A DNA stretch of 64,000 nucleotides from Prochlorococcus marinus str. SB (lineage in GTDB: Bacteria; Cyanobacteriota; Cyanobacteriia; PCC-6307; Cyanobiaceae). The DNA lies in contig NZ_JNAS01000002.1 in NCBI RefSeq assembly GCF_000760115.1, positions 496,001-560,000 on the forward strand, read 5' to 3'. Shown piece after piece: positions 1-64,000 of this stretch (its first letter is position 1; each line of letters opens with the position of its first letter). Both the position numbers and the translations under genes were made by a program. The notes below the pieces were generated by a model. That model saw only the letters and a program-made list of their open reading frames with translations, was not told where the DNA came from and did not search any database.

Positions 1-30
1 GTTGTAATTAATGCTTTATCATTGGATTAA

Positions 31-669
31 ATGAAAGGAAAATTTATCGTTATTGAGGGTATTGATGGATGTGGTAAAACTACCCAAATAGATGAAATAT
101 CTAAATGGCTTCCTAATAGTGGTCTAATAAAGAAAGGTTCAAAATTAATCACAACTAGAGAGCCTGGAGGCAGTCTTTTAGGAAAAAAACTTAGAGGACT
201 GATTCTTGATAATAATGAAAATAACAAACCTTCATCTCTTGCAGAATTATTGCTTTATTCAGCAGATAGAGCTGAACACGTTTCCAAAATTATTTCACCT
301 GCTTTAAATAACAATGATTGGGTAATAAGTGATAGATTTTCCGATTCCACACTGGCTTATCAAGGTTATGGAAGAAATATAAATTTAGAAATAATTAAAA
401 ATATTGAATCTATTGTGTGTCAAGGAACAACTCCAGATCTCACTTTCTTCTTAGAAATTTCTCCAGAAGAAAGCATATTCCGAAGAAAAAATGAAATTCC
501 AGACAGAATAGAATCAGAAGGTATTAGATTTTTAGAAAAAGTAAATGAAGGGTTCAAAGTAATTGCCAAACAAAAAAACTGGAAAGTAATATCTGCTTCA
601 CAAAATATTAAAAATATTTCTAATCAAATTAAAGAGACTTTGCTAAATAATTTTTCTAATAACAAATGA
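31..669 (+). CDS. tmk: Thymidylate kinase
   Basis: Phosphorylates dTMP to dTDP with ATP in the cytosol, an essential step of dTTP synthesis. The P-loop GIDGCGKTT is at residues 10-18, the TREPGG element near residue 42, and the DRFSDS motif with the catalytic Arg near residue 101. The 212-residue length is normal for the family. The ATG start puts the P-loop at the usual distance from the N-terminus. The stop overlaps the start of holB by 4 bp (ATGA), so the two genes are translationally coupled, a pairing common in bacteria. The call is secure. Confidence 0.96.
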
Positions 670-1628
670 TTGAGGTTAAAAAAACTAATTTTTTCTTGAA
701 TGAAGAAGTCAATATCTTTCTTAAGAACATAATTAAAAACAAATCATTGGCAAATGGTTATATATTTTATGGTCCTGAAGGAGTAGGCAAAAAGCAAACT
801 GCTCTTCAATTTATAAAAGAGATTTTCAAACATTCTTCACCAAGCGATAATGTTGAAGAAAGAGTTACCAACAATAACCATCCTGATTTTTTAATTATTG
901 AACCTGATTCTCTTTTAGCAACAAAAAGTTCAGGAAGTTTCGATCTTGAAAAAACAAGTAAAAGTGGATCTGAGATTATTAGAATCGCTCAAATACGCAA
1001 TATTAAAACTTTTCTTAGTCAAAAATCAATAAACTCAGAAAAAAAAATCGTTTTAATTATTAATGCACACCTCTTAAACGAAGCAGCCTCAAATTGCCTT
1101 TTAAAAACCTTAGAAGAACCTAGTAACGGCATTTTTATTTTACTAACATCTAAATTAACCCTTCTCTTAGATACGATCATCTCAAGATGTCAAATCGTCA
1201 GATTTCGATCTTTTTCTAATAAACAAATAAAGTCAATTTTAAAAGAACATTTAGATACTTATAAATTAAAGATAAATACAAAATTAAAATTTAAAGACTT
1301 AATAAACTCTGCAAATGGTTCTCCATATCAATTATTGAAAAATATTGAAATGTTGAATGATTTTTCAGATGAAATTATAAGTAAATTGGATTCTCCAATT
1401 AATAATAGTCTGGAAATATTAGAAATATCAAAATCAATATCTGAAAAATTAGAAATTTTTCAACAGATTTGTTTAGTAAATCTGATGCAAACAATTTGGT
1501 GGAGAAAAACAAAAAATATCGGTTTAGTTAAAAAACTTGAAAATTTAAAATACCTCTTAAGAAAAAAAATTCAACCTAGGTTGGCATGGGAAATAGCTTT
1601 TTTAAAAATTTCGATGGAAGATATTTAA
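666..1628 (+). CDS. holB: DNA polymerase III delta' subunit
   Basis: Clamp-loader subunit that helps load the beta sliding clamp. An AAA+ fold is evident: a degenerate P-loop GPEGVGKK at residues 36-43, and the [11 protein letters not shown] segment followed by the SRC motif (ISRCQIVRF) typical of the delta'/gamma family. I see no zinc-binding Cys cluster, so it looks like the zinc-less cyanobacterial form. Its 320 residues fit. It overlaps tmk by 4 bp and converges on rpaA with only 2 bp between the stops, leaving no room for a separate terminator. Confidence 0.93.
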
Positions 1629-1630
1629 GG

Positions 1631-2413
1631 TTAATCTAGTGCAGACTTTATCAAGTCAGGATTTCTTGCTTGAATGAACTCTTGCCTAGCAGCTTCTACT
1701 TGAGAACCAATAGGTAACTCAAGACAATATCCAGCACCGTATACAGTTTTTATATAAATAGGTTTGCGTGGATCGGGTTCCAGTTTAGTACGTAAGTGTC
1801 TAATATGAACTCTTATGGTCTCAATATCATCATCAGGTTCGTATCCCCATACTTCTTTAAGAATTAGCGATGGCGATACAGTTTGACCATGTCTCTGCAA
1901 AAGACAATGAAGAAGTTCAAATTCAAGATGCGTTAACCTAACAGGAGATTCAAACCATATAGCTTCAAATCTTTCCGGAACAAGAGTTAAAGGGCCATAA
2001 TTTAATATTTCTTGCTGGTTACTTGAATTTAATTGTGCTCTACTTGTTCTTCTTAATAAAGCTTTAATGCGTACATATAATTCTTCTAAATCGAATGGTT
2101 TAGTAATGTAATCATCTGCTCCAGAATTAAACCCAGTAACTTTATCTTTAAGGCCGCCTAACGCAGTTATCATCAAAATTGGTATATTTGATGTTCTTTC
2201 ATCTCTTCTTAGTCGCTGGCATAAAGTTAAACCATCAACACTTGGTAACATTAGATCTAAAAGTATTAAATCTGGTGAATATTGAAGAGCTAATGCTTGT
2301 CCTTTAATTCCATCTTCAGCTTTTTGGACATCGAAGCCAGAATGTTCTAAATGCTTAGCCACCAAATCACGCATATCACGATCGTCTTCAATTAAAAGGA
2401 TTGAAATTTTCAT
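1631..2413 (-). CDS. rpaA: OmpR-family response regulator RpaA
   Basis: Two-component response regulator. Residues 1-120 form the receiver domain, with the acidic pair at residues 10-11, phospho-acceptor Asp53 in LILLDLMLP and the conserved Lys in YITKP. Residues about 140-235 are an OmpR/PhoB winged helix. The segments [20 protein letters not shown] and [20 protein letters not shown] closely match cyanobacterial RpaA, the master output regulator of circadian transcription downstream of SasA. RpaB is the main alternative, but the winged-helix region fits RpaA better as I remember the family. The gene is monocistronic, with a 403-bp gap upstream. Confidence 0.88.
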
Positions 2414-2816
2414 ATTTATGAACTATTAAATTAAAATTAATTTTTATTATTATGATTCTCTCAAGAATTTATAAAGATTGCTGAATTACTGTAAACAATT
2501 TTATCAATTAGATTAATGAAATAACTTAGTGATAGCAATAGATTAGATAGAAATTGCAAGTTTTAAAAAAGTTGAAATTTTAGAATTTCTTTCGATTCTA
2601 TTCACTTTTTCTTAATAATCAAAGGATTTTTAGAAACAAATAATGGTTCGAATTTAGAGAATATCTAATTTACATTGCGATTATAAAGTTTAGAAAAATT
2701 GGATTAAATGGAGATTTTCAGTCCTCAAATAGTTATTAAACTAAGTTTAAATTTTTAATTTCTCCAAAATGTTGAAACTCATGATTTTGTCTATATTGAA
2801 AAAAATTTAAGTATCA
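2414..2816. other. 403-bp gene-free stretch upstream of rpaA
   Basis: No reading frame, RNA gene or convincing hairpin is visible. The sequence is extremely AT-rich. It presumably carries the leftward promoter and leader of rpaA and possibly the rightward promoter of the gene starting at 2817. I could not pick a -10/-35 pair with confidence in such AT-rich DNA. Confidence 0.5.
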
Positions 2817-3176
2817 ATGAAAAAGAAATCTATTATTTATTCTGATTTATCAAAAAAACAACTAGAAACTCTTAAAGAACTTTATATTCAAAAAAAAGTT
2901 GAATCGATGAGTCATCAAGAACTTAAACAATATGTATCAGAAATTATTTCTCATCAGATAAACGATACTATTGGCAAAGAAGAGGAAATGGAAGCATGGA
3001 GAGAAATGTCAGATTTTTTTGGAGAACAATTTGAAATAAATATCTTAGAAATACAAACAAAATATATTGACGATAAAAACGTAATTGAAACCGAAATAGA
3101 TTCTCAGAAGCAAAGAATAGAATTACTTGAAAGGAATAATTTAGATCAAGAGAAAAAGGATATGTGGGATGACTAG
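2817..3176 (+). CDS. Hypothetical acidic/coiled-coil protein, 119 aa
   Basis: Not recognised. The protein is soluble and highly charged, rich in Glu, Lys, Gln and Ile, with no Cys and no membrane segment. Residues about 10-60 (including SHQELKQYVSEIISHQIND) and the C-terminal third look helical, and a coiled coil is likely near residues 85-115. An acidic aromatic stretch (MEAWREMSDFFGEQFE) sits in the middle. It has a good ATG start. It lies between rpaA and the left boundary of the tRNA-Asn islet, so it is probably part of the flank and not of the islet. No function is assigned. Confidence 0.6.
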   Translation: MKKKSIIYSDLSKKQLETLKELYIQKKVESMSHQELKQYVSEIISHQINDTIGKEEEMEAWREMSDFFGEQFEINILEIQTKYIDDKNVIETEIDSQKQRIELLERNNLDQEKKDMWDD

Positions 3177-3264
3177 AATTTTCTGAATGATCTTGTAATT
3201 CAAAGGATATAAATAAAAAATTTATTTAAATTTTAAAAAATGAACATCAATCAAAGAGCTTATT

Positions 3265-3462
3265 TTGTTCATTTTTGTGAAGAATTTGAAAAATGTTCTA
3301 ATTACTGTTCTTAAACAACAATTTTTAAATTTTCTATTTTCCCTTTATATTATAGTTTTGATTATTTTTAATGTTCTATATACTGTTCTTATTATTGTAT
3401 CAAATATATTTGATTATACCTTCGGCAAACCATTATTTAACAAAAAGGTCCCAAAGAAATAA
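3265..3462 (+). CDS. Possible small membrane protein
   Basis: An open frame of 65 codons encodes a very hydrophobic peptide with a long stretch of Leu/Ile/Phe/Val (residues about 20-48) that could form one or two membrane helices, followed by a basic tail ending KKVPKK. The start is unclear: the frame opens with TTG at 3265 and GTG at 3277, and there is no in-frame ATG or visible ribosome-binding site. In DNA this AT-rich a Phe/Ile-rich frame can arise by chance, so it may not be a gene. Confidence 0.3.
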   Translation: MFIFVKNLKNVLITVLKQQFLNFLFSLYIIVLIIFNVLYTVLIIVSNIFDYTFGKPLFNKKVPKK

Positions 3463-3487
3463 AAAAAAGTCACCATTTTAGGGTGAA
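3461..3487 (-). terminator. Probable rho-independent terminator, leftward
   Basis: Read on the minus strand, the hairpin TCACC-ctaaaat-GGTGA is followed directly by C and a run of at least eight T. On the plus strand the hairpin lacks a T tract, so it acts on leftward transcripts. It sits about 25 bp beyond the relic of a tRNA 3' end at 3511-3533. It may be the original terminator of the tRNA-Asn gene, separated from it when the islet inserted (inference). Confidence 0.5.
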
Positions 3488-3510
3488 TTTGGATAACTTT
3501 TTAATTTTTA

Positions 3511-3533
3511 AACTCCACGGGGGCGGTAGTCGA
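3511..3533 (-). repeat. attL-like relic of a tRNA 3' end
   Basis: A GC-rich patch in very AT-rich DNA. On the minus strand it reads like the T-loop, T-stem and acceptor end of a tRNA (TCGA...CCGCCC...GGAGTT). It matches the tRNA-Asn end at 9516-9536 at 18 of 21 positions plus a 2-nt insertion and has the same orientation. No 5' tRNA half precedes it, so it is not a functional gene. Confidence 0.55.
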
Positions 3534-3594
3534 GGTGATGTTTCCTGAAGGTTTATGAATAAATATGACATAAGAAATTTGCGATTTTGATATA

Positions 3595-3606
3595 TTTCCC
3601 CACCAT
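3595..3606 (+). repeat. Arm-type-like repeat TTTCCCCACCAT, left copy
   Basis: This 12-mer is identical to the copy at 9429-9440 near the other end of the islet. It directly abuts the ATG of the AlpA-like gene (3607). If it binds a recombinase or the AlpA-like protein, binding would mask that gene's start and could autoregulate it (inference). Confidence 0.5.
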
Positions 3607-3798
3607 ATGAACTCAGAAAATCGTCCTTTTATGACCATCAAAGAAGTATCAGAACTTCTTGGGATTTCGGTTTCAACAATTAATAGACTTGTTAAAAGAA
3701 GAGAATTTCCTCCTAAAAGAAAAATATCGCCAGTAAGAATGGTTTTTATGAAATATCAAATTCAAGAATGGATAGATAACAGAAGAAGTGATTGGTAA
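3607..3798 (+). CDS. AlpA/excisionase-type HTH protein
   Basis: A 63-residue protein that is essentially one winged helix-turn-helix. It opens with a short tail, then the MTIKEVSELLGISVSTINRL helix-turn-helix, a basic wing (VKRREFPPKRK), and ends with the helix IQEWIDNRRSDW. This is the architecture of the AlpA/MerR-like phage regulators and recombination directionality factors. Such genes usually lie beside an attachment site, as here: it starts 73 bp inside the left tRNA relic. The start follows a TTTCCCCACCAT repeat and shows no Shine-Dalgarno sequence. It could act as excisionase, as regulator of the large neighbouring gene, or both. The family call is good; the role is inferred. Confidence 0.78.
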   Translation: MNSENRPFMTIKEVSELLGISVSTINRLVKRREFPPKRKISPVRMVFMKYQIQEWIDNRRSDW

Positions 3799-3854
3799 AA
3801 ATCTTAAAACTTAAATAAAAGCAGTAAAAACTCTTAAAATTATTTTTTAAAAAA

Positions 3855-6800
3855 TTAAATCAAATAAGAATTTTCAGATAACGAAATGTCGTCTTCATTA
3901 TAGACAATTGCTAATAAATCTTTGCTGCCATTGTAAATTTTAGAATGTTTGCCAGTATCTACAATTCTTATTGAATTAAAATCAAAACCATCAATATCAA
4001 CTTTATCTTCTCCTTTTTTAAAATCTCTAATTCTGTCATACCCACTTCCGGCAGTTAATTTAAATACATCATTTCCACTACCACCATATAAATCATCTTT
4101 ACCTAAACCTCCAGTTAAAATATCATTTCCATTTTCTCCTTTTAATTTGTCATCACCACTTTCTCCATATAAATAATCTCCATCATCACCTCCTCTAAGG
4201 TAATCATCATCTTCTCCACCATATAAAATATCATCACCAGAATGTCCCTTTAGATAATCATCTCCGGTATCGCCATATAATTGATCTGCACCAGCACCAC
4301 CATAAAGTTTATCGGCACTTGTTCCTCCATGTAATTCATCATCGCCATTACCTCCAGAAAGTCTATCTTTACTACTGCCACCTTCTAAATAATCATCACC
4401 ATCGTTTCCGTATAATTTATCGGCACTGGAATCTCCATATAGTTTGTCATTACCTATACCGCCATAAAGTTTATCGGCGCTTGTTCCTCCATATAATTCA
4501 TCATCGCCATCTTCTCCATAAAGTTCATCACTGCTAGACTCTCCTTTTAATAAATCATTACCTATACCGCCATAAAGTTTGTCAGAACTTGTTCCGCCCC
4601 TTAAATGATCATTACCTTCACCGCCGTAAAGAATATCAGAACTGGAATGTCCTTTTAGATAATCATCTCCCTTATCTCCGTAAAGGGTATCAGAACTAGA
4701 ACCTCCATATAATTTGTCATTATCATCTCCTCCATAAAGTATGTCAGAACTTGTTCCTCCATACAAAGTATCTTCACCTAAACCACCAAATAAAATATCT
4801 TTACCACCATTACCATAAAGAATATCATCACCAATACCTCCATCTAGGGTATTTTTACCACTATTACCTTTTATTGTATTAGCGTGAATATTGCCAGTTC
4901 CATTAATATCGGAAGAACCAGTAAGAGTTAAGTGTAGGTCATTTATATTTAATATCCAGTTGGAAGATGAAAGAATAGGTGATTCATTAAGATCATCAAG
5001 TTCATTCACATTAAAAGTGAATGCTTCTTCGTAAGAAAAACCAGCACTATCTGTTGTTTTTAATCTGATGTTATAAGAGTCTTTGGTTTCATAATCTGGA
5101 GAAGAGTTAATCTTTAAATTGCTTCCATCAATAGTAAATAAAGCATTATCAGTATCACCATCTCCGCTTACTAATGTATAACTATGTGTATCTTCAAGAT
5201 TGGCATCATTTGTTGATAAGTTTGCAACAATAGATCCTGCTTCAATATTTTCATTTATGGTATTACCATTATCGATAAATTTACTCACATATAATTTAGT
5301 ATTATCAAAATTCCCAGTCCCATGCAGAATCTTAATAGATCCGTCTAATCCTGTTGCTAAAACTGCAGCACTATCACCTTCACTAGAACCAAAAAGTTTT
5401 GTCCACTGCTTTTCTCCATCAGCAGAGAATTTACTAATGAAGGCATCAGTAATTCCACTATTGGTTTGACCATCAAGATCACCATACGTATAACCAGTAA
5501 TGTATATTGATCCATCTAATCCTTTTGTTAAGGCATATCCCACATCCTCGTAAGATGTACCTAAAAGTTTTGTCCACTGCTTTTCTCCATCAGCAGAGAA
5601 TTTAGTTATAAATGGATCATTATCACCACTATTGGTTTGACCATCAAGATCACCTGTTGTTTCTCCTGCGATATAAACAGAACCATCTAATCCTGTTGTT
5701 ATCTCAAAGGCATCATCTTCTCCGAGAGATCCAAAGATTTGTGTCCATATTTTTTCTCCATTAACGGATAGTTTACTTATAAATGCAGAGAATCTACTTT
5801 GGGATAGATCCCAGTCATATTGAGCATTATTACTAGGATTGGTTTCTCCATCTATATCTCCCTTAGTAGCACCAACTATATAAATGTAACCATCTGATCC
5901 TATTGTTATCCCTCGCCCCTCATCCTCTTGGTTAGAACCAATTAGTTGTGTCCACTGCTTTTCTCCATCAGCAGAGAATTTATTAATAAAGGCATCGTCA
6001 TAACCATTTCTTGTTTCTCCTGTTATGTAGACAGAACCATCTGGTCCAGTTGTTATTCCCCAGGCATTGTCTTCTCCATAAGTACCAAAAAGTTTTGTCC
6101 ACTGCTTTTCTCCATCAGCAGAGAATTTACTAATAAAGGCATCATCACCACTACTATTATTTTGACCATCTAGATTTCCTTGAGTTCCTCCTGCAATGTA
6201 AACAGAACCATCTGGTCCTGTTGTTATCGACCATACCTCTTCATTTTTGCTTGAACCAATTAGTTGTGTCCACTGCTTTTCTCCATCAGCAGAGAATTTA
6301 CTTATGAAAACATCATCATCACCATTATTAGGTTGACCATCAAGATTTCCTTCAGTTTCTCCTGCAATGTAAACAGAACCATCTGATCCTATTATTCCTG
6401 CTTCGATAAGATCTTTTGGACTATAAGTTTCTAAAAGTTTTGTCCATTCGAATTCAGGTACATTTAAAAAGATATCTTTTGGCGTTTCATCAATTAAATC
6501 ATTAACAGTTAATGTGACTGCTTCTTCATAAGACAATCCTCCACTATCTGTTGTTTTTAAACGAATAATGTAAGAAGACTGGGTTTCATAATCTGGTGAC
6601 GAATTTATCTTTAATTCACTTCCTTCAATGGTAAAAGAATTATTATCGGTATCACCAATTCCACTTACTAACGAATAAGTATGAGTATCAGAAGCATCCT
6701 CATCGGTAGTTGATAATGTTGCAACTGTACTTCCTGCATCTATATTTTCATTAAAACTTCCTGATGATAAAGATATATCTGTTGCTACTTCATTAACGTC

Positions 6801-9221
6801 ATTAACACTGAAAGTAAATGCTTCTTCATAAGACAATCCACCACTATCTGTTGTTTTTAGACGGACAGAATAACTTGATTTTGTCTCATAATCCGGAGAA
6901 GAATTTATCTTTAATTCACTTCCTTCAATAGTAAATAAGGCATTATCTGTATCCCCTGTTCCGCTCGCTAATTCATAAGTATGACTATCAGAAGCATCCT
7001 CATCTGTTGTTGATAATGTTGCAACAACTGACCCAGAACTTATATTTTCATTAAAACTTGTTGATGATGTAGATATATCTGTGGGAGTCTGATCAATTAA
7101 ATCATTGACTCTTAAGGTGACTGCTTCTTCATAAAATAACCCTCCCCTATCAGTTGTTTTTAAGCGAATACTATAAGAAGAGTTATTTTCATAATCCGGT
7201 GAAGAATTTATCTTTAAACTACTTCCTTCAATAGTAAATAAGGAATTATTAGTATCTCCCGCACCACTTACTAAAGAGTAAGTATGGGAATCAGAAGAAT
7301 CGTCATCTGTTGTTGATAATGTTGCAACAACTGACCCAGAACTTATATTTTCATTAAAACTTGTTGATGATAATGATATATCTGTCGCTATTTCATTTAA
7401 ATTCCTCAAATAAAAAGTGAATGCTTCTTCATAAGACAATTCACCACTATCGATTGTTTTTAGACGGACATTATAAGAAGATTGCGTTTCATAATCTGGA
7501 GATATATTAATCTTTAATTGATCACCTTGAATCGTAAAAAGTTCATTATCTTCATCACCTTCTCCACTAACTAATGAATAAGTATGGAAGTCAGAATCAT
7601 CTATATCACTAGTTCTTAAAGTTGTGAAAACTGACTCAGAACTTATATTCTCACTAATTATATATCCCCCTGAATCGAAATCTGTATATATATCTGTTGG
7701 AACTTCATTTATATCATTTACATTAAGAGTAACTTGTTCTTCATAAGATAATCCTCCAAGATCTGTTGTTTTTAAACGAACACTATAAGAGGATTTATTT
7801 TCGTAATCCGGTGATGAATTTATCTTTAAATTACTTCCTTCAATGGTAAAAAAAGCATTATCTGTATCACCAGTTCCACTTATAAATTGATAATTATGCG
7901 AATCGATAAATTCTGGATCAGTTGTTGAGAGTGTGGCAACAACAACGCCAGAGTTTATATGCTCGTTAAAACTTGTCTCAGATAAAAAAATATCAGTGGG
8001 AGCATATGAAAAAGTTAATCTAGCGGCAGCAAAACTCATCCTACTTATAAAAGCATCTAAACCACCATTATTTGTTTGACCATCCAAATCACCATTTGTA
8101 GTACCAGCGATATAAATTGATCCATCACTTCCAGTTGTTAATGCACTCCCATCTTCGTAAAGAGAACTTCCTATAAGCGTTGTCCATTCTCTTTTGCCAT
8201 CAGGATTGAACTTGCTAATAAATGCATCTTGATTATTTGTTTCTGTACGTCCAGCGATATAAATTGATCCATCCAATCCTGTTGTTAATGCATTTGCTGT
8301 ATTAAAGGAGTATGTACCTACAAGTCTGGTCCACTCCTTTGTCCCATCTGGAGAGAATTTACTAATAAATGCATCATTAATTAAATAATTTATTTGACCA
8401 TCAAGATCGCCACTCGTCATGCCAGCAACATAAATGGATCCATCACTTCCTGTTGTTAATGCATTTCCATAATCAATTGTGGCATAACTACCTAACAATC
8501 TATTCCATTGCTTTTCGCCATCTGGAGAGAATTTGCTAATAAAGGCATCTCTTCCTGCGGTATAACCAGCAACATAAATGGATCCATCACTTCCTGTTGT
8601 TAATGCGGAAGCAACGTCATTTATACTCCAACCGACAGAACCGAAAAGTCTGGTCCATTCTTTTGTGCCGTCAGGATGATATTTACTAATAAATCCAGCA
8701 GATGCAACATTCCCTCCATAAGCATTCCCACCATAATTTGTTTGACCATCAAGATCGCCATTCGTCATGCCGGCAACATAAATGGATCCATCACTTCCTG
8801 TTGTTAATGCTCCTAAATCCTCTCTGTAGGATGTGCCTAAAAGTTTGGTCCACTCCTTGGTCCCATCTGGAGAGAATTTGCAAATAAAGGTATCTTGATC
8901 CCCACTATTTATTTGACCATCCAAATCACCACTTGTAGTACCAGCGATATAAATTGATCCATCACTTCCTGTTGTTAATGCTTGTCCATAATCATGTACT
9001 TGTGAACCCAAAAGTCTTGTCCATTCTCTTGTTCCATCAGGATTGAACTTGCTAATAAAAGCATCTTGATCTGAACCATAACTTATTTGATCATCGAGAT
9101 TACCCGCTGTAGATCCAGCAATATAAATAGATCCATCACTTCCAGTTGTTAATGCTCCTACATCCTCTCTGGAGGATGTGCCTAAAAGTCTTACCCATTC
9201 ATAAAAATATTCCGTAGTCAT
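3855..9221 (-). CDS. Giant SBBP/cadherin-like/RTX repeat protein, 1788 aa
   Basis: Modular surface or secreted protein. Residues about 8-395 hold seven beta-propeller (SBBP) repeats built on TGSDGSIYIAG...DAFISKF.PDG...WT.LLG. Residues about 405-910 hold five cadherin-like repeats (FNENISSGSVVATLSTTD...GDTDN.LFTIEG...SPDYE). A second seven-repeat SBBP block spans about 923-1316 and a sixth cadherin-like unit about 1318-1410. About 29 RTX nonapeptides (GGxGxDxLY) span about 1457-1720, followed by a typical RTX C-terminal region. There is no N-terminal signal peptide, consistent with C-terminally directed type I secretion; no T1SS genes are in the window. It fills nearly all of the tRNA-Asn islet, so it is probably acquired. 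Adhesion, grazer or phage defence are guesses; function is unknown. Confidence 0.9.
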   Translation of the reverse strand: MTTEYFYEWVRLLGTSSREDVGALTTGSDGSIYIAGSTAGNLDDQISYGSDQDAFISKFNPDGTREWTRLLGSQVHDYGQALTTGSDGSIYIAGTTSGDLDGQINSGDQDTFICKFSPDGTKEWTKLLGTSYREDLGALTTGSDGSIYVAGMTNGDLDGQTNYGGNAYGGNVASAGFISKYHPDGTKEWTRLFGSVGWSINDVASALTTGSDGSIYVAGYTAGRDAFISKFSPDGEKQWNRLLGSYATIDYGNALTTGSDGSIYVAGMTSGDLDGQINYLINDAFISKFSPDGTKEWTRLVGTYSFNTANALTTGLDGSIYIAGRTETNNQDAFISKFNPDGKREWTTLIGSSLYEDGSALTTGSDGSIYIAGTTNGDLDGQTNNGGLDAFISRMSFAAARLTFSYAPTDIFLSETSFNEHINSGVVVATLSTTDPEFIDSHNYQFISGTGDTDNAFFTIEGSNLKINSSPDYENKSSYSVRLKTTDLGGLSYEEQVTLNVNDINEVPTDIYTDFDSGGYIISENISSESVFTTLRTSDIDDSDFHTYSLVSGEGDEDNELFTIQGDQLKINISPDYETQSSYNVRLKTIDSGELSYEEAFTFYLRNLNEIATDISLSSTSFNENISSGSVVATLSTTDDDSSDSHTYSLVSGAGDTNNSLFTIEGSSLKINSSPDYENNSSYSIRLKTTDRGGLFYEEAVTLRVNDLIDQTPTDISTSSTSFNENISSGSVVATLSTTDEDASDSHTYELASGTGDTDNALFTIEGSELKINSSPDYETKSSYSVRLKTTDSGGLSYEEAFTFSVNDVNEVATDISLSSGSFNENIDAGSTVATLSTTDEDASDTHTYSLVSGIGDTDNNSFTIEGSELKINSSPDYETQSSYIIRLKTTDSGGLSYEEAVTLTVNDLIDETPKDIFLNVPEFEWTKLLETYSPKDLIEAGIIGSDGSVYIAGETEGNLDGQPNNGDDDVFISKFSADGEKQWTQLIGSSKNEEVWSITTGPDGSVYIAGGTQGNLDGQNNSSGDDAFISKFSADGEKQWTKLFGTYGEDNAWGITTGPDGSVYITGETRNGYDDAFINKFSADGEKQWTQLIGSNQEDEGRGITIGSDGYIYIVGATKGDIDGETNPSNNAQYDWDLSQSRFSAFISKLSVNGEKIWTQIFGSLGEDDAFEITTGLDGSVYIAGETTGDLDGQTNSGDNDPFITKFSADGEKQWTKLLGTSYEDVGYALTKGLDGSIYITGYTYGDLDGQTNSGITDAFISKFSADGEKQWTKLFGSSEGDSAAVLATGLDGSIKILHGTGNFDNTKLYVSKFIDNGNTINENIEAGSIVANLSTNDANLEDTHSYTLVSGDGDTDNALFTIDGSNLKINSSPDYETKDSYNIRLKTTDSAGFSYEEAFTFNVNELDDLNESPILSSSNWILNINDLHLTLTGSSDINGTGNIHANTIKGNSGKNTLDGGIGDDILYGNGGKDILFGGLGEDTLYGGTSSDILYGGDDNDKLYGGSSSDTLYGDKGDDYLKGHSSSDILYGGEGNDHLRGGTSSDKLYGGIGNDLLKGESSSDELYGEDGDDELYGGTSADKLYGGIGNDKLYGDSSADKLYGNDGDDYLEGGSSKDRLSGGNGDDELHGGTSADKLYGGAGADQLYGDTGDDYLKGHSGDDILYGGEDDDYLRGGDDGDYLYGESGDDKLKGENGNDILTGGLGKDDLYGGSGNDVFKLTAGSGYDRIRDFKKGEDKVDIDGFDFNSIRIVDTGKHSKIYNGSKDLLAIVYNEDDISLSENSYLI
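4059..4847 (-). repeat. RTX calcium-binding nonapeptide tract
   Basis: About 29 consecutive nonapeptides form a predicted parallel beta-roll. From the fourth to the twentieth unit, canonical repeats such as GGIGNDKLY alternate one-for-one with variants such as GGTSADKLY and GDSSADKLY. After that the tract returns to canonical repeats. Calcium binding by GGxGxDxUx repeats is established for the family; what the Ser/Thr-Ser face does is unknown. Confidence 0.85.
5401..6300 (-). repeat. Five identical 33-bp DNA repeats inside the giant gene
   Basis: Identical 33-bp copies occur at 5401-5433, 5572-5604, 5950-5982, 6097-6129 and 6268-6300. On the minus strand they encode the KFSADGEKQW segment of successive SBBP repeats. 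Such perfect identity among neighbouring repeats implies recent duplication or gene conversion and would permit loss or gain of blades by recombination. Confidence 0.85.
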
Positions 9222-9396
9222 AACAAAAATTTTTTATGAATTTTTAGGTATTTTTCATAAATTGTTCAACATCTTACATCAAAATGATTGTGCTTGCGAT
9301 TTTAATAATTTCTGATTTTATGAATAGTCAGAATTTATACCAAGAACCTTAAAGCATCTAATATCTCTACTCTTACATTTTGTAGTCATACAAATC

Positions 9397-9440
9397 TTCC
9401 CCACCACGAGAATATATCTTCCCCACCATTTCCCCACCAT
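9397..9440 (+). repeat. Arm-type-like repeats, right cluster
   Basis: Three copies of TTCCCCACCA-C/T lie at 9397-9407, 9419-9429 and 9429-9440, the last two back to back. The third is identical over 12 bp to the left copy at 3595-3606. Clustering within 120 bp of the tRNA 3' end fits arm sites of a tRNA-targeting tyrosine recombinase. Confidence 0.5.
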
Positions 9441-9467
9441 TCCCACTTCGCTCAGATTCAAAACAAT

Positions 9468-9491
9468 AAAAAAAGACCATTATTGAAGTCT
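9468..9491 (-). terminator. Weak terminator after tRNA-Asn
   Basis: On the minus strand, a 4-bp stem AGAC/GTCT with a 10-nt loop is followed by a run of T, 27 nt beyond the tRNA 3' end. The stem is short, so this is tentative. Its end (AATGGTC plus T run) resembles the terminator at 3461-3487 beyond the left tRNA relic. Confidence 0.3.
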
Positions 9492-9517
9492 CCTGAAAGT
9501 TAAATCTTAAAATTGAA

Positions 9518-9589
<72 letters not shown>

Positions 9590-9638
9590 ATATAGAATGA
9601 ATTTAGCTCTTTAAAGTCCCTTATGACAAGTACAACGG

Positions 9639-10313
9639 TCAATTATATTGAAATTTTGATGGTTCTTGCCAACTAGATAAAAAACCATTTTTCAACTCTG
9701 CTACTGCATCAGCATAAGTTAATTCTTCATAACGATGAGTAATCCACAAAGCCGATAAAGGTTTTTGATGGTCACTTGTAAGATTTTTAATAGTTTGTAA
9801 AACTTTTAATTGACTAGTTTGATCAAGTAACGCTGTAGGCTCATCTAAAAGAATAAAATTTCTATCACTTATCAGAGCGCTTGCAATAGTTAAGCGTTGT
9901 TTTTGTCCACCGCTCAAAGTATGAACTGGCCTTTTTTCAAAACCAGTCATTCCTACCTGATCAAGTACATATTCAATCTTTTTATTAATTTCATTTTGAC
10001 TTATATTCTGATTAATATTAATCAGAAGTTCACTCCTACAATTTGGCATCAATATTTGATGATCAGGGTTTTGAAACACCATGCCAATATTTGCATTAGA
10101 GTAGATAACACCATTTTTGGGTTTGATTATTCCATTAATTAATTTTAAAAGAGTACTTTTTCCGCTCCCGTTTTTACCCACGACCATCCAAAATCCATGT
10201 TTTTTTATTGATAAATTACATTTAAAAATTAAATTTTCTTTTTCTCCAGGATATGAAAAAGAAACATCTTTGAAGTTAATATGAGGTATTTCATTTTCAA
10301 AGGAATCTAGCAT
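9639..10313 (-). CDS. ABC transporter ATP-binding protein, CbiO/EcfA-like
   Basis: A stand-alone ABC ATPase of 224 residues. It has Walker A GKNGSGKST at 46-54, a Q-loop in GMVFQNPDHQI, signature LSGGQKQRLT near 133, Walker B FILLDEPTALLD near 152 and a switch His in ITHRYEE. The Q-loop and signature resemble the CbiO/EcfA ATPases of energy-coupling-factor (cobalt, nickel or vitamin) importers. No permease gene is adjacent, so the substrate is unknown. It lies 8 bp upstream-side of the UPF0367 gene on the same strand and is probably cotranscribed with it. Confidence 0.82.
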   Translation of the reverse strand: MLDSFENEIPHINFKDVSFSYPGEKENLIFKCNLSIKKHGFWMVVGKNGSGKSTLLKLINGIIKPKNGVIYSNANIGMVFQNPDHQILMPNCRSELLININQNISQNEINKKIEYVLDQVGMTGFEKRPVHTLSGGQKQRLTIASALISDRNFILLDEPTALLDQTSQLKVLQTIKNLTSDHQKPLSALWITHRYEELTYADAVAELKNGFLSSWQEPSKFQYN

Positions 10314-10321
10314 TAATTCTA

Positions 10322-10600
10322 TTAATCTATGTTGAGAGAAAATCCTGGTCTTTTAGCTCCTCCTGCTACTGAAGATTTTTCATATATCTGAACAGAAATT
10401 ATTTCTTTAGCTCTTACAGCAATTAATTTATCTTGCACTTTGTCACACCTTAATTCGATCAAGTGTGATGATTCTAAAGTTTCATTCATAGAACTTTTTA
10501 TTTCGTCATAAATTCCTTTAACATCATCAAATTCTTTCTTCTGAATTGAAAGTGGAAAAGGTGAATATCTCAGACTTAGTTCCAACGAATACATAATCAT
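10322..10600 (-). CDS. UPF0367 family protein
   Basis: A small (92 aa) cyanobacterial protein of unknown function. The layout matches UPF0367 as I know it: an N-terminal SLELSLRYSPFPLSIQKKE strand-helix segment, a central ELRCDKVQDKLIAVRAKEI segment, and a C-terminus SSVAGGAKRPGF. It is soluble with no membrane segment. It is the first gene of a two-gene leftward unit with the ABC ATPase and is divergent from cysK. Confidence 0.8.
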   Translation of the reverse strand: MIMYSLELSLRYSPFPLSIQKKEFDDVKGIYDEIKSSMNETLESSHLIELRCDKVQDKLIAVRAKEIISVQIYEKSSVAGGAKRPGFSLNID

Positions 10601-10745
10601 AATAAAAACTACCTCTTATATTACTAAATATTTTTCAGCAAGAAGTTATTTAAATTAAATTCTTTTGAGAAAATTATATAAAAGATCTTTAAATACAATT
10701 ATTATGGATGAAGGAGATTTTATTTTGAATTTTAAAAATAATTTC

Positions 10746-11714
10746 ATGGAAATAGCGAATGATATAACTTCTCTAGTTGGAAATACCCCATTAGTTAAAT
10801 TAAATCGAATCAGAAAGTATTTTGATTGTTATCCAGAAATAATAGCCAAACTAGAAAGTTTCAATCCATCAGCATCTGTTAAGGATCGGATCGCTTATTC
10901 AATGTTATGTAAAGCTGAAGAAGAAGGATTGATAACTCCAGATAAAACAACGTTAATTGAAGCAACTAGTGGAAATACTGGCATCGCATTAGCAATGGTT
11001 GCCGCAGCAAAAGGCTATCAATTGATATTAACTATGCCAGATACGATGAGTATTGAGAGAAGGGCAATGTTGAGAGCATATGGAGCTGAATTACAGCTAA
11101 CACCTGGGAAAGACGGAATGAAAGGAGCTTTAGATTTAGCTAATGAGTTGTCTGCAACCATTGCAAATAGCTATCAATTTAATCAGTTTGAAAACTTTGC
11201 TAATCCAGATATTCATGAAAGAACGACGGCTCAAGAAATATGGTCCCAATCAAATAACAATTTAGATGGACTAGTTACAGGAGTAGGCACAGGAGGAACA
11301 ATTACTGGTTGTGCACGTTTTTTGAAAAAAGTTAATCCAAATTGCAAAATTTATGCCGTAGAGCCCAAAAAAAGTGCTGTGATTTCCGGAGAAAAAGCAG
11401 GGTCTCATTCGATTCAAGGAATTGGCGCGGGTTTTGTACCAAAAGTTCTTGATACAAAATTAATTGATGAAATTATAAAAATAGATGACGATGAAGCATT
11501 TTATTATGGGCGTTTATTAGCTAGATTGGAAGGACTTTTATCTGGCATCAGCAGCGGTGCAGCTTTAGCAGCAACTATAAAAATCGGCAAAAGAAAAGAA
11601 CTAATGAATAAAAGATTGATAGTTATTCTTCCAAGTTTTGGAGAAAGATATTTATCAACAGCAATGTTTGAATCTAATACTTCAATTCAAGCCAGAAAAG
11701 ATGGTTATCTTTAA
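10746..11714 (+). CDS. cysK: Cysteine synthase A (O-acetylserine sulfhydrylase)
   Basis: A PLP enzyme that makes L-cysteine from O-acetylserine and sulfide. With the start at 10746, the PLP lysine is K46 in SVKDR, the substrate loop TSGNTG lies at 74-79, the phosphate-binding GTGGTITG near 180 and SGISSGA near 268. The length of 322 residues is typical. The frame is open further upstream. ATG at 10704 is possible, and an AAGGAG stands 8 nt before an in-frame TTG at 10725, so a slightly longer N-terminus cannot be excluded. Family alignments normally begin at IANDIT..VGNTPL, which favours 10746. It works with cysH further along. Confidence 0.93.
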   Translation: MEIANDITSLVGNTPLVKLNRIRKYFDCYPEIIAKLESFNPSASVKDRIAYSMLCKAEEEGLITPDKTTLIEATSGNTGIALAMVAAAKGYQLILTMPDTMSIERRAMLRAYGAELQLTPGKDGMKGALDLANELSATIANSYQFNQFENFANPDIHERTTAQEIWSQSNNNLDGLVTGVGTGGTITGCARFLKKVNPNCKIYAVEPKKSAVISGEKAGSHSIQGIGAGFVPKVLDTKLIDEIIKIDDDEAFYYGRLLARLEGLLSGISSGAALAATIKIGKRKELMNKRLIVILPSFGERYLSTAMFESNTSIQARKDGYL

Positions 11715-11730
11715 TGCATAATTTATAAAG

Positions 11731-11958
11731 ATGGAAAAAAATTTATATGAAGAATTAGGTCTCAAACAAAATGCAACCATAAGTGAAATTAAATCTTCAT
11801 ATCGCTCTTTAGTTAAGCAACATCATCCAGATGCAGGCGGCAAGAAAGAACGATTTCTTGCGATACAAAATGCCTGGGAAACTCTAAATGACCCTATTAA
11901 AAAGAAACAATACGATAGCAGTTTTTCCTTTTCCAGCTCATCATTTGATTCATTATAA
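11731..11958 (+). CDS. J-domain protein, N-terminal part (frame-disrupted)
   Basis: Residues 4-65 form a J domain (YEELGLKQNATISEIKSSYR...) with the HPD tripeptide at 32-34, the element that stimulates DnaK ATPase. The frame stops at 11958 after a Ser/Phe linker. A second frame shifted by +1 continues immediately with a soluble helical domain. The two together would give a protein of about 226 residues. One base too many around 11940-11957 would explain this. It may be a real truncation, a programmed or tolerated frameshift, or a sequencing error. Confidence 0.75.
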   Translation: MEKNLYEELGLKQNATISEIKSSYRSLVKQHHPDAGGKKERFLAIQNAWETLNDPIKKKQYDSSFSFSSSSFDSL

Positions 11959-12409
11959 TGAAAATTGGGAAGAGAAATTTAATTCAAAAAAACATAATTC
12001 CTCAATTAAGGACAAAGAAGTTGAAACATGGATTAAAGAAATTTATAGTCCGATAAATAGATTAATTAGTCAAATCATTAAACCTTTGAATAACCAAATA
12101 AAAGAACTATCTGCGGATCCATATGATGACGAACTAATGGATAATTTTTGCAGTTATATTATTCTTTCACAAAAGAAAATAGAAAAAGTTGAAAAAATTT
12201 ATAACAAAAAAATAGTTCCAAAGTCTATTTCCGCTTTAGGCCTCGATCTTTATCATTGTTTTTCACAAGTTAAAGATGCGCTATCAGAATTTGATAGATA
12301 TACACAAGGATACGTAGATAATTACTTATTTGATGGCAAAGAAATGATCAAAGAAGCAAAAAGAATACAATCAAAGATGTCTATAGAGAAAAAAAATAAA
12401 AACTTTTAG
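11888..12409 (+). pseudogene. C-terminal part of frame-disrupted J-domain protein
   Basis: This open frame overlaps the J-domain gene by 71 bp in the next frame. Its protein-like part begins about 11954 (YNENWEEKFNSKK), exactly where the J-domain frame ends. The rest is a charged helical domain with WIKEIYSPINRLISQIIKPL near its start and a Lys-rich end. Translation from its first ATG (11888) would give a meaningless first 22 residues out of frame with the J domain, so it is best read as the severed C-terminal half of one ancestral gene. Confidence 0.6.
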
Positions 12410-12420
12410 ATATAAAAATT

Positions 12421-12657
12421 TTATTGAGTATATTCTTTAAGTTGATCTAATTTCAACCAAACATCTGGAACAGGTCTGCGCCATCGAACCTGAGCATATT
12501 CCTCTTTGACTGAAAGTATCTCTCCAGGACCTTTAAAGACATAATTAGGTAGATCATCATCACTGGCTAGCGCTTCGATACTTTTTATATAATTTTCTCT
12601 ATCTACAAAAACTAAGCTTCCTTTCTTGAGAGGCTTCTTTGGAATAGAATCTGTCAT
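12421..12657 (-). CDS. ndhO: NAD(P)H-quinone oxidoreductase subunit O
   Basis: A small peripheral subunit (78 aa) of the cyanobacterial NDH-1 complex on the thylakoid membrane, which serves cyclic and respiratory electron flow. The recognisable core is KKGSLVFVDRENY, NYVFKGPGEIL and AQVRWRRPVPDVWLKLDQL, an SH3-like fold. The length is normal for NdhO. It is monocistronic on the minus strand, convergent with the J-domain remnant and divergent from the epimerase at 12794. Confidence 0.93.
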   Translation of the reverse strand: MTDSIPKKPLKKGSLVFVDRENYIKSIEALASDDDLPNYVFKGPGEILSVKEEYAQVRWRRPVPDVWLKLDQLKEYTQ

Positions 12658-12793
12658 AATAAATTCAAGAAAGTTATTTGAAATTTATTATACAAAAACT
12701 TGTTTGAAAACTATTGAAAAAAATTTATACCGGAATAATAATTACAAACTTCTAAAAAATTTAATAGCCTTAAATGATAAACATCTATGAGAT

Positions 12794-13720
12794 ATGCGTC
12801 TTTTACTACTTGGCTGCACTGGATTTGTTGGTAAAGAATTAGTACCAACACTACTTAATAAAAATCACGAAATATACATTGTAAGTAGAAAACCCATTAG
12901 TAAATTAAATCTTGATTTAGATTTCAATAAATTTAAATTTTTTCAAATAGATTTATCAAAAGAAAAAAACTGGAATAACGAAAATCTTCTAAATATTTTA
13001 AGAGAGACAGATGGAATTATTAACTTGATGGGAGAACCCATAGCAGAAAAAAAATGGACTTCTGAACAAAAACAGGAGATCGAAAATAGTCGTATTAACA
13101 CCACTAAATTTATGATGAAGACCCTTAAAAATTTAAAAATCAACCCAAAAGTCATTATAAATGGATCAGCTATAGGTTATTACGGTACAAGTTTGTCTAG
13201 TGAATTCACAGAAAATAGTCCTGGAGGACAAGACTTTTTATCTAATCTTTGCAAAAAATGGGAAGCGGTCGCCGCTGAAAAGCCGTTTTTCTCAAGGTTA
13301 GTTATTTTTAGAATTGGAATTGTTCTTGAGAAAGACGGAGGAGCATTAGGAAAAATGCTCCCTATATTTAAAGTTGGATTAGGTGGACCAATTGGAGATG
13401 GTAAGCAATGGATGAGTTGGATTCATAGAACGGATTTATGTGCATTAATTACTCAAGCATTAGTTGATAAAAAGTATTCGGGAGTATTTAATGCTGTTGC
13501 ACCAAATCCAGTATTAATGAGAGAATTTTCTCAGACTTTAGGCAAATGTCTGAATAGACCTAATTTACTTCCAGTGCCTGGAACGGTTTTAAAAATATTG
13601 TTAGGAGATGGAGCGAAAGTTGTTTTAGAGGGACAAAAAGTAATTAGCAGTAAACTCAAAAATTATATTTTTAAATATCCTCTTCTTGAGAAAGCAATTT
13701 ACGCCTCCACCAAGAATTAA
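12794..13720 (+). CDS. TIGR01777-family NAD-dependent epimerase/dehydratase
   Basis: Extended short-chain dehydrogenase fold. The nucleotide-binding GCTGFVGKEL is at residues 7-16, with INLMGEPIAEKKW, SAIGYYG (YxxxK-like site replaced by the family's YYG) and the C-terminal DUF1731-type segment LLGDGAKVVLEGQKV. These are the hallmarks of the family sometimes called SulA-like or YfcH; its substrate is unknown. The length of 308 residues is standard. The last 50 bp overlap the 3' end of the convergent gene 13671-13940. Confidence 0.87.
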   Translation: MRLLLLGCTGFVGKELVPTLLNKNHEIYIVSRKPISKLNLDLDFNKFKFFQIDLSKEKNWNNENLLNILRETDGIINLMGEPIAEKKWTSEQKQEIENSRINTTKFMMKTLKNLKINPKVIINGSAIGYYGTSLSSEFTENSPGGQDFLSNLCKKWEAVAAEKPFFSRLVIFRIGIVLEKDGGALGKMLPIFKVGLGGPIGDGKQWMSWIHRTDLCALITQALVDKKYSGVFNAVAPNPVLMREFSQTLGKCLNRPNLLPVPGTVLKILLGDGAKVVLEGQKVISSKLKNYIFKYPLLEKAIYASTKN

Positions 13721-13940
13721 TACCGTTTACTAAAGCACCAATAATTAGAATTGTTATCAATGGAACCACAAGAGGATTCCAAACTATCTGAATAAAATTA
13801 ATAAAAATAAATATCCCATTAAATTGCATGATAATTGCAAAAATAAAAAATATTGCAAAAAAAATGACTGTAAATAAATTTATTAATAACAAATTATCGA
13901 TAATTTGTTTTAACTTATTTTGATTATTCTCCTTAGTCAT
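13671..13940 (-). CDS. Hypothetical two-helix membrane protein
   Basis: 89 residues with two strongly hydrophobic segments (about 19-40 and 46-70), a charged N-terminus and a C-terminal WWRRKLLSQEEDI tail. Family not recognised. Its 5' end overlaps the LpxB-like gene (13933-15135) by 8 bp, which favours a real, coupled gene. Its last 50 bp run antisense to the epimerase gene. Confidence 0.65.
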   Translation of the reverse strand: MTKENNQNKLKQIIDNLLLINLFTVIFFAIFFIFAIIMQFNGIFIFINFIQIVWNPLVVPLITILIIGALVNGINSWWRRKLLSQEEDI

Positions 13941-15135
13941 TTTTTATAACAATATTCATATCATCAACGATTTTAGGACAAGCTTTGTTTTCACCCAGTC
14001 TTTTTTTAGCATTTTCATTACATGAAATCATAAACTTCTTATTTAGCTGTATAAGGTATATTATTTTTATGATCAATTTAATTGTCTGATTGATTTGATC
14101 ATTTTTATCTTTATAATTACTGGCACAAAAAACATATTTTCCAAGCAAACGTCTTTGCGCTTCTGCAAAAGTTTTTGTAAATTGTGGACCTTTTCCTTCA
14201 ATCTGAATAACCGGTTTTCCTAATCCAATCGCTTGCTCTGCTGCTGTTCCTGCCATGCTAATACAGCATCTACTTTTCAATAATATTTTGTCAAAATTAT
14301 TCCAATATATATTTACTTCTAAAAATTTATATTGGAATTTCAAGAGATTATCATCTTTTATATTTTCTATATTTAACCATCCTCTTTTTTGAAATATCTC
14401 CTTTATTTTTGATGAAGATAGAGCATTAACTATTGCAAAATTAAACTGAATTTTTTGAAAATATCTTAAATCTGACAATGCCTCTAATACCTCTAAAATA
14501 AAAACAAAATTATCTAAAATCTCAGGGAATCTACTTCCTGGAAATAATCCAATACTAAATTCAGCTTTATTTAATTCTTTGTTTCTAGGAAAAAACTTAT
14601 CCATAAATGGATTGCCTAAAAAAGACACTTTCTTTTTTAATTGCAATGTTAAATCATTAGCTGTAAGGGAATCTCTGACATATATTTTTTTTGCTTTTTG
14701 TGAGAGAAAGAAAAATTTAGAGGGCCATGGTAATTTCAACTTCCCTTCATAATGGCTGGAATAAGCAACTAGATATGTAAAAAAATCTTTCTTACAAACC
14801 CATGCAAAAAAAACTGGCACAATATCTCCAACTACAAAAAAATAATCATATTTTTTTCTTAATTTAAAAGTTAAATATAATCTCTTTAGAAGATAAAATA
14901 TCTCTCCTCCTAATATCTCAGTAAGTCTTCCCTTGAAAGTATTATAGCCAATTCCTCCAGTTCTAAATTCTTTAGTTTTACCAATAATTTTAATTTTTTC
15001 TTTTTCGTAATGGTTTCCCATACCAACAATTGGCAAAGCATGAACAGAATAACCACTTTTTACGAATTGTTTAGCTAATAGACTGCCAGATAGATCTTCT
15101 CCATGCCCATTACTTAATATTAAAATTTTAAACAA
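13933..15135 (-). CDS. LpxB-related protein (TIGR03492 type)
   Basis: A protein of the GT-B glycosyltransferase type, related to lipid-A-disaccharide synthase. The N-terminus ILSNGHGEDLSGSLLAKQF, the segment GIGYNTFKGR, SIGLFPGSR in the middle and the nucleotide-binding-like SMAGTAAEQAIGLGKPV match the cyanobacterial TIGR03492 family. The true acceptor and donor are unknown; this is not classic LpxB. 400 residues is the normal length. It is the third gene of a leftward run: IscA-like, TPR, LpxB-like, membrane protein, with gaps of only a few bases. Confidence 0.85.
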   Translation of the reverse strand: MFKILILSNGHGEDLSGSLLAKQFVKSGYSVHALPIVGMGNHYEKEKIKIIGKTKEFRTGGIGYNTFKGRLTEILGGEIFYLLKRLYLTFKLRKKYDYFFVVGDIVPVFFAWVCKKDFFTYLVAYSSHYEGKLKLPWPSKFFFLSQKAKKIYVRDSLTANDLTLQLKKKVSFLGNPFMDKFFPRNKELNKAEFSIGLFPGSRFPEILDNFVFILEVLEALSDLRYFQKIQFNFAIVNALSSSKIKEIFQKRGWLNIENIKDDNLLKFQYKFLEVNIYWNNFDKILLKSRCCISMAGTAAEQAIGLGKPVIQIEGKGPQFTKTFAEAQRRLLGKYVFCASNYKDKNDQINQTIKLIIKIIYLIQLNKKFMISCNENAKKRLGENKACPKIVDDMNIVIKND

Positions 15136-15136
15136 T

Positions 15137-15565
15137 CTAAAATTCCAACCATTTTTTTACTTTGGTTAATTCAGGCCAATCTGGATATCTATTTAATCCG
15201 TCTTCAACAGATTCTTTCAACTCACTTTTCACATCTGGCATCATCATAGACATTTTTTTTATTAACTCAATATGATCCCTAACACCTTTATTATTGGTAG
15301 CCAAAAGAGCTAAAGACAAATTCATTCTTGCTTGTGGATCTTGCTGATTTAATCGAACAGCTTGTCTGGCAGCTGACAAAGCTTCTTCATTATTTTTCAA
15401 AAGTAATTGAAGCCATGATAAACAAGTCCAAGCAGCAAAATGATTTGGAATTTGCTGTATAATTTTTTGAAAATCTTGAACGATTGGAATTAAATCTTGC
15501 CCTGCTTTATATCTTGATAAAGCTTCATTAAAATCCTCTTCAATGGGATTAATTTCGTTATTCAT
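15137..15565 (-). CDS. TPR-repeat protein
   Basis: 142 residues, largely two to three tetratricopeptide repeats: residues about 33-100 include HFAAWTCLSWLQLLLKNNEE and the following repeat with ARQAVRLNQQDPQARMNL. TPRs mediate protein-protein contact; the partner is unknown. It lies 6 bp after the IscA-like gene and 1 bp before the LpxB-like gene on the same strand, so cotranscription is near certain. Confidence 0.82.
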   Translation of the reverse strand: MNNEINPIEEDFNEALSRYKAGQDLIPIVQDFQKIIQQIPNHFAAWTCLSWLQLLLKNNEEALSAARQAVRLNQQDPQARMNLSLALLATNNKGVRDHIELIKKMSMMMPDVKSELKESVEDGLNRYPDWPELTKVKKWLEF

Positions 15566-15571
15566 TATTTA

Positions 15572-15964
15572 TTAAACTGCAAAGGAGCTTCCACAACCGC
15601 AAGTTTGAGAGGCATTGGGATTTACAAAATTAAAGCCACCGCCAATTAATTCCTTACTAAAATCTAACTGCATTCCATAAATATATAAAAGACTTTTAGG
15701 ATCACAAACTACTTGAATGCTTTGATCAGCTTTTAACGAATAATCATAAACTTTATCGTCGGGATTTATTGCATCAGTTCCTATAAAATCCATCGTATAA
15801 CTCATCCCACTACAACCGCCTGATCTCACTCCTACCCTTAGTGCTTTTTTATCACTTTGGCCCTTCAATAAATTTGATATTTGTTCTATAGCATCGTTCG
15901 TAATTAAGATACCTTTGCCATCATCAGAATTTTTAATTTCCTGTTTAACTTCTACATTTTCCAT
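15572..15964 (-). CDS. HesB/IscA/SufA-type iron-sulfur carrier
   Basis: A-type carrier for Fe-S cluster delivery. The three ligand cysteines are visible in GGCSGMSY and in the C-terminal CGCGSSF. The ATG start at 15964 gives 130 residues beginning MENVEVKQE. A TTG further upstream (16024) keeps the frame open but would add an unlikely 20-residue tail. It heads the leftward operon with the TPR and LpxB-like genes and is functionally linked to the sufBCDS operon at 53-58 kb. Confidence 0.92.
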   Translation of the reverse strand: MENVEVKQEIKNSDDGKGILITNDAIEQISNLLKGQSDKKALRVGVRSGGCSGMSYTMDFIGTDAINPDDKVYDYSLKADQSIQVVCDPKSLLYIYGMQLDFSKELIGGGFNFVNPNASQTCGCGSSFAV

Positions 15965-16063
15965 AAACAAGGGATTTCTACTATATATAATATAAAAACT
16001 TAATCGATAGGATGCATAGAACAAACGTTATCCAAACTTGATTTGTTATAATTCTAAGAAAAA

Positions 16064-17518
16064 GTGAAAATTGCAATAGTTGGTTCTGGATTAGCTGGTC
16101 TTACAGCTGCAGTCAATTTAGTTGATGAAGGTCACGAAGTAGAAATTTACGAGAGCAGGTCATTTTGGGGAGGTAAAGTAGGGAGTTGGGAAGATAAGGA
16201 TGGCAACCACATAGAAATGGGTTTACATGTATTTTTTTATAATTATGCAAATCTTTTTAAATTAATGAAAAAAGTGGGAGCTCTAGACAATTTACTCCCG
16301 AAAGATCATACTCATCTATTTATCAATAATGGTGGTAATTTAAAATCTTTAGACTTCAGATTCCCTTTAGGTGCTCCATTTAACGGACTTAAAGCTTTTT
16401 TTACCACCGAACAACTTACTTGGATAGATAAGTTCAGAAATGCCTTAGCTTTAGGGACAAGTCCAATCGTTAGAGGATTGATAGACTATGAAGGCGCAAT
16501 GAAAATAATTAGAGATCTGGATAGAATTAGTTTTAAAGAATGGTTTTTAAACCATGGTGGAAGTGAAAAAAGTTTAGAAAGAATGTGGGATCCCATCGCA
16601 TATGCATTAGGTTTTATTAATTGCAAAGATATTTCAGCAAGATGCATGCTAACTATATTCATGATGTTTGCTTCAAAAACAGAAGCCTCAAAACTTAATC
16701 TTTTAAAAGGTTCCCCTCATAAGTGGTTAACTCAACCGATCGTCGACTACATCACAAACAAAGGAGCAAAAATACATCTGAACCATAAGGTAGAAGAAAT
16801 CATTTATGAAAAGGAATCTTCCTCTTATTCAGTAAATCAATTAAAAATATCTTCTCCTGAAGGAATTAAGGCAGTATTTGCAGATAAATTCCTAGCTGCC
16901 TGTGATGTTCCTGGAATAAAAAAAATAATTCCAAAAGAATGGTATCAATTTAAAGAATTTGAAGGTTTAAAAAAACTTAGAGCTGTAGCTGTTGCCACAA
17001 TCCAATTAAGATATGACGGTTGGGTTACTGAATTACAAAAAGATAATACTGGAAACGAACCAATTGGACTAGATAACCTTCTTTATTCTGCTGATGCCTC
17101 TTTCAGTTGTTTTGCTGATTTAGCACTAGCAAGTCCAGCAGACTATAGAAAAAAAGATATGGGATCGCTTCTCCAATGTGTTTTAACTCCTGGCGATAGA
17201 TGGATGGGAAGATCCACAGAAAGAATTACAAAAGAAATTGATAAAGAGGTTCGCCGTCTATTCCCATCCTCAAAAAACCTTAAATTGCTTTGGAGTAATG
17301 TGGTACAAATTCCACAATCACTCTATAGAGAAGCTCCCGGTATGGAACCTTTCAGACCAGATCAAAAAACATCTATATCTAATTTCTTCATGGCTGGTAG
17401 TTACACAAAACAAGATTATATAGACTCTATGGAGGGAGCTACAATGAGTGGTCATTTAGCTGCCGCCGCAATTTTAGAGAAGAAAGCCGAATTAGCAAAA
17501 AATCTTGCAGTAAGTTAA
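16064..17518 (+). CDS. crtQ: Zeta-carotene desaturase
   Basis: FAD-dependent desaturase converting zeta-carotene to lycopene in carotenoid synthesis at the membrane. The dinucleotide-binding motif [20 protein letters not shown] starts at residue 6, followed by [10 protein letters not shown], and the C-terminal [20 protein letters not shown] is the conserved FAD-binding end of plant-type desaturases. It fits ZDS better than phytoene desaturase. GTG start; 484 residues is normal. A SRPBCC-domain gene follows after 3 bp, a linkage I recall from other picocyanobacteria. Confidence 0.93.
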
Positions 17519-17521
17519 TTA

Positions 17522-17992
17522 ATGGGTACTTGGCTAAAACATAACGTAATAACAGTCGTTAATGCGCCTCTTGAAAATGTATGGGACACATGGAGCGATT
17601 TAGAATCAATGTCACTTTGGATGAGCTGGATTGAATCTGTAAAAACAGTTGACGAAGAAACTAATACGTTACCAGACTTAACAGAATGGACTTTAGCTGC
17701 AAATGGCTTTAAGTTTAAATGGAAAGCTCAAATTACAGAAAGGGTTGAAAAAAGCAAACTTAAATGGAAATCAATAGGAGGTTTGCCAACTGAGGGATCA
17801 GTAGTTTTCGAAAGTAAAACTGATCAAATCACAACGGTAAATTTAGCAATAACTTATGAACTACCAAAAATGATTGCTCGTTTTATGGAAGAAAATATTT
17901 TAGGCAAAATGGTTACAAACGAATTACAGACCAATATTGATAGGTTCAAAGATTTAGTTGAAAAGAACTATACAAAAAATTTTTCTAATTAA
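17522..17992 (+). CDS. SRPBCC/polyketide-cyclase-like protein
   Basis: 156 residues with the START-like helix-grip pattern: VVNAPLENVWDTWSDLESM at the N-terminus, a WKAQITER strand region, and a C-terminal long helix. The family binds hydrophobic ligands. Its position 3 bp after crtQ hints at a role in carotenoid handling, but the ligand is unknown. Its last 8 bp overlap the convergent hemD. Confidence 0.83.
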   Translation: MGTWLKHNVITVVNAPLENVWDTWSDLESMSLWMSWIESVKTVDEETNTLPDLTEWTLAANGFKFKWKAQITERVEKSKLKWKSIGGLPTEGSVVFESKTDQITTVNLAITYELPKMIARFMEENILGKMVTNELQTNIDRFKDLVEKNYTKNFSN

Positions 17993-18797
17993 AAATATTA
18001 ATTGCTACATCTAGTAGTCCTTCAAAAGTATATTTTTGTGCCTGACTATCAACTCTTCCAAAAATCTTGTTACATATTTTTGTTGTCTGAGGTCCAATAG
18101 TTAATAACTTAATTTGATCAAAATATTCTAACCATTGTTTACCAAGTTTTTTTTCTAGTAAAAAAGCAGCATTTACTACGGTTTTACCGCTTGAGAAAAT
18201 AATCGCATCGACTTTTCGATTAGAAATAATATCAATTGTTTCTTCCGGAATTGATTCAGGACATCTAGTTTCATATGCAGCAACCTCAAATACACGAGAA
18301 CCAGCCTTTCTAAATTGATCTGCAATTAAATCCCTACCCCCAGTTTGAACTCTTGGTACAAAAACTCGAAGTCCATAACCAGATACTGGGAAATTATCAA
18401 TTAAACTTTCAGCAACAAATTCTGGAGGTATGAAATCAGCCTTAATCCCAAAATCATCAAGAGTTTTTGAGGTTTTTTCTCCGACTACGGCGATTTTTGT
18501 TTTTTTAGAACATTCTTTTAATGAACTATTAAAATATCTAAGTCGCTTATCTACAAATTTGATCCCATTACTACTGGAAAAAATAATCCAATGAAAATCA
18601 TTTATTTGATTTAATGCTTCATCAAGAGGATTCAAATCATCAGGATCAGCAATACTTATTGCAGGTAAATCAAATACATTAGCGCCCTTGCTTATAAATA
18701 TCTTTTTTATATCCAATATCCCTTCTTTTGATCGAGTAATAATTATATTTCTTTGATCAAGGGGTAGATCAACTTTTGGCATCCTTGTCCTCAACAT
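17985..18797 (-). CDS. hemD: Uroporphyrinogen-III synthase
   Basis: Cyclises hydroxymethylbilane to uroporphyrinogen III, the branch point to haem and chlorophyll. The two-lobed HemD fold is indicated by ITRSKEG near residue 20, WIIFSSSNGIKF near 70, VGEKTSKTLDDFGI near 105, FVPRVQTGGRDL, and the second-lobe IIFSSGKTV with a C-terminal LLTIGPQTTKI. The family is poorly conserved but these hold. It overlaps rbfA by 29 bp, so the two are cotranscribed. Confidence 0.88.
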   Translation of the reverse strand: MLRTRMPKVDLPLDQRNIIITRSKEGILDIKKIFISKGANVFDLPAISIADPDDLNPLDEALNQINDFHWIIFSSSNGIKFVDKRLRYFNSSLKECSKKTKIAVVGEKTSKTLDDFGIKADFIPPEFVAESLIDNFPVSGYGLRVFVPRVQTGGRDLIADQFRKAGSRVFEVAAYETRCPESIPEETIDIISNRKVDAIIFSSGKTVVNAAFLLEKKLGKQWLEYFDQIKLLTIGPQTTKICNKIFGRVDSQAQKYTFEGLLDVAINIFN

Positions 18798-19161
18798 TAT
18801 GATTTTTATTTTTATTTTTTAATTCATCGAGAAGTTTCAAGACTGATAATCCTTTATCAAGAACAACATCGTCTTTAAAAATTATCTCTGGAACTCTTCT
18901 CATCTCAATTCTTTTTCCTAAACTATGCCTTATAGAGCTTTTAGCAGTATTCAAGTTTAATACAATTTCTTTCCTCACTTTCTCTTGAGCAGTTGAAGTT
19001 ATATAAATTTTACAGTGTTGCAAATCACCTGATAAATCAATCTTAGAAATATTGACGAAATTATCTCTAATAAGATCATTTTCTAAATCATTCTGCAAAA
19101 TAAGAGTTATTTCTTTCTTCAAAAGAGAAGAAACTTTTGCAAGACGGTAATTATTTGGCAT
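18769..19161 (-). CDS. rbfA: Ribosome-binding factor A
   Basis: 30S maturation factor that binds the 16S rRNA 5' region, important in the cold. The KH-like fold shows in RLAKVSSLLKKEITLILQND, a central ISKIDLSGDLQHCKIYIT and MRRVPEIIFKDDVVLDKG near the C-terminus. 130 residues is normal. It shares one base with the preceding DUF751 gene and overlaps hemD, forming a tight three-gene leftward operon. Confidence 0.93.
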   Translation of the reverse strand: MPNNYRLAKVSSLLKKEITLILQNDLENDLIRDNFVNISKIDLSGDLQHCKIYITSTAQEKVRKEIVLNLNTAKSSIRHSLGKRIEMRRVPEIIFKDDVVLDKGLSVLKLLDELKNKNKNHNVEDKDAKS

Positions 19162-19379
19162 TATGGTTGTAAATTTATTGGGTTTGTCATCGCTTGCAAG
19201 ACAAAATAAACAGTTATGAAAGCACTTAATACAGAAGATATCAAACCTACTATTGTGAGTGGATTTGATCTATTTTTGAATAAAGGTTCAAGCAAAGCAA
19301 CAAGTCCCCCAACAATGATAGATATCAAATACTTTGGATATCTCGCAACATTAGAGAAAAATTCGCCCATCAGCTCCAC
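19161..19379 (-). CDS. Ycf33/DUF751-type membrane protein
   Basis: 72 residues: a short amphipathic start (GEFFSNVARYPKYLI) followed by two membrane segments (about 18-33 and 43-64) joined by EPLFKNRSNP. This resembles the DUF751 (Ycf33) family of cyanobacteria and plastids, whose function is unknown. ATG at 19379 is used; a second ATG three codons in is equally possible. It is the first gene of the operon with rbfA and hemD. Confidence 0.75.
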   Translation of the reverse strand: MELMGEFFSNVARYPKYLISIIVGGLVALLEPLFKNRSNPLTIVGLISSVLSAFITVYFVLQAMTNPINLQP

Positions 19380-19424
19380 AAATAGATTACTTTTTTAGCT
19401 AAGTTTTAACAAACATTAAACAGC

Positions 19425-20150
19425 ATGATTACATTATATCAATTTAGGCATAGTGCTTTTTGTTTAAAAACAAGAATGGCTCTTCACGCAAAAAAACTAC
19501 AATATCGAGTTGAAGAAGTAACACCTGGCATAGGCCAATTTGAAATCTTTAAATTATCAGGTCAAAAACAAGTACCTGTAATAGTCGATAGTAATGATCA
19601 AGTTATTAATGACTCTTCAACTATTTGCGAATATATAGATAAAAAAAATGAAAACAATCCACTTTTTCCTGAGGATCCAATATTATTTGCACAATGCAAA
19701 CTAATTGAAGACTGGGCAGATACTACAATGGCTACAACTTGTAGAAGAGCTTTAATAAAATCTGCAATAGAAAATCCACAGCTAAGAACTGCATTACTTC
19801 CAGATGAAATACCTTCTTCAGTTAAAAGTATTGTTGATAAATTACCTTTTAAAAATCTTAGTAAAATTTCTAATGTAGTTTTTTCTTCTAAAGAAAATTT
19901 AGAACTCCAAAAATTACTGGAAGCTTTATCAAAATCCTTGATCAACAAGAAATATTTAGTTGGAGATAGTTTATCAATTGCAGATATTTCAATTGCTGCT
20001 CAATTATCCCTTATTAAATTTCCAAAGTCTGCAGGACCAATTCTTTCAGGAGAGGGTAGCCAAGAATACATAAACAACCCTTATTTAGAGAATCTTTTCA
20101 TTTGGAGGAACAACTTAGAAGAATATCTTTTTAGTGCTAACTCTCAATAA
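19425..20150 (+). CDS. Glutathione S-transferase family protein
   Basis: 241 residues. The N-terminal thioredoxin-like domain (about 1-80) has YQFRHSAFCLKTRMAL, the cis-Pro segment GQKQVPVIVDSN and DSSTICEYID for glutathione binding. The C-terminal helical domain has VGDSLSIADISIAAQL, the hydrophobic-staple Asp of GSTs. Cytosolic; substrate unknown. The 3' end overlaps the convergent gene at 20137 by 14 bp. Confidence 0.87.
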   Translation: MITLYQFRHSAFCLKTRMALHAKKLQYRVEEVTPGIGQFEIFKLSGQKQVPVIVDSNDQVINDSSTICEYIDKKNENNPLFPEDPILFAQCKLIEDWADTTMATTCRRALIKSAIENPQLRTALLPDEIPSSVKSIVDKLPFKNLSKISNVVFSSKENLELQKLLEALSKSLINKKYLVGDSLSIADISIAAQLSLIKFPKSAGPILSGEGSQEYINNPYLENLFIWRNNLEEYLFSANSQ

Positions 20151-20844
20151 ATTCAAACTTCAATTTATATTTATTTGTTTTGATAGCATGAATAGAAGGA
20201 TCACCAACTTTTGAACCATAAGAAGCAACATATTGCACTCCACAAATTGATGGTTTGATTGAATTATCAACTTCCAATATTTCTTCGGAACATTTTTGAA
20301 ATTTACTAATGGTCTCTACCTGATTAATCCTTGAAGCACCTGGTTTATGTCCTGTTTGTATAACTAGCTCATCTGCGAAAAAAATATCATTGTCTTGGAT
20401 CTGATTTCTCCCTGTAATTCTTGAATCAATATAAAAATCATCTTTTAAATAAGTAATTTGATTATTAATAGATTGAGGATCATTTACAACCTTGATTAAG
20501 GTTTCACCAAATATTGCTTTTCCAATAGATTCAGAATTTTTTGCACGATTACCAACAATCAAATCTGAATCATTCTTAAAGAAATTTACTTTATAAATAA
20601 TTGGCTCTTCTGAATCATTAACTATATCTTGAGAAGTAACAAGCCAATTCCCCTCGAACCATTCAGGATAAATTAAATCCTTAGAAGTATCCGATAATTT
20701 AAAATTTGGCAAATATAATTCTGGCCATTGATTTACACGATTTTCCAAAAACTCTCGTACGTTAGAATCTACTAGAGCAAAAGAACTTTCTAAAAAAATT
20801 CCTTGAAAAATCAAGCAAAGAATTAATCCAAGAATAATTTTCAT
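20137..20844 (-). CDS. Secreted/lumenal DUF6816-like protein
   Basis: 235 residues with a signal peptide (residues 1-23, hydrophobic core ending FALVDS). The mature part begins with FLENRVNQWPELYLPNF and LIYPEWFEGNWLVTSQ, a lipocalin-like opening that resembles cyanobacterial DUF6816 proteins (family name from memory, moderate certainty). Likely thylakoid-lumenal or periplasmic. Its ATG is one base from the ATG of the divergent CRR7-like gene (CAT-T-ATG). Confidence 0.68.
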   Translation of the reverse strand: MKIILGLILCLIFQGIFLESSFALVDSNVREFLENRVNQWPELYLPNFKLSDTSKDLIYPEWFEGNWLVTSQDIVNDSEEPIIYKVNFFKNDSDLIVGNRAKNSESIGKAIFGETLIKVVNDPQSINNQITYLKDDFYIDSRITGRNQIQDNDIFFADELVIQTGHKPGASRINQVETISKFQKCSEEILEVDNSIKPSICGVQYVASYGSKVGDPSIHAIKTNKYKLKFEFIES

Positions 20845-20845
20845 T

Positions 20846-21103
20846 ATGTCAAATCCACTAATAAGAGCATCAGATCATTATGTATTATTAGAGCCAGATT
20901 CAAAGGAAAAAATTGTATCAAAGCAAGAAGCAATTTTATGGTTAAAGAATTGGCTTAGTAAGACAGAAACACAAACAATATATCAAAATATAGAAGTTCC
21001 TGATCAGGAATTTTTTGAAGAATTATTGGAAAGTACTTATGAATTAGAAATAAAATTAGGATACGTTATCAAATGGTTTGCAGTAAGAATTGAACCAGAT
21101 TAA
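20846..21103 (+). CDS. CRR7-like NDH-associated protein
   Basis: 85 residues, acidic and soluble. The pattern SDHYVLLEPDSKE at the N-terminus, LLESTYELEIKLGYVIKWFAVRIE at the C-terminus and the overall length match the chlororespiratory reduction 7 family, needed for accumulation of the plastid NDH complex. That would link it to NdhO in this window. The start is separated by a single base from the divergent gene's start. It converges with aroK with a 4-bp overlap. Confidence 0.75.
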   Translation: MSNPLIRASDHYVLLEPDSKEKIVSKQEAILWLKNWLSKTETQTIYQNIEVPDQEFFEELLESTYELEIKLGYVIKWFAVRIEPD

Positions 21104-21657
21104 CTGATTATTTCTTTATGAATTGCATTAATTATTTTCATAGCAACTTCTTCAATATTTTCTTTTTTTACTTGAATTCTTAAATCTGCTTGAGAATACA
21201 AATTTTCTCTAGATTGAAAAATGCTCATATATAGATCATTTAGATTCTTTCCCTGAAGAAGTGGTCTATTTTCAATTTCATTTTTCAATCTTTCAATTGC
21301 TATATCTTTGTCGAGATCTATCCAAGCAATTATTCCCTGTCTTAAGATTCCCCAGTTTTCCGATTTGGTAACTATTCCTCCCCCAGTTGAGATTACTAAT
21401 GAAGGAATTTTGATAGTTTCTTTAAGGCAGTTTGCTTCTATTTCGCGGAAATTATCTTCTCCTTCGTCCTTAAAAATTTGATTGATAGATTTTTTTGCCA
21501 ACTTCTCTATTAATGAATCCAAATCAATGTATTTATACTTCAATAATTCAGCCAGCTTCAAACCAGTTTGTGACTTGCCCGAACCCATCATTCCTATTAA
21601 AAATATGCTTCTGCCCTTAATAGCATGAACTGTTTTTTCGATAATGGATTGTTCCAT
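21100..21657 (-). CDS. aroK: Shikimate kinase
   Basis: Phosphorylates shikimate at the 3-OH on the way to aromatic amino acids and quinones. Walker A GMMGSGKS is at residues 22-29. The shikimate-binding Asp is in YIDLDSLIEK, FREIEANCLKE holds the substrate Arg, STGGGIV the Gly-rich loop, and RPLL marks the lid. 185 residues is typical. Monocistronic. Confidence 0.93.
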   Translation of the reverse strand: MEQSIIEKTVHAIKGRSIFLIGMMGSGKSQTGLKLAELLKYKYIDLDSLIEKLAKKSINQIFKDEGEDNFREIEANCLKETIKIPSLVISTGGGIVTKSENWGILRQGIIAWIDLDKDIAIERLKNEIENRPLLQGKNLNDLYMSIFQSRENLYSQADLRIQVKKENIEEVAMKIINAIHKEIIS

Positions 21658-21707
21658 AAAGACAAAAGCGTATTTAAAACCTTAAGATAGTATTATCGCA
21701 GACAATT

Positions 21708-22634
21708 ATGACTTCTACACAATCCAAACCATCTCATGGAAGAGGACGTGAATGCGTCATAACTCGACGTGCCTGCTTTAGTTCTAGTCACCGTTATTGG
21801 CTCCCTGAAAAAAGCCCAGAAGAAAATTTATCTCTTTTTGGAAAGTGCAGTATTGCACCAGGTCATGGTCATAATTATGAACTTATTGTTTCAATGGGTG
21901 GAGAACTAGACTCTGATGGAATGGTACTTAATCTCTCTGATGTAAAACACTCCATTAAAGATAAGGTTACTGGACAATTAGATTTTCGTTTTTTAAATGA
22001 TGTCTGGCCTGAATTTAATGTTAATAATCAAGAAGGTATACTTCCCACAACTGAAGCATTAGTAAAGGTCATTTGGAGTCGTCTGAAGGATGATTTACCA
22101 CTTACAAGTCTAAGACTTTATGAAAACCCAAATTTATGGGCAGATTATTTTGGAAAAAACATGGAAGCATTTTTAACAGTACAAACTCATTTTGCAGCCG
22201 CTCATAGACTTGCAAAAGAAGAGATATCCTTTGATGAAAATAAAAAAATCTATGGGAAATGTGCCAGAGTTAATGGACATGGTCATAACTATCTTGTCGA
22301 TATAACTGTAAAAGGAGAAATTGATAAAAGAACAGGAATGGTTTGCGACTTATCTGCCCTCCAAGAGATAATTAACGATTTAGTTGTTGAACAACTAGAT
22401 CATACTTTTCTTAATAAAGACATCGAATTTTTCCATAATTGTGTTCCAACTGCTGAAAATATAGCTTTATATATTTCTGATATTCTTAAAAAACCAATAT
22501 GTAATCTTGGTGCAATATTACACAAAATAAGACTCCAAGAGAGTCCAAATAATGCTGCAGAAATTTATGTTGATCAAAAGTTAACCAATTCGTTGAAGTT
22601 AAAATTGGAAAATAGTTTAGTAACGCAAACTTGA
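21708..22634 (+). CDS. Tandem 6-pyruvoyl-tetrahydropterin synthase (QueD-like) protein
   Basis: Two PTPS domains in one 308-residue chain, about 15-150 and 155-295. Each has the zinc histidines (SSSHRYW / AAAHRLA, and GHGHNY twice) and the Cys in GKC. The second domain also has the catalytic LDHTFLN and a Glu in RLQES. In the first, the catalytic His is replaced (LDFRFLND), so that half is probably impaired or altered. Reactions of the family are 6-carboxy-tetrahydropterin (queuosine precursor) or tetrahydropterin synthesis; which applies here is open. Overlaps the RibD-like gene by 4 bp. Confidence 0.87.
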   Translation: MTSTQSKPSHGRGRECVITRRACFSSSHRYWLPEKSPEENLSLFGKCSIAPGHGHNYELIVSMGGELDSDGMVLNLSDVKHSIKDKVTGQLDFRFLNDVWPEFNVNNQEGILPTTEALVKVIWSRLKDDLPLTSLRLYENPNLWADYFGKNMEAFLTVQTHFAAAHRLAKEEISFDENKKIYGKCARVNGHGHNYLVDITVKGEIDKRTGMVCDLSALQEIINDLVVEQLDHTFLNKDIEFFHNCVPTAENIALYISDILKKPICNLGAILHKIRLQESPNNAAEIYVDQKLTNSLKLKLENSLVTQT

Positions 22635-23281
22635 ATATCCCAAGAGTAATAATTGTTATAGCATCAAGTCTTGATGGGAGAATTGCATTTCCTGGAGGTG
22701 GAGAATCGCATCTTGGAAGCGATGAAGATAAAAAAATATTAAATCAAAACTTATCAATGGTTGACGCCACCATTTTTGGTTTAGGTACTTTAATAGCTCA
22801 TCAATCAACTTACCTAGTTAAAAATCTCACTGATAATGACGGAATACATATATCAAAAAGCCAACCAATTTCTATAGTTGCTTCAAATAGCAAAAAATTT
22901 AACAGTAATTGGAAATACTTTCGTCAACCAATTAGAAGATGGCTAATAAGCTCAAGTAAAGTTGATAATTCGTCGAATAATGAATTCGAGAAAGAACTCT
23001 TTTTCGAAGATTCATGGAAAAAAACTTTAATTTCACTTAAAAAACAAGGGATAAATGATTTAGCTCTGCTAGGAGGTGCAAAACTTATAAATTCATTCAT
23101 AAAAGAGGATCTAATAACAGATATAAAAATTACAATAATTCCACGAATTATTGGAGGTATATATACATGGATCCCTCCAGAACAAACAAATGCGATTTTT
23201 AATCTCAAAAGGCTATGGGAAATAAAATCAATTAAAAATTTAATGAATAATGAAATCCATGTTCATTACAAAAAGATTTGA
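22631..23281 (+). CDS. RibD C-terminal-type reductase
   Basis: 216 residues with the dihydrofolate-reductase-like fold of the RibD reductase domain: VIIVIASSLDGRIAFPGGGES at the N-terminus, FGLGTLIAH, LALLGGAKLINSFI and the C-terminal IIPRIIGG. It lacks the RibD deaminase domain. It may reduce a pterin or pyrimidine intermediate, fitting its coupling to the PTPS gene. The start is TTG within TTGA, overlapping the previous stop. Confidence 0.83.
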   Translation: MNIPRVIIVIASSLDGRIAFPGGGESHLGSDEDKKILNQNLSMVDATIFGLGTLIAHQSTYLVKNLTDNDGIHISKSQPISIVASNSKKFNSNWKYFRQPIRRWLISSSKVDNSSNNEFEKELFFEDSWKKTLISLKKQGINDLALLGGAKLINSFIKEDLITDIKITIIPRIIGGIYTWIPPEQTNAIFNLKRLWEIKSIKNLMNNEIHVHYKKI

Positions 23282-23297
23282 AATAGTTCAATAATAA

Positions 23298-24449
23298 ATG
23301 AACCAAAAAATATATAAAGTTGAAGTCAAATTGTCAATTAAGGAAATCTCCAAGGAGATATGGAATGAATTAGCAAATGAAATAAATCCATTTTATGAAT
23401 GGACTTGGATTAAAAACCTTGAGATCTCTAAAAGTGTTTCAAGAGAAACTGGTTGGCAGCCTCTATATTTTGTTGCTTATAAAAATGAAGAAATACTAGG
23501 AATTGCCCCACTTTTTTTAAAAAATCATAGCTATGGAGAATTCATTTTTGACCAATCATTTGCAAGATTGGCTCAAGAGCTGAATTTAAATTATTACCCT
23601 AAATTAATTGGAATGAGTCCTTATAGTCCTGTAAATGGATATCAATTTCTTTATAAACAAAATAAAGACAAGAAAGAGATTACAAATTTACTCATAAACC
23701 ATATCGAAAGCTTTGCAATTACAAACAAAATCCTAAGTTGTAATTTTTTATATATTGATGAAAGCTGGGGCAACCATCTTAAATCTTTGGGATACTATGA
23801 ATGGATAAACTCCAGCAGTGAATGGAGGAGTAATGGAGAAAAAACATTTGACGATTTTCTATCTAGATTTAACTCTAATCAGAGAAAAAATATAAAAAAA
23901 GAGAGGAAATCAATTGCTAAACAAGACATTAAAGTAGAAATTTTTAATGAAGATGATATCAACCAAGAAATCCTCAAAAAAATGCATAATTTTTATGAAC
24001 AGCATTGTTCAAGGTGGGGGGTTTGGGGAAGTAAATATCTAACATCTACATTTTTCGAAACACTGATTGATAATAAAAGAAATCTTTTACTTTTTGGTGC
24101 ATCAAAACATGATTCAAATGAAATTTTTGCTATGTCGATGTGCGTTAAAAATCAAAACAACCTATGGGGTAGATATTGGGGTAGTCAAGAAGAAATATCT
24201 AATTTACATTTTGAATTATGCTATTACCAGCCAATTGAATGGGCAATAAAAAATAATATACATTTGTTTGATCCTGGAGCGGGTGGTAAACATAAAAGAC
24301 GGAGAGGGTTTTTTGCAAAAAGCACCGTTAGCATGCATAAGTGGTTTGACAAAAATATGGAAAAAATAATTTATCCTTGGCTAAATGAAGTGAATAAACA
24401 AACCGAGATGGAAATAGATTTTGAAAATAAATCTATACCCTTTAAATAA
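23298..24449 (+). CDS. FemAB-like GNAT-fold protein (DUF482 type)
   Basis: 383 residues. The family signature includes FYEWTWIKNLE near the N-terminus, PLFLKNHSYGEFIFDQSFA, the RWGVWGSKYLTSTFFETL region, and DPGAGGKHKRRRGF towards the end. Members are described as peptidoglycan-related acyl/aminoacyltransferase-like; biochemical function is not established. Soluble, no signal peptide. Follows the RibD-like gene by 16 bp and is probably cotranscribed. Confidence 0.83.
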   Translation: MNQKIYKVEVKLSIKEISKEIWNELANEINPFYEWTWIKNLEISKSVSRETGWQPLYFVAYKNEEILGIAPLFLKNHSYGEFIFDQSFARLAQELNLNYYPKLIGMSPYSPVNGYQFLYKQNKDKKEITNLLINHIESFAITNKILSCNFLYIDESWGNHLKSLGYYEWINSSSEWRSNGEKTFDDFLSRFNSNQRKNIKKERKSIAKQDIKVEIFNEDDINQEILKKMHNFYEQHCSRWGVWGSKYLTSTFFETLIDNKRNLLLFGASKHDSNEIFAMSMCVKNQNNLWGRYWGSQEEISNLHFELCYYQPIEWAIKNNIHLFDPGAGGKHKRRRGFFAKSTVSMHKWFDKNMEKIIYPWLNEVNKQTEMEIDFENKSIPFK

Positions 24450-24510
24450 AAAATTATTCAGCTTTACCAAAGATTATATTAGTAATATAGTTTTTTATTA
24501 ACTTCTAAGA

Positions 24511-24897
24511 ATGGATTCTAAGAACAGTTTCGATGAAAAAACAATTACTGATAATAACTTATCCAACCGATATATAGATTTGGATCCAAACGGTTATTTT
24601 ATTATCAAAGTAGATTTAGAAGAAAATAAAATAATTTTAGAGCACTTTCTAAATAATATTAATGATGACGGATATGCGCTTGACCCTGAAACAAATGAAC
24701 CAATTAAATGCAACTCTCAAAATAAAAGAGTTAGTAATGCAGTTTTTAAAGGTATTAGTGCGAAACAAATTGGAATAATGATCACTGAAGAAAGAAATGA
24801 CTTAATAACCAGATTTGACCATGCCCTATATTTAGGCAGGGAACTACAAAAAGCAGAAGAATGTTTATACAAAAAATTACCATATATCCAAGATTAA
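24511..24897 (+). CDS. DUF4346-like protein
   Basis: 128 residues, soluble and acidic. The segment LDPNGYFIIKVDLEENKIILEHFLNN and the later RFDHALYLGRELQKAE resemble DUF4346, a domain also seen attached to tetrahydromethanopterin methyltransferase-like and pterin proteins (from memory). Function unknown. It may be the last gene of the PTPS/RibD-like/FemAB-like unit. Confidence 0.7.
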   Translation: MDSKNSFDEKTITDNNLSNRYIDLDPNGYFIIKVDLEENKIILEHFLNNINDDGYALDPETNEPIKCNSQNKRVSNAVFKGISAKQIGIMITEERNDLITRFDHALYLGRELQKAEECLYKKLPYIQD

Positions 24898-24961
24898 GAA
24901 ATTAAACGAAAAAATCTAATCTGTTCATCTGATGTTAAATTAAATAAAAATTAAAAAATTA

Positions 24962-25054
24962 ATGAACATCATTTTCTATTTTGCATTTATTGGTTTTGGT
25001 TTTGGAGCTGCTTTCGCATTAGATAAGCTCTTAAGAGCAGTTAAATTAATTTAA
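24962..25054 (+). CDS. petL: PetL-like cytochrome b6f subunit, 30 aa
   Basis: A tiny gene with an ATG start and a 30-residue product consisting of one transmembrane helix (residues 2-20, MNIIFYFAFIGFGFGAAFAL) and a basic end, DKLLRAVKLI. One-helix topology and the terminal RAxKLI resemble PetL of other cyanobacteria and algae, a peripheral subunit stabilising the b6f complex. Other small one-helix photosynthetic subunits are possible. It sits between the DUF4346 gene and the convergent rimO. Confidence 0.6.
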   Translation: MNIIFYFAFIGFGFGAAFALDKLLRAVKLI

Positions 25055-25058
25055 AAAA

Positions 25059-26423
25059 CTAGTAAATTTTAATAGTCTCTCCATACAAATCATATTCATC
25101 TGCAAAAGAAATATTTGCTTCAACAAATTTACCAATATAATTTTTCAAATCAATTTTATCCATAACAGATAAAATTACTGTTCCGTCAATTTCAGGGGCA
25201 AAATTATAGGACCGACCTATTAATTCGTTATTATCTGATATTTTTTCCACCAAAATCTTCATTTTTGAACCAACATATGACTGATTTTTATCTTTAGAGA
25301 TATTTTGTTGAACTGAAATAACGTTATCTTTTCTTGCCTCTGCAACCTCTAGGGAAACTTTATTTGGCAAATGAAAAGCTGCAGTTCCTTCTTCAGGAGA
25401 AAAAATAAACACTCCCACATGATCAAATTTGTGCCTATCCAAAAATTCGAGAAGATGTTCAAAATGTTCTTTTTTTTCTCCCGGAAATCCAACAATGAGA
25501 CTAGTTCTTAATACAGCAGATGGGATTTCTTCTCTAATTTTTTCCAAAATTGATTCATTCAAAGAAGCCTGCCAAGGTCTATTCATACTCTTCAATACAT
25601 CTGGATGACTATGCTGAAGTGGTAAATCAAAGTAAGGCACTATATTCTTTGAATCTTTGAAAGCTCTAATAACTTCATCAGTTAAACCCGTTGGATAAGC
25701 ATAATGTATCCTTATCCAAGGAATTGGAACTTTAGAAAGCTCATTCAAAAGTTTGGCTAATGATGGTTTTCCATAAATATCTTGACCATAATTAGTTGTT
25801 ATTTGACTAATTAAAATGATTTCTTGAATACCCTGTTTTGCAAGACTTTTGGCTTCTGAAACTATAGATTCTATTGTTCTACTTCTTTGAGGACCTCTCA
25901 ACTTAGGAATAATACAAAAAGCGCAATTATAGTTGCAGCCTTCAGCAATGCGAAGATAAGAAACAAATTTATTTTTATCTACAAAACGAGGTATTTCCTC
26001 ATCTGCAATAAATTCCGGTATTTTTGAAACTTCATTAACGATTTCCCCTTTTTCTACTCTGTCTAAAACCTTGGCTATCTTTTGATAATCTCCTGTTCCA
26101 ATCAAACCTTTTATTTCAGGGATTTCTTTTATAAGCTCATCTTTAAAATGCTGAGCCATACAGCCTGCAACTATTACTTCCTTTCCTTGATTTGTATATT
26201 CTAGAATTTTTCTAATAGATTCTTCTCGAGCTGTTTCAATAAAACTGCAAGTATTTACAACAACAACATTTGCATCATTTATATTGCTGTCAACTTCATA
26301 ACCCTCTTTATCTAGTAAGCCTTGCATATGTTCAGTATCAACAAGATTTTTCTCACAACCAACATGACTGAATGCAACCTTAGATAGTTTTTTTTCTTTT
26401 ACATTGAGACTATTTTGTTTCAC
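25059..26423 (-). CDS. rimO: Ribosomal protein S12 methylthiotransferase
   Basis: Radical-SAM methylthiotransferase that modifies the conserved Asp of ribosomal protein S12. The N-terminal domain has three Fe-S cysteines ([24 protein letters not shown]). The radical-SAM core has CNYNCAFC near residue 165 and a C-terminal TRAM domain ends ...[12 protein letters not shown]. RimO rather than MiaB is indicated by GCEKNLVD and [11 protein letters not shown]. 454 residues. It depends on Fe-S assembly by Suf. Confidence 0.93.
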
Positions 26424-26528
26424 AACTTGAAAAATAAGAATTAAAAGATTTATACAGCATTTCGTATATAACTCTCATGCCAAGATAATATTAGGATAGA
26501 TAATGTAAATAACAAACTTTCTTTTTGT

Positions 26529-27464
26529 ATGGCCCTTAAGACTTTAAACAGAAGAAATCAAAAAGATTTGAAATGGCCAAAAATCATAATTGCAATTCTT
26601 AGCACTATAGGCATAGTTGATACAGGTTCGATTACTTTAAAAAACTGGGGATTATTTACTTCGCTTTCATGCCCAGGCATACAAAATGGTTGTGAAACAG
26701 TTTTAAATAGTCCTTGGGGTACTTTATTTGAAAATGATCAAGTTAATATACCTCTTTCATTAGCAGGATTTATAACATATTTATCAATATTAGTTATCTC
26801 AATAGTACTCTCGCTTAATTTAATTTCCCCAAAAGAAAAACTAAATAAGTTTTTATGGTGGTTAATATTTCTAATTTCTTGTGCGTCATCAACATTTAGC
26901 TTTTTATTGATAAACATAATGTTTTTTAAGATTCAAGCATATTGCTTTTTTTGTATACTTTCAGCAATTTTATCGTTTTCTATCTTTATAATTTCTATGA
27001 TTGGAGCAAAGTTCGAAAGTAGAGAACCTATGATTTTTAGAGGTTTCATTCTAGCCATTAGTGTCCTGCTGGGAGGCCTAATTTGGTCAACAAACGTTGA
27101 CCCCTCTAATGCAATTGATGTTGCAAACCCCACTGAAAATGTATCCCCAATAATTACCACTTCAAGCTCTCCCCAGAAGTTAAGGTTTGCAAAATTTTTA
27201 AGTGAAAACAATATTATTATGTATAGTGCATACTGGTGCCCGCATTGCCACGATCAAAAACAATTATTTGGTAAGGAAGCAGTTAAAGAATTAAAAGTAG
27301 TTGAGTGTGCTAAAGATGGTAAAGATAATGAGTATGAGTTATGCCAAACGAAAGGAATCAGTGGTTTTCCTTCTTGGGAAATAAATGGAGAAATTATTAG
27401 TGGTACACGTGAATTAAATGAATTAGCAACAAAAACCGACTATCAGGGAGATCTCAATTTTTAA
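26529..27464 (+). CDS. VKOR-thioredoxin fusion (LTO1-like) oxidoreductase
   Basis: Disulfide-forming membrane protein. About four to five membrane helices (residues about 18-195) form a vitamin K epoxide reductase domain with the loop cysteines SCPGIQNGC and the active CFFC motif. They are followed by a lumenal/periplasmic thioredoxin-like domain with CPHC. The cyanobacterial and plastid homologue (LTO1) oxidises lumenal cysteines and uses phylloquinone, supporting photosystem II assembly. 311 residues; an intact fusion with all redox pairs present. Its 3' end overlaps convergent nadB by 11 bp. Confidence 0.92.
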   Translation: MALKTLNRRNQKDLKWPKIIIAILSTIGIVDTGSITLKNWGLFTSLSCPGIQNGCETVLNSPWGTLFENDQVNIPLSLAGFITYLSILVISIVLSLNLISPKEKLNKFLWWLIFLISCASSTFSFLLINIMFFKIQAYCFFCILSAILSFSIFIISMIGAKFESREPMIFRGFILAISVLLGGLIWSTNVDPSNAIDVANPTENVSPIITTSSSPQKLRFAKFLSENNIIMYSAYWCPHCHDQKQLFGKEAVKELKVVECAKDGKDNEYELCQTKGISGFPSWEINGEIISGTRELNELATKTDYQGDLNF

Positions 27465-29121
27465 TTAATCTTTTTTGAATTTTTTGATCTAACTGTTGTC
27501 TAGTATGGCATTCCCAATTTTTATCTTTATCAGGGAAATCATCTCTATAATGCCCTCCTCTACTTTCTTCTCTAAATAGACAAGCTTTTAATAAAGTTAT
27601 GGTGGTTATTTGTCTATTCTTTAAATCAAGTAAAAGATTTAATGCTCTTCTATTACGTTCATTAAGTTTTATTTTTTGATCAAATTTTATTTTTTCAAGA
27701 CTATTTAGTAAATCATTTTTATTTAATTTATCTATATCATTTTGAATGTAATTTAAAAAATGACTCATATTTACCTTATTTCGAGATACCCCTAAATTTA
27801 ACCAACAAAGTTTTCTTAATTCATCAATTTTTTCAGCAATTATAGAAATTTGATCTTCTTTAGGATCTTCAAAATCAAACTCTTGAAATGATCTATCAAA
27901 TTTTTCAAATTTAGAAAGATCATTCAAAACAATTGAAGACATTTTTCTTGCGAAAACAAGACACTCCATCAGTGAATTACTTGCCAGTCTATTAGCACCA
28001 TGCACACCTGTAGAAGCAACTTCTCCAACGGCATATAATCCTTTTCTTGTTGAAGATGCATTTAGATCAGTTTTAACACCTCCCATCCAATAATGTGCTG
28101 CAGGAGCTACGGGAATAACTGCATTTAAGGGGTTAACGCCATAATCCTGACATCGACTTAAGATCGTGGGGAAGCGCTCTACAATTTTTTCTGGGTCAAT
28201 ATACCGAAGATCTAAGCCAACATGGTCTACATTATTATCATGCATATTTTTCATAATTGCTCTACTTACCTGATCTCTAGAAGCTAGATCACGATTTTCA
28301 AGATTTTTAACTGGACTTTCACCATTTTTATCAACTAAAATCGCTCCTTCCCCTCTAAGTGCCTCAGATATTAAGAAGCAAGGTGCACCATAAAATTTTA
28401 AAGCTGTTGGATGAAATTGAACAAACTCTAAATCTTCGATAGCAGCTCCTGCTTTCCATGCAAGAGCAATCCCTTCACCAGAGGATTGAGCAGGATTTGT
28501 TGTGTTTGTGAATAAGTGTCCACCCCCACCTGTAGCCAAAACAACAGCTCTAGATTTAATCCAATACAAATTTGCTCCATCAAGAACCTGAACTCCTCTA
28601 CATTCTTTATTTTCAATGAGAAGTTCAGTTACTCTTACACCCCTGCAGTGAAGAATATTTTTTTTATTCTCAATATGATCTTCTAGAACTTCAACTAATG
28701 CTCTTCCAGTACGATCTTTAACATGTAAGACTCTTCTTCGTGAATGGGCTGCTTCCAAGGTAGTAGCTAGTTGATCAGAACTTTGATCAAAAATCATCCC
28801 TAAATTCTGCAACCTCTCTACACAACCTGGAGCTTCTTTAACTAACATTTCTACAGCTTGAAAATCACATAGTCCATCACCTGCTTTTAAAGTATCCTCA
28901 GCATGAAGATCAAATGAATCATCTTGTCTAACAACAGATGCAATTCCGCCTTGAGCCCATCTACTAGAAGATACCTTACTAGTATTTCTATTTAAAAGAA
29001 GCACTTTTAAATTTGAGGGTAATTCAAGACAAGTCATAAGGCCTGCAGCTCCAGCGCCTATAACGATTACATCCCAATTATTTATTGGTATCGGTTCTTG
29101 CGAAAATGGAGGCCTTAACAT
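27454..29121 (-). CDS. nadB: L-aspartate oxidase
   Basis: FAD enzyme oxidising L-aspartate to iminoaspartate, the first step of NAD synthesis. The dinucleotide motif GAGAAG is at residues 22-27, followed by SRWAQGGIASV. AHSRRRVLHVKDRTGR, EFVQFHPTAL and the FAD-contacting GVHGANRLASNSLMECLVF region are all diagnostic. The C-terminal domain with SRGGHYRDDFP is present. 555 residues. Starts one base inside the stop of the DUF3120 gene, so the two are coupled. Confidence 0.95.
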   Translation of the reverse strand: MLRPPFSQEPIPINNWDVIVIGAGAAGLMTCLELPSNLKVLLLNRNTSKVSSSRWAQGGIASVVRQDDSFDLHAEDTLKAGDGLCDFQAVEMLVKEAPGCVERLQNLGMIFDQSSDQLATTLEAAHSRRRVLHVKDRTGRALVEVLEDHIENKKNILHCRGVRVTELLIENKECRGVQVLDGANLYWIKSRAVVLATGGGGHLFTNTTNPAQSSGEGIALAWKAGAAIEDLEFVQFHPTALKFYGAPCFLISEALRGEGAILVDKNGESPVKNLENRDLASRDQVSRAIMKNMHDNNVDHVGLDLRYIDPEKIVERFPTILSRCQDYGVNPLNAVIPVAPAAHYWMGGVKTDLNASSTRKGLYAVGEVASTGVHGANRLASNSLMECLVFARKMSSIVLNDLSKFEKFDRSFQEFDFEDPKEDQISIIAEKIDELRKLCWLNLGVSRNKVNMSHFLNYIQNDIDKLNKNDLLNSLEKIKFDQKIKLNERNRRALNLLLDLKNRQITTITLLKACLFREESRGGHYRDDFPDKDKNWECHTRQQLDQKIQKRLIKN

Positions 29122-29888
29122 TAAACCAGGCCACTAAAAGTTGGTTGCAGAATTGCTAAAACAATAAAAATACCATCAACAATTAATGTCGTTTGAATTA
29201 CGTAACCAGAAACTAAGAGTGCTTTACCACTAGTAGTATTAATTGTGCCAGAATCTAAAATTTCTTTTGAAATAAACCAAAGTATAAGAGCAACAAAAAC
29301 GATAATAGATAATGATTTTATTTGAATAAGGCTCTCTGAAGTTTTTTGAAGAATCATGGGTGCATTTTCAGAATCTGCTTTAATTACCTGCCTCCATTGA
29401 TCCATGATTCCGATTAAAAATATTGTAATGTCGGTAACTGCGGTTCCAAATAAAGAAGAGATATAAAAGCTTGAACCTATTTTCCAATTAGTACCAAATC
29501 CAATTAAAGCCAATGGGAGAACTACAGCTTCAACGGGTATGTGTAGGATAGGAAATGGGCTTAACCATCCCCAGAACAAACATCCACCAAGCCAACTACC
29601 TGATATCCCAAGTAATAATGAACTGACAATAAACCACTTATTTGATCCTTTCTGATTCAAAACAATTGCCACTAAGACAATAACAAAAGTAAAACAAAGA
29701 GCACTTATTGGTTCTAATCTAACCCAAGGGGCTTGAACAAAAATAGGTAAAATTACAAAAAAAGAAGACCACAATCTTAAAGATATAGGATTTGATAAAA
29801 AACTATTTTCATATGAATCAACTGTCTTATGGGATTCATAGTTGAATTTATCCTTTACTTCTAAATTTTTTGTAATTAATTCTTTCAA
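29121..29888 (-). CDS. DUF3120 membrane protein
   Basis: 255 residues with about six predicted membrane helices; the first begins at SLRLWSSFFVILPIFVQAP. Landmarks are WVRLEPISALCFT, SGSWLGGCLFWGWLSPFP, HIPVEAVVLP and GTNWKIGSSFYISSLFGTA. These match the cyanobacterial DUF3120 family, which has no known function. It overlaps nadB by one base and lies upstream of it in the same operon. Confidence 0.85.
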   Translation of the reverse strand: MKELITKNLEVKDKFNYESHKTVDSYENSFLSNPISLRLWSSFFVILPIFVQAPWVRLEPISALCFTFVIVLVAIVLNQKGSNKWFIVSSLLLGISGSWLGGCLFWGWLSPFPILHIPVEAVVLPLALIGFGTNWKIGSSFYISSLFGTAVTDITIFLIGIMDQWRQVIKADSENAPMILQKTSESLIQIKSLSIIVFVALILWFISKEILDSGTINTTSGKALLVSGYVIQTTLIVDGIFIVLAILQPTFSGLV

Positions 29889-30066
29889 TGAAAAAGTTTA
29901 TTTTAATTAATCTAAATCGTGTTTTAGAAAACTGCGAATGCCATATTTTAATAAATAAAAGGCCCATAATTTCACACCTATATTTACTTTTTTAAAAGTA
30001 TTTAATACACTTTGAGTCATATATAAGTTTAGAATAAATATTAATAAGAGTATTTGGCCTTAAATT

Positions 30067-31446
30067 GTGTGGCAAGAAATTAATTACACTGAAGATCCCA
30101 GTAATCTTTTGGTTCCTAATATTACTTATAAAATAAACCCTGCAGAAATTGAAAGTATTGAAGCTAATTCTATTGCTGAAGAAATAGGATTTGAATCAGG
30201 TGATTCAATTATTAGTATTAATGGGAAAAAACCAAGAGATTTAATTGATTATCAGATTCTGATTAGTGAAGAAATTTTAGACATTTCAGTTTTAGATAAA
30301 AATCATGAGATTCACAATATAAATATTGAAAAAGATCAAGACGTTAATTTAGGTATAAATTTTAAAGATGCATTATTTGATTCAATTAAGCAATGCAATA
30401 ATAGATGTCCATTTTGTTTTATTGATCAACAGCCAAGCGGCAAAAGAAAAAGCCTTTATATAAAAGATGATGATTATAGATTAAGTTTCCTATATGGCTC
30501 TTATTTGACTCTTACGAATTTAAAAAAAGAAGACTGGGAAAGAATTGCCATGCAAAAACTATCCCCACTTTTTATTTCAGTTCATGCTACTGATCCCGCC
30601 ACAAGAGAAAAATTATTAAAAAATAAAAAAGCAGGAGTGATACTTGATCAAATTTCGTGGTTTGAAAAAAACGCTATTCAAATACATGCTCAAATTGTTG
30701 TTTGTCCAGATATAAATGATGGGGATATTCTTGAGAAATCAATTTTAGAACTTGCTGAATTCTACAAAAAAACCTCTCAAACAGTACTTTCAGTTGCAAT
30801 AGTGCCTGTAGGACTTACAAAATTTAGACCTGAGAATGATGGATTGAAATCAATAAGCACAGAATACGCAAAAAAAACTATTAAACATGTAGAAAGTATT
30901 CAAGCCTTTCTACAGAGTACTCTTGGGACTCGTTTTTGTTGGCTAGCAGACGAATGGTATTTAATTGCGGGTACAAATTTACCTAGTTACATAACTTACG
31001 AAAATATGCCACAAGAATCTAATGGAGTTGGGACTATTAGAAAATTTCTAGAAACATTAAAAGAGAAGACGAAAAATCTACCCAAAAAAGTAAAAAAGCC
31101 AAAAAATGTTAGTTGGATTGTGGGTAAATTAGTTTATGAAGCCCTAATTCCTACAGTTAAGAAATTAAACTTAATTGATGGTTTGAAAGTCAACTTATAT
31201 GGTTTGCCAAGTGTTTATTGGGGTCAAGATCAAGTTGTTACAGGACTTCTTACTGGAGAAGATCTAATTTACGGACTAAAAAATAAGGATTTAGGAGAAG
31301 CTGTTTACATACCATCTATTATGTTAAAAATTAATACTGATTTATTTTTAGATGATAAAAATATTCAAGAAGTTGAGAATCAAATAAATACTAAAATTCG
31401 CGTTCTTGATGATTCAAATGATATTATTAATACTTTGATTGGTTAA
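30067..31446 (+). CDS. PDZ-radical-SAM-like DUF512 protein (TIGR03279 type)
   Basis: 459 residues. An N-terminal PDZ-like segment (about 20-60, ESIEANSIAEEIGFESGD) is followed by Cys110-x3-Cys114-x2-Cys117 in CNNRCPFC, a radical-SAM-like 4Fe-4S site, and a C-terminal DUF512 domain (GVGTIRKFLE..., YGLPSVYWGQDQVVTGLLTG). This architecture defines a cyanobacterial Fe-S family of unknown reaction. GTG start. 178 bp of intergenic DNA precede it; no recognisable promoter is claimed. Confidence 0.87.
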   Translation: MWQEINYTEDPSNLLVPNITYKINPAEIESIEANSIAEEIGFESGDSIISINGKKPRDLIDYQILISEEILDISVLDKNHEIHNINIEKDQDVNLGINFKDALFDSIKQCNNRCPFCFIDQQPSGKRKSLYIKDDDYRLSFLYGSYLTLTNLKKEDWERIAMQKLSPLFISVHATDPATREKLLKNKKAGVILDQISWFEKNAIQIHAQIVVCPDINDGDILEKSILELAEFYKKTSQTVLSVAIVPVGLTKFRPENDGLKSISTEYAKKTIKHVESIQAFLQSTLGTRFCWLADEWYLIAGTNLPSYITYENMPQESNGVGTIRKFLETLKEKTKNLPKKVKKPKNVSWIVGKLVYEALIPTVKKLNLIDGLKVNLYGLPSVYWGQDQVVTGLLTGEDLIYGLKNKDLGEAVYIPSIMLKINTDLFLDDKNIQEVENQINTKIRVLDDSNDIINTLIG

Positions 31447-31471
31447 TCGAATATTTTCGAAACTATAAAAC

Positions 31472-32899
31472 ATGCTTAGAAGAGTAATAAATCCTTTCTT
31501 ATTATTGCCGCTTACTCTAAGTATGAATACCTTTAATGTTCTATCGAGCGAAACAAAAAATTACATTGATAATGTTTTAGAAGAAAAATCAAATATTACT
31601 TTTGTTGATTATCAAGAAATAGAAAAACTTATATTAAATAATCAAGAATTAAAATCATTTCAAAACCTAGTAGCCTCTGCAAGCTACAATCTTTCCAGTC
31701 AAATTGCCAAAAGATACCCATCCTTAGATTTTCAAGCAAATGGGTTACCGAAATATGTAGCAGGTAAAAAGTACAATAGCAATTTACCTACTTTAAAAAC
31801 ATCACAATTTACGGCTAATCCCTCCCTAAACATTAAATGGGATCTAATTGCCCCGCTTAGAGGATTTGAAATTAAAATTGCCAAAACAAATTACAAAATT
31901 GCAGAAAATAATTATGAGATTAAGAAAAAAGATTTAATTCAAGAAGCAAGAATCAGATATCACAAATACAAAAAGTCATATCAAGATATTCAAAATAAAA
32001 AATTCACACTTGATTTATCAATTACAAGTTTAGAAAATGCTAAAGCAAAGCTAGATGCTGGAATTGGTACAAAATTTGAAGTTCTTGAAGCAGAAGCTCA
32101 ATTATCTCGAGATCAACAATCACTTAATGAAAAGAAAATAGAACATGAAATTAATAAAATTTCTCTTAAAGAGATTCTTAACATTAAAGGAGATTTCGAA
32201 ACTCATAAAGAACACAATCTTTTAGGGTTTTGGAATCATAAATTGAATAGGAATATTAATGAGGGTTTGGATAAAAATCTTTCCTTAAAAAACCTTATTC
32301 TTCAAAAATCAATCAAAAAAAGCCAAGCAGAGAGCTTTTTAGCTCAAAATAAGCCAAATATCTATATCAGTAATTCGTTATCTAGTACATTTTCAAAGGG
32401 TGACTCTCTAGCAACTAATATCGACTCTGAAAAATCTGGATCTAATTATACAAATACTATAAGTCTAAATTTTGCATGGAGTATTTTTGATGGCGGACGA
32501 AATAAAAACTCTTACAAATCAAAAATAGCAGATTCAGAATCCGAAAAATATGCTTATGAAAATCTAAAAAATGTTTTAACCACAAACATAAGTAAGGCCT
32601 ATTTAAATCTTAAATTAAATGAAGAAAAAATAATCTCTTCTCTTAAAGAAATTGAATCTAGCAAAGAGTCTGTAAGGCTTTCCAGACTTAGATATGATGT
32701 AGGAATATCAACTCTAAAGGATGTTCTTGTTAGGCAAAGTGAATTAAGTAATGCGAAATCAAAAAATATTAATGCAATATATAATTACAATCTGAATATA
32801 GATGAATTAGAAAGATTAACTTTCCTTGATAAAAGTAAAAATTGTTTGGGTAGTAATAACACTAAAATTAAGGGTACAGAGTCTATTTGCAATTTATAA
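31472..32899 (+). CDS. TolC-family outer-membrane efflux protein
   Basis: 475 residues with an N-terminal signal peptide (hydrophobic FLLLPLTLSMNTF, cleavage near residue 25). Two OEP repeats of long helices include IKWDLIAPLRGFEIKIAKTNY, then LDAGIGTKFEVLEAEAQLSRDQ, and in the second half FAWSIFDGGRNKNSYKSK and RYDVGISTLKDVLVRQSEL. It forms the trimeric outer-membrane duct of tripartite or type I exporters. It could serve export of the large RTX protein, but nothing in the sequence shows this. Confidence 0.88.
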   Translation: MLRRVINPFLLLPLTLSMNTFNVLSSETKNYIDNVLEEKSNITFVDYQEIEKLILNNQELKSFQNLVASASYNLSSQIAKRYPSLDFQANGLPKYVAGKKYNSNLPTLKTSQFTANPSLNIKWDLIAPLRGFEIKIAKTNYKIAENNYEIKKKDLIQEARIRYHKYKKSYQDIQNKKFTLDLSITSLENAKAKLDAGIGTKFEVLEAEAQLSRDQQSLNEKKIEHEINKISLKEILNIKGDFETHKEHNLLGFWNHKLNRNINEGLDKNLSLKNLILQKSIKKSQAESFLAQNKPNIYISNSLSSTFSKGDSLATNIDSEKSGSNYTNTISLNFAWSIFDGGRNKNSYKSKIADSESEKYAYENLKNVLTTNISKAYLNLKLNEEKIISSLKEIESSKESVRLSRLRYDVGISTLKDVLVRQSELSNAKSKNINAIYNYNLNIDELERLTFLDKSKNCLGSNNTKIKGTESICNL

Positions 32900-32901
32900 A
32901 G

Positions 32902-33702
32902 ATGAATCCACCAAATTTAACTAGTAAGCAACTACGTGAGTTAGATTCTTTATTTGAATTGGTTAGTCAACGTCAAACAAAAGATTTTGGAAATATTAGC
33001 GCCAGCAATAAAGCAGATGGATCATTATTAACAAGTTGTGATTTATGGAGTGATAAAACAATCGTAGATGGCTTAGCTTCAATAGCTCCTGGTGAAGGCG
33101 TCCTTAGTGAAGAAGGGCAAAAGTTAATTCCAAATTCAAAAGCTTACTGGGTGGTCGATCCACTCGATGGAACAACAAATTTTGCTGCAGGTATTCCTTA
33201 CTGGTCTATATCTGTAGCAAGGTTCATTGATGGTAAACCACAATCTTCTTTTTTAATAATTCCTACATTGAAAAAAAAGTTTGTATCCATTAAAGGTAAA
33301 GGGGTTTGGTTAAATAACAATAAAATAGATCCTAGCCAAAATAATCGTCAAAGTGAATGCATTTCTTTATGTAGTAGATCAATAAAAATTTTACAAAAAA
33401 AACCAAACTCAGTATTTCCTGGGAAAATAAGACTCTTAGGTGTATCGAGTTTAAATCTTACAAGTGTAGCGATGGGACAAACTTTCGGAGCAATAGAATC
33501 AACTCCGAAAATATGGGATATTGCAGCAGCCTGGCTGCTATTAGAAGAACTCAATTGTTCTATAGAGTGGTTAGAAATTGATCCTCTAAATTTAGTTTCA
33601 GGACAAGACTTGAGCGATGTTAATTTTCCATTAATTGCTTGTAGATCTATAGAAAAATTTGAAATTTTAAAGCCATGGGGCAATTTATTATTAAAAAAAT
33701 AG
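32902..33702 (+). CDS. Inositol monophosphatase family protein
   Basis: Mg-dependent phosphatase of the IMPase/CysQ/FBPase superfamily. With ATG at 32902 (266 aa), the metal ligands are Glu70 in GVLSEEG, DPLDGTTN at 86-93 and the C-terminal WDIAAAWLLLEEL. Substrate could be inositol phosphate, a sugar phosphate or PAP. A TTG at 32887, inside the preceding tolC-like gene, also opens the frame but looks spurious. Only 2 bp separate it from the tolC-like stop. Confidence 0.88.
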   Translation: MNPPNLTSKQLRELDSLFELVSQRQTKDFGNISASNKADGSLLTSCDLWSDKTIVDGLASIAPGEGVLSEEGQKLIPNSKAYWVVDPLDGTTNFAAGIPYWSISVARFIDGKPQSSFLIIPTLKKKFVSIKGKGVWLNNNKIDPSQNNRQSECISLCSRSIKILQKKPNSVFPGKIRLLGVSSLNLTSVAMGQTFGAIESTPKIWDIAAAWLLLEELNCSIEWLEIDPLNLVSGQDLSDVNFPLIACRSIEKFEILKPWGNLLLKK

Positions 33703-33793
33703 TTGCATCATAAATAAAAAATTGCTTGAAAAATTTCTTAATTAGATACAATAAAAATTAAGTAAATAAATAAAATATTTGAATAAAACTAAT

Positions 33794-34708
33794 ATGCAAA
33801 GAAGTTCAACATGGATACTTAAAAGTTTATGGGGAGCTTGTGAGCGATGGAGTAAATCTGACTGTGTTGATTTAAGCGCTGCATTTGCATACTACACACT
33901 TCAATCATTTTTTCCTATCCTTCTAATTTCCCTTTCAATAGCTTCATGGTTCCTAGGAAAACAAGAAGGATTAGATCAACAAATAATTGCCATTGCTGCC
34001 CAGCTTTTACCTCCTTCAGTAGTTGATTTAGTAGAGACAACATTATTTAATTTGATAGATCAAGGTTTTGGAGCAGGTATTCTTGGTGCTATGTTTTTAC
34101 TTTTTACCGCAGGAAATGCATATCTATCTCTTCAGAGAGGTTCGGATAGGCTGTGGGAGGACGAAATTCCTTCTAAAAAAGTTAATGCTGCTTGGAGAGT
34201 CCAAGCTTCGAAGTTTCTCCGAAATAGAGTTGAAGCCTTTTTAATAGTATTCTTTATTGGTTTTTTAATGGTACTAGATCAAATTAGTGCAAATCTTAGG
34301 ATGATCCCAAGTAACGTTTTAGAAAATCTTTCAAAATCTAATAATCTTATTTCTGATTTATTATTAAAGTTGCCGCTATTACAAGTTGGTCAGTTTGCAA
34401 TACCACTAATTGGCTTTTCTTTAATGGCTCTTTTATTACAAGCACTTTTACCCAGTAGAAAAGTTCCATTAAAACCACTGTTACCTGGATCTTTTCTTAT
34501 TGGAATTGGACTAACCACCTTGAACCTAGCAGTAAGTAAAAGTATTCTCTCACTAGGAGTAAGATTTCAAGCATACGGTTTTATTGGAGGCTTTCTTGTA
34601 CTTACTTTGTGGGTATGGCTATTAGGAGTGATTTTATACTTTGGACAGTGTTGGAGCGTAGTAATTGCTAGTATGACTTTAGTAAATAAAAAAAGAAATT
34701 ATAGATAA
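33794..34708 (+). CDS. YihY/BrkB-type inner-membrane protein
   Basis: About 304 residues with roughly six membrane segments. Family landmarks are DLSAAFAYYTLQSFFPILLI near residue 27, GFGAGILGAMFLLFTAGNAY and the C-terminal YGFIGGFLVLTLWVWLLGVILYFGQCW. Once called ribonuclease BN, now regarded as a membrane protein of unknown function. ATG at 33794 chosen; a TTG five codons upstream is possible. Confidence 0.88.
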   Translation: MQRSSTWILKSLWGACERWSKSDCVDLSAAFAYYTLQSFFPILLISLSIASWFLGKQEGLDQQIIAIAAQLLPPSVVDLVETTLFNLIDQGFGAGILGAMFLLFTAGNAYLSLQRGSDRLWEDEIPSKKVNAAWRVQASKFLRNRVEAFLIVFFIGFLMVLDQISANLRMIPSNVLENLSKSNNLISDLLLKLPLLQVGQFAIPLIGFSLMALLLQALLPSRKVPLKPLLPGSFLIGIGLTTLNLAVSKSILSLGVRFQAYGFIGGFLVLTLWVWLLGVILYFGQCWSVVIASMTLVNKKRNYR

Positions 34709-34719
34709 GGATTACTAAG

Positions 34720-35061
34720 GTGAATTATTTTCTAAAAGCTAATAAAAATCTTCTTACCTACTCATTAATCATACTTATAGTTATTCCAATTTTTGGATTT
34801 AACTTTTTTATTAGCTTTGTTGGAAATATCCTACTTCTTTTATTTTTAATTCCGCTTTTATTATTAGTTTTAGTGTTTATGGGTTTTAACTCTTACAAAT
34901 CAAAAATTAATACATGTAGTAATTGTGGGGCAATATCATTAGGTTTAAGTGAAACCTGCATGAATTGCGGTGCTGATTTAGAGAATATAAGTAAAAAAAA
35001 TCAATTAGGTAAAAAGCCTAGTGAAAGTACAATTGAAGTAAAAGCAGAAGAAATTAAGTAA
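34720..35061 (+). CDS. Membrane-anchored zinc-ribbon protein
   Basis: 113 residues. Two hydrophobic segments (about 12-32 and 34-54) are followed by a short zinc ribbon, CSNCGAISLGLSETCMNCGA, with two CxxC pairs, and an acidic/Lys-rich tail. Family not recognised. GTG start preceded by a TAAGG ribosome-binding sequence. It follows the BrkB-like gene by 11 bp and is probably cotranscribed. Confidence 0.72.
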   Translation: MNYFLKANKNLLTYSLIILIVIPIFGFNFFISFVGNILLLLFLIPLLLLVLVFMGFNSYKSKINTCSNCGAISLGLSETCMNCGADLENISKKNQLGKKPSESTIEVKAEEIK

Positions 35062-35065
35062 AATA

Positions 35066-35212
35066 CTAACCTATTCCAATTTGTCGAAGAATACTTTGTC
35101 CAGTAATTAATTCAGTACCAAGTCCAATCAAAATACCCATCATTGCCATTCGGCCATTCCAAGTTTCAGCGAAATTTACGAAGCCAAATCTTGGTTGATT
35201 GTCACTATTCAT
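35066..35212 (-). CDS. hli: High-light-inducible protein, 48 aa
   Basis: Single-helix chlorophyll-binding protein of the thylakoid, protecting photosystems under high light. The helix carries the LHC motif ETWNGRMAMMGILIGLGTEL (ExxNGRxAMxG); the N-terminus is RFGFVNFA and the C-terminus LITGQSILRQIGIG. Forty-eight residues is typical of short Prochlorococcus Hli proteins. The stop is 4 bp beyond the stop of the convergent zinc-ribbon gene. Hli genes are often multi-copy and moved by cyanophages in this genus. Confidence 0.93.
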   Translation of the reverse strand: MNSDNQPRFGFVNFAETWNGRMAMMGILIGLGTELITGQSILRQIGIG

Positions 35213-35281
35213 AATTAACTAGATTATCTATCAAATTATTTTAACGTTTTAAGGAAGAATTTATGATAAATAATTAATTAT

Positions 35282-35665
35282 TTATTTAACATGTCTTACA
35301 CCATCAACGGGTCGATACTCATCTCCAGTTAACTCCTCAAATACAATGGCTGGCAATCCTGTATCAAACATTGTTTGTAATGCTTCTTTTAACATAGGAT
35401 TCCAACCTCCAGTACTAACTTTTCCATGTCTTACAGTCCAGTCCCAAGTCCCTTGAAGATCTCTGGGCAGTCTACCTTCTCTATCTCTTCGAGCAACTAA
35501 GTCTAAAGATTCAACTATACCAACAATTACTGGATTTTTACCGTAAGAAGGAGTAAGACTTAGTTCAAGTCTCACTGGATCTTCTTTAACGATTTTTAAA
35601 CGAAACCTTGGGGGCAACTTTAGTGATCTTAATACCGCTGAGACAATTTTTGTTCTTAATTCCAA
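35282..35665 (-). CDS. Conserved-looking hypothetical protein, 127 aa
   Basis: Not assigned to a family. A soluble basic protein beginning MELRTKIVSAVLRSLKLPPRFRL; the middle has DLVARRDREGRLPRDLQGTWDW and the end FEELTGDEYRPVDGVRHV. Its codon content looks like a normal native gene, less Asn/Lys-biased than chance frames here. 24 bp downstream of the DUF2973-like gene on the same strand, so likely cotranscribed. Confidence 0.7.
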   Translation of the reverse strand: MELRTKIVSAVLRSLKLPPRFRLKIVKEDPVRLELSLTPSYGKNPVIVGIVESLDLVARRDREGRLPRDLQGTWDWTVRHGKVSTGGWNPMLKEALQTMFDTGLPAIVFEELTGDEYRPVDGVRHVK

Positions 35666-35689
35666 TTTTTTTCCTTAGATATAATTTGA

Positions 35690-35953
35690 TTAATCAGTTG
35701 TTGAACCTTTTTCTTCTAATGTAGTGTCATTGTCATTAGAAAATCTTATTGTTAGTAGTTCCTCTTCTGTTATGTTTCCTGATTTATCTAAAAGTTCTGG
35801 ATGTATTGTGTACTTTTTTTGTTTAAAACTGGAAGTACTTAATCGTTGATTTTTATTATCGGATATACCCCAGCCATTAGACATAACTTTAAAAGCTTTC
35901 CAAACTAAATAGGTTAATGCTGCAGAATATATTATTGGAAATAGGATAGACAT
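35690..35953 (-). CDS. DUF2973-like small membrane protein
   Basis: 87 residues. One N-terminal membrane helix (about 2-24) is followed by a polar region with YTIHPELLDKSGNITEEELLTIRF. The motif HPELLD..G..T.E.LL..R is the hallmark I associate with DUF2973 of cyanobacteria. Function unknown. First gene of a probable two-gene leftward unit, divergent from the HtrA protease. Confidence 0.68.
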   Translation of the reverse strand: MSILFPIIYSAALTYLVWKAFKVMSNGWGISDNKNQRLSTSSFKQKKYTIHPELLDKSGNITEEELLTIRFSNDNDTTLEEKGSTTD

Positions 35954-36125
35954 AAAATTTATAGATTAGTTTGTTATATGCTTAACATCATAGCCCGAAA
36001 AAAAGAAATTTAGCTAATTTAAGTCATTAAATTATTCTCTATATTCAATAAATTTAATTACTAGTTATATTTAAATTATACTGATATGGTGTATTAAATC
36101 TCCCGAAGAACATAAAAAATCAAAA

Positions 36126-37247
36126 TTGAAAAGAGACATCCAAAAGTTATTACTAGGCGCTTTATTAATTACATTGGGCATTAGATATCCTGCAAAAGTC
36201 ATATCCCAACAATTAAGTAAACCAAAAATTAATGAAGTTAATTTATATTCCAACAAATCTTTTATAACTAAAGCTGTAGAAAGAACCGGTGCAGCTGTGG
36301 TGACAATTGATACTCAAAGATATGTCAAAAAAAGAAATTTTCCAAGAAATTCTCAACTATTTCTAGATCCATATTTTGAAAGATTTTTTGGATTAGATTT
36401 GCCCAACGAAAATCGACCAAGGATAGAGCAAAACCAAGGCAGTGGATTTATATTTGCAGATGGACTCATAATGACCAATGCTCATGTAGTGAATGGATCA
36501 GATAAGGTAATTGTTGGTTTAACCAATGGCAAAAAATTAAACGCTAAACTGATAGGCCAAGACTCTTTTACTGATTTAGCTGTGCTAAAGATTGAAGGGA
36601 GAGGTCCTTGGCCAAAAGCAAAATTGGGCGATTCTTCAAAGATTAAAGTTGGTGATTGGGCTATAGCAGTTGGAAATCCATTCGGATTGGAAAACACAGT
36701 TACGCTTGGTATTATTAGCAATCTAAATAGAAACGTAACCCAATTAGGAATATATGATAAAAAACTTGAACTGATACAAACAGACGCTGCTATTAATCCT
36801 GGCAATTCTGGAGGCCCACTATTGAATAGCGAAGGAGAAGTAATTGGTATTAATACGTTGATAAGATCAGGACCAGGAGCGGGTTTGAGTTTCGCAATTC
36901 CAATTAATAAAGCTAAGGAAATAGCCTATCAACTTTTAAATAATGGGAAAGTAATACATCCTATGATTGGAATTAGCCTTATAGAAGAGAGTATTTCTGA
37001 GAGAAAAAATAATGTTGTAAAAGTTGGATATGTAGTACCGAATAGCCCAGCTGAAAAAAGTGGAATCAAGATCAATGATATTTTAATTAAAATAGACGAT
37101 AAAGATGTTGAAACCGCTTCAGACGTAATAGAACAAATTAGTAAAAATGGTATCGAAAAACAAGTAAATATATTATTGAAACGTAAAAATAAATTTATTA
37201 AATTAAAAGTAATACCAACTGATATTACTAATCTACAAAATAACTAA
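36126..37247 (+). CDS. HtrA/Deg-type serine protease
   Basis: Periplasmic or lumenal protein-quality protease. A signal/anchor segment (residues 5-22) is followed by a trypsin-like domain with the triad His120 (TNAHVVNG), Asp150 (FTDLAVL) and Ser228 (NPGNSGGPL), then one PDZ domain (about 275-360, VGYVVPNSPAEKSGIKINDIL). 373 residues matches cyanobacterial HhoA/HhoB/HtrA types. TTG start. It lies 173 bp from the divergent DUF2973-like gene. Confidence 0.92.
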   Translation: MKRDIQKLLLGALLITLGIRYPAKVISQQLSKPKINEVNLYSNKSFITKAVERTGAAVVTIDTQRYVKKRNFPRNSQLFLDPYFERFFGLDLPNENRPRIEQNQGSGFIFADGLIMTNAHVVNGSDKVIVGLTNGKKLNAKLIGQDSFTDLAVLKIEGRGPWPKAKLGDSSKIKVGDWAIAVGNPFGLENTVTLGIISNLNRNVTQLGIYDKKLELIQTDAAINPGNSGGPLLNSEGEVIGINTLIRSGPGAGLSFAIPINKAKEIAYQLLNNGKVIHPMIGISLIEESISERKNNVVKVGYVVPNSPAEKSGIKINDILIKIDDKDVETASDVIEQISKNGIEKQVNILLKRKNKFIKLKVIPTDITNLQNN

Positions 37248-37252
37248 AAAAT

Positions 37253-37396
37253 TTAATTGTCATTCCTTTTAAGTATTTCCACACATCTAGAAATACATTT
37301 GCCATCACTTATATCGCAGGAAGTAATGCATTCAAAATAATTTTCAATAGGATCAATAATTTGACAATGTTTTTCTTGGAAATCGTAATTTTTCAT
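37253..37396 (-). CDS. Small twin-CX3C cysteine-rich protein, 47 aa
   Basis: A 47-residue frame with a good ATG start. Five cysteines: Cys11, and the pairs Cys23-x3-Cys27 and Cys34-x3-Cys38 in ECITSCDISDGKCISRC. A twin CX3C spacing suggests a disulfide-pinned helical hairpin or a metal site. No signal peptide or membrane helix. Family not recognised. Convergent with the HtrA gene (5 bp between stops). Confidence 0.6.
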   Translation of the reverse strand: MKNYDFQEKHCQIIDPIENYFECITSCDISDGKCISRCVEILKRNDN

Positions 37397-37507
37397 TTTA
37401 ATTATTAAAACCTATTTTTGTATTATTAAGATTAATCAAGGACGATAAACTATGTAAAGATAAATGAGTGATCTTACTTAGCCAATTGTAAATTTTATTA
37501 AAAGTAA

Positions 37508-39133
37508 TTAAATTTTTTGGATTTGATTTTTTTCTAAAAAATATTCGTAATTACCATCATATGAAAATAACTTTGAATCTTTAATTTCAATAATTCTATT
37601 TGCAACCTTTGATATAAAATACCGATCATGAGAAATGATCAATAATGAACCTTTATAATTTTTAATTGCTAATTCTAAGTTTTCCTTAGATTGAAGATCC
37701 AAATGATTAGTTGGTTCGTCCAACAGAAGGAAATTACTAGGTTTAATAATCATAAGCGCCAATGCTAATCTTGCCTTTTCTCCACCACTGAGTTGTTTAA
37801 TATATTTAAAAACAGTTTCATTTTGAAAGCCAAAACCCCCTAAAAATGTTCTAACTTTTTTTTGGGACCATTCTGGAGATTTGTTACATATTAAATCAAT
37901 AACCCTTCCGTCAAGTGAAAGTGCTTCAGCCTGATTCTGTTCATAATAGCTAGTAATTATATTATGTTTTCCAAGATTAATTTCTCCAATTTCAGGAGAT
38001 ATTTTTTTCATAATAATTTTAAGCAATGTAGATTTGCCGCAGCCATTAGGTCCTAATATTGCTATTTTCTCCCCAGAAGAAATCTTTAAATTGATATCTA
38101 AAAAAAGAATTTTATCATCGAAACTATGAGACAAATTTTTGATATTTAGAACTAATTTTCCTGAGCGAGGGCACTCTGGAAAATTAAAAACAGGACTTTT
38201 TGATTTTGCTATGGGAGCCTCAATTTTAGAAATCTTTTTTAATTGTTTTTCTCTACTTTTTGCTTGAGAACTTCTAGTTGCACTAGCTCTAAATCTATCT
38301 ATATACCTCTTCTGTAACTCAATTTCTTTTTGTTGTAATTGATATGCCTTATTTTTTGATTCTTCATTCAAAGATTTCTGTTCGACAAAAAAAGAATAGT
38401 TCCCATTATATGTTTCGGATGTTCCTCTATCTACAAAAATTATCTTTTTACATAATTTATCTAAGAAATATCTATCATGGCTAATTATTATTACTGCAAT
38501 TTTAAGCGATGATAAATATTCTTCCAACCAAAAAATAGTTTGTAAATCTAAATGATTGGTTGGTTCGTCCAGTAAAAGTAAATCAGGTTTTTGTAAAATT
38601 ATTTTTCCGAGTGCAACTTTCATCTGCCAACCGCCTGAAAAATTACCAACTAATTTATCAGCATCTTCTATAGAAAAGCCTAATTTTGGTAATATTTTTT
38701 CTACATCAGATTGCATTTTATAACCACCTAACGCTTCAAATTTTGCTTGATATTTTGCAAGTTGATTTACAAATATTTCGAGTTTGTCAGAATTTTTTTT
38801 TATATCCAAAGATTTCATTTTATTCTCAATTTCTAAAAGTTTAGTGGCAACAATTTGTATATCTTTAAAAGAACTTTCTAATTCCTGTCTCACTGAAAAA
38901 TTCAAATTACAATCAAACTCTTGCTTTAAATGGGCAATTTTAGGATTTCCCTCTTTGATGATCGTTCCACTTGTTTGCTCTTCCTCTCCAATTAAAATCT
39001 TAAATTGGGTTGATTTACCTGCACCATTAGAACCAACTAAGCCAACTTTTTCTCCTTTTTTAATCTCCCAACTAATATTTTTTAAAACAACATCTGTAGA
39101 ATAAATTTTGCTTACACCTTCAAATCTAATCAC
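37508..39133 (-). CDS. ABC-F family ATPase
   Basis: 541 residues with two ABC domains in one chain and no membrane part. Walker A sites are GSNGAGKST (34-42) and GPNGCGKST (about 361), signatures FSGGWQMKVALG and LSGGEKARLALAL, and both Walker B motifs LLLDEPTNHLDLQ. The charged interdomain linker (SKNKAYQLQQKEIELQKRY) is the P-site tRNA interaction motif region. ABC-F proteins act on ribosomes in translation rescue or resistance. Monocistronic. Confidence 0.92.
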   Translation of the reverse strand: MIRFEGVSKIYSTDVVLKNISWEIKKGEKVGLVGSNGAGKSTQFKILIGEEEQTSGTIIKEGNPKIAHLKQEFDCNLNFSVRQELESSFKDIQIVATKLLEIENKMKSLDIKKNSDKLEIFVNQLAKYQAKFEALGGYKMQSDVEKILPKLGFSIEDADKLVGNFSGGWQMKVALGKIILQKPDLLLLDEPTNHLDLQTIFWLEEYLSSLKIAVIIISHDRYFLDKLCKKIIFVDRGTSETYNGNYSFFVEQKSLNEESKNKAYQLQQKEIELQKRYIDRFRASATRSSQAKSREKQLKKISKIEAPIAKSKSPVFNFPECPRSGKLVLNIKNLSHSFDDKILFLDINLKISSGEKIAILGPNGCGKSTLLKIIMKKISPEIGEINLGKHNIITSYYEQNQAEALSLDGRVIDLICNKSPEWSQKKVRTFLGGFGFQNETVFKYIKQLSGGEKARLALALMIIKPSNFLLLDEPTNHLDLQSKENLELAIKNYKGSLLIISHDRYFISKVANRIIEIKDSKLFSYDGNYEYFLEKNQIQKI

Positions 39134-39205
39134 TTTTTTAAAAATAGAATTTACAAAATCTGTGGCTTATTTACTAAAAAATATTTTGTGGAATAAAATT
39201 AAATC

Positions 39206-39382
39206 ATGAAAAGAATAGAACAAATTGTAGTAATTTTCATAGCTGCAGCTCTTGCAATTCCAAGTTATTGGTTTTTTTGGACTTTGGCTGGTGGAGGTGG
39301 CTACAACAAAAGAATAAAACCTATTCCTAATCAAAATAATAATTATTCAAAACCTTTTCCTAAAGACCTCCTCGAGCCTTGA
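39206..39382 (+). CDS. Small single-helix membrane protein, 58 aa
   Basis: MKRIEQIVVIFIAAALAIPS begins a 58-residue product with one N-terminal membrane helix (6-26), a Gly-rich turn (LAGGGGYN) and a polar Asn/Pro/Lys-rich tail ending PKDLLEP. ATG start. Family not recognised. The last 23 bp overlap the 3' end of the convergent Nif11-like gene. Confidence 0.6.
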   Translation: MKRIEQIVVIFIAAALAIPSYWFFWTLAGGGGYNKRIKPIPNQNNNYSKPFPKDLLEP

Positions 39383-39590
39383 TTATCCACATTTTAGTTG
39401 CTTCATCATCAATAGTACTCAAATATTCAATAACCTCTTCTTTAGTCACAGAAATATTTAACTCATTGCCAATGTCACATATTTTATCTAAGGCTTTTTT
39501 GGGATTAGTTAAGGCTGTCATAAAAAGACTTTGTTTCTTTTTGGTATCGTTGGCTATTAACTTATAGAGCTTTTCAGCATTACTGGACAT
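39360..39590 (-). CDS. Nif11-like small protein
   Basis: 76 residues: a helical domain resembling Nif11 (KLYKLIANDTKKKQSLFM, then ALDKICDIGNELNISVTKEEV) that ends in ARGGL. Nif11-type leaders guide precursor peptides such as prochlorosins, whose cores follow a GG-like motif. Here the protein stops one residue after the GG, so no core exists. It may be a stand-alone Nif11 protein of unknown role. Family call by pattern only. Confidence 0.6.
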   Translation of the reverse strand: MSSNAEKLYKLIANDTKKKQSLFMTALTNPKKALDKICDIGNELNISVTKEEVIEYLSTIDDEATKMWIIKARGGL

Positions 39591-39624
39591 GTTTTTAAAA
39601 TCTATTTATTAATAGATTATTACT

Positions 39625-39963
39625 TCAAGCTACATTTTGTTCATTATATTTATTTTTAGATAAATCATTTTCCACATCTTTTATCTCTTTTGCAGAGGCG
39701 TCTGCCATACTTCTTGCGTCTAAACATAAAACTTTTCTTAGTTTCGCAAAGTTAGCTGCATGAGATTTTCTACCATCTTTTTGAGCATAATACTCAGACT
39801 GCTGAAGAATATGGTGAAGATGAGTTAACAAATATGGACTAATTACAGCTGATACCAAAACGTCACTATTTTCATTATCGTGAGAATCAGAATTGACTAA
39901 TCTTTTTTTTGGTTTATCAATTATCGACCTTTTAGGATAATCAATTTTTCTTGAATTTTTCAT
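39625..39963 (-). CDS. Hypothetical protein, 112 aa
   Basis: Not recognised. A soluble protein with a basic N-terminus (MKNSRKIDYPKRS), a helical middle AVISPYLLTHLHHILQQSEY and YYAQKDGRKSHAANFAKLRKV. ATG at 39963 preferred; a TTG at 39978 would add five residues. It diverges from the ribbon-helix-helix gene at 40081, and the 117-bp gap between them contains several symmetrical elements. Confidence 0.62.
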   Translation of the reverse strand: MKNSRKIDYPKRSIIDKPKKRLVNSDSHDNENSDVLVSAVISPYLLTHLHHILQQSEYYAQKDGRKSHAANFAKLRKVLCLDARSMADASAKEIKDVENDLSKNKYNEQNVA

Positions 39964-40005
39964 GGGACAATAAAACAATTAATTGATACGGACATAAATT
40001 TCCTT

Positions 40006-40067
40006 ACTAATAATATACACAAAGATAGTATCCTTGACTAACTGTGTATACTAATAAGTAACAGTTA
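40006..40067. promoter_or_regulatory. Possible operator cluster between divergent genes
   Basis: Within 62 bp there are a perfect inverted repeat TATACACA (40014-40021) / TGTGTATA (40043-40050), a second one TAACTGT (40039-40045) / ACAGTTA (40061-40067), and a direct repeat ACTAATAA (40006-40013 and 40050-40057). They lie between a ribbon-helix-helix gene and a divergent hypothetical gene, as expected of an autoregulatory operator. AT-richness makes some symmetry likely by chance. Confidence 0.35.
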
Positions 40068-40080
40068 TCAACTTTGAATC

Positions 40081-40383
40081 ATGGCTACCCGCCAAACCTC
40101 AACTAATGGGAAGCCTAAATCCCCCAGAATTCAAGTAGTTCTTCCAGAATTAATATGTGAGCAATTAACTATTTTGGCTAATAAGGAATCTAGGACAGTT
40201 AGTAATATGGCCAAAGTATTAATACAAGAAGGTATAAAAAAATATTTCGAAAAAGAAAGTAAATCATCTATTTCAGAAAATAATTTAAATACCGATAGAT
40301 TTAGAGACGAACTTGAAAAACAAAGCGTTAGAAGATTAAAAAGAGCTCCTCAAAGGATTAGATACTATAAAAAATCTAATTAA
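40081..40383 (+). CDS. Ribbon-helix-helix (CopG-like) protein
   Basis: 100 residues. The RHH core is residues about 15-58: the strand PRIQVVLPELI, helix A CEQLTILANKES and helix B SNMAKVLIQEGIKKYF. The basic, Arg-rich tail (SVRRLKRAPQRIRYYKKSN) could add DNA or RNA contact. RHH proteins are small dimeric DNA-binding regulators, often autoregulated or part of toxin-antitoxin pairs; no toxin is evident next to it. Convergent with ktrA. Confidence 0.8.
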   Translation: MATRQTSTNGKPKSPRIQVVLPELICEQLTILANKESRTVSNMAKVLIQEGIKKYFEKESKSSISENNLNTDRFRDELEKQSVRRLKRAPQRIRYYKKSN

Positions 40384-40388
40384 AAAAA

Positions 40389-41093
40389 TTAATTTTGAGG
40401 CAATTTTTGTAAATCTACAGTTTTTCCCATTACTACCAAAATATTTCCTCTTTCTAAGATATATTTTGCTGGTGGATTAACTGTTAACTTTTCAGCAGGT
40501 CCTGCTGCCAGAACATTAACTAAATAATTTTTCCGCAAATTCAAATCTCTCAAAGATCTTCCAATAAATTCCTCTGGAACAGTTATTTCATCTATACCAG
40601 TTTGGTTATCAAGTTCCAATCTTTCAATTAGATTTGGTCTAACTAGTTCTAAACCTAATCTCTCACCTTGCATTCTGGAAGGAAAGACAACTTTGTCTGC
40701 ACCTACCCTTTTTAACATTTTTTCATGCAAGTCACTCGTGGCTCTTGCTATTACTCTTTTCACTTTGCTGCCTTCACTATCTTTAGCAATAAGTGTCGTA
40801 GTTATACTTGCTTCAATAGGTTCACTTATACCTACTACAACAGTATTCATTTCAAGTATTCCAGATTCCTTCATAGACTCTTCATCAGTACAATCTACAA
40901 CTCTAGCTTCTATAGAAGGTTCCAATTGTCTCAAATCATCAATAGCTTTTTCCGAATAATCTGCAGCCAAAACATCTGCACCGTTACTTATAAGTTCTCT
41001 ACAAACAGCAGTTCCAAATCTTCCAACGCCAACAACTGCAAAAGTGAGGGCTTCTTTTTCTCTCTTTTGAGACCACTGCCACCAATCAGCCAT
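40389..41093 (-). CDS. ktrA: KtrA/TrkA potassium uptake regulatory subunit
   Basis: 234 residues: an RCK_N domain (about 16-140) with nucleotide-binding VVGVGRFGTAVCREL and Asp at the end of strand 2 (LAADYSEK), and an RCK_C domain (about 150-232, IDEITVPEEFIGRSLRDLNL). It gates the KtrB channel in response to nucleotides. Follows ktrB by 18 bp on the same strand. Confidence 0.93.
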   Translation of the reverse strand: MADWWQWSQKREKEALTFAVVGVGRFGTAVCRELISNGADVLAADYSEKAIDDLRQLEPSIEARVVDCTDEESMKESGILEMNTVVVGISEPIEASITTTLIAKDSEGSKVKRVIARATSDLHEKMLKRVGADKVVFPSRMQGERLGLELVRPNLIERLELDNQTGIDEITVPEEFIGRSLRDLNLRKNYLVNVLAAGPAEKLTVNPPAKYILERGNILVVMGKTVDLQKLPQN

Positions 41094-41111
41094 AATAAAA
41101 CTTAATCAATC

Positions 41112-42515
41112 CTAAACATAAAGATCAGCCCTAGGATAGCCTATTCTCTTTTGTCTATCTATTCTACTCTTATAAAGAGCCTGCCAAAGTGCACTTAAAA
41201 GCAAAAGGATACCAAGTCTGCCCACAAACATGCCGACAATAAGAATAAATTGGCCGAAATGATTTAATTTTGCAGTTAAACCAATATCAAAACCAACAGT
41301 TGCAAATGCAGATATGCAAGTGAACAGAATTTCTAGGAATGTGAAAGATTCTTTCTTAACAAAGGTATTTGTTGTACTTAACAACATTGCCATTAAAAGA
41401 ACAAAAAGCAAAGATCCAACTGTTATTCCAACTGCTTTTAGAATAACTTTATCTGAAATTAATCTATTGCTAATAATTACATCTTTCTGACCTCTTAAGG
41501 TTGATCTAGTTGCAGCCATTAAAGCAATAAATGTAGTTGTTTTTATGCCTCCACCAGTACCTCCGGTACTTGCTCCAATAAACATCAAAGTCATTAATAA
41601 CAGAAGGCCAGTATCTGATATAGAGTTCAAGGAGATTGGGTAATTTGTAAAGCCTGCAGTTCTTGCGCTTACTGTTTCAAAGATTGATGACAATAGCCGT
41701 TCAAAAAAATTCAAATCATTGAAAAATTGACTATTTAGCAATGATTCAGTGATAAATAATCCTAATGATCCGAATACTATGAGAGACAAACTTGTCCTAA
41801 TAACTAATCTGGAATGAAGGCTTAATTTCTTATAAGAAAGATTTCTTTTATTACTCCAAATATCATCAATAACACGCCATCCCAATCCACCCATAACAAT
41901 GAGAAAAATAAAAACACTATTAACCAAATAATTTGCTCTATAGTCTTGGAGACTATTTGACCTTAGAGAAAATCCTGCATTGTTATATGCAGATATGCTG
42001 TGAAAAATTGAGGACCATAGTCTCTCCCAATTATTTTGAATATCTACAAATCCAAAAGAATATAAAAAAATTGCACCCAAGGAAATGATACTAATCGCAG
42101 TAATAGCAATGCTTTGAAAAGTTCTACCAATTCCTCCAACTCCAAATTCATCAAGAGTCTTTCCTTTGTCTAATCTAGTTCTTAGCTTTGTCCCCTTTAC
42201 AACAAAGCCTTGTAAAAATGTCGTAATAGCCATTAATCCTAGACCACCTGATAAAAGCATAAAAGCTAAGAAAACTTGGCCAAAGAAATTTAAATCAACA
42301 CCAATATCTATTATGGTTAAGCCAGTAACGGTTATTGCAGAAGTAGATGTAAAAAATGCTTCCCACAAACCAACCTTTGAAGATGAACATAATGGAGAAC
42401 TTAACATTAAAGTTCCAATGCAAATAATAAATAAGCCTGTCACAATAGTAAATTGTGGTACAGATAGCTTTTTGTAAGCATCTTTAAACTTATAAACCTT
42501 ACTTGTAAATTTCAC
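41112..42515 (-). CDS. ktrB: KtrB/TrkH-type potassium transporter
   Basis: 467-residue membrane protein with four M1-P-M2 repeats. Selectivity-filter glycines are in TSTSAITVTGLTIID, HSISAYNNAGFSL, ETVSARTAGFTNY and TCISAFATVGFDIGL, all intact. Conducts K+ (Na+-coupled in cyanobacterial Ktr). Sits between ktrA and the SLC13 gene, spacing 18 bp and 4 bp. Confidence 0.94.
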   Translation of the reverse strand: MKFTSKVYKFKDAYKKLSVPQFTIVTGLFIICIGTLMLSSPLCSSSKVGLWEAFFTSTSAITVTGLTIIDIGVDLNFFGQVFLAFMLLSGGLGLMAITTFLQGFVVKGTKLRTRLDKGKTLDEFGVGGIGRTFQSIAITAISIISLGAIFLYSFGFVDIQNNWERLWSSIFHSISAYNNAGFSLRSNSLQDYRANYLVNSVFIFLIVMGGLGWRVIDDIWSNKRNLSYKKLSLHSRLVIRTSLSLIVFGSLGLFITESLLNSQFFNDLNFFERLLSSIFETVSARTAGFTNYPISLNSISDTGLLLLMTLMFIGASTGGTGGGIKTTTFIALMAATRSTLRGQKDVIISNRLISDKVILKAVGITVGSLLFVLLMAMLLSTTNTFVKKESFTFLEILFTCISAFATVGFDIGLTAKLNHFGQFILIVGMFVGRLGILLLLSALWQALYKSRIDRQKRIGYPRADLYV

Positions 42516-42519
42516 GATA

Positions 42520-44328
42520 TTACCCGTAATTCAGAATTATCAATGCTGGCACTGTTAATGACATTATAAGTGTTAATCCAGCTCCATATTTTGTGATATC
42601 AAAAAATCTATACCTTCCAGGACCATAAACCATTAAATTTGTTTGATAACCCATTGGAGTCAAGAAAGATTGACTTGCACCGAACAAAACAAGCATTATT
42701 AAAGCGCTTGGTGAAATTTCTAAAACATTTGAGAATTCAATAGCAACAGGCAAAATCAAAGCAACCGAAGCAGCATTACTTATAAATTGCGTAAGAATAA
42801 CTGTAGATACAAAAATTACGACTAATGCAAAATAAAGAGGCATTCCGTTAAGGGCAAAGTTTAGATTAACAGCAATTACATCTGCTAATCCAGTTATCTG
42901 CATAGCTACACTAAAACACGATAAAGATCCCAGCAATAAAATAACGTCTAACCTGATTGATTTTTGTATCTCTGCAGGTCTTAAACATCCACAAGCAACC
43001 ATTGCAATCACTGCCAAAAGAACTGAACCTACTAATGGAATATTAGAAACCGAAGGCAAAACCACCATTCCTATTGCAATTGCAATCGATATAGGTTTTT
43101 TTATCAAAAAAGGTAAGTCATCTTCGAATTGATCTAAAATAAGCAAATCATTACTAGCTTGCAAACCTCTTATTGAATCTAGCGGTGCTTGCAATAATAA
43201 AACATCTCCGGCCCTTAAAACAGCTTGGCCTAATCTCTCCTGAACAGTTTGCTGCCCTCTTCTTAATGCTAAAACTGTTGCATTATGACGCTGCCTAAAT
43301 CTTAATTCTCTCAAACTTGCACCGGCTAAAGTTGAACCAGCAGGTAACAAGGCTTCAAAGGTCTTAGTACCTTCATCATCTGAGAAAAAATTAACCCCAT
43401 CGAACGATGTTTTGTTTTCTCCTAACAAAATAGTATGTTCCTGCTGCAGCCTAAATAAGTCTGCCCTTGTAACGCGGATTATTAATCTATCATTAGGTTC
43501 AATCTTTCTATCAGCCAAAGGAGGAAGAATAACTTTTCCATTTCGTTGCAATTCCAGAACATCAACGTCAAATCGTCTTTGCAATCTACTATTTCTGACA
43601 GATTGACCAACTAATTCTGAAGTAGAGGGAATAGTAACTTCGGTAAAATATATATTCATATCACCATTTTTAATAAACTCCTTATCTCTCCCTCTATCTG
43701 GTAAAAGCATGTCAGAAACTAGAATCATATAGGTTGTACCTATCAGCCATACAGGAATTCCTATTGAAGTCAAACTAAATAATTCCAAACCTCCGTAACC
43801 TAATTGTTGACTAATATCGCTTACAAGAAGATTTACTGAGCTACCTAATAATGTGAGAGTTCCTCCGAGTAAAGTAGCAAAAGAAAGAGGTAATAAAACT
43901 TTTGATGGTGATATATTTCTTCGCTCGCACCAACTTTCAATTAAAGGTAACAAAGATGCTACTACTGGAGTATTAGGTACAATTCCAGATATTGGAGCGA
44001 TCAAAAAAGCTATTAAAGAAATTAATTTCCTTGGAGTTCGAATACTTTCAGAAGAAATCAATTCTCTTACTCTGTCTAAGGCACCACTTTTAAATAATGC
44101 TGAGGAAACTGCAAATAAACCCATAAGGGTAATTAAAGAAGGGCTACCAAATCCAGCTAAAGCTTTTTCAGGAGAAAGAACCCCAGTAGATATAAATATC
44201 CCGACACATAACAAACCAGTCAATTCTGGTGCAATAGTATTTCTAATAAACAAAATTATTGACATTATTAAAACAACTACCGTTATAAACGCATCAAAAT
44301 TATTACTAACTACTGCAATTAAATTCAT
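42520..44328 (-). CDS. SLC13/DASS-type permease with two TrkA-C domains
   Basis: 602 residues. Membrane helices flank two central cytosolic RCK_C domains (about 215-300 and 315-400, e.g. TEVTIPSTSELVGQSVRNSR, GSTLAGASLRELRFRQRHNA). The N-terminal half has GIVPNTPVVASLLP and the C-terminal half FISNAASVALILPVAIEF, the paired anion-transporter motifs. This is the SAC1-like/sodium-sulfate type of transporter; the substrate is probably an oxyanion but not provable. Operon with ktrB-ktrA. Confidence 0.88.
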   Translation of the reverse strand: MNLIAVVSNNFDAFITVVVLIMSIILFIRNTIAPELTGLLCVGIFISTGVLSPEKALAGFGSPSLITLMGLFAVSSALFKSGALDRVRELISSESIRTPRKLISLIAFLIAPISGIVPNTPVVASLLPLIESWCERRNISPSKVLLPLSFATLLGGTLTLLGSSVNLLVSDISQQLGYGGLELFSLTSIGIPVWLIGTTYMILVSDMLLPDRGRDKEFIKNGDMNIYFTEVTIPSTSELVGQSVRNSRLQRRFDVDVLELQRNGKVILPPLADRKIEPNDRLIIRVTRADLFRLQQEHTILLGENKTSFDGVNFFSDDEGTKTFEALLPAGSTLAGASLRELRFRQRHNATVLALRRGQQTVQERLGQAVLRAGDVLLLQAPLDSIRGLQASNDLLILDQFEDDLPFLIKKPISIAIAIGMVVLPSVSNIPLVGSVLLAVIAMVACGCLRPAEIQKSIRLDVILLLGSLSCFSVAMQITGLADVIAVNLNFALNGMPLYFALVVIFVSTVILTQFISNAASVALILPVAIEFSNVLEISPSALIMLVLFGASQSFLTPMGYQTNLMVYGPGRYRFFDITKYGAGLTLIMSLTVPALIILNYG

Positions 44329-44376
44329 ACAAAACTTATTTAACTCAATATACCCAAAAACAATATTTCAAAAAGT

Positions 44377-45570
44377 TTAATTCGAATAATCTTTTTTAAG
44401 AAACTTTTTAAAAATAGATTTTTTTTGGAATATCCATGAAGATGCAGATTTTAAGCTTTCTGTAATATCAGGCAACTTGGAAGCATATATAAGTCTTCTT
44501 GCCTCAAAAGCCAATTTCCCAGATAAAGTAACCCCAAGCCCAGAAATTGAAGCTTCGCCTATTCCTAAGCTAATCATTTCACCGTTGTCTTGAAATTCAA
44601 AGGGTAAAGGATCTTTTCCTTGAATTAAAAGTTCTAAATTATTAGCAAGATGATTTCCTTCCTGCATAGCAACCTGAGCAGTTATGGGTAAATCCTCCAT
44701 TCCTTCAATAACTGAAATATCACCAATAGCAAAACAGTTTTTATGATTTTCTATTTGCAAATTATTATTAACTAAAATTCGTCCAAATTTTTTTGTTATT
44801 TGATCAGTTTCTAAGTAAGACAAATTAGGTTTAACACCTGCTGTCCAAATAACAATATCTTTATCCAAGGAAATTATTCCAACCTCACTAAAAATAGTAA
44901 TTTTAGTTTCTGAGACATCTTTAACTGTGGAATTCAAAAGAACCTTGATTTTTCTTTTTTCTAATGCCTTCTCTGCTTGTTCTCTATTAAAAATTTTGTT
45001 TTTATTGAGGATTTCGTTTGATTTTTCTATTACATTAATTTCAAATTGGTCTGTAAATATATCTTTAATTTTGCATGCCAACTCGATACCAGAGGGACCA
45101 CCTCCAACTATAAATAACTTTTTATGCAACGCAGTATTTTGTGATTTTTTTAAAAAAGAATTTAATTTATTTAAATCATGAACATCATTAAAAAAATAAC
45201 AATTTTCATCTACACCTTTTATAGAAAAACTATTTGGAATAGATCCTGTACAGATAACGAGATATTGATAACTTAATTTTAATTCATCACTAAATTCAAG
45301 AATATTTTCTTTAAAGGAAATCTTGGTTAAACAATTTCTTAAAAAAGTTATACCCGCATCAGAAAATATATTTGCAAATTTTGGGGTGGCTTCCCAACTT
45401 CTTATCTCTTTACTTAAAACTTCGTACATTAAAGGTTTAAATATAAAGTTAGTTTCAGAATCAACCACAAGAATCGGTAAAGAAGGATTAAGATTCTTTA
45501 AGTTCAAAGCAAATGTCATACCTGCAAAACCTGCACCAACTATTACTATTGGTTTGTGTATTGATTTCAT
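44377..45570 (-). CDS. Type II NADH dehydrogenase-like FAD oxidoreductase
   Basis: 397 residues with two dinucleotide-binding domains: VGAGFAGMTFALNLKNL at residue 11 (FAD) and IVGGGPSGIELACKIKDIF near 155 (NAD(P)H). VIWTAGVKPN and FAIGDIS near 295 complete the family signature. Transfers electrons from NAD(P)H to quinone on the membrane without proton pumping. It could also be NdbB-like demethylnaphthoquinone reductase. Divergent from cysH. Confidence 0.9.
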   Translation of the reverse strand: MKSIHKPIVIVGAGFAGMTFALNLKNLNPSLPILVVDSETNFIFKPLMYEVLSKEIRSWEATPKFANIFSDAGITFLRNCLTKISFKENILEFSDELKLSYQYLVICTGSIPNSFSIKGVDENCYFFNDVHDLNKLNSFLKKSQNTALHKKLFIVGGGPSGIELACKIKDIFTDQFEINVIEKSNEILNKNKIFNREQAEKALEKRKIKVLLNSTVKDVSETKITIFSEVGIISLDKDIVIWTAGVKPNLSYLETDQITKKFGRILVNNNLQIENHKNCFAIGDISVIEGMEDLPITAQVAMQEGNHLANNLELLIQGKDPLPFEFQDNGEMISLGIGEASISGLGVTLSGKLAFEARRLIYASKLPDITESLKSASSWIFQKKSIFKKFLKKDYSN

Positions 45571-45665
45571 TAGAGAAATATTGTTATGCGTAAATGTATT
45601 ATTAAACTATACGAATTATTTTTAAATTGAGCGAAATAAAATTAAACTCATAATCAAACTGAAGA

Positions 45666-46388
45666 ATGATTGAAAAAATTCACAAAGATATTCAAACTAA
45701 CTTGAGGATATATAATCAAGATCTTGTAGATATGAAGCCTCAAGGAATGCTTACATGGGGTTATGAAAAGTTTGATAAACAATTCGCTATTACAACAAGT
45801 TTTGGTATACAATCATCAGTCCTTTTAGATATGGTCAGCAAATTATCTCTACAAAAAAAAATCAAAATATTTTGGATAGATACAGGTTACCTTCCTCCAG
45901 AAACATACCATTACGCTGAAAAGCTTATTGATAGACTATCCTTAGAAGTTGAAGTTCTGCAAAGTGAATTATCTCCAGCAAGAATGGAGGCCAAATACGG
46001 AAAACTTTGGGAAACAAAAAAAGAGAGTGATTTAGATAAGTATCATGAATTAAGAAAGATAAAACCTTTAGAAAATGGTCTAGAAAAATATAATATTTCC
46101 TGCTGGGCAAGCGGTGTTAGATCAAGTCAAACAGAAAATAGAAATAAAATGAAATTCATAGACGTAATTCGTCAAAGGCTCTCTTTAAGACCTTTATTAA
46201 ATTGGACAAATAAAGATATTTTTTATTATATGGAAGAGAATAATTTACCTGCCCATCCACTTTTTATCAAAGGTTATTCTTCTGTAGGAGATTGGCATTC
46301 AAGCAGTCCCGATGGTATTGAAAAAAAGGGCAGAGATACAAGATTTGGAGGAATTAAACAAGAATGTGGAATTCACACTAATAATTAA
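45666..46388 (+). CDS. cysH: Phosphoadenosine phosphosulfate (PAPS) reductase
   Basis: 240 residues of the assimilatory sulfate pathway, reducing PAPS to sulfite with thioredoxin. The nucleotide-binding TTSFGIQSSVLLDM is near residue 40, IDTGYLPPETY near 78, SCWASGVRSSQTENR near 145, and the catalytic Cys lies in the C-terminal KQECGIH. The CC...CC pairs of APS reductases are absent, favouring PAPS as substrate. Upstream gene in the direction of coaX (15 bp gap). Confidence 0.92.
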   Translation: MIEKIHKDIQTNLRIYNQDLVDMKPQGMLTWGYEKFDKQFAITTSFGIQSSVLLDMVSKLSLQKKIKIFWIDTGYLPPETYHYAEKLIDRLSLEVEVLQSELSPARMEAKYGKLWETKKESDLDKYHELRKIKPLENGLEKYNISCWASGVRSSQTENRNKMKFIDVIRQRLSLRPLLNWTNKDIFYYMEENNLPAHPLFIKGYSSVGDWHSSSPDGIEKKGRDTRFGGIKQECGIHTNN

Positions 46389-46403
46389 ATTGATCATAGA
46401 ACA

Positions 46404-47093
46404 ATGGTCTCAGAAATAAATTTTTTATTAGTAGGCAATAGTAGACTTCATTGGGCTCAATATTCTAAGAATCAATCTAAATTCTTCCATACCAAAAAAG
46501 AGCAAAAAGTTCCAGAAAATATAGATCTTGATCAATTAATTTGGGCTTCTGTAGGAAAACTTCCAAATTTTTTGCTGAGAAAAGAAAATGAAATAAAAAC
46601 TAAAGATATCCATTTATCAAATCTTCCTGATTTTTTTGGAGTTGATAGAGCTCTTGCCTGTATTGCCGCTTTTAAAATTATTAAAAACCCTTTAAAAAAA
46701 GATTTGCTTATCGCAGATTTTGGAACAATATTATCAATAACAAAATTAAATTCAAATGGATCTATTGTTGGAGGTCAACTTCTTCCGGGTTTTCTAACAC
46801 AATTAAAATCAATAGAACAAAATACAAAAAATCTTAAAGTTCCCAAAAAATATGATATTCCTATCAAAGATTTTTTAATTAATACAGAAGAAGCAATCTT
46901 AAAAGGAGTAATCAACTCTCTTACTGGCGTGATTAATAGTTTATTTAATCCCGAAAAGGATATTTTAATAATTTGTGGGGGAGACTCTCAATTAATCACA
47001 AAATCTCTAAAGACTAAAAAAGAAAATATTATCAATTCTCCTAATTTAGTTATGGAGGGGATGATTATTCACTACCTGTCAATAAAAAATTAG
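46404..47093 (+). CDS. coaX: Type III pantothenate kinase
   Basis: First step of CoA synthesis. 229 residues with the ASKHA fold: FLLVGNSRLHWAQ at the N-terminus (phosphate loop), GVDRALACIAAF near residue 78, LIADFGTILSITKLNSNGSIVGGQLLPG (catalytic Asp and phosphate 2 loop) and IICGGDSQLI near the C-terminus. Several family Gly are conserved; slightly short but normal for Prochlorococcus-like genomes. Overlaps the convergent bcp by 4 bp. Confidence 0.88.
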   Translation: MVSEINFLLVGNSRLHWAQYSKNQSKFFHTKKEQKVPENIDLDQLIWASVGKLPNFLLRKENEIKTKDIHLSNLPDFFGVDRALACIAAFKIIKNPLKKDLLIADFGTILSITKLNSNGSIVGGQLLPGFLTQLKSIEQNTKNLKVPKKYDIPIKDFLINTEEAILKGVINSLTGVINSLFNPEKDILIICGGDSQLITKSLKTKKENIINSPNLVMEGMIIHYLSIKN

Positions 47094-47557
47094 CTTAACC
47101 CAAGGTCTGCAATTATATGATCAGCCATTATTGCTGCTTTTACCTTTAGGTAAATTTTTTCGATGTTACCTTCAGTATCAATTAAAAAAGAATTTCTCAT
47201 CATTCCCATATATTCTTTTCCCATGAATTTTTTCAGTCCATAGCTATCGTAATCAGAAGAAACTTTGAAAGGTTCAGGATCAGTTAAAAGAATAAAAGGT
47301 AAATTAAATTTTTCTATAAACTTTTTATGTGAGGATGCACTATCTTTACTAATACCAAGCACAACAATATTATTTTTTTGGAGTAAATCCCAATTCTCTT
47401 TAAAATTACATGCTTCTTTAGTACATCCTGGAGTATTATCTTTTGGATAAAAATATAGTATTATTCTTTTACCTTTAAAATCACTAAGAGAAACTTCCTT
47501 CTCAAAAGAATCTTTTAATTTAAATTCTGGTGCTTTGTCGCCAACCTTAAGAGCCAT
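47090..47557 (-). CDS. bcp: Thioredoxin-dependent peroxiredoxin (BCP/PrxQ)
   Basis: 155 residues. Peroxidatic Cys45 and nearby Cys50 lie in YPKDNTPGCTKEACNF, the 1-4 spacing typical of BCP/PrxQ. The N-terminus MALKVGDKAPEF and late GMMRNSFLIDTEG are also characteristic. Reduces peroxides. The ATG at 47557 is chosen over upstream TTG-type codons. Its start codon shares a base with the TTG start of the divergent phosphopantetheinyl transferase gene. Confidence 0.93.
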   Translation of the reverse strand: MALKVGDKAPEFKLKDSFEKEVSLSDFKGKRIILYFYPKDNTPGCTKEACNFKENWDLLQKNNIVVLGISKDSASSHKKFIEKFNLPFILLTDPEPFKVSSDYDSYGLKKFMGKEYMGMMRNSFLIDTEGNIEKIYLKVKAAIMADHIIADLGLS

Positions 47558-48213
47558 TGAAATTATTAAATGAGTATGAATATAAAATACCAAAAATTTG
47601 GTTTTATGAGATTAAAGGTGTGCAAGATGTCGCAACTATAGAAGAAATTAATACTGCAAAAAACCTAACCAGTTCAAGATCAAAGATTTTCTTAGAAACA
47701 AGGGCTTATTTGCGCCAATCACTTTCAACACTTTTCGATTTAGACCCCCTAGAAATTCCAATTAATGCTCAACCAGGAGAACCTCCAAGTTTACCCTTTG
47801 GCATGGGTAATATCAGTTTAAGTCATTGTAAAGATGCCATTACTATAGTCTGGCATAAAGACAAAATAGGGATCGATATTGAGAGAACAGATAGAGATTT
47901 TAACCATATAAAATTTGCAAAAAAATATTTTTTTCATACCAATAAATCAAACCATAATAATTATTTAACAAAAAATATGATATTAAATCAATGGTGTGCT
48001 GTTGAAGCAGCTATAAAATGGGATCATGGAAAAATAGCTAAAGACATTAAATATTGGCAATTTTTTGAAAAGCCTAAAGAGTTAATTCATAAGAAGAAAA
48101 ATATACATTTAAATTATTCACAGATTAACTTCCATAATTGGACTATCGCTTTAGCCTACGAAGAAAGAACTTCTTTTAATCCTGAAATTATTTGTTGTTC
48201 AAAAAATTTTTAA
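47557..48213 (+). CDS. 4'-phosphopantetheinyl transferase (Sfp-type)
   Basis: 218 residues. The superfamily motifs are IGIDIERTDRD (Mg-binding Asp/Glu) near residue 108 and NQWCAVEAAIKWDHGKI near 146; ARTYLR-like RAYLRQSLSTLF precedes them. Transfers phosphopantetheine from CoA to the acyl carrier protein; in picocyanobacteria an Sfp-type enzyme is thought to serve fatty-acid ACP. The start is uncertain: TTG at 47557 is the only upstream option that keeps the conserved KIWFYEI region. Confidence 0.85.
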   Translation: MKLLNEYEYKIPKIWFYEIKGVQDVATIEEINTAKNLTSSRSKIFLETRAYLRQSLSTLFDLDPLEIPINAQPGEPPSLPFGMGNISLSHCKDAITIVWHKDKIGIDIERTDRDFNHIKFAKKYFFHTNKSNHNNYLTKNMILNQWCAVEAAIKWDHGKIAKDIKYWQFFEKPKELIHKKKNIHLNYSQINFHNWTIALAYEERTSFNPEIICCSKNF

Positions 48214-49499
48214 TTTTCTTTTCTTCTAAGCAGTTCTTCATATTGAGTTTTTTCCCATCCATTATTATTTGGTTCCCATATTTTTAAACCTCTTAAAGAT
48301 TTAGGAAGATATTCTTGTACGACCCAATTATCTGGATAATTATGAGGATTTACATAACTATTAGAATTATTTTTTAAATGAAGTGGAACATCAAAAGCAT
48401 TGGTAGATTTGATTATTTCAATTGCTTTAAAAATACTTTTCGTAGTATTACTTTTTGGAGAAATAGCTAAATATAAAGAAGCCTGCGTTAAAAAATATAA
48501 TCCTTCTGGAAAACCAACTCTATCAAAAGCATCACAACAGGATTGTACAACTACTATGGCATTAGGATCAGCTATTCCAATATCTTCACTGGCAGATATA
48601 AGAAGTCTTCTAAAAATAAAATTAGGATCTTCACCCGCCTCCAGCATATTCGCAAGCCAGAATAAAGTTGCATCTGGATCAGAACCTCTTATGGACTTGA
48701 TAAAGGCACTTATTACATCGTAGTGATTTTGACCATTTTTATCGTAAACAATATGTTTCTTTTGTAGTGCATCCTCTGCTATTGAGAGATTAATGTTGAT
48801 TTCTTTAGCATCATTTTCAGCAGTTGTTTCTATGGCCATCTCTAGCGCATTTATTAATGTCCTTGCATCTCCACCAGAAAATTTAATTAAATGAGTTATA
48901 GCATCTTGAGTTAAATAAACCTTTTTTGAATCTTTTTGTTTTGAATAGTGATTAATGACTTTTTGTACTATTTTCTGCAAATCATCTTCCGCCAAAGGAA
49001 GTAATGTAAAAATACGAGACCTGCTAACAAGCGCTTTATTAACAGCAAAGAAAGGGTTTTCAGTTGTAGCACCAATAAAAGTTATAGTTCCATTTTCTAT
49101 TGAAGGTAATAAAGCATCTTGCTGAACTGATGTAAATCTATGAACCTCATCAATAAATAAAATTGTTTTTCTTTTTGAATTTATTAATCTATCTTTTGCA
49201 TTCGCGATTTCATTTCTTAATTCTTTAACACTTGATAATACTGCATTTAACTTAATTAATTTTGACCGCGTATTAAAAGAAATAATTTCAATTAGAGTAG
49301 TTTTTCCAACACCCGGAGGGCCAGAAAAAATAAAATTACTGATCTTATCGTTTAATATTGCACTTCTTAAAAGCGAATTCTCATTTAGGATTGGTTGTTG
49401 ACCAAAAAAATCTTCCAAATTCTTTGGTCTTAATTTATCTGCCAAAGGTGCATTGTTTTCTATTTGAGAATAATTAGTAAATAAATTTTCTGAATTCAT
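48210..49499 (-). CDS. rarA: Replication-associated recombination protein RarA (MgsA)
   Basis: AAA+ ATPase working at stalled forks with the clamp loader/SSB. 429 residues from ATG 49499: the N-terminal PLADKLRPKNLEDFFGQQ, Walker A SGPPGVGKTTL near 58, Walker B ILFIDEVHRFTSVQQD, sensor FIGATTENPFFAVN, and the C-terminal tetramerisation region GSDPDATLFWLANMLEAGED. ATG 10 codons further up is possible. Overlaps the convergent Sfp-type gene by 4 bp. Confidence 0.93.
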   Translation of the reverse strand: MNSENLFTNYSQIENNAPLADKLRPKNLEDFFGQQPILNENSLLRSAILNDKISNFIFSGPPGVGKTTLIEIISFNTRSKLIKLNAVLSSVKELRNEIANAKDRLINSKRKTILFIDEVHRFTSVQQDALLPSIENGTITFIGATTENPFFAVNKALVSRSRIFTLLPLAEDDLQKIVQKVINHYSKQKDSKKVYLTQDAITHLIKFSGGDARTLINALEMAIETTAENDAKEININLSIAEDALQKKHIVYDKNGQNHYDVISAFIKSIRGSDPDATLFWLANMLEAGEDPNFIFRRLLISASEDIGIADPNAIVVVQSCCDAFDRVGFPEGLYFLTQASLYLAISPKSNTTKSIFKAIEIIKSTNAFDVPLHLKNNSNSYVNPHNYPDNWVVQEYLPKSLRGLKIWEPNNNGWEKTQYEELLRRKEN

Positions 49500-49531
49500 A
49501 TAAATAAAATCAAAAATCATTACTTTCAATT

Positions 49532-51169
49532 CTATGTAATTACTGTAGGAGTTTCCATTTGAGTAAGTTTTGAAATGTTCAATAAAGCATCTAAATCATC
49601 TATTAGAGGTTTTAAAGCGATCTGAGGATTTAACGAAAGATTCTGTTGAGGATCGAAAAACTTCTCAAAGTAAAGTCTTAATGTTGCACCCTTAGTTCCA
49701 GTTCCAGAAAGGCGCACAATCACTCGAGAATTATCATCAAGGACCAATCTTAAACCTTGATTTTCACTTATGGAATTATCAACGGGATCTAAATATGAAA
49801 AGTTATCTGCAACTTTAACTATATGGCCAGCAAAATTATTTCCTTTTAAATTTTCGAGCATAGAAGTTAGATTACCAAAGATTTCATTAGCAATATTTGA
49901 GGGGATTGCTTCATAATCATGTCTTGAATAATAATTTCTACCAAATTGTTTCCAATGATTCTGCATCAAATCACTTACCGAACACTTTTTCTCAGCTAAA
50001 ACTTGTAACCAATACAAAACTGCCCATAGTCCATCTTTCTCTCTCACATGATTACTACCTGTTCCGAAACTTTCTTCTCCACATAAAGTAATTAAATTAG
50101 AATCTAAAAGATTTCCAAAAAACTTCCAGCCAGTAGGTGTCTCGAAACAAGGTATATTTAATGCTCGAGCTACATTATCAACCGCTGAGCTGGTTGGCAT
50201 AGATCGTGCCACACCTGTAATACCATATTTATAACCAGGGACACATTTTGTATTAGCAGTGATAACTGCAAGGCTATCACTAGGATTTACAAAACATCCA
50301 CTTCCTAAAATCATATTCCTATCTCCATCTCCATCGCATGCAGCACCAAAACTATAAGATTTTTTATTTAATAACAAATCAGCCAAGTGGGATGCGTAAG
50401 TCAGATTAGGATCAGGATGTAAACCTCCAAAATCTTTTAACGGGATACCATTCATGACACAATCTGGTACAAGACCCATTTTTTCAACAAAAATATTTTT
50501 TGCATATGGGCCTGTAACCGCATTCATTGCATCAAAGATTAACGAGAAGTCTTTTTTTAAAAAATCACTAATTTGATCAAAGTCAAAAATTTTCTCCATC
50601 AAATTAGAATAATCTGTTAATCCATCAATAATTTCTAATGTAGTTCCGTCGTACTGATAAGTTCCATATTCACTAAAATCAGGTAATTGAACTTTACAAA
50701 TTTTATAACTAGTTAGTAATTGTGAAGCCTTAAAAATCTTATTAGTAATTATCTCAGGAGCAGGACCACCATTAGAGATATTCAATTTAACTCCAAAGTC
50801 GCCATCAATCCCACCAGGATTATGGCTTGCAGAAAGGATAATTCCACCAATAGCTTTTTCTTTTCTAATTAAATGTGAGGTCGCAGGAGTAGATAATAAA
50901 CCGTATTTTGGAACAATAATCTTTTGAACTTGATGAGCAATGGATATTAGGACAATTTTTTCTATTGCTTCAATATTGCCATATCTGCCATCACCACCAA
51001 CTACTAATGTTGAACCTTTTAAATCTCCTAATGATTGTAAAATTGCTTCAATAAAAACTTCTAGATAATGTTCTTCCTGAAACTTTAAAGTACTTTTTCT
51101 TAATCCAGAGGTGCCTGCTTTTTGATCTAGAAAAGGAGAATTGATATTAATTACACTAACTTGATTCAT
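49532..51169 (-). CDS. pgm: Phosphoglucomutase (alpha-D-glucose specific)
   Basis: 545 residues interconverting glucose-1-P and glucose-6-P, feeding glycogen and cell-wall sugars. Phospho-Ser is in LSASHNPGGIDGDFGVK near residue 115, the Mg loop DGDGDRNMI near 290, the sugar loop CGEESFGTGSNHVREKDG near 365, and phosphate-binding RLSGTGTKGATLR near 500. Length and motifs match the eukaryote-like PGM1 type. Follows rarA's start by 32 bp; same strand. Confidence 0.94.
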   Translation of the reverse strand: MNQVSVININSPFLDQKAGTSGLRKSTLKFQEEHYLEVFIEAILQSLGDLKGSTLVVGGDGRYGNIEAIEKIVLISIAHQVQKIIVPKYGLLSTPATSHLIRKEKAIGGIILSASHNPGGIDGDFGVKLNISNGGPAPEIITNKIFKASQLLTSYKICKVQLPDFSEYGTYQYDGTTLEIIDGLTDYSNLMEKIFDFDQISDFLKKDFSLIFDAMNAVTGPYAKNIFVEKMGLVPDCVMNGIPLKDFGGLHPDPNLTYASHLADLLLNKKSYSFGAACDGDGDRNMILGSGCFVNPSDSLAVITANTKCVPGYKYGITGVARSMPTSSAVDNVARALNIPCFETPTGWKFFGNLLDSNLITLCGEESFGTGSNHVREKDGLWAVLYWLQVLAEKKCSVSDLMQNHWKQFGRNYYSRHDYEAIPSNIANEIFGNLTSMLENLKGNNFAGHIVKVADNFSYLDPVDNSISENQGLRLVLDDNSRVIVRLSGTGTKGATLRLYFEKFFDPQQNLSLNPQIALKPLIDDLDALLNISKLTQMETPTVIT

Positions 51170-51202
51170 ATTTTTAGGAAACTTTCAAAAAATCTAACTA
51201 AA

Positions 51203-51373
51203 TTAGTGAGGCATTTCGGAAGTTCTTAACATAGCGATAAACCATAATGAAGAAATTAATAATGCACTAAGAATCCCATAGTTAACACCAAATTTAGAAA
51301 TTGTAATTGGAACTATCAATGGAAAAGTTAATGCACCAAACAATGGAGTAAAAGCTACAATTTTTTTCAGCAT
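51203..51373 (-). CDS. Small two-helix membrane protein, 56 aa
   Basis: A 56-residue frame starting MLKKIVAFTPLFGALTFPLI with two membrane segments (about 5-24 and 32-49) and a polar end RTSEMPH. ATG start, tight placement between the DUF4912 gene (12 bp) and pgm (33 bp) on the same strand; probably cotranscribed with them. Family not recognised. Confidence 0.6.
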   Translation of the reverse strand: MLKKIVAFTPLFGALTFPLIVPITISKFGVNYGILSALLISSLWFIAMLRTSEMPH

Positions 51374-51385
51374 TAATTTAATTTA

Positions 51386-52486
51386 TTAAAACCATTCAGT
51401 CTCAGCATTATCTTTTTCATTAGTATCGTCAAGTGGTGTAGATCTATCAAATTTCATTGATATACTTTTCTCTTGCTCACCAGATACATCGACAGCTTTA
51501 ATATCATATTTTTGAGTCCCGTCTCTAAATGGAACTTGAATTCTAAAAGTACCATCTGCAGCAAGAGGTACATCTTCTCCACCTATTGTCAGATTTGCAG
51601 AAGGCTCTGTAGCTCCGTAAACAATTAATTCAGCGTCAGCAACGAGCCAAAAAGATCTATTTTTAACAATTCCGCTTCCAGAATCATTTAAACCTGATGC
51701 CCATTTACCAGCACCTGAGTCTGTAAGATTATCGTTGAGGTTTGTTGAATTTAAATTTTCCATAAATTCTTCAGAACCAACTTTTCTTCTGAGAGGAACG
51801 TTAGTTGCTGCTTGGTATAACCTTTCATGCATACCATTTTGTTCTGAAACAACAGGATTAGTAATATCAGGAATTGACTCAGTAGTAGAATCTAAATTAA
51901 AAGGCACAAATTTATCAAGAATTTGCTCAGAAGGATGAGACCCAGGAACATGGCTTATCGAAGAAAATGCCAAAGACATCCAGTTAAAACCATATTTGTA
52001 ACCTAATTCAACTTTATAATCTCTATCTGCAAGTGGGATCGGTAAGTACCACTCAGTACTATAACTATCAACTGCTATCTCCCTAAGTGTTCCTTGATTC
52101 AAGTTGCTTCCTTCAGAACCAGATGCATCAAATAATCGTAAACATAATTTATTTGCTCCCAAAGATTGTGCTTTTTCTCTATCTGAATCAGAAATTTGCC
52201 AAAAAACATAAGCCCAATCTGGATCTCGGGGTAGGAAAACTACATTTGTTTTAACTTCTTCACTACTGTTGAAAGAATTGTAATTAGGAGTTTCTTCAAA
52301 ATTTGACTGAAGAGTTGAGGTTTGTATTTTTTTAGAAGATTTTTCTTGATATTTAACTATTAAATCAACTAAAACGGCTTTTGTTTTGCGACTGTATAGC
52401 GGAACCGATAATTTACTTGCTTCTTGACGTAATTGTCTGAGGGTTAGTGAGAGTAATTGATCTTTATTCATGATCCCATCAGCCAC
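51386..52486 (-). CDS. DUF4912-domain protein
   Basis: 366 residues. An N-terminal SAP/Rho-like helical segment (LTLRQLRQEASKLSVPLYS) is followed by the DUF4912 core FLPRDPDWAYVFWQISDSDR and WYLPIPLADRDYKVELGY, and late LTIGGEDVPLAADGTFR. Function unknown; often encoded near carbohydrate genes. The GTG start is favoured because GGAG lies 8 nt upstream; an ATG five codons in (52471) is the alternative. Confidence 0.85.
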   Translation of the reverse strand: MADGIMNKDQLLSLTLRQLRQEASKLSVPLYSRKTKAVLVDLIVKYQEKSSKKIQTSTLQSNFEETPNYNSFNSSEEVKTNVVFLPRDPDWAYVFWQISDSDREKAQSLGANKLCLRLFDASGSEGSNLNQGTLREIAVDSYSTEWYLPIPLADRDYKVELGYKYGFNWMSLAFSSISHVPGSHPSEQILDKFVPFNLDSTTESIPDITNPVVSEQNGMHERLYQAATNVPLRRKVGSEEFMENLNSTNLNDNLTDSGAGKWASGLNDSGSGIVKNRSFWLVADAELIVYGATEPSANLTIGGEDVPLAADGTFRIQVPFRDGTQKYDIKAVDVSGEQEKSISMKFDRSTPLDDTNEKDNAETEWF

Positions 52487-52553
52487 TTTAAATTCTCCGT
52501 TTTTGTTTGGGATCAGTATGTTCTTTTTTTTTGGGAATTGTGTGTCTTTTTGG

Positions 52554-52575
52554 CCTGTCGTCAGGATCCTCTGAC
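52554..52575. other. Overlapping inverted repeats upstream of DUF4912 gene
   Basis: CCTG-tcgt-CAGG (52554-52565) overlaps GTCAG-gatcct-CTGAC (52560-52575); the two hairpins share bases and are mutually exclusive. The patch is GC-rich within AT-rich DNA and lies about 70-90 bp upstream of the DUF4912 start, a possible leader or operator element. Apart from this patch, the 271-bp gap 52487-52757 shows nothing I can name. Confidence 0.3.
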
Positions 52576-52757
52576 TACTATAGAATTCTCAAAATTTATA
52601 TTTATCTTCAAAACAGTTGGTATGAAAGCAATTAATAAATTTTCAGGTCTTTTAAAAATGTAAATTAATTTTCTTTTTTTTTAAATTTTATTACCTGAAT
52701 TTGTTAACGACTCAACAAAAATATATTTTTTCTTCGGGATCAGTAAATAAAAAGAAT

Positions 52758-53111
52758 TCAGCGTTTTTCAACTAGAAGTACTAAATCATCTATCTCTAAA
52801 TCCTCAATACGTTTACCTATTTTTTTTGAAAAAGCACTTAATTTTTTTGAAGTGGATTCTAACTGCTCATAAAAAAGATCACTAAATTTTTTATCATCAA
52901 ATTTTTTGGATTGGTTATCGCACCATTCTCTCAGGGGGTTTTTATTTTGATATTCCAAACTATTATCTACATTGATAATTTTTAAAATCTGAAGGCAATG
53001 AGCGAGTATTCTTAAATGATGTTTCTGCATTATATGTAAGTCAAGATTATCAATTTCTTGAATAGTCTCTATGTTTAATGGGTTAGACAAGGGATCAAGA
53101 TGGTTAGACAT
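52758..53111 (-). CDS. Hypothetical protein beside suf operon
   Basis: 117 residues, soluble and helical: IDNLDLHIMQKHHLRILAHC in the middle, REWCDNQSKKFDDKKF, then a Lys-rich end with EDLEIDDLVLLVEKR. Two cysteines. Not recognised and no helix-turn-helix is seen, so it is not the SufR repressor that commonly occupies this divergent spot. A role tied to Suf is possible only by position. Confidence 0.65.
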   Translation of the reverse strand: MSNHLDPLSNPLNIETIQEIDNLDLHIMQKHHLRILAHCLQILKIINVDNSLEYQNKNPLREWCDNQSKKFDDKKFSDLFYEQLESTSKKLSAFSKKIGKRIEDLEIDDLVLLVEKR

Positions 53112-53206
53112 TAATTTTTAGTTTTAATAAAGGAAAAAAACTCAATATTGGGGGTATCTTTCGTTAAAGTATATAAAGCTAATTGTAATAAGTTATTTTT
53201 GATAAC

Positions 53207-54649
53207 ATGGTTAACGAAAATTTAGTTAAAGATGTAGTAAAAGAACCTTACAAATATGGTTTCGTTACTGATATTGAAACTGAAAAAATAGAAAAGGGAT
53301 TAAATGAAGATGTTATAAAATTAATTTCACAGAAAAAAGAAGAGCCAAAATTTCTTCTTGATTTTAGATTAAAAGCCTTTAAAAAATGGCAAAAAATGAA
53401 AGAGCCTGATTGGGCAGCATTAGGATATAAAAAAATTGATTATCAAGATATTATTTATTACTCTGCTCCAAAGCAAAAAGATAAAATTTCTAGCTTAGAT
53501 GAAGTTGATCCGAAACTTCTTGAGACTTTTGACAAATTAGGAATACCCCTCACGGAGCAAAAAAAACTCACAAATGTAGCAGTAGATGCTGTCTTTGATA
53601 GTGTTTCTATAGCCACAACTTTTAGAGAAGAACTTGCTGAACATGGAGTTATATTTTGCTCAATTAGTGAAGCAGTAAAAAATCACGCTGATTTGATTGA
53701 AAAATATTTAGGTACAGTAGTTCCTGCTAGTGATAATTATTTTGCAGCACTAAATTCTGCAGTTTTTAGTGATGGTTCTTTTGTTTATATCCCAAAAGGT
53801 GTTACCTGTCCTATGGATCTATCTTCCTACTTCAGAATTAATAGTGGAGATTCAGGACAATTCGAAAGAACATTAATCATTGCTGAAGAATCAAGTTCTG
53901 TAAGTTATCTAGAAGGTTGTACAGCTCCAATGTTTGATACAAATACCCTACATGCAGCAGTTGTAGAGCTTATAGCATTAGACGAAGCCTCAATAAAATA
54001 TTCAACAGTGCAAAATTGGTATGCGGGTGATGAAGAAGGTATTGGCGGAATTTTTAATTTTGTCACCAAGAGAGGAAAATGTTTAGGTAAGAGAAGTAAA
54101 ATTAGCTGGTCTCAAGTTGAAACAGGGTCTGCAATTACATGGAAATATCCTAGCTGTCTTCTTTTAGGGGAAGAATCTGTAGGAGAATTTTATTCAGTGG
54201 CTCTCACCAATAATCTTCAGCAAGCAGATACCGGCACAAAAATGATCCATATTGGTCCTAAGACCAAATCAACTATTGTTAGCAAAGGTATTAGTGCAGG
54301 TAACTCAAAAAATAGCTATAGAGGTCTTGTCAAAATGGGGACAAAAGCTACAGGATCAAGAAATTACAGTCAATGTGATTCAATGTTAATAGGGGATCAA
54401 GCTTCTGCAAATACATTCCCTTACATCAAATCTCAACAACCCAATTCTGAAATTGAGCATGAAGCAAGCACATGTAGAATCTCAGAAGACCAACTTTTTT
54501 ATCTCCAAAGCAGAGGTATAGAATTTGAGGAGGCAGTATCTATGATGGTCAGCGGTTTTTGCAGAGATGTATTTAATCAATTACCTATGGAATTTGCTGC
54601 TGAAGCAGATAAGTTACTGGCACTTAAACTAGAGGGATCAGTAGGCTAA
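53207..54649 (+). CDS. sufB: Fe-S assembly scaffold SufB
   Basis: 480 residues. Central scaffold subunit of the SufBCD complex. Landmarks are [20 protein letters not shown] near residue 62, [14 protein letters not shown] near 195, [20 protein letters not shown] near 243 and QCDSMLIG near 395 with the scaffold Cys region. First gene of sufBCDS; the order and short gaps (21, 4, 0 bp) show a single operon. No SufR-type CAAC-N6-GTTG site was found upstream. Confidence 0.96.
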
Positions 54650-54670
54650 TTAATCAATTTCTAAACTGAA

Positions 54671-55456
54671 ATGCAAAGTAAAATGAAAGAATCAGATCCA
54701 ATTTTAGAAGTTGAAAATCTCTCTGCATCTACTGATAGTCTTCCAATTTTAAAAGGGGTTTCACTTACTGTCTATCCTGGAGAAATCCATGCCATTATGG
54801 GAAGAAATGGATGTGGCAAAAGTACTCTTTCGAAAATCATTGCAGGACATCCCTCGTATAATGTTACAAAAGGCGACATAAAATTTTTAGGTCAAAACAT
54901 CAACTCTCTAGAACCTGAAGAGAGATCTCAATCAGGAATTTTTCTTGGTTTTCAATATCCAATTGAGATTCCAGGTGTAAGTAATCTTGAGTTTCTTAGA
55001 GTTTCAACTAATGCTAGAAGGAAATTCCTCAACAAAGAAGAATTGGATACTTTTGATTTTGAAGAACTAGTTAAAGAAAAGTTAAAAATTGTGAAAATGG
55101 ATCAGACATTCCTATCAAGGAGTGTGAATCAAGGCTTTTCCGGAGGTGAAAAAAAAAGAAATGAGATTCTGCAAATGGCTTTACTTGAGCCCAAGATAGC
55201 AATATTAGATGAGACCGATTCTGGACTTGATATCGATGCTCTAAGAATAGTGGCATCAGGAATTAAAAAAATATCTAATGCACAAACTGGAATTATACTT
55301 ATTACCCACTATCAAAGATTATTAGATGAAATTAAACCAGATTATGTCCATGTAATGTCAGACGGACAAATCATAAAAACTGGTGAGAGTGATCTTGCTC
55401 TAGAGCTTGAGGAAAAAGGATATGAATGGACTGATAATTTTATAAAAGAGACCTAA
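54671..55456 (+). CDS. sufC: Fe-S assembly ATPase SufC
   Basis: 261 residues; ABC ATPase that powers SufBCD. Walker [13 protein letters not shown] is near residue 44, Q-loop [14 protein letters not shown], signature [12 protein letters not shown] and Walker [16 protein letters not shown], the hallmark Asp-Ser-Gly-Leu of SufC. ATG at 54671 used; another four codons later. Lies 21 bp after sufB and 4 bp before sufD. Confidence 0.96.
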
Positions 55457-55460
55457 ATAA

Positions 55461-56678
55461 ATGGAAATTATTGAAAAAATAAAAACTAATAAATCGGATG
55501 ATAACCTAACCGAAATACAAAAAATCTGCCTTCATAAATTACAATCAAGGCCTCTCCCTAATCCTAAAAGTGAACCATGGAGACTTTCAAATAAATCAAA
55601 ATTGTCAAACTTTTTAGATTACTCAGTTAATGAAAAAGATTCAAAATTTGATATACCATATCCGAAAAATTCTCAAAGTACTATCAGATTAATAATTGGT
55701 GAGAATTGCCAAATTAAATTAATAGAGAATAATTATTCAATAGAGCAATTAAGTGAGAATGAATTACAAAAATATATCAAGGAACAGATATCTTTTTTTA
55801 ATCAAAACGAAAATTGGAGTAACCTACTAAATCTGTCTTTAAGTTGTAAAAATAATATTTTGGGATTAAAAATAAATGGATCAAAAATTCCTCCTATTGA
55901 AATTTTTAGTCACGCATCAAGTAATTCTTTAAACGCAAAAACTCTGGTAATATTTTTAGAAAAGAATTGTGATGTTGAATTATTACAAGTAAATCTTGGT
56001 AAAGAAAACTCTTCATTATCTCAATCAACTTTTTTTTGCTTGAAAGAAAATAGTTCCGTAAATCATGGTGTTGTTTCTTACGGTGAAAACAAATCCAATC
56101 TATTAAATTCTCTCAATGTAATTCAACAAAAAAATAGTGCATACAACTTAGGATCTTTACATTTCAAATTTAATTACGCGAGATTTGAAATTAGTATTAA
56201 ACAATCTGCGGGAAACGCTAAAACAAATATCAAAGGTATGCAAATAACAAAAAAAGATGAGCAAATTTCAACCTATACAAAAATAGAATTTAATGGCCCG
56301 AATGGATTTCTAGATCAAATTAATAAATCGCTTGCTGATGATAAATCACATGCAATATTTGAAGGTTCAATAATAGTTCCGAAAATTGCCCAGAGAACCG
56401 ATGCATCCCAATTAAGCAGAAATTTACTTTTATCAAATTTCGCACAAATAGATACCAAACCTCAATTAGAAATAATTGCTGATGATGTCAAATGCAAACA
56501 TGGAGCTACAATTTCGCAGTTAAATGAAGAAGAACTTTTTTATATGCGAACAAGAGGGATCACATTAAAAGAAGCGAGTAAACTACAATTAAGTTCTTAC
56601 TTTCAAGAAATAATTTCATTCATTCCCATTTCAAAAGATAAATGGGATTTGCTTGATAAACTTTTAAATGAAAACTAA
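55461..56678 (+). CDS. sufD: Fe-S assembly protein SufD
   Basis: 405 residues, paralogue of SufB in the beta-helix core. The N-terminal region holds LQSRPLPNPKSEPWRLSN, and the conserved C-terminal half FEGSIIVPKIAQRTDASQ, SNFAQIDTKPQLEI and DDVKCKHGATISQLNEEELFY is diagnostic. Divergent N-terminus, as usual for SufD. The stop overlaps the sufS start by one base. Confidence 0.95.
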   Translation: MEIIEKIKTNKSDDNLTEIQKICLHKLQSRPLPNPKSEPWRLSNKSKLSNFLDYSVNEKDSKFDIPYPKNSQSTIRLIIGENCQIKLIENNYSIEQLSENELQKYIKEQISFFNQNENWSNLLNLSLSCKNNILGLKINGSKIPPIEIFSHASSNSLNAKTLVIFLEKNCDVELLQVNLGKENSSLSQSTFFCLKENSSVNHGVVSYGENKSNLLNSLNVIQQKNSAYNLGSLHFKFNYARFEISIKQSAGNAKTNIKGMQITKKDEQISTYTKIEFNGPNGFLDQINKSLADDKSHAIFEGSIIVPKIAQRTDASQLSRNLLLSNFAQIDTKPQLEIIADDVKCKHGATISQLNEEELFYMRTRGITLKEASKLQLSSYFQEIISFIPISKDKWDLLDKLLNEN

Positions 56679-57931
56679 TGGAAACGATTCAAAATTTTCC
56701 TGAAATAACGAAGAAAGACTTTCCTCTTTTAAATAAGCACTTAAAAAATAATGAGCAAATTATTTATTTAGACCATGCTGCAACCACACAAAAACCAATA
56801 CAAGTTTTAAAAAAAATTGATGAATATTACAAAAATTTTAATGCAAATGTACATAGAGGGGCACATCAATTAAGTGCTAAAGCAACAGAAGAATTTGAAA
56901 ATTCACGATATTTAATTAGCAAATACATAAAAGCGAATTCAGCAAAAGAAATTATTTTTACAAGAAATGCTACTGAGGCAATCAATCTAGTAGCTAGATC
57001 ATGGGGCGAATATTCATTAAAAGAAAACGACGAAATTCTCTTATCAATAATGGAACATCATAGCAATATTGTTCCATGGCAAATGGTTGCAGCAAAAAAT
57101 AAATGCAAATTAAAATTTATAGGTATAGATAAAGAAGGGAAATTAGATATAGACGACTTTAAATCAAAACTAACATCTAGAACTAAACTTGTTAGCCTAG
57201 TACATGTTAGTAATACTCTAGGTTGCTGTAATCCAATCAAAGAAATAACTAAGTTAGCTAAACAAAAAGGTTCTTTAGTCTTAATAGATGCATGCCAAAG
57301 TTTGGCTCATCAAAAACTGGATGTGATTGATCTTAATATAGATTTTTTAGCTGGATCCGGACATAAACTATGCGGTCCTACAGGTATAGGTTTCCTCTGG
57401 TCAAGAAAAGAAATCCTAGAAAAAATTCCTCCTCTCTTTGGTGGTGGCGAAATGATTCAAGATGTTTTTGAAGAGAAAAGTACTTGGGCAGAGCTGCCAC
57501 ACAAATTTGAAGCTGGAACTCCAGCCATTGCAGAAGCAATAGGTCTTGCAGAAGCAATTAATTATATTAACAATATTGGATTGAATGAAATTCATGAATA
57601 TGAAAAGACTATTACTAAATATTTATATGAAAAATTAAATCAAATAGAAAATATTAAAATCATAGGTCCATCACCGGAGATAGATCCAGACAGAGCCTCA
57701 CTTGCCACCTTTTATATAAAAAATATACATTCAAATGATATTGCTGAAATACTTGATTCAAAAGGAATTTGCATTAGAAGTGGCCACCATTGCTGTCAAC
57801 CTCTTCACAGATACATTGGAATTAAATCAACAGCTAGAATTAGCATGAATTTCACAACCAATAAGGAAGAAATTGATATGTTTATAGAAAAATTAAAAGA
57901 TACAATTGATTTTCTAAAAATCAATTCTTAA
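56678..57931 (+). CDS. sufS: Cysteine desulfurase SufS
   Basis: 417 residues; PLP enzyme releasing sulfur from cysteine to SufBCD. IYLDHAATTQKP begins the fold near residue 29; EHHSNIVPWQ near 127, PLP-binding Lys in GSGHKLCGPTGIG near 229, and catalytic Cys in RSGHHCCQPLH near 370. SufS/NifS group II type. Depends on cysK/cysH for cysteine. Overlaps the convergent S9 peptidase by 4 bp. Confidence 0.95.
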   Translation: METIQNFPEITKKDFPLLNKHLKNNEQIIYLDHAATTQKPIQVLKKIDEYYKNFNANVHRGAHQLSAKATEEFENSRYLISKYIKANSAKEIIFTRNATEAINLVARSWGEYSLKENDEILLSIMEHHSNIVPWQMVAAKNKCKLKFIGIDKEGKLDIDDFKSKLTSRTKLVSLVHVSNTLGCCNPIKEITKLAKQKGSLVLIDACQSLAHQKLDVIDLNIDFLAGSGHKLCGPTGIGFLWSRKEILEKIPPLFGGGEMIQDVFEEKSTWAELPHKFEAGTPAIAEAIGLAEAINYINNIGLNEIHEYEKTITKYLYEKLNQIENIKIIGPSPEIDPDRASLATFYIKNIHSNDIAEILDSKGICIRSGHHCCQPLHRYIGIKSTARISMNFTTNKEEIDMFIEKLKDTIDFLKINS

Positions 57932-59853
57932 ATACACAAAGCATTTTTTAAAAATTCATGAGATTTTTGCATTACTAGTTCTTTATTTTCAATATTTTTA
58001 AAACCATGCCCTTCATTATCAAAAAAAATAACTTCTGAATATCTATTATTCTGAATCAAAATTTCTTGAATTTTTAAAGTTTGTTTATAAGAAATAACTG
58101 TATCTTTTTTTCCATGAAACAATAAGGTAGGTTTTTTGAGTTTTTTTATATGATTTATCGGTGATCTATTTATATAATCATCATGGTTTTTTGCATAATT
58201 TCCTACCAAAGAATTTAAATAATCTTTTTCAAACCTATGAGTGTTGTGATACATATCCTTCAAATCAATAACAGGATATTTACAAATTGCTGCTTTAAAA
58301 ATAGACCCATATAATAAACAATTCAGGGCAGTCAACCCACCAGCACTATTCCCAAAAATTACCACTTTTTCACTATCAACTTGATTTGATTTAATCAATT
58401 CAAGAGCTAGTGCTCTGCAATCATAAGAATCAACAATACCCCACTTATAATTCAACCTCTCTCTATATGCTTTGCCAAATCCTGATGATCCTCCATAATT
58501 GACTTCAGCAACAAAAAATCCCTTAGATGTCCAATATTGAACTTCAGAATTATATGATCCATCAAAAAATGAAGTGGGTCCGCTATGAGCTCTAACAAAA
58601 AGCGGTGGTTTTCTAAATTTTTCAACAAGCGGCCTATATAAAAAAGAATGAGTAGATTTATCTTCAAAACCTTTAAACCAAAAAGATTCAGGTTTTGAAC
58701 AATCTTTTATATATTCAGCATTTATTTCCTCAAAAACATTTGATAAAACTTCCTTTTTACAATCAATTTCAAGTAAATTTCCAAGAAAATCAGATCCATT
58801 ACCTTTCAAAACTACTTTCTTCTCAAAAACACTAAAATCACTTATTGAGGTAAAAGGAGTAGAAAATTCTTTAACGAATTGAAGATCTTTATATTGTTCA
58901 ACTACTAAATTATTTTCTTTTTTTGCTAAACACAATAAATCTTTTATATCCCCTGAAAAAAATGTTATTCCTGAGACCCACTGAGGTACTCCATATTCAA
59001 CAAAATTTCTCTCTACTCTTTTTTTAATAAAAATATTCTCTATTTTACTAGCATCTAAAAACAATAAGTTCCACCATCCAGAACTATCTTCAGAACATAC
59101 TAAAAGAGTTTCACTTATCCAATAAGGTTGAAAAAAAGAAACGTTTTTTTTGGTATTAATCAGCTTATCTGAGAATTTTTTTATTTTTGTTATATCTCCA
59201 TCTAAATTAATTTGAGCAAAACAAAGATAATTTTTCTCCCATGGCATGTATGGAGAATCCCACTCGACCCAAGAAAATAAGCTAAAAGAAGTATTAGAAG
59301 ATAATTCTCCAGCAAAATTTTTAAATTTTTTTATTCGATAAATATCTTGTTTGGTTTTTTTTAAGTTTAAAGAAAATAAGTAATCTCTATTATTTATTTC
59401 ACAAATACCATACAAAAAATTTTTTTGAGAAATAACAAATGAAGAATCGAAATTTCCATCAATTGATTTAGAAAGTTGTCTCGGTTCTTGAACTGAATCG
59501 AGATATCTTTTTTGACTTATATAATTTGATGCTACCTCCTTAAAAATTTGAAACCATATTGCGTTAGTAATCTGATCTATCCATATCAAATAAAAATTAT
59601 TTTTTAAATATATACATTTATAAGATTTACCACCATATCCATGAAAGTTATTTTTAATATTATATTTTTTACTTGTTAATTTCTGAGGAAAAGCCTCTTT
59701 TTCATTAAATGGTCTTGCAAAAATAGCATTTTCATTTTGACCTTCACCAACAAGATCAATCCAAAAAATGATATCCCTAACAATAGTTAATTCCTTAAAA
59801 GATTTTTTTTTAGATACAGTTTGCCTAACTTTTAACTGATCATCATTACTCAT
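57928..59853 (-). CDS. S9 prolyl-oligopeptidase family protein
   Basis: 641 residues: an N-terminal beta-propeller-like region (about 1-380) and a C-terminal alpha/beta hydrolase (about 395-640). The catalytic Ser is in GNSAGG, Asp in FHGKKDTVISY and His in NEGHGFKN. It cleaves small peptides or acyl-peptides; no signal peptide, so probably cytosolic. Divergent from def. Confidence 0.9.
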   Translation of the reverse strand: MSNDDQLKVRQTVSKKKSFKELTIVRDIIFWIDLVGEGQNENAIFARPFNEKEAFPQKLTSKKYNIKNNFHGYGGKSYKCIYLKNNFYLIWIDQITNAIWFQIFKEVASNYISQKRYLDSVQEPRQLSKSIDGNFDSSFVISQKNFLYGICEINNRDYLFSLNLKKTKQDIYRIKKFKNFAGELSSNTSFSLFSWVEWDSPYMPWEKNYLCFAQINLDGDITKIKKFSDKLINTKKNVSFFQPYWISETLLVCSEDSSGWWNLLFLDASKIENIFIKKRVERNFVEYGVPQWVSGITFFSGDIKDLLCLAKKENNLVVEQYKDLQFVKEFSTPFTSISDFSVFEKKVVLKGNGSDFLGNLLEIDCKKEVLSNVFEEINAEYIKDCSKPESFWFKGFEDKSTHSFLYRPLVEKFRKPPLFVRAHSGPTSFFDGSYNSEVQYWTSKGFFVAEVNYGGSSGFGKAYRERLNYKWGIVDSYDCRALALELIKSNQVDSEKVVIFGNSAGGLTALNCLLYGSIFKAAICKYPVIDLKDMYHNTHRFEKDYLNSLVGNYAKNHDDYINRSPINHIKKLKKPTLLFHGKKDTVISYKQTLKIQEILIQNNRYSEVIFFDNEGHGFKNIENKELVMQKSHEFLKNALCI

Positions 59854-59933
59854 TTAAAAAAACTATAAAGAATGCAAATTAAAGTGCTAGTATTTTTATA
59901 GCTAAACTCTTAATTAAAAACCTTTTTTTTAAC

Positions 59934-60539
59934 GTGGCAAACCATTTTTCACAACTTGCAAAAAAGTCAAGAACAAATGGAAATGAAGAAAAAATTGCAA
60001 AAGAACAATCAGGTAAGCCATCTCTAGACATTTATAAACTTGGTGATGATGTATTAAGACAAAATTCCAAAAGAATAACTAAAGTTGACGCATCGATTAG
60101 AAAACTCGCTAGAGATATGCTTCAAAGCATGTATGCAGCTAAAGGAATTGGACTTGCTGCACCTCAAATTGGAATCAACAAAGAGCTTCTTGTCATAGAC
60201 GTAAATTTTGAAGATTCAGCAGCAGAACCTTTAATACTAATAAATCCAGAAATTACAGACTTTGGGACAACCCTTAATTCATATGAAGAGGGCTGTTTAA
60301 GTATACCTGGCGTCTATTTGAATGTAGTAAGACCATCAACTATAAAATTAAAATTTAGAGATGAAATGGGACGACCACGTAAAATGAAAGCAGATGGACT
60401 TCTAGCGAGGTGTATTCAACACGAAATGGATCACTTAAATGGAATATTATTTGTAGATAGAGTTACATCAAAAGATGATTTGAACAAAGAACTTTTAAAA
60501 GAAGGGTTTAACGAAAAAGACGTTATCTCAATTAATTAA
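59934..60539 (+). CDS. def: Peptide deformylase
   Basis: Removes the formyl group from nascent N-terminal Met. 201 residues from a GTG start. Motif 1 GIGLAAPQIG near residue 68, motif 2 EEGCLSIPG near 118 (metal Cys) and motif 3 QHEMDHLNG near 161 (metal His and catalytic Glu) are intact. The 30-residue N-terminal extension before the core is usual for cyanobacterial enzymes. 4 bp before the HIT gene. Confidence 0.95.
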   Translation: MANHFSQLAKKSRTNGNEEKIAKEQSGKPSLDIYKLGDDVLRQNSKRITKVDASIRKLARDMLQSMYAAKGIGLAAPQIGINKELLVIDVNFEDSAAEPLILINPEITDFGTTLNSYEEGCLSIPGVYLNVVRPSTIKLKFRDEMGRPRKMKADGLLARCIQHEMDHLNGILFVDRVTSKDDLNKELLKEGFNEKDVISIN

Positions 60540-60543
60540 TTTA

Positions 60544-60885
60544 ATGACTGAAACAACAATATTTCAAAAAATCATTAATGAAGAAATACCCTGCGATAAG
60601 CTTTATGAAGATAAGTTTTGTATTGCGTTTAATGATATCCAGGCACAAGCTCCAGTACATTTTTTAGTGATTCCTAAAAAACCAATAATCAGTTTATTAG
60701 AGTGTATTGAGCAAGATGCGAATTTATTAGGGCATTTACTTTTTGTTGGTAGCAAAATATCTAAATCAAAAAATTTAACTAATTGGAGAACAGTAATTAA
60801 CACAGGAGCAGAATCGGGACAAACAGTTTTTCATTTACATATTCATTTTTTATCTGGAAGAAAAATGAATTGGCCTCCAGGTTAA
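60544..60885 (+). CDS. HIT-family nucleotide hydrolase (HinT-like)
   Basis: 113 residues. Histidine-triad motif HLHIHFLSGR near residue 97; N-terminus IFQKIINEEIPCDKLYEDKF and the C-terminal NWPPG are those of HinT-type adenosine phosphoramidases/AMP hydrolases. Cytosolic; physiological substrate unknown. Follows def by 4 bp, so likely cotranscribed. Confidence 0.92.
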   Translation: MTETTIFQKIINEEIPCDKLYEDKFCIAFNDIQAQAPVHFLVIPKKPIISLLECIEQDANLLGHLLFVGSKISKSKNLTNWRTVINTGAESGQTVFHLHIHFLSGRKMNWPPG

Positions 60886-60931
60886 AACTCTCGAAAGAAA
60901 TATTAATGGGTTATAAATAAATAAAAACAAA

Positions 60932-61210
60932 ATGAATACTCCAGAGTCCTTAAATACAGAGTCTAAAAATTTATTCAATTTAATTTCAAAAAATTGGGAA
61001 GATCTAGATGATTCACTCAAAACCAAGTTAATAAAAATTTGGAACGTTTTAACTTATAAATGGCAATTACAAATTTTATTTAATTTACCTTTTCTACTAT
61101 GGTGGGCATTGGATAAATATTTTCCAAAAGTTCATGAATTTGATGCAATAATCTTGAATTACTTGAATTTACCTGACTGGGCACTTTCATTTATTGGCTT
61201 TAGTCAATAG
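60932..61210 (+). CDS. Hypothetical membrane-associated protein, 92 aa
   Basis: 92 residues: a polar acidic start (about 1-45), then the aromatic hydrophobic stretch WQLQILFNLPFLLWWALDKY (about 45-66) and a second half with LNYLNLPDWALSFIGFSQ. One membrane helix is plausible. Not recognised. It lies 42 bp before the SbmA-like ABC gene on the same strand and may be its partner in transcription. Confidence 0.62.
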   Translation: MNTPESLNTESKNLFNLISKNWEDLDDSLKTKLIKIWNVLTYKWQLQILFNLPFLLWWALDKYFPKVHEFDAIILNYLNLPDWALSFIGFSQ

Positions 61211-61252
61211 ACTGCTAAAAGTTATAATTTACTTCATAACACAAGTCGAGTA

Positions 61253-63235
61253 ATGAATAAAGCAGTTAATAATAAATCCAAAATACTATACCAACTACAA
61301 AAATTAAGGAAATTATCTCAGCCATTTTTTCTTCCCATAGATCAATGTAATGGATTCCAATTCATATGGCTTTTGATTTCTCTTTTATTTTGTGTTGGTG
61401 GAGTAGTACTTGTTGGCCTTACAGGAATAATAAGTTTTTTTGAAAGCTTTCAACCAATTTTTCTTGAAAAGTATTTCGGAGGTGTAATAAGTACTGTCAA
61501 TTCTATTTGGGCTGGGAATTGGGGATTGCTTTTCTCTACATTATTTCTAATTGGATCAGGAAGCTTTTTTAGCTTAAGACGTCAATTAAAAAACCGTAGA
61601 TGGTTACATTGGTTATTCCTTGCGATAATTGTATTAATGCTTTTAGCTGTAAACGGAATAAACGCAGGTATTGGATTCATTGCAAGAGATTTAACAAATG
61701 CTTTAGTAGAAAAACAAGAAGATGGATTTTATCGGATATTGGGGATTTACGCTTGTTGTTTCGCTGTGGCTCTACCAATACGGGTTTCCCAAATATTTTT
61801 TACATATAAGTTAGGAATAATTTGGAGAGAATGGCTTTCAAAAAGTCTAGTCAAGGACTATATGACTAATAAAGCTTATTACCAGTTAAATCCCAATGAT
61901 GAAGAACAAACCGATGTAGATAATCCCGATCAGAGAATCACAGATGATACCCGAGCTTTTACCGGGCAAAGTCTCTCTTTCACATTAGGTATTTTTGATG
62001 CCCTACTAACATTTTCACTTAATATTCTTATTTTATGGAGTATTAGTACAACACTTACTTTTTCTTTATTTGGTTACGCCGCATTTGCAACTTCTATCCT
62101 CTTAATTGCTGGAAAAAATCTTGTAAAGATTGACTTTGATCAACTTAGATATGAAGCAGATTTTCGATATGGCTTAGTACATATTCGAGATAATGCTGAA
62201 TCAATAGCCTTTTACTCTGGGGAGAATCCTGAGCGAAGTGAAACTGAAAGACGCTTAGGAGAAGTGGTGAGAAACTTTAATTTACTGATCATATGGAGAG
62301 TAATAATAGACGTTATGAGAAGATCCATTAATTATGCTGGAAATTTCTTTCCATATTTAATAATGGCAATCCCTTACTTTAAAGGAGATATAGATTATGG
62401 ACGCTTTATTCAGGCAAGCTTTGCATTTGGAATGGTTGAAGGTTCGTTATTTTTTATTGTTAATCAAATCGAAGAACTTGCCAAATTTACTGCAGGTATT
62501 GGCAGATTAGAAGGATTCCAATCAAAAGTTGAATCCATTAGTCAAACCAACCCAACAAGCAATCAAAACGTTATTGCAGATTACCCCTCAATTCTTATTA
62601 ATAATGCTGACCTTTGCCCACCAGGATCAAATAAAATAATAATTAAAAATTTAAATTTAAGCATCGACAATAATCAATCACTTTTGGTAGTAGGACCATC
62701 TGGGTGCGGAAAAACATCTTTACTAAGAATGATTAGTGGTTTATGGGAACCCGATCAGGGAGTAATTAAAAAACCAAAAATTGGGGAATTACTATTCATA
62801 CCTCAAAAACCATATATGCTACTTGGTTCTTTAAGGGAACAATTATGTTATCCCACAGAAGTCAATAAATTTAGTGATGAACATCTTACTTCTGTACTTC
62901 ATGAAGTAAATTTAAAAACTTTAGTGGATCGGTATCCTAATCTTGATATCAAACAAGATTGGCCACGAATTCTTTCCTTAGGCGAGCAACAAAGATTAGC
63001 TTTTGCAAGACTCTTACTAAATTCACCAAGATTTGCAGTACTTGATGAAGCAACAAGTGCTTTAGATATTAACACTGAAAAAAAACTATATAGTTTACTT
63101 AAGAAAAGAGAACTTTCTCTCATTAGTGTTGGACATAGACCAAGCTTAAAAGATTTTCACGAAAATATTTTAGAATTAAATGGACAGGGAGACTGGAAAT
63201 TATTGACTTCTGATAAGTATAATTTTAAGGATTAA
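61253..63235 (+). CDS. SbmA/ABC-D-like ABC transporter (permease-ATPase fusion)
   Basis: 660 residues. The N-terminal half (about 30-420) has about six membrane helices of the ABC_membrane_2 type with WREWLSKSLVKDYM, NPDQRITDDTRAFT and ADFRYGLVHIRDNAESIAFY, the SbmA/peroxisomal ABC-D pattern. The C-terminal ATPase has Walker A GPSGCGKTS near 482, signature LSLGEQQRLAFARLL and Walker B FAVLDEATSALD. Substrate unknown, possibly a lipid, peptide or vitamin. An hli gene follows after 8 bp. Confidence 0.9.
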   Translation: MNKAVNNKSKILYQLQKLRKLSQPFFLPIDQCNGFQFIWLLISLLFCVGGVVLVGLTGIISFFESFQPIFLEKYFGGVISTVNSIWAGNWGLLFSTLFLIGSGSFFSLRRQLKNRRWLHWLFLAIIVLMLLAVNGINAGIGFIARDLTNALVEKQEDGFYRILGIYACCFAVALPIRVSQIFFTYKLGIIWREWLSKSLVKDYMTNKAYYQLNPNDEEQTDVDNPDQRITDDTRAFTGQSLSFTLGIFDALLTFSLNILILWSISTTLTFSLFGYAAFATSILLIAGKNLVKIDFDQLRYEADFRYGLVHIRDNAESIAFYSGENPERSETERRLGEVVRNFNLLIIWRVIIDVMRRSINYAGNFFPYLIMAIPYFKGDIDYGRFIQASFAFGMVEGSLFFIVNQIEELAKFTAGIGRLEGFQSKVESISQTNPTSNQNVIADYPSILINNADLCPPGSNKIIIKNLNLSIDNNQSLLVVGPSGCGKTSLLRMISGLWEPDQGVIKKPKIGELLFIPQKPYMLLGSLREQLCYPTEVNKFSDEHLTSVLHEVNLKTLVDRYPNLDIKQDWPRILSLGEQQRLAFARLLLNSPRFAVLDEATSALDINTEKKLYSLLKKRELSLISVGHRPSLKDFHENILELNGQGDWKLLTSDKYNFKD

Positions 63236-63243
63236 CAAAAAAA

Positions 63244-63519
63244 ATGAATTCGAAAGAAGAACAAACTAACTCAGAAGTCACTAATCTAGAGAATGAGAGT
63301 CTTATAGAAGAGCAAAAAGATCCAAATTATATCAATGAACAAATTGGAGATAATCAATTAGATAAAAAATCGATGGAAATCAAAGATGAATATAAATTTG
63401 GATGGAGTAGTTATTCTGAAAAAACTAATGGAAGATTTGCAATGATTGGCTTTCTTTCAATAATATTAATTGAACTATTTAGTAAACAATCGTTTTTAAA
63501 ATGGGCAGGAATACTATGA
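63244..63519 (+). CDS. hli: High-light-inducible protein, 91 aa
   Basis: Hli protein with a long acidic N-terminal extension (residues 1-50, Glu/Asn/Asp-rich) and one chlorophyll-binding helix, EKTNGRFAMIGFLSIILIEL (ExxNGRxAMxGF), preceded by KFGWSSYS. Thylakoid photoprotection; this class is the longer, single-copy kind rather than the phage-type short ones. Cotranscription with the ABC transporter is likely from the 8-bp gap. Stop abuts the stop of the next gene. Confidence 0.92.
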   Translation: MNSKEEQTNSEVTNLENESLIEEQKDPNYINEQIGDNQLDKKSMEIKDEYKFGWSSYSEKTNGRFAMIGFLSIILIELFSKQSFLKWAGIL

Positions 63520-64000
63520 TTAATCATCAAATCTAGAACTATTATCTCTAGGTTTTTTCTTGTTTGTTCCAACGTTATATCTACTATTTAGATTTTTTGA
63601 ACTTGATCTAACTGAAGAGCTTACTCTACGAGTCTCACGTGGTTTTTTACCTTGATTAGCATCTTTAAATGAAGCATCTTCTACTTGAGCTGTTGAAGTT
63701 TGCTGCCTAATAGGGGATCTAGTAGGTTTCTTTCTTAATGGAGAAGAATTAGCAGGAGGAGAGATATTATCTTGTCTAGAAACTGTACGATTCATTCTGG
63801 GTCTTGACCCTGTTTTAACTTCATCGCGAGATAAATTTCTTCTTTCACCAAAGTTATTTGTTTCTGGTTGTTTCCTATTTCTATCTTCAGAAGTCTGTCT
63901 TCTCCTTCTTATAGGCTCGTCATTTTCAAACTGACTTATTTCCCTTGTAGATGGCCTACTTCTACTTGCTGCTGCAGATGGTATGGCTCTTGAAACATTC
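63520..64000 (-). CDS. Partial basic low-complexity protein (3' end only)
   Basis: An open frame runs off the right edge: the last 160 codons of a longer gene. The product is strongly Arg/Ser/Asn/Lys-rich and disordered, with repeats of the type SRRR/PRDN/RRQT and almost no hydrophobic core; it ends NKKKPRDNSSRFDD. An internal ATG at 63795 is probably not the start because the frame continues with the same composition. Such tails occur on RNA-binding or RNase-type proteins. Family not recognisable from this part. Confidence 0.6.
   Translation of the reverse strand, partial: NVSRAIPSAAASRSRPSTREISQFENDEPIRRRRQTSEDRNRKQPETNNFGERRNLSRDEVKTGSRPRMNRTVSRQDNISPPANSSPLRKKPTRSPIRQQTSTAQVEDASFKDANQGKKPRETRRVSSSVRSSSKNLNSRYNVGTNKKKPRDNSSRFDD

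Follow-up and report, generated by a model that had tools for sequence, protein, structure and literature searches.

A Cargo-Bearing Islet Without an Integrase at the 3′ End of tRNA-Asn in Prochlorococcus marinus str. SB and Its Probable Mobilisation in Trans

Gene Content and Layout of the Islet

The window analysed here is a stretch of 64,000 nucleotides from Prochlorococcus marinus str. SB, in which an islet of about 6 kb (window 3512–9516) lies in the 3′ end of tRNA-Asn. As the initial annotation had described, only an AlpA-like gene and a giant repeat gene are found between its ends. Outside the islet, a relic of the native tRNA-Asn terminator (3461–3485, minus strand; hairpin and T-run, ΔG −5.0) was recognised by alignment with the empty site of genome G029, where the terminator sequence matching window 3461–3485 stands directly after tRNA-Asn. 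The islet begins with a decayed left att core (3512–3525, plus strand), which reads ACTCCACGGGGGCG against ACTCCCCGGGCG and is intact in G106, G127, and L234, followed by a left arm (3526–3574, plus strand) with a ladder of TGA motifs at +10, +20, +30, and +40, that is, at 3536, 3546, 3556, and 3566. A left iteron, TTTCCCCACCAT (3595–3606, plus strand), is present in one copy immediately 5′ of the alpA start codon. At the other end, three right iterons of the form (A)TCTTCCCCACCA / TTCCCCACCAT (9394–9440, plus strand) precede a replacement tRNA-Asn terminator supplied by the islet (9465–9493, minus strand; hairpin and T-run, ΔG −6.7 for 9462–9500) and the right arm adjoining the core, CTCCTGAAAGTTAAATCTTAAAATTGA (9489–9516, plus strand), which recurs unchanged in the 169-bp unit of G106 and almost unchanged in L177, L202, and L234. 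The right att core ACTCCCCGGGCG (9517–9528, plus strand) lies within tRNA-Asn and is the repeat seen at both borders of filled sites; the target gene itself, tRNA-Asn (GTT), was identified by ARAGORN at 9517–9590 on the minus strand and is intact despite the insertion, as in tRNA-targeted elements.

The AlpA-like gene (3607–3798, plus strand) encodes a helix-turn-helix protein of 63 aa that matches the Pfam models HTH_17 and Phage_AlpA above cut-off, the NCBIfam model TIGR01764 excise (31.5 bits against a cut-off of 28.8), which places it in the excisionase family, and the excisionase family phrog_66 of PHROG. AlpA-family excisionases of prophages and islands, such as CP4-57 AlpA, are small helix-turn-helix proteins adjoining the att site. 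The 63-aa protein is likewise small, of this fold, and next to an att site, and is presumed to be a directionality factor; in the integrase-less units at this site (hereafter satellites), the gene stands apart from any integrase, unlike in the CP4-57 AlpA-type arrangement. The giant gene (3855–9221, minus strand) is the cargo and encodes a protein of 1788 aa in which domain matches identify SBBP beta-propeller, cadherin, and RTX calcium-binding repeats. Capsid, packaging, and replication-interference genes, as in a PICI-like phage satellite, were not found in the two genes of the islet, and a small serine recombinase is likewise absent from it. The earlier statement that no integrase is visible also agrees with the domain search: the islet has no match to PF00589, the three PF00589 matches of the genome lie outside it, and no integrase fragment was found within it.

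Empty and Filled Sites at tRNA-Asn

The initial annotation had called attention to a direct repeat between 3511–3533 and 9516–9536, and alignment reproduces its 18 matches in 21 positions with one 2-nt insertion. Judged from the window alone, this similarity is at chance level and not significant: when the 6.8-kb region was shuffled with a Markov model, 102 of 300 shuffles equalled its local score of 21. The case was therefore built on comparison among genomes. The neighbouring genes for an ABC ATPase (9642–10313) and RpaA (1634–2413) were mapped in another 150 genomes of the genus, the sampled genomes being largely single-cell assemblies of uneven completeness. Both neighbours stand on one contig in the expected order in 101 genomes, that of the window included, with a gap between them of 1.0–28.7 kb; after exclusion of G088, whose interval is too long, 100 intervals were compared.

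The site is empty in 29 of the 100 intervals, tRNA-Asn being joined directly to the native left flank, and extra DNA of about 0.05–22 kb is present in 71, the window among them. The comparison with relatives that had been proposed thus yields empty sites, including those of the close genomes G084, G007, and G029 (flank DNA identity 0.959, 0.957, and 0.952, respectively), in which the tRNA follows the same left flank. To the left of the patch, the window and the G029 empty site can be aligned up to the core, native terminator included. Among filled relatives, G030 is near by flank DNA identity (0.966) and carries a different unit of 1256 bp. A search for related loci identifies the relatives as Prochlorococcus.

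The duplicated core is about 12 bp long, ACTCCCCGGGCG, and corresponds to the acceptor stem and the edge of the T-stem of tRNA-Asn. In filled sites, one copy lies at the tRNA and another at the point that corresponds to the start of the empty site, the left core standing at a constant distance from rpaA. The intact junction AACTCCCCGGGCGGTAGTCGGGGTGATGTTTC is present in G106 and G127, and the junction is also intact in L234; the left core of the window differs from ACTCCCCGGGCG by one substitution and a 2-nt insertion, and the window's genome has a single exact copy of the core, within tRNA-Asn itself. When up to two mismatches were allowed in the core, 69 units with two bounding cores were recognised in 52 genomes, and no second core was recognised in 19 filled sites. 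These data bear out the reading of the ends as att-like, which the 29 empty sites and the intact junctions elsewhere support, and they narrow the description of the repeat as T-loop, T-stem, and acceptor: the acceptor end and the T-stem edge hold, and the likeness to the T-loop (TAGTCGA against GATTCGA) is fortuitous because the bases past the core are element sequence. As the site is empty in some relatives and the far border repeats the 3′ end of the tRNA, the window islet is a tRNA-targeted integrative element; its attL and attR, the left core being decayed, enclose no recombinase gene, which is the configuration of a CIME or of a trans-mobilisable satellite.

Shared Ends with Different Loads

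The ends of the islet recur around other contents. In G106, a gene-less unit of 169 bp agrees with the window's left end for about 100 bp, and its right-hand final 60 bp are those of the window except for a few hairpin bases. The window-type left end is also found in G127, on a unit of 1.9 kb with AlpA and an MrcB_N/NOV_C protein, and in L234, on a unit of 2.8 kb with AlpA and small genes; the window-type right end is shared with L177, L202, and L234, and in L177 (Prochlorococcus AG-349-I11) it stands beside a relative of the giant gene of the window. Altogether, 16 of the 69 units are gene-less, measure 169–257 bp, and keep both cores, most of them with ladder and iterons. Among the other loads are a type ISP restriction-modification protein (G032), helicase/Mrr proteins (G002, G059, and G143), and a DNA methylase (G045). 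Of the 100 intervals, 22 contain AlpA-like genes, several of which are truncated or have a frameshift.

Units without an integrase have also spread. A unit of 0.97 kb, which carries two small genes and lacks an integrase, is 94.8–97.5% identical among G001, G004, G063, and G143, whose flanks (rpaA and the ABC gene) are only 66–78% identical at third codon positions. The identity of the unit exceeds that of both flanks in 18 of 20 whole-length unit pairs, the flank figures being underestimated for deeply diverged genomes (naive extraction, with length differences uncorrected) and unaffected for G001, G004, G063, and G143. Part of this spread could have occurred by homologous recombination or transformation.

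Anatomy of the Ends

The ends follow a common plan, consisting of the core, a TGA ladder at +10, +20, +30, and +40, tandem 11-bp iterons at about +80, and a tRNA terminator on the right side. TGA stands at these four ladder positions in 15, 27, 48, and 38 of the 69 units, respectively, exactly 10 being the commonest spacing, and all four are present in the window. A tandem 9-mer pair from about +80 is present in 58 of 74 ends, where shuffles would predict 2.5; these pairs are positioned at +80 to +84, with a spacing of 11 bp in 47 ends and 12 bp in 11. In loci fetched later, outside the first 101, the pair lies at +79 to +85 in 14 of 14 units, one of which (L201) is a helper already counted as G233. 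The left and right iterons are more alike inside one unit than across units (permutation p 1e-4). G106, G127, and L234 have two left iterons each and the window has one, its second copy having been lost, which is why the tandem-pair score fails at the left end of the window. In addition, a terminator-like hairpin near the right core takes the place of the native terminator in 59 of the 69 units. An iteron foreign to TTTCCCCACCAT-type ends is exemplified by ACCAGAACGA.

It was also considered that the iteron pairs might be a mere alpA operator. In the satellites the pair abuts the alpA start codon, and in the integrase-bearing elements (helpers) alpA lies about 200–400 bp beyond the iterons. 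This reading is disfavoured, since the gene-less units and the helpers with a distant alpA keep the same distance between iterons and core; that the helper iterons do so with alpA about 200–400 bp off argues that they are recombination sites and not an alpA operator alone.

Integrases and Helper Elements

In the 71 genomes searched with PF00589, a match inside the interval between rpaA and tRNA-Asn was obtained only in G082, and the model overlooked an integrase homologue in G050. An alignment of the G050 and G082 integrases was used as the query on 266 genomes of the genus, in 22 of which relatives of the helper-type integrase were found at E ≤ 1e-20; at this threshold, none was found in the genome of the window, and no helper was found there. 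The top six scores belong to G050, G082, G021, G110, G184, and G035. Integrase-bearing units stand at tRNA-Asn in G050, G082, G021, G035, and the lower-scoring G233; in G110 and G184, the left att is present and the contigs end before the tRNA. Except in G082, the helpers have an AlpA-like gene directly upstream of the integrase. The G021 integrase has no Pfam match and matches phrog_1; its element also carries a serine resolvase (PF00239). A small serine recombinase (PF00239) is present in the helpers, for example at L119:10492-11097. In G022, a 54-aa fragment with 68% identity to the G050 integrase comes after AlpA.

The iterons pair helpers with particular satellites. For instance, the iteron TCCCCACCA of helper G021 is that of the window, G106, G127, and L234; similarly, TTCCCAACA is common to helpers G110 and G035 and to G002 and G128, TCCCGACCA to helpers G050 and G184 and to G131 (with one variant copy) and, nearly, G042, and ACCAGAACG to helper G233 and satellite G048. 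Viral contigs were also searched with a junction pattern; the one match was dismissed as chance, as the phage contig is GC-rich and without a tRNA and the match lies within a large ORF.

Proposed Mechanism and Alternative Explanations

The islet is likely a non-autonomous integrative element at the 3′ end of tRNA-Asn that is mobilised in trans by the tyrosine recombinase of a related helper. Of the possibilities raised initially, the satellite or trans-mobilised one is the best supported, given the matching integrase-bearing elements at the same tRNA elsewhere; mobilisation of the islet in trans is itself something that we infer from sequence comparison. The recombinase of the helper would bind the iterons as arm-type sites and cut at the core, a protein of AlpA type, acting at the ends, would tip the reaction towards excision, and the circle would re-integrate at tRNA-Asn, where the acceptor end would be restored and the element's own tRNA terminator brought in. 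The cargo between the ends would be interchangeable, being nothing, restriction enzymes, or a giant repeat protein. By analogy, the iterons are matched here with the recombinase and the ladder with AlpA, and the reverse assignment is possible. With its damaged left core and missing left iteron, the copy in the window seems immobile and is probably stranded. On balance, and with little more than even confidence, we regard the gene-less units of about 170–260 bp (core, ladder, iterons, and terminator) as the tyrosine-recombinase counterpart of MITEs, moved by rare helpers with matching iterons in the manner of lock and key, and the cargo islets as the same vehicle with a payload.

An autonomous AlpA-integrase element might have entered by itself and had its integrase deleted afterwards, never having been a satellite. 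The loss intermediate in G022, with AlpA and the 54-aa integrase fragment, the frameshifted or truncated state of several AlpA genes, and the decayed left core of the window are consistent with such a history, which is nevertheless unlikely: the sixteen gene-less units with both cores, most with ladder and iterons, and the spread of the 0.97-kb unit among genomes speak against it, the islet of the window contains no integrase fragment, and the position of the alpA start, abutting the iterons in satellites and about 200–400 bp off in helpers, marks the satellite layout as a recurrent form of its own. Simple decay is possible for the window copy alone and fails to account for the gene-less units and the integrase-less spread.

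It is still less probable that the recombinase acting in trans is a host gene, namely that for a tyrosine recombinase of 389 aa at C2:131916. The majority of the 71 searched genomes, and that of the window, indeed have a PF00589 protein of about 386–399 aa; however, its best NCBIfam match is Xer-type at 36 bits, far below the cut-off, which suggests a housekeeping role, it is present regardless of the state of the site, and elements with specific integrases and matching iterons exist at the same tRNA. As for an ordinary native spacer in a merely fast-evolving interval, with a chance likeness to tRNA-Asn, the repeat taken alone would allow it, being not significant, but the 29 empty sites, the intact versions of the junction, and the short element matching both ends refute it, and it is hardly credible.

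Relation to Known Systems and Significance

Tycheposons (Hackl et al. 2023) reportedly have seven target tRNA genes. The tyrosine recombinase that is the hallmark of tycheposons is absent from the islet. A literature search found no paper on tRNA-Asn islands in Prochlorococcus, novelty being reserved against the original tycheposon description. In PMC10872708 and PMC11389934, tycheposons are tRNA-gene elements of Prochlorococcus with cargo, some of which are described as satellites. It has been reported in PMC10187409 that a family of picocyanobacterial tyrosine integrases (cluster158946) lies by tRNA-Phe or tRNA-Cys, the only sites reported, its mechanism being stated as unknown, and that a small serine recombinase is often nearby, the integrase is poorly matched by standard models, and the cargo is variable; the same paper treats these integrases as distinct from those of tycheposons. 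By that description, the helpers G021, G110, G035, and G050 are similar in their marine picocyanobacterial hosts, tRNA-adjacent position, poorly modelled integrase, serine recombinase, and variable cargo. They differ in location, the islet and the helpers being at tRNA-Asn and the elements of PMC10187409 at tRNA-Phe or tRNA-Cys; the islet itself has no integrase, and the text consulted describes no integrase-less satellites, core, ladder, or iterons. The helpers look like elements of this kind at a new target and resemble them at least as well as they resemble tycheposons.

Enzyme-less elements are known from other systems. In Dehalococcoides, integrase-less ssrA islands stand beside full ones (PMC3146451). 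Like CIMEs and these islands, which lie in tandem with or beside full elements, the islet has att repeats of an RNA gene and no recombinase, whereas the Dehalococcoides helpers use a serine recombinase, unlike the tyrosine type here (PMC3146451). Unlike CIMEs and those islands, the islet brings an AlpA-like gene of its own together with complete recombination arms, and since many of its relatives are stand-alone gene-less mini-elements, mobilisation in trans is favoured over accretion. Hitcher elements that lack an enzyme, such as CALINs and MITEs, have been reviewed (PMC11389934), and the islet family resembles them as short enzyme-less units using the enzyme of a helper in trans (PMC11389934); MITEs depend on transposases and CALINs on integron integrases, in contrast to the phage-type tyrosine integrase, single tRNA target, and paired iterons found here.

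This arrangement provides a concrete way in which a very abundant photosynthetic organism could gain and lose genes on a small scale, at one conserved tRNA site that is occupied in about 70% of sampled genomes and holds swappable cargo, including restriction systems. Elements overlooked by integrase-based annotation can be searched for by the anatomy of their ends, and the match between iterons predicts which helper would mobilise which satellite. In the genome of the window, no satellites of this type were recognised within 9 kb of the other tRNAs; its tRNA-Pro has long repeats of a different kind.

Native flank and tRNA-Asn elements

The native flank, the host DNA between rpaA and the islet, carries a conserved neighbour gene with a DUF7326 domain (window 2817-3176), which recurs in the interval of every genome examined. 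The gene is followed by a direct repeat, AATGTTCTAATTACTGTTCTTA (3292-3313) and AATGTTCTATATACTGTTCTTA (3370-3391), whose copies lie 78 bp apart, and several relatives carry a sequence resembling it.

At tRNA-Asn, elements at seven loci (L119, L120, L121, L122, L126, L089, and L092) encode both AlpA and a tyrosine recombinase, the latter in part undetected by Pfam; several of them also contain a small serine resolvase, and in the L121 element there is also a group of clustered large genes resembling a type I restriction system. The tRNA-Asn units at L085, L075, L079, L082, L068, and L062 carry restriction genes or others of a defence-like kind, including those for a 1612-aa type ISP protein, helicase/Mrr proteins, a DNA methylase, and an MrcB_N/NOV_C protein. 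A unit of 0.96-1.0 kb without integrase, encoding proteins of 105 aa and 60 aa, occurs at L051, L049, L082, L096, L052, and L045, and diverged genomes share near-identical copies of it. Units also stand in tandem with intact cores between them (L055, L076, L078, and L092; for instance, a 185-bp unit and a 973-bp unit in genome G102), the same site having been entered repeatedly.

Other tyrosine recombinases and tRNA sites

The window's own genome (G000) encodes a 389-aa tyrosine recombinase (L102:829-1998; G000:C2:131916), found in most Prochlorococcus genomes searched and possibly a Xer-type housekeeping enzyme, and two more adjoining tRNA-Tyr/Thr and tRNA-Ser (L103 and L104). Its tRNA-Pro (L148; G000:C2:1225521-1234694) is followed 2.9 and 7.7 kb downstream by two long tRNA-Pro-like repeats, the ends of which differ from the tRNA-Asn type.
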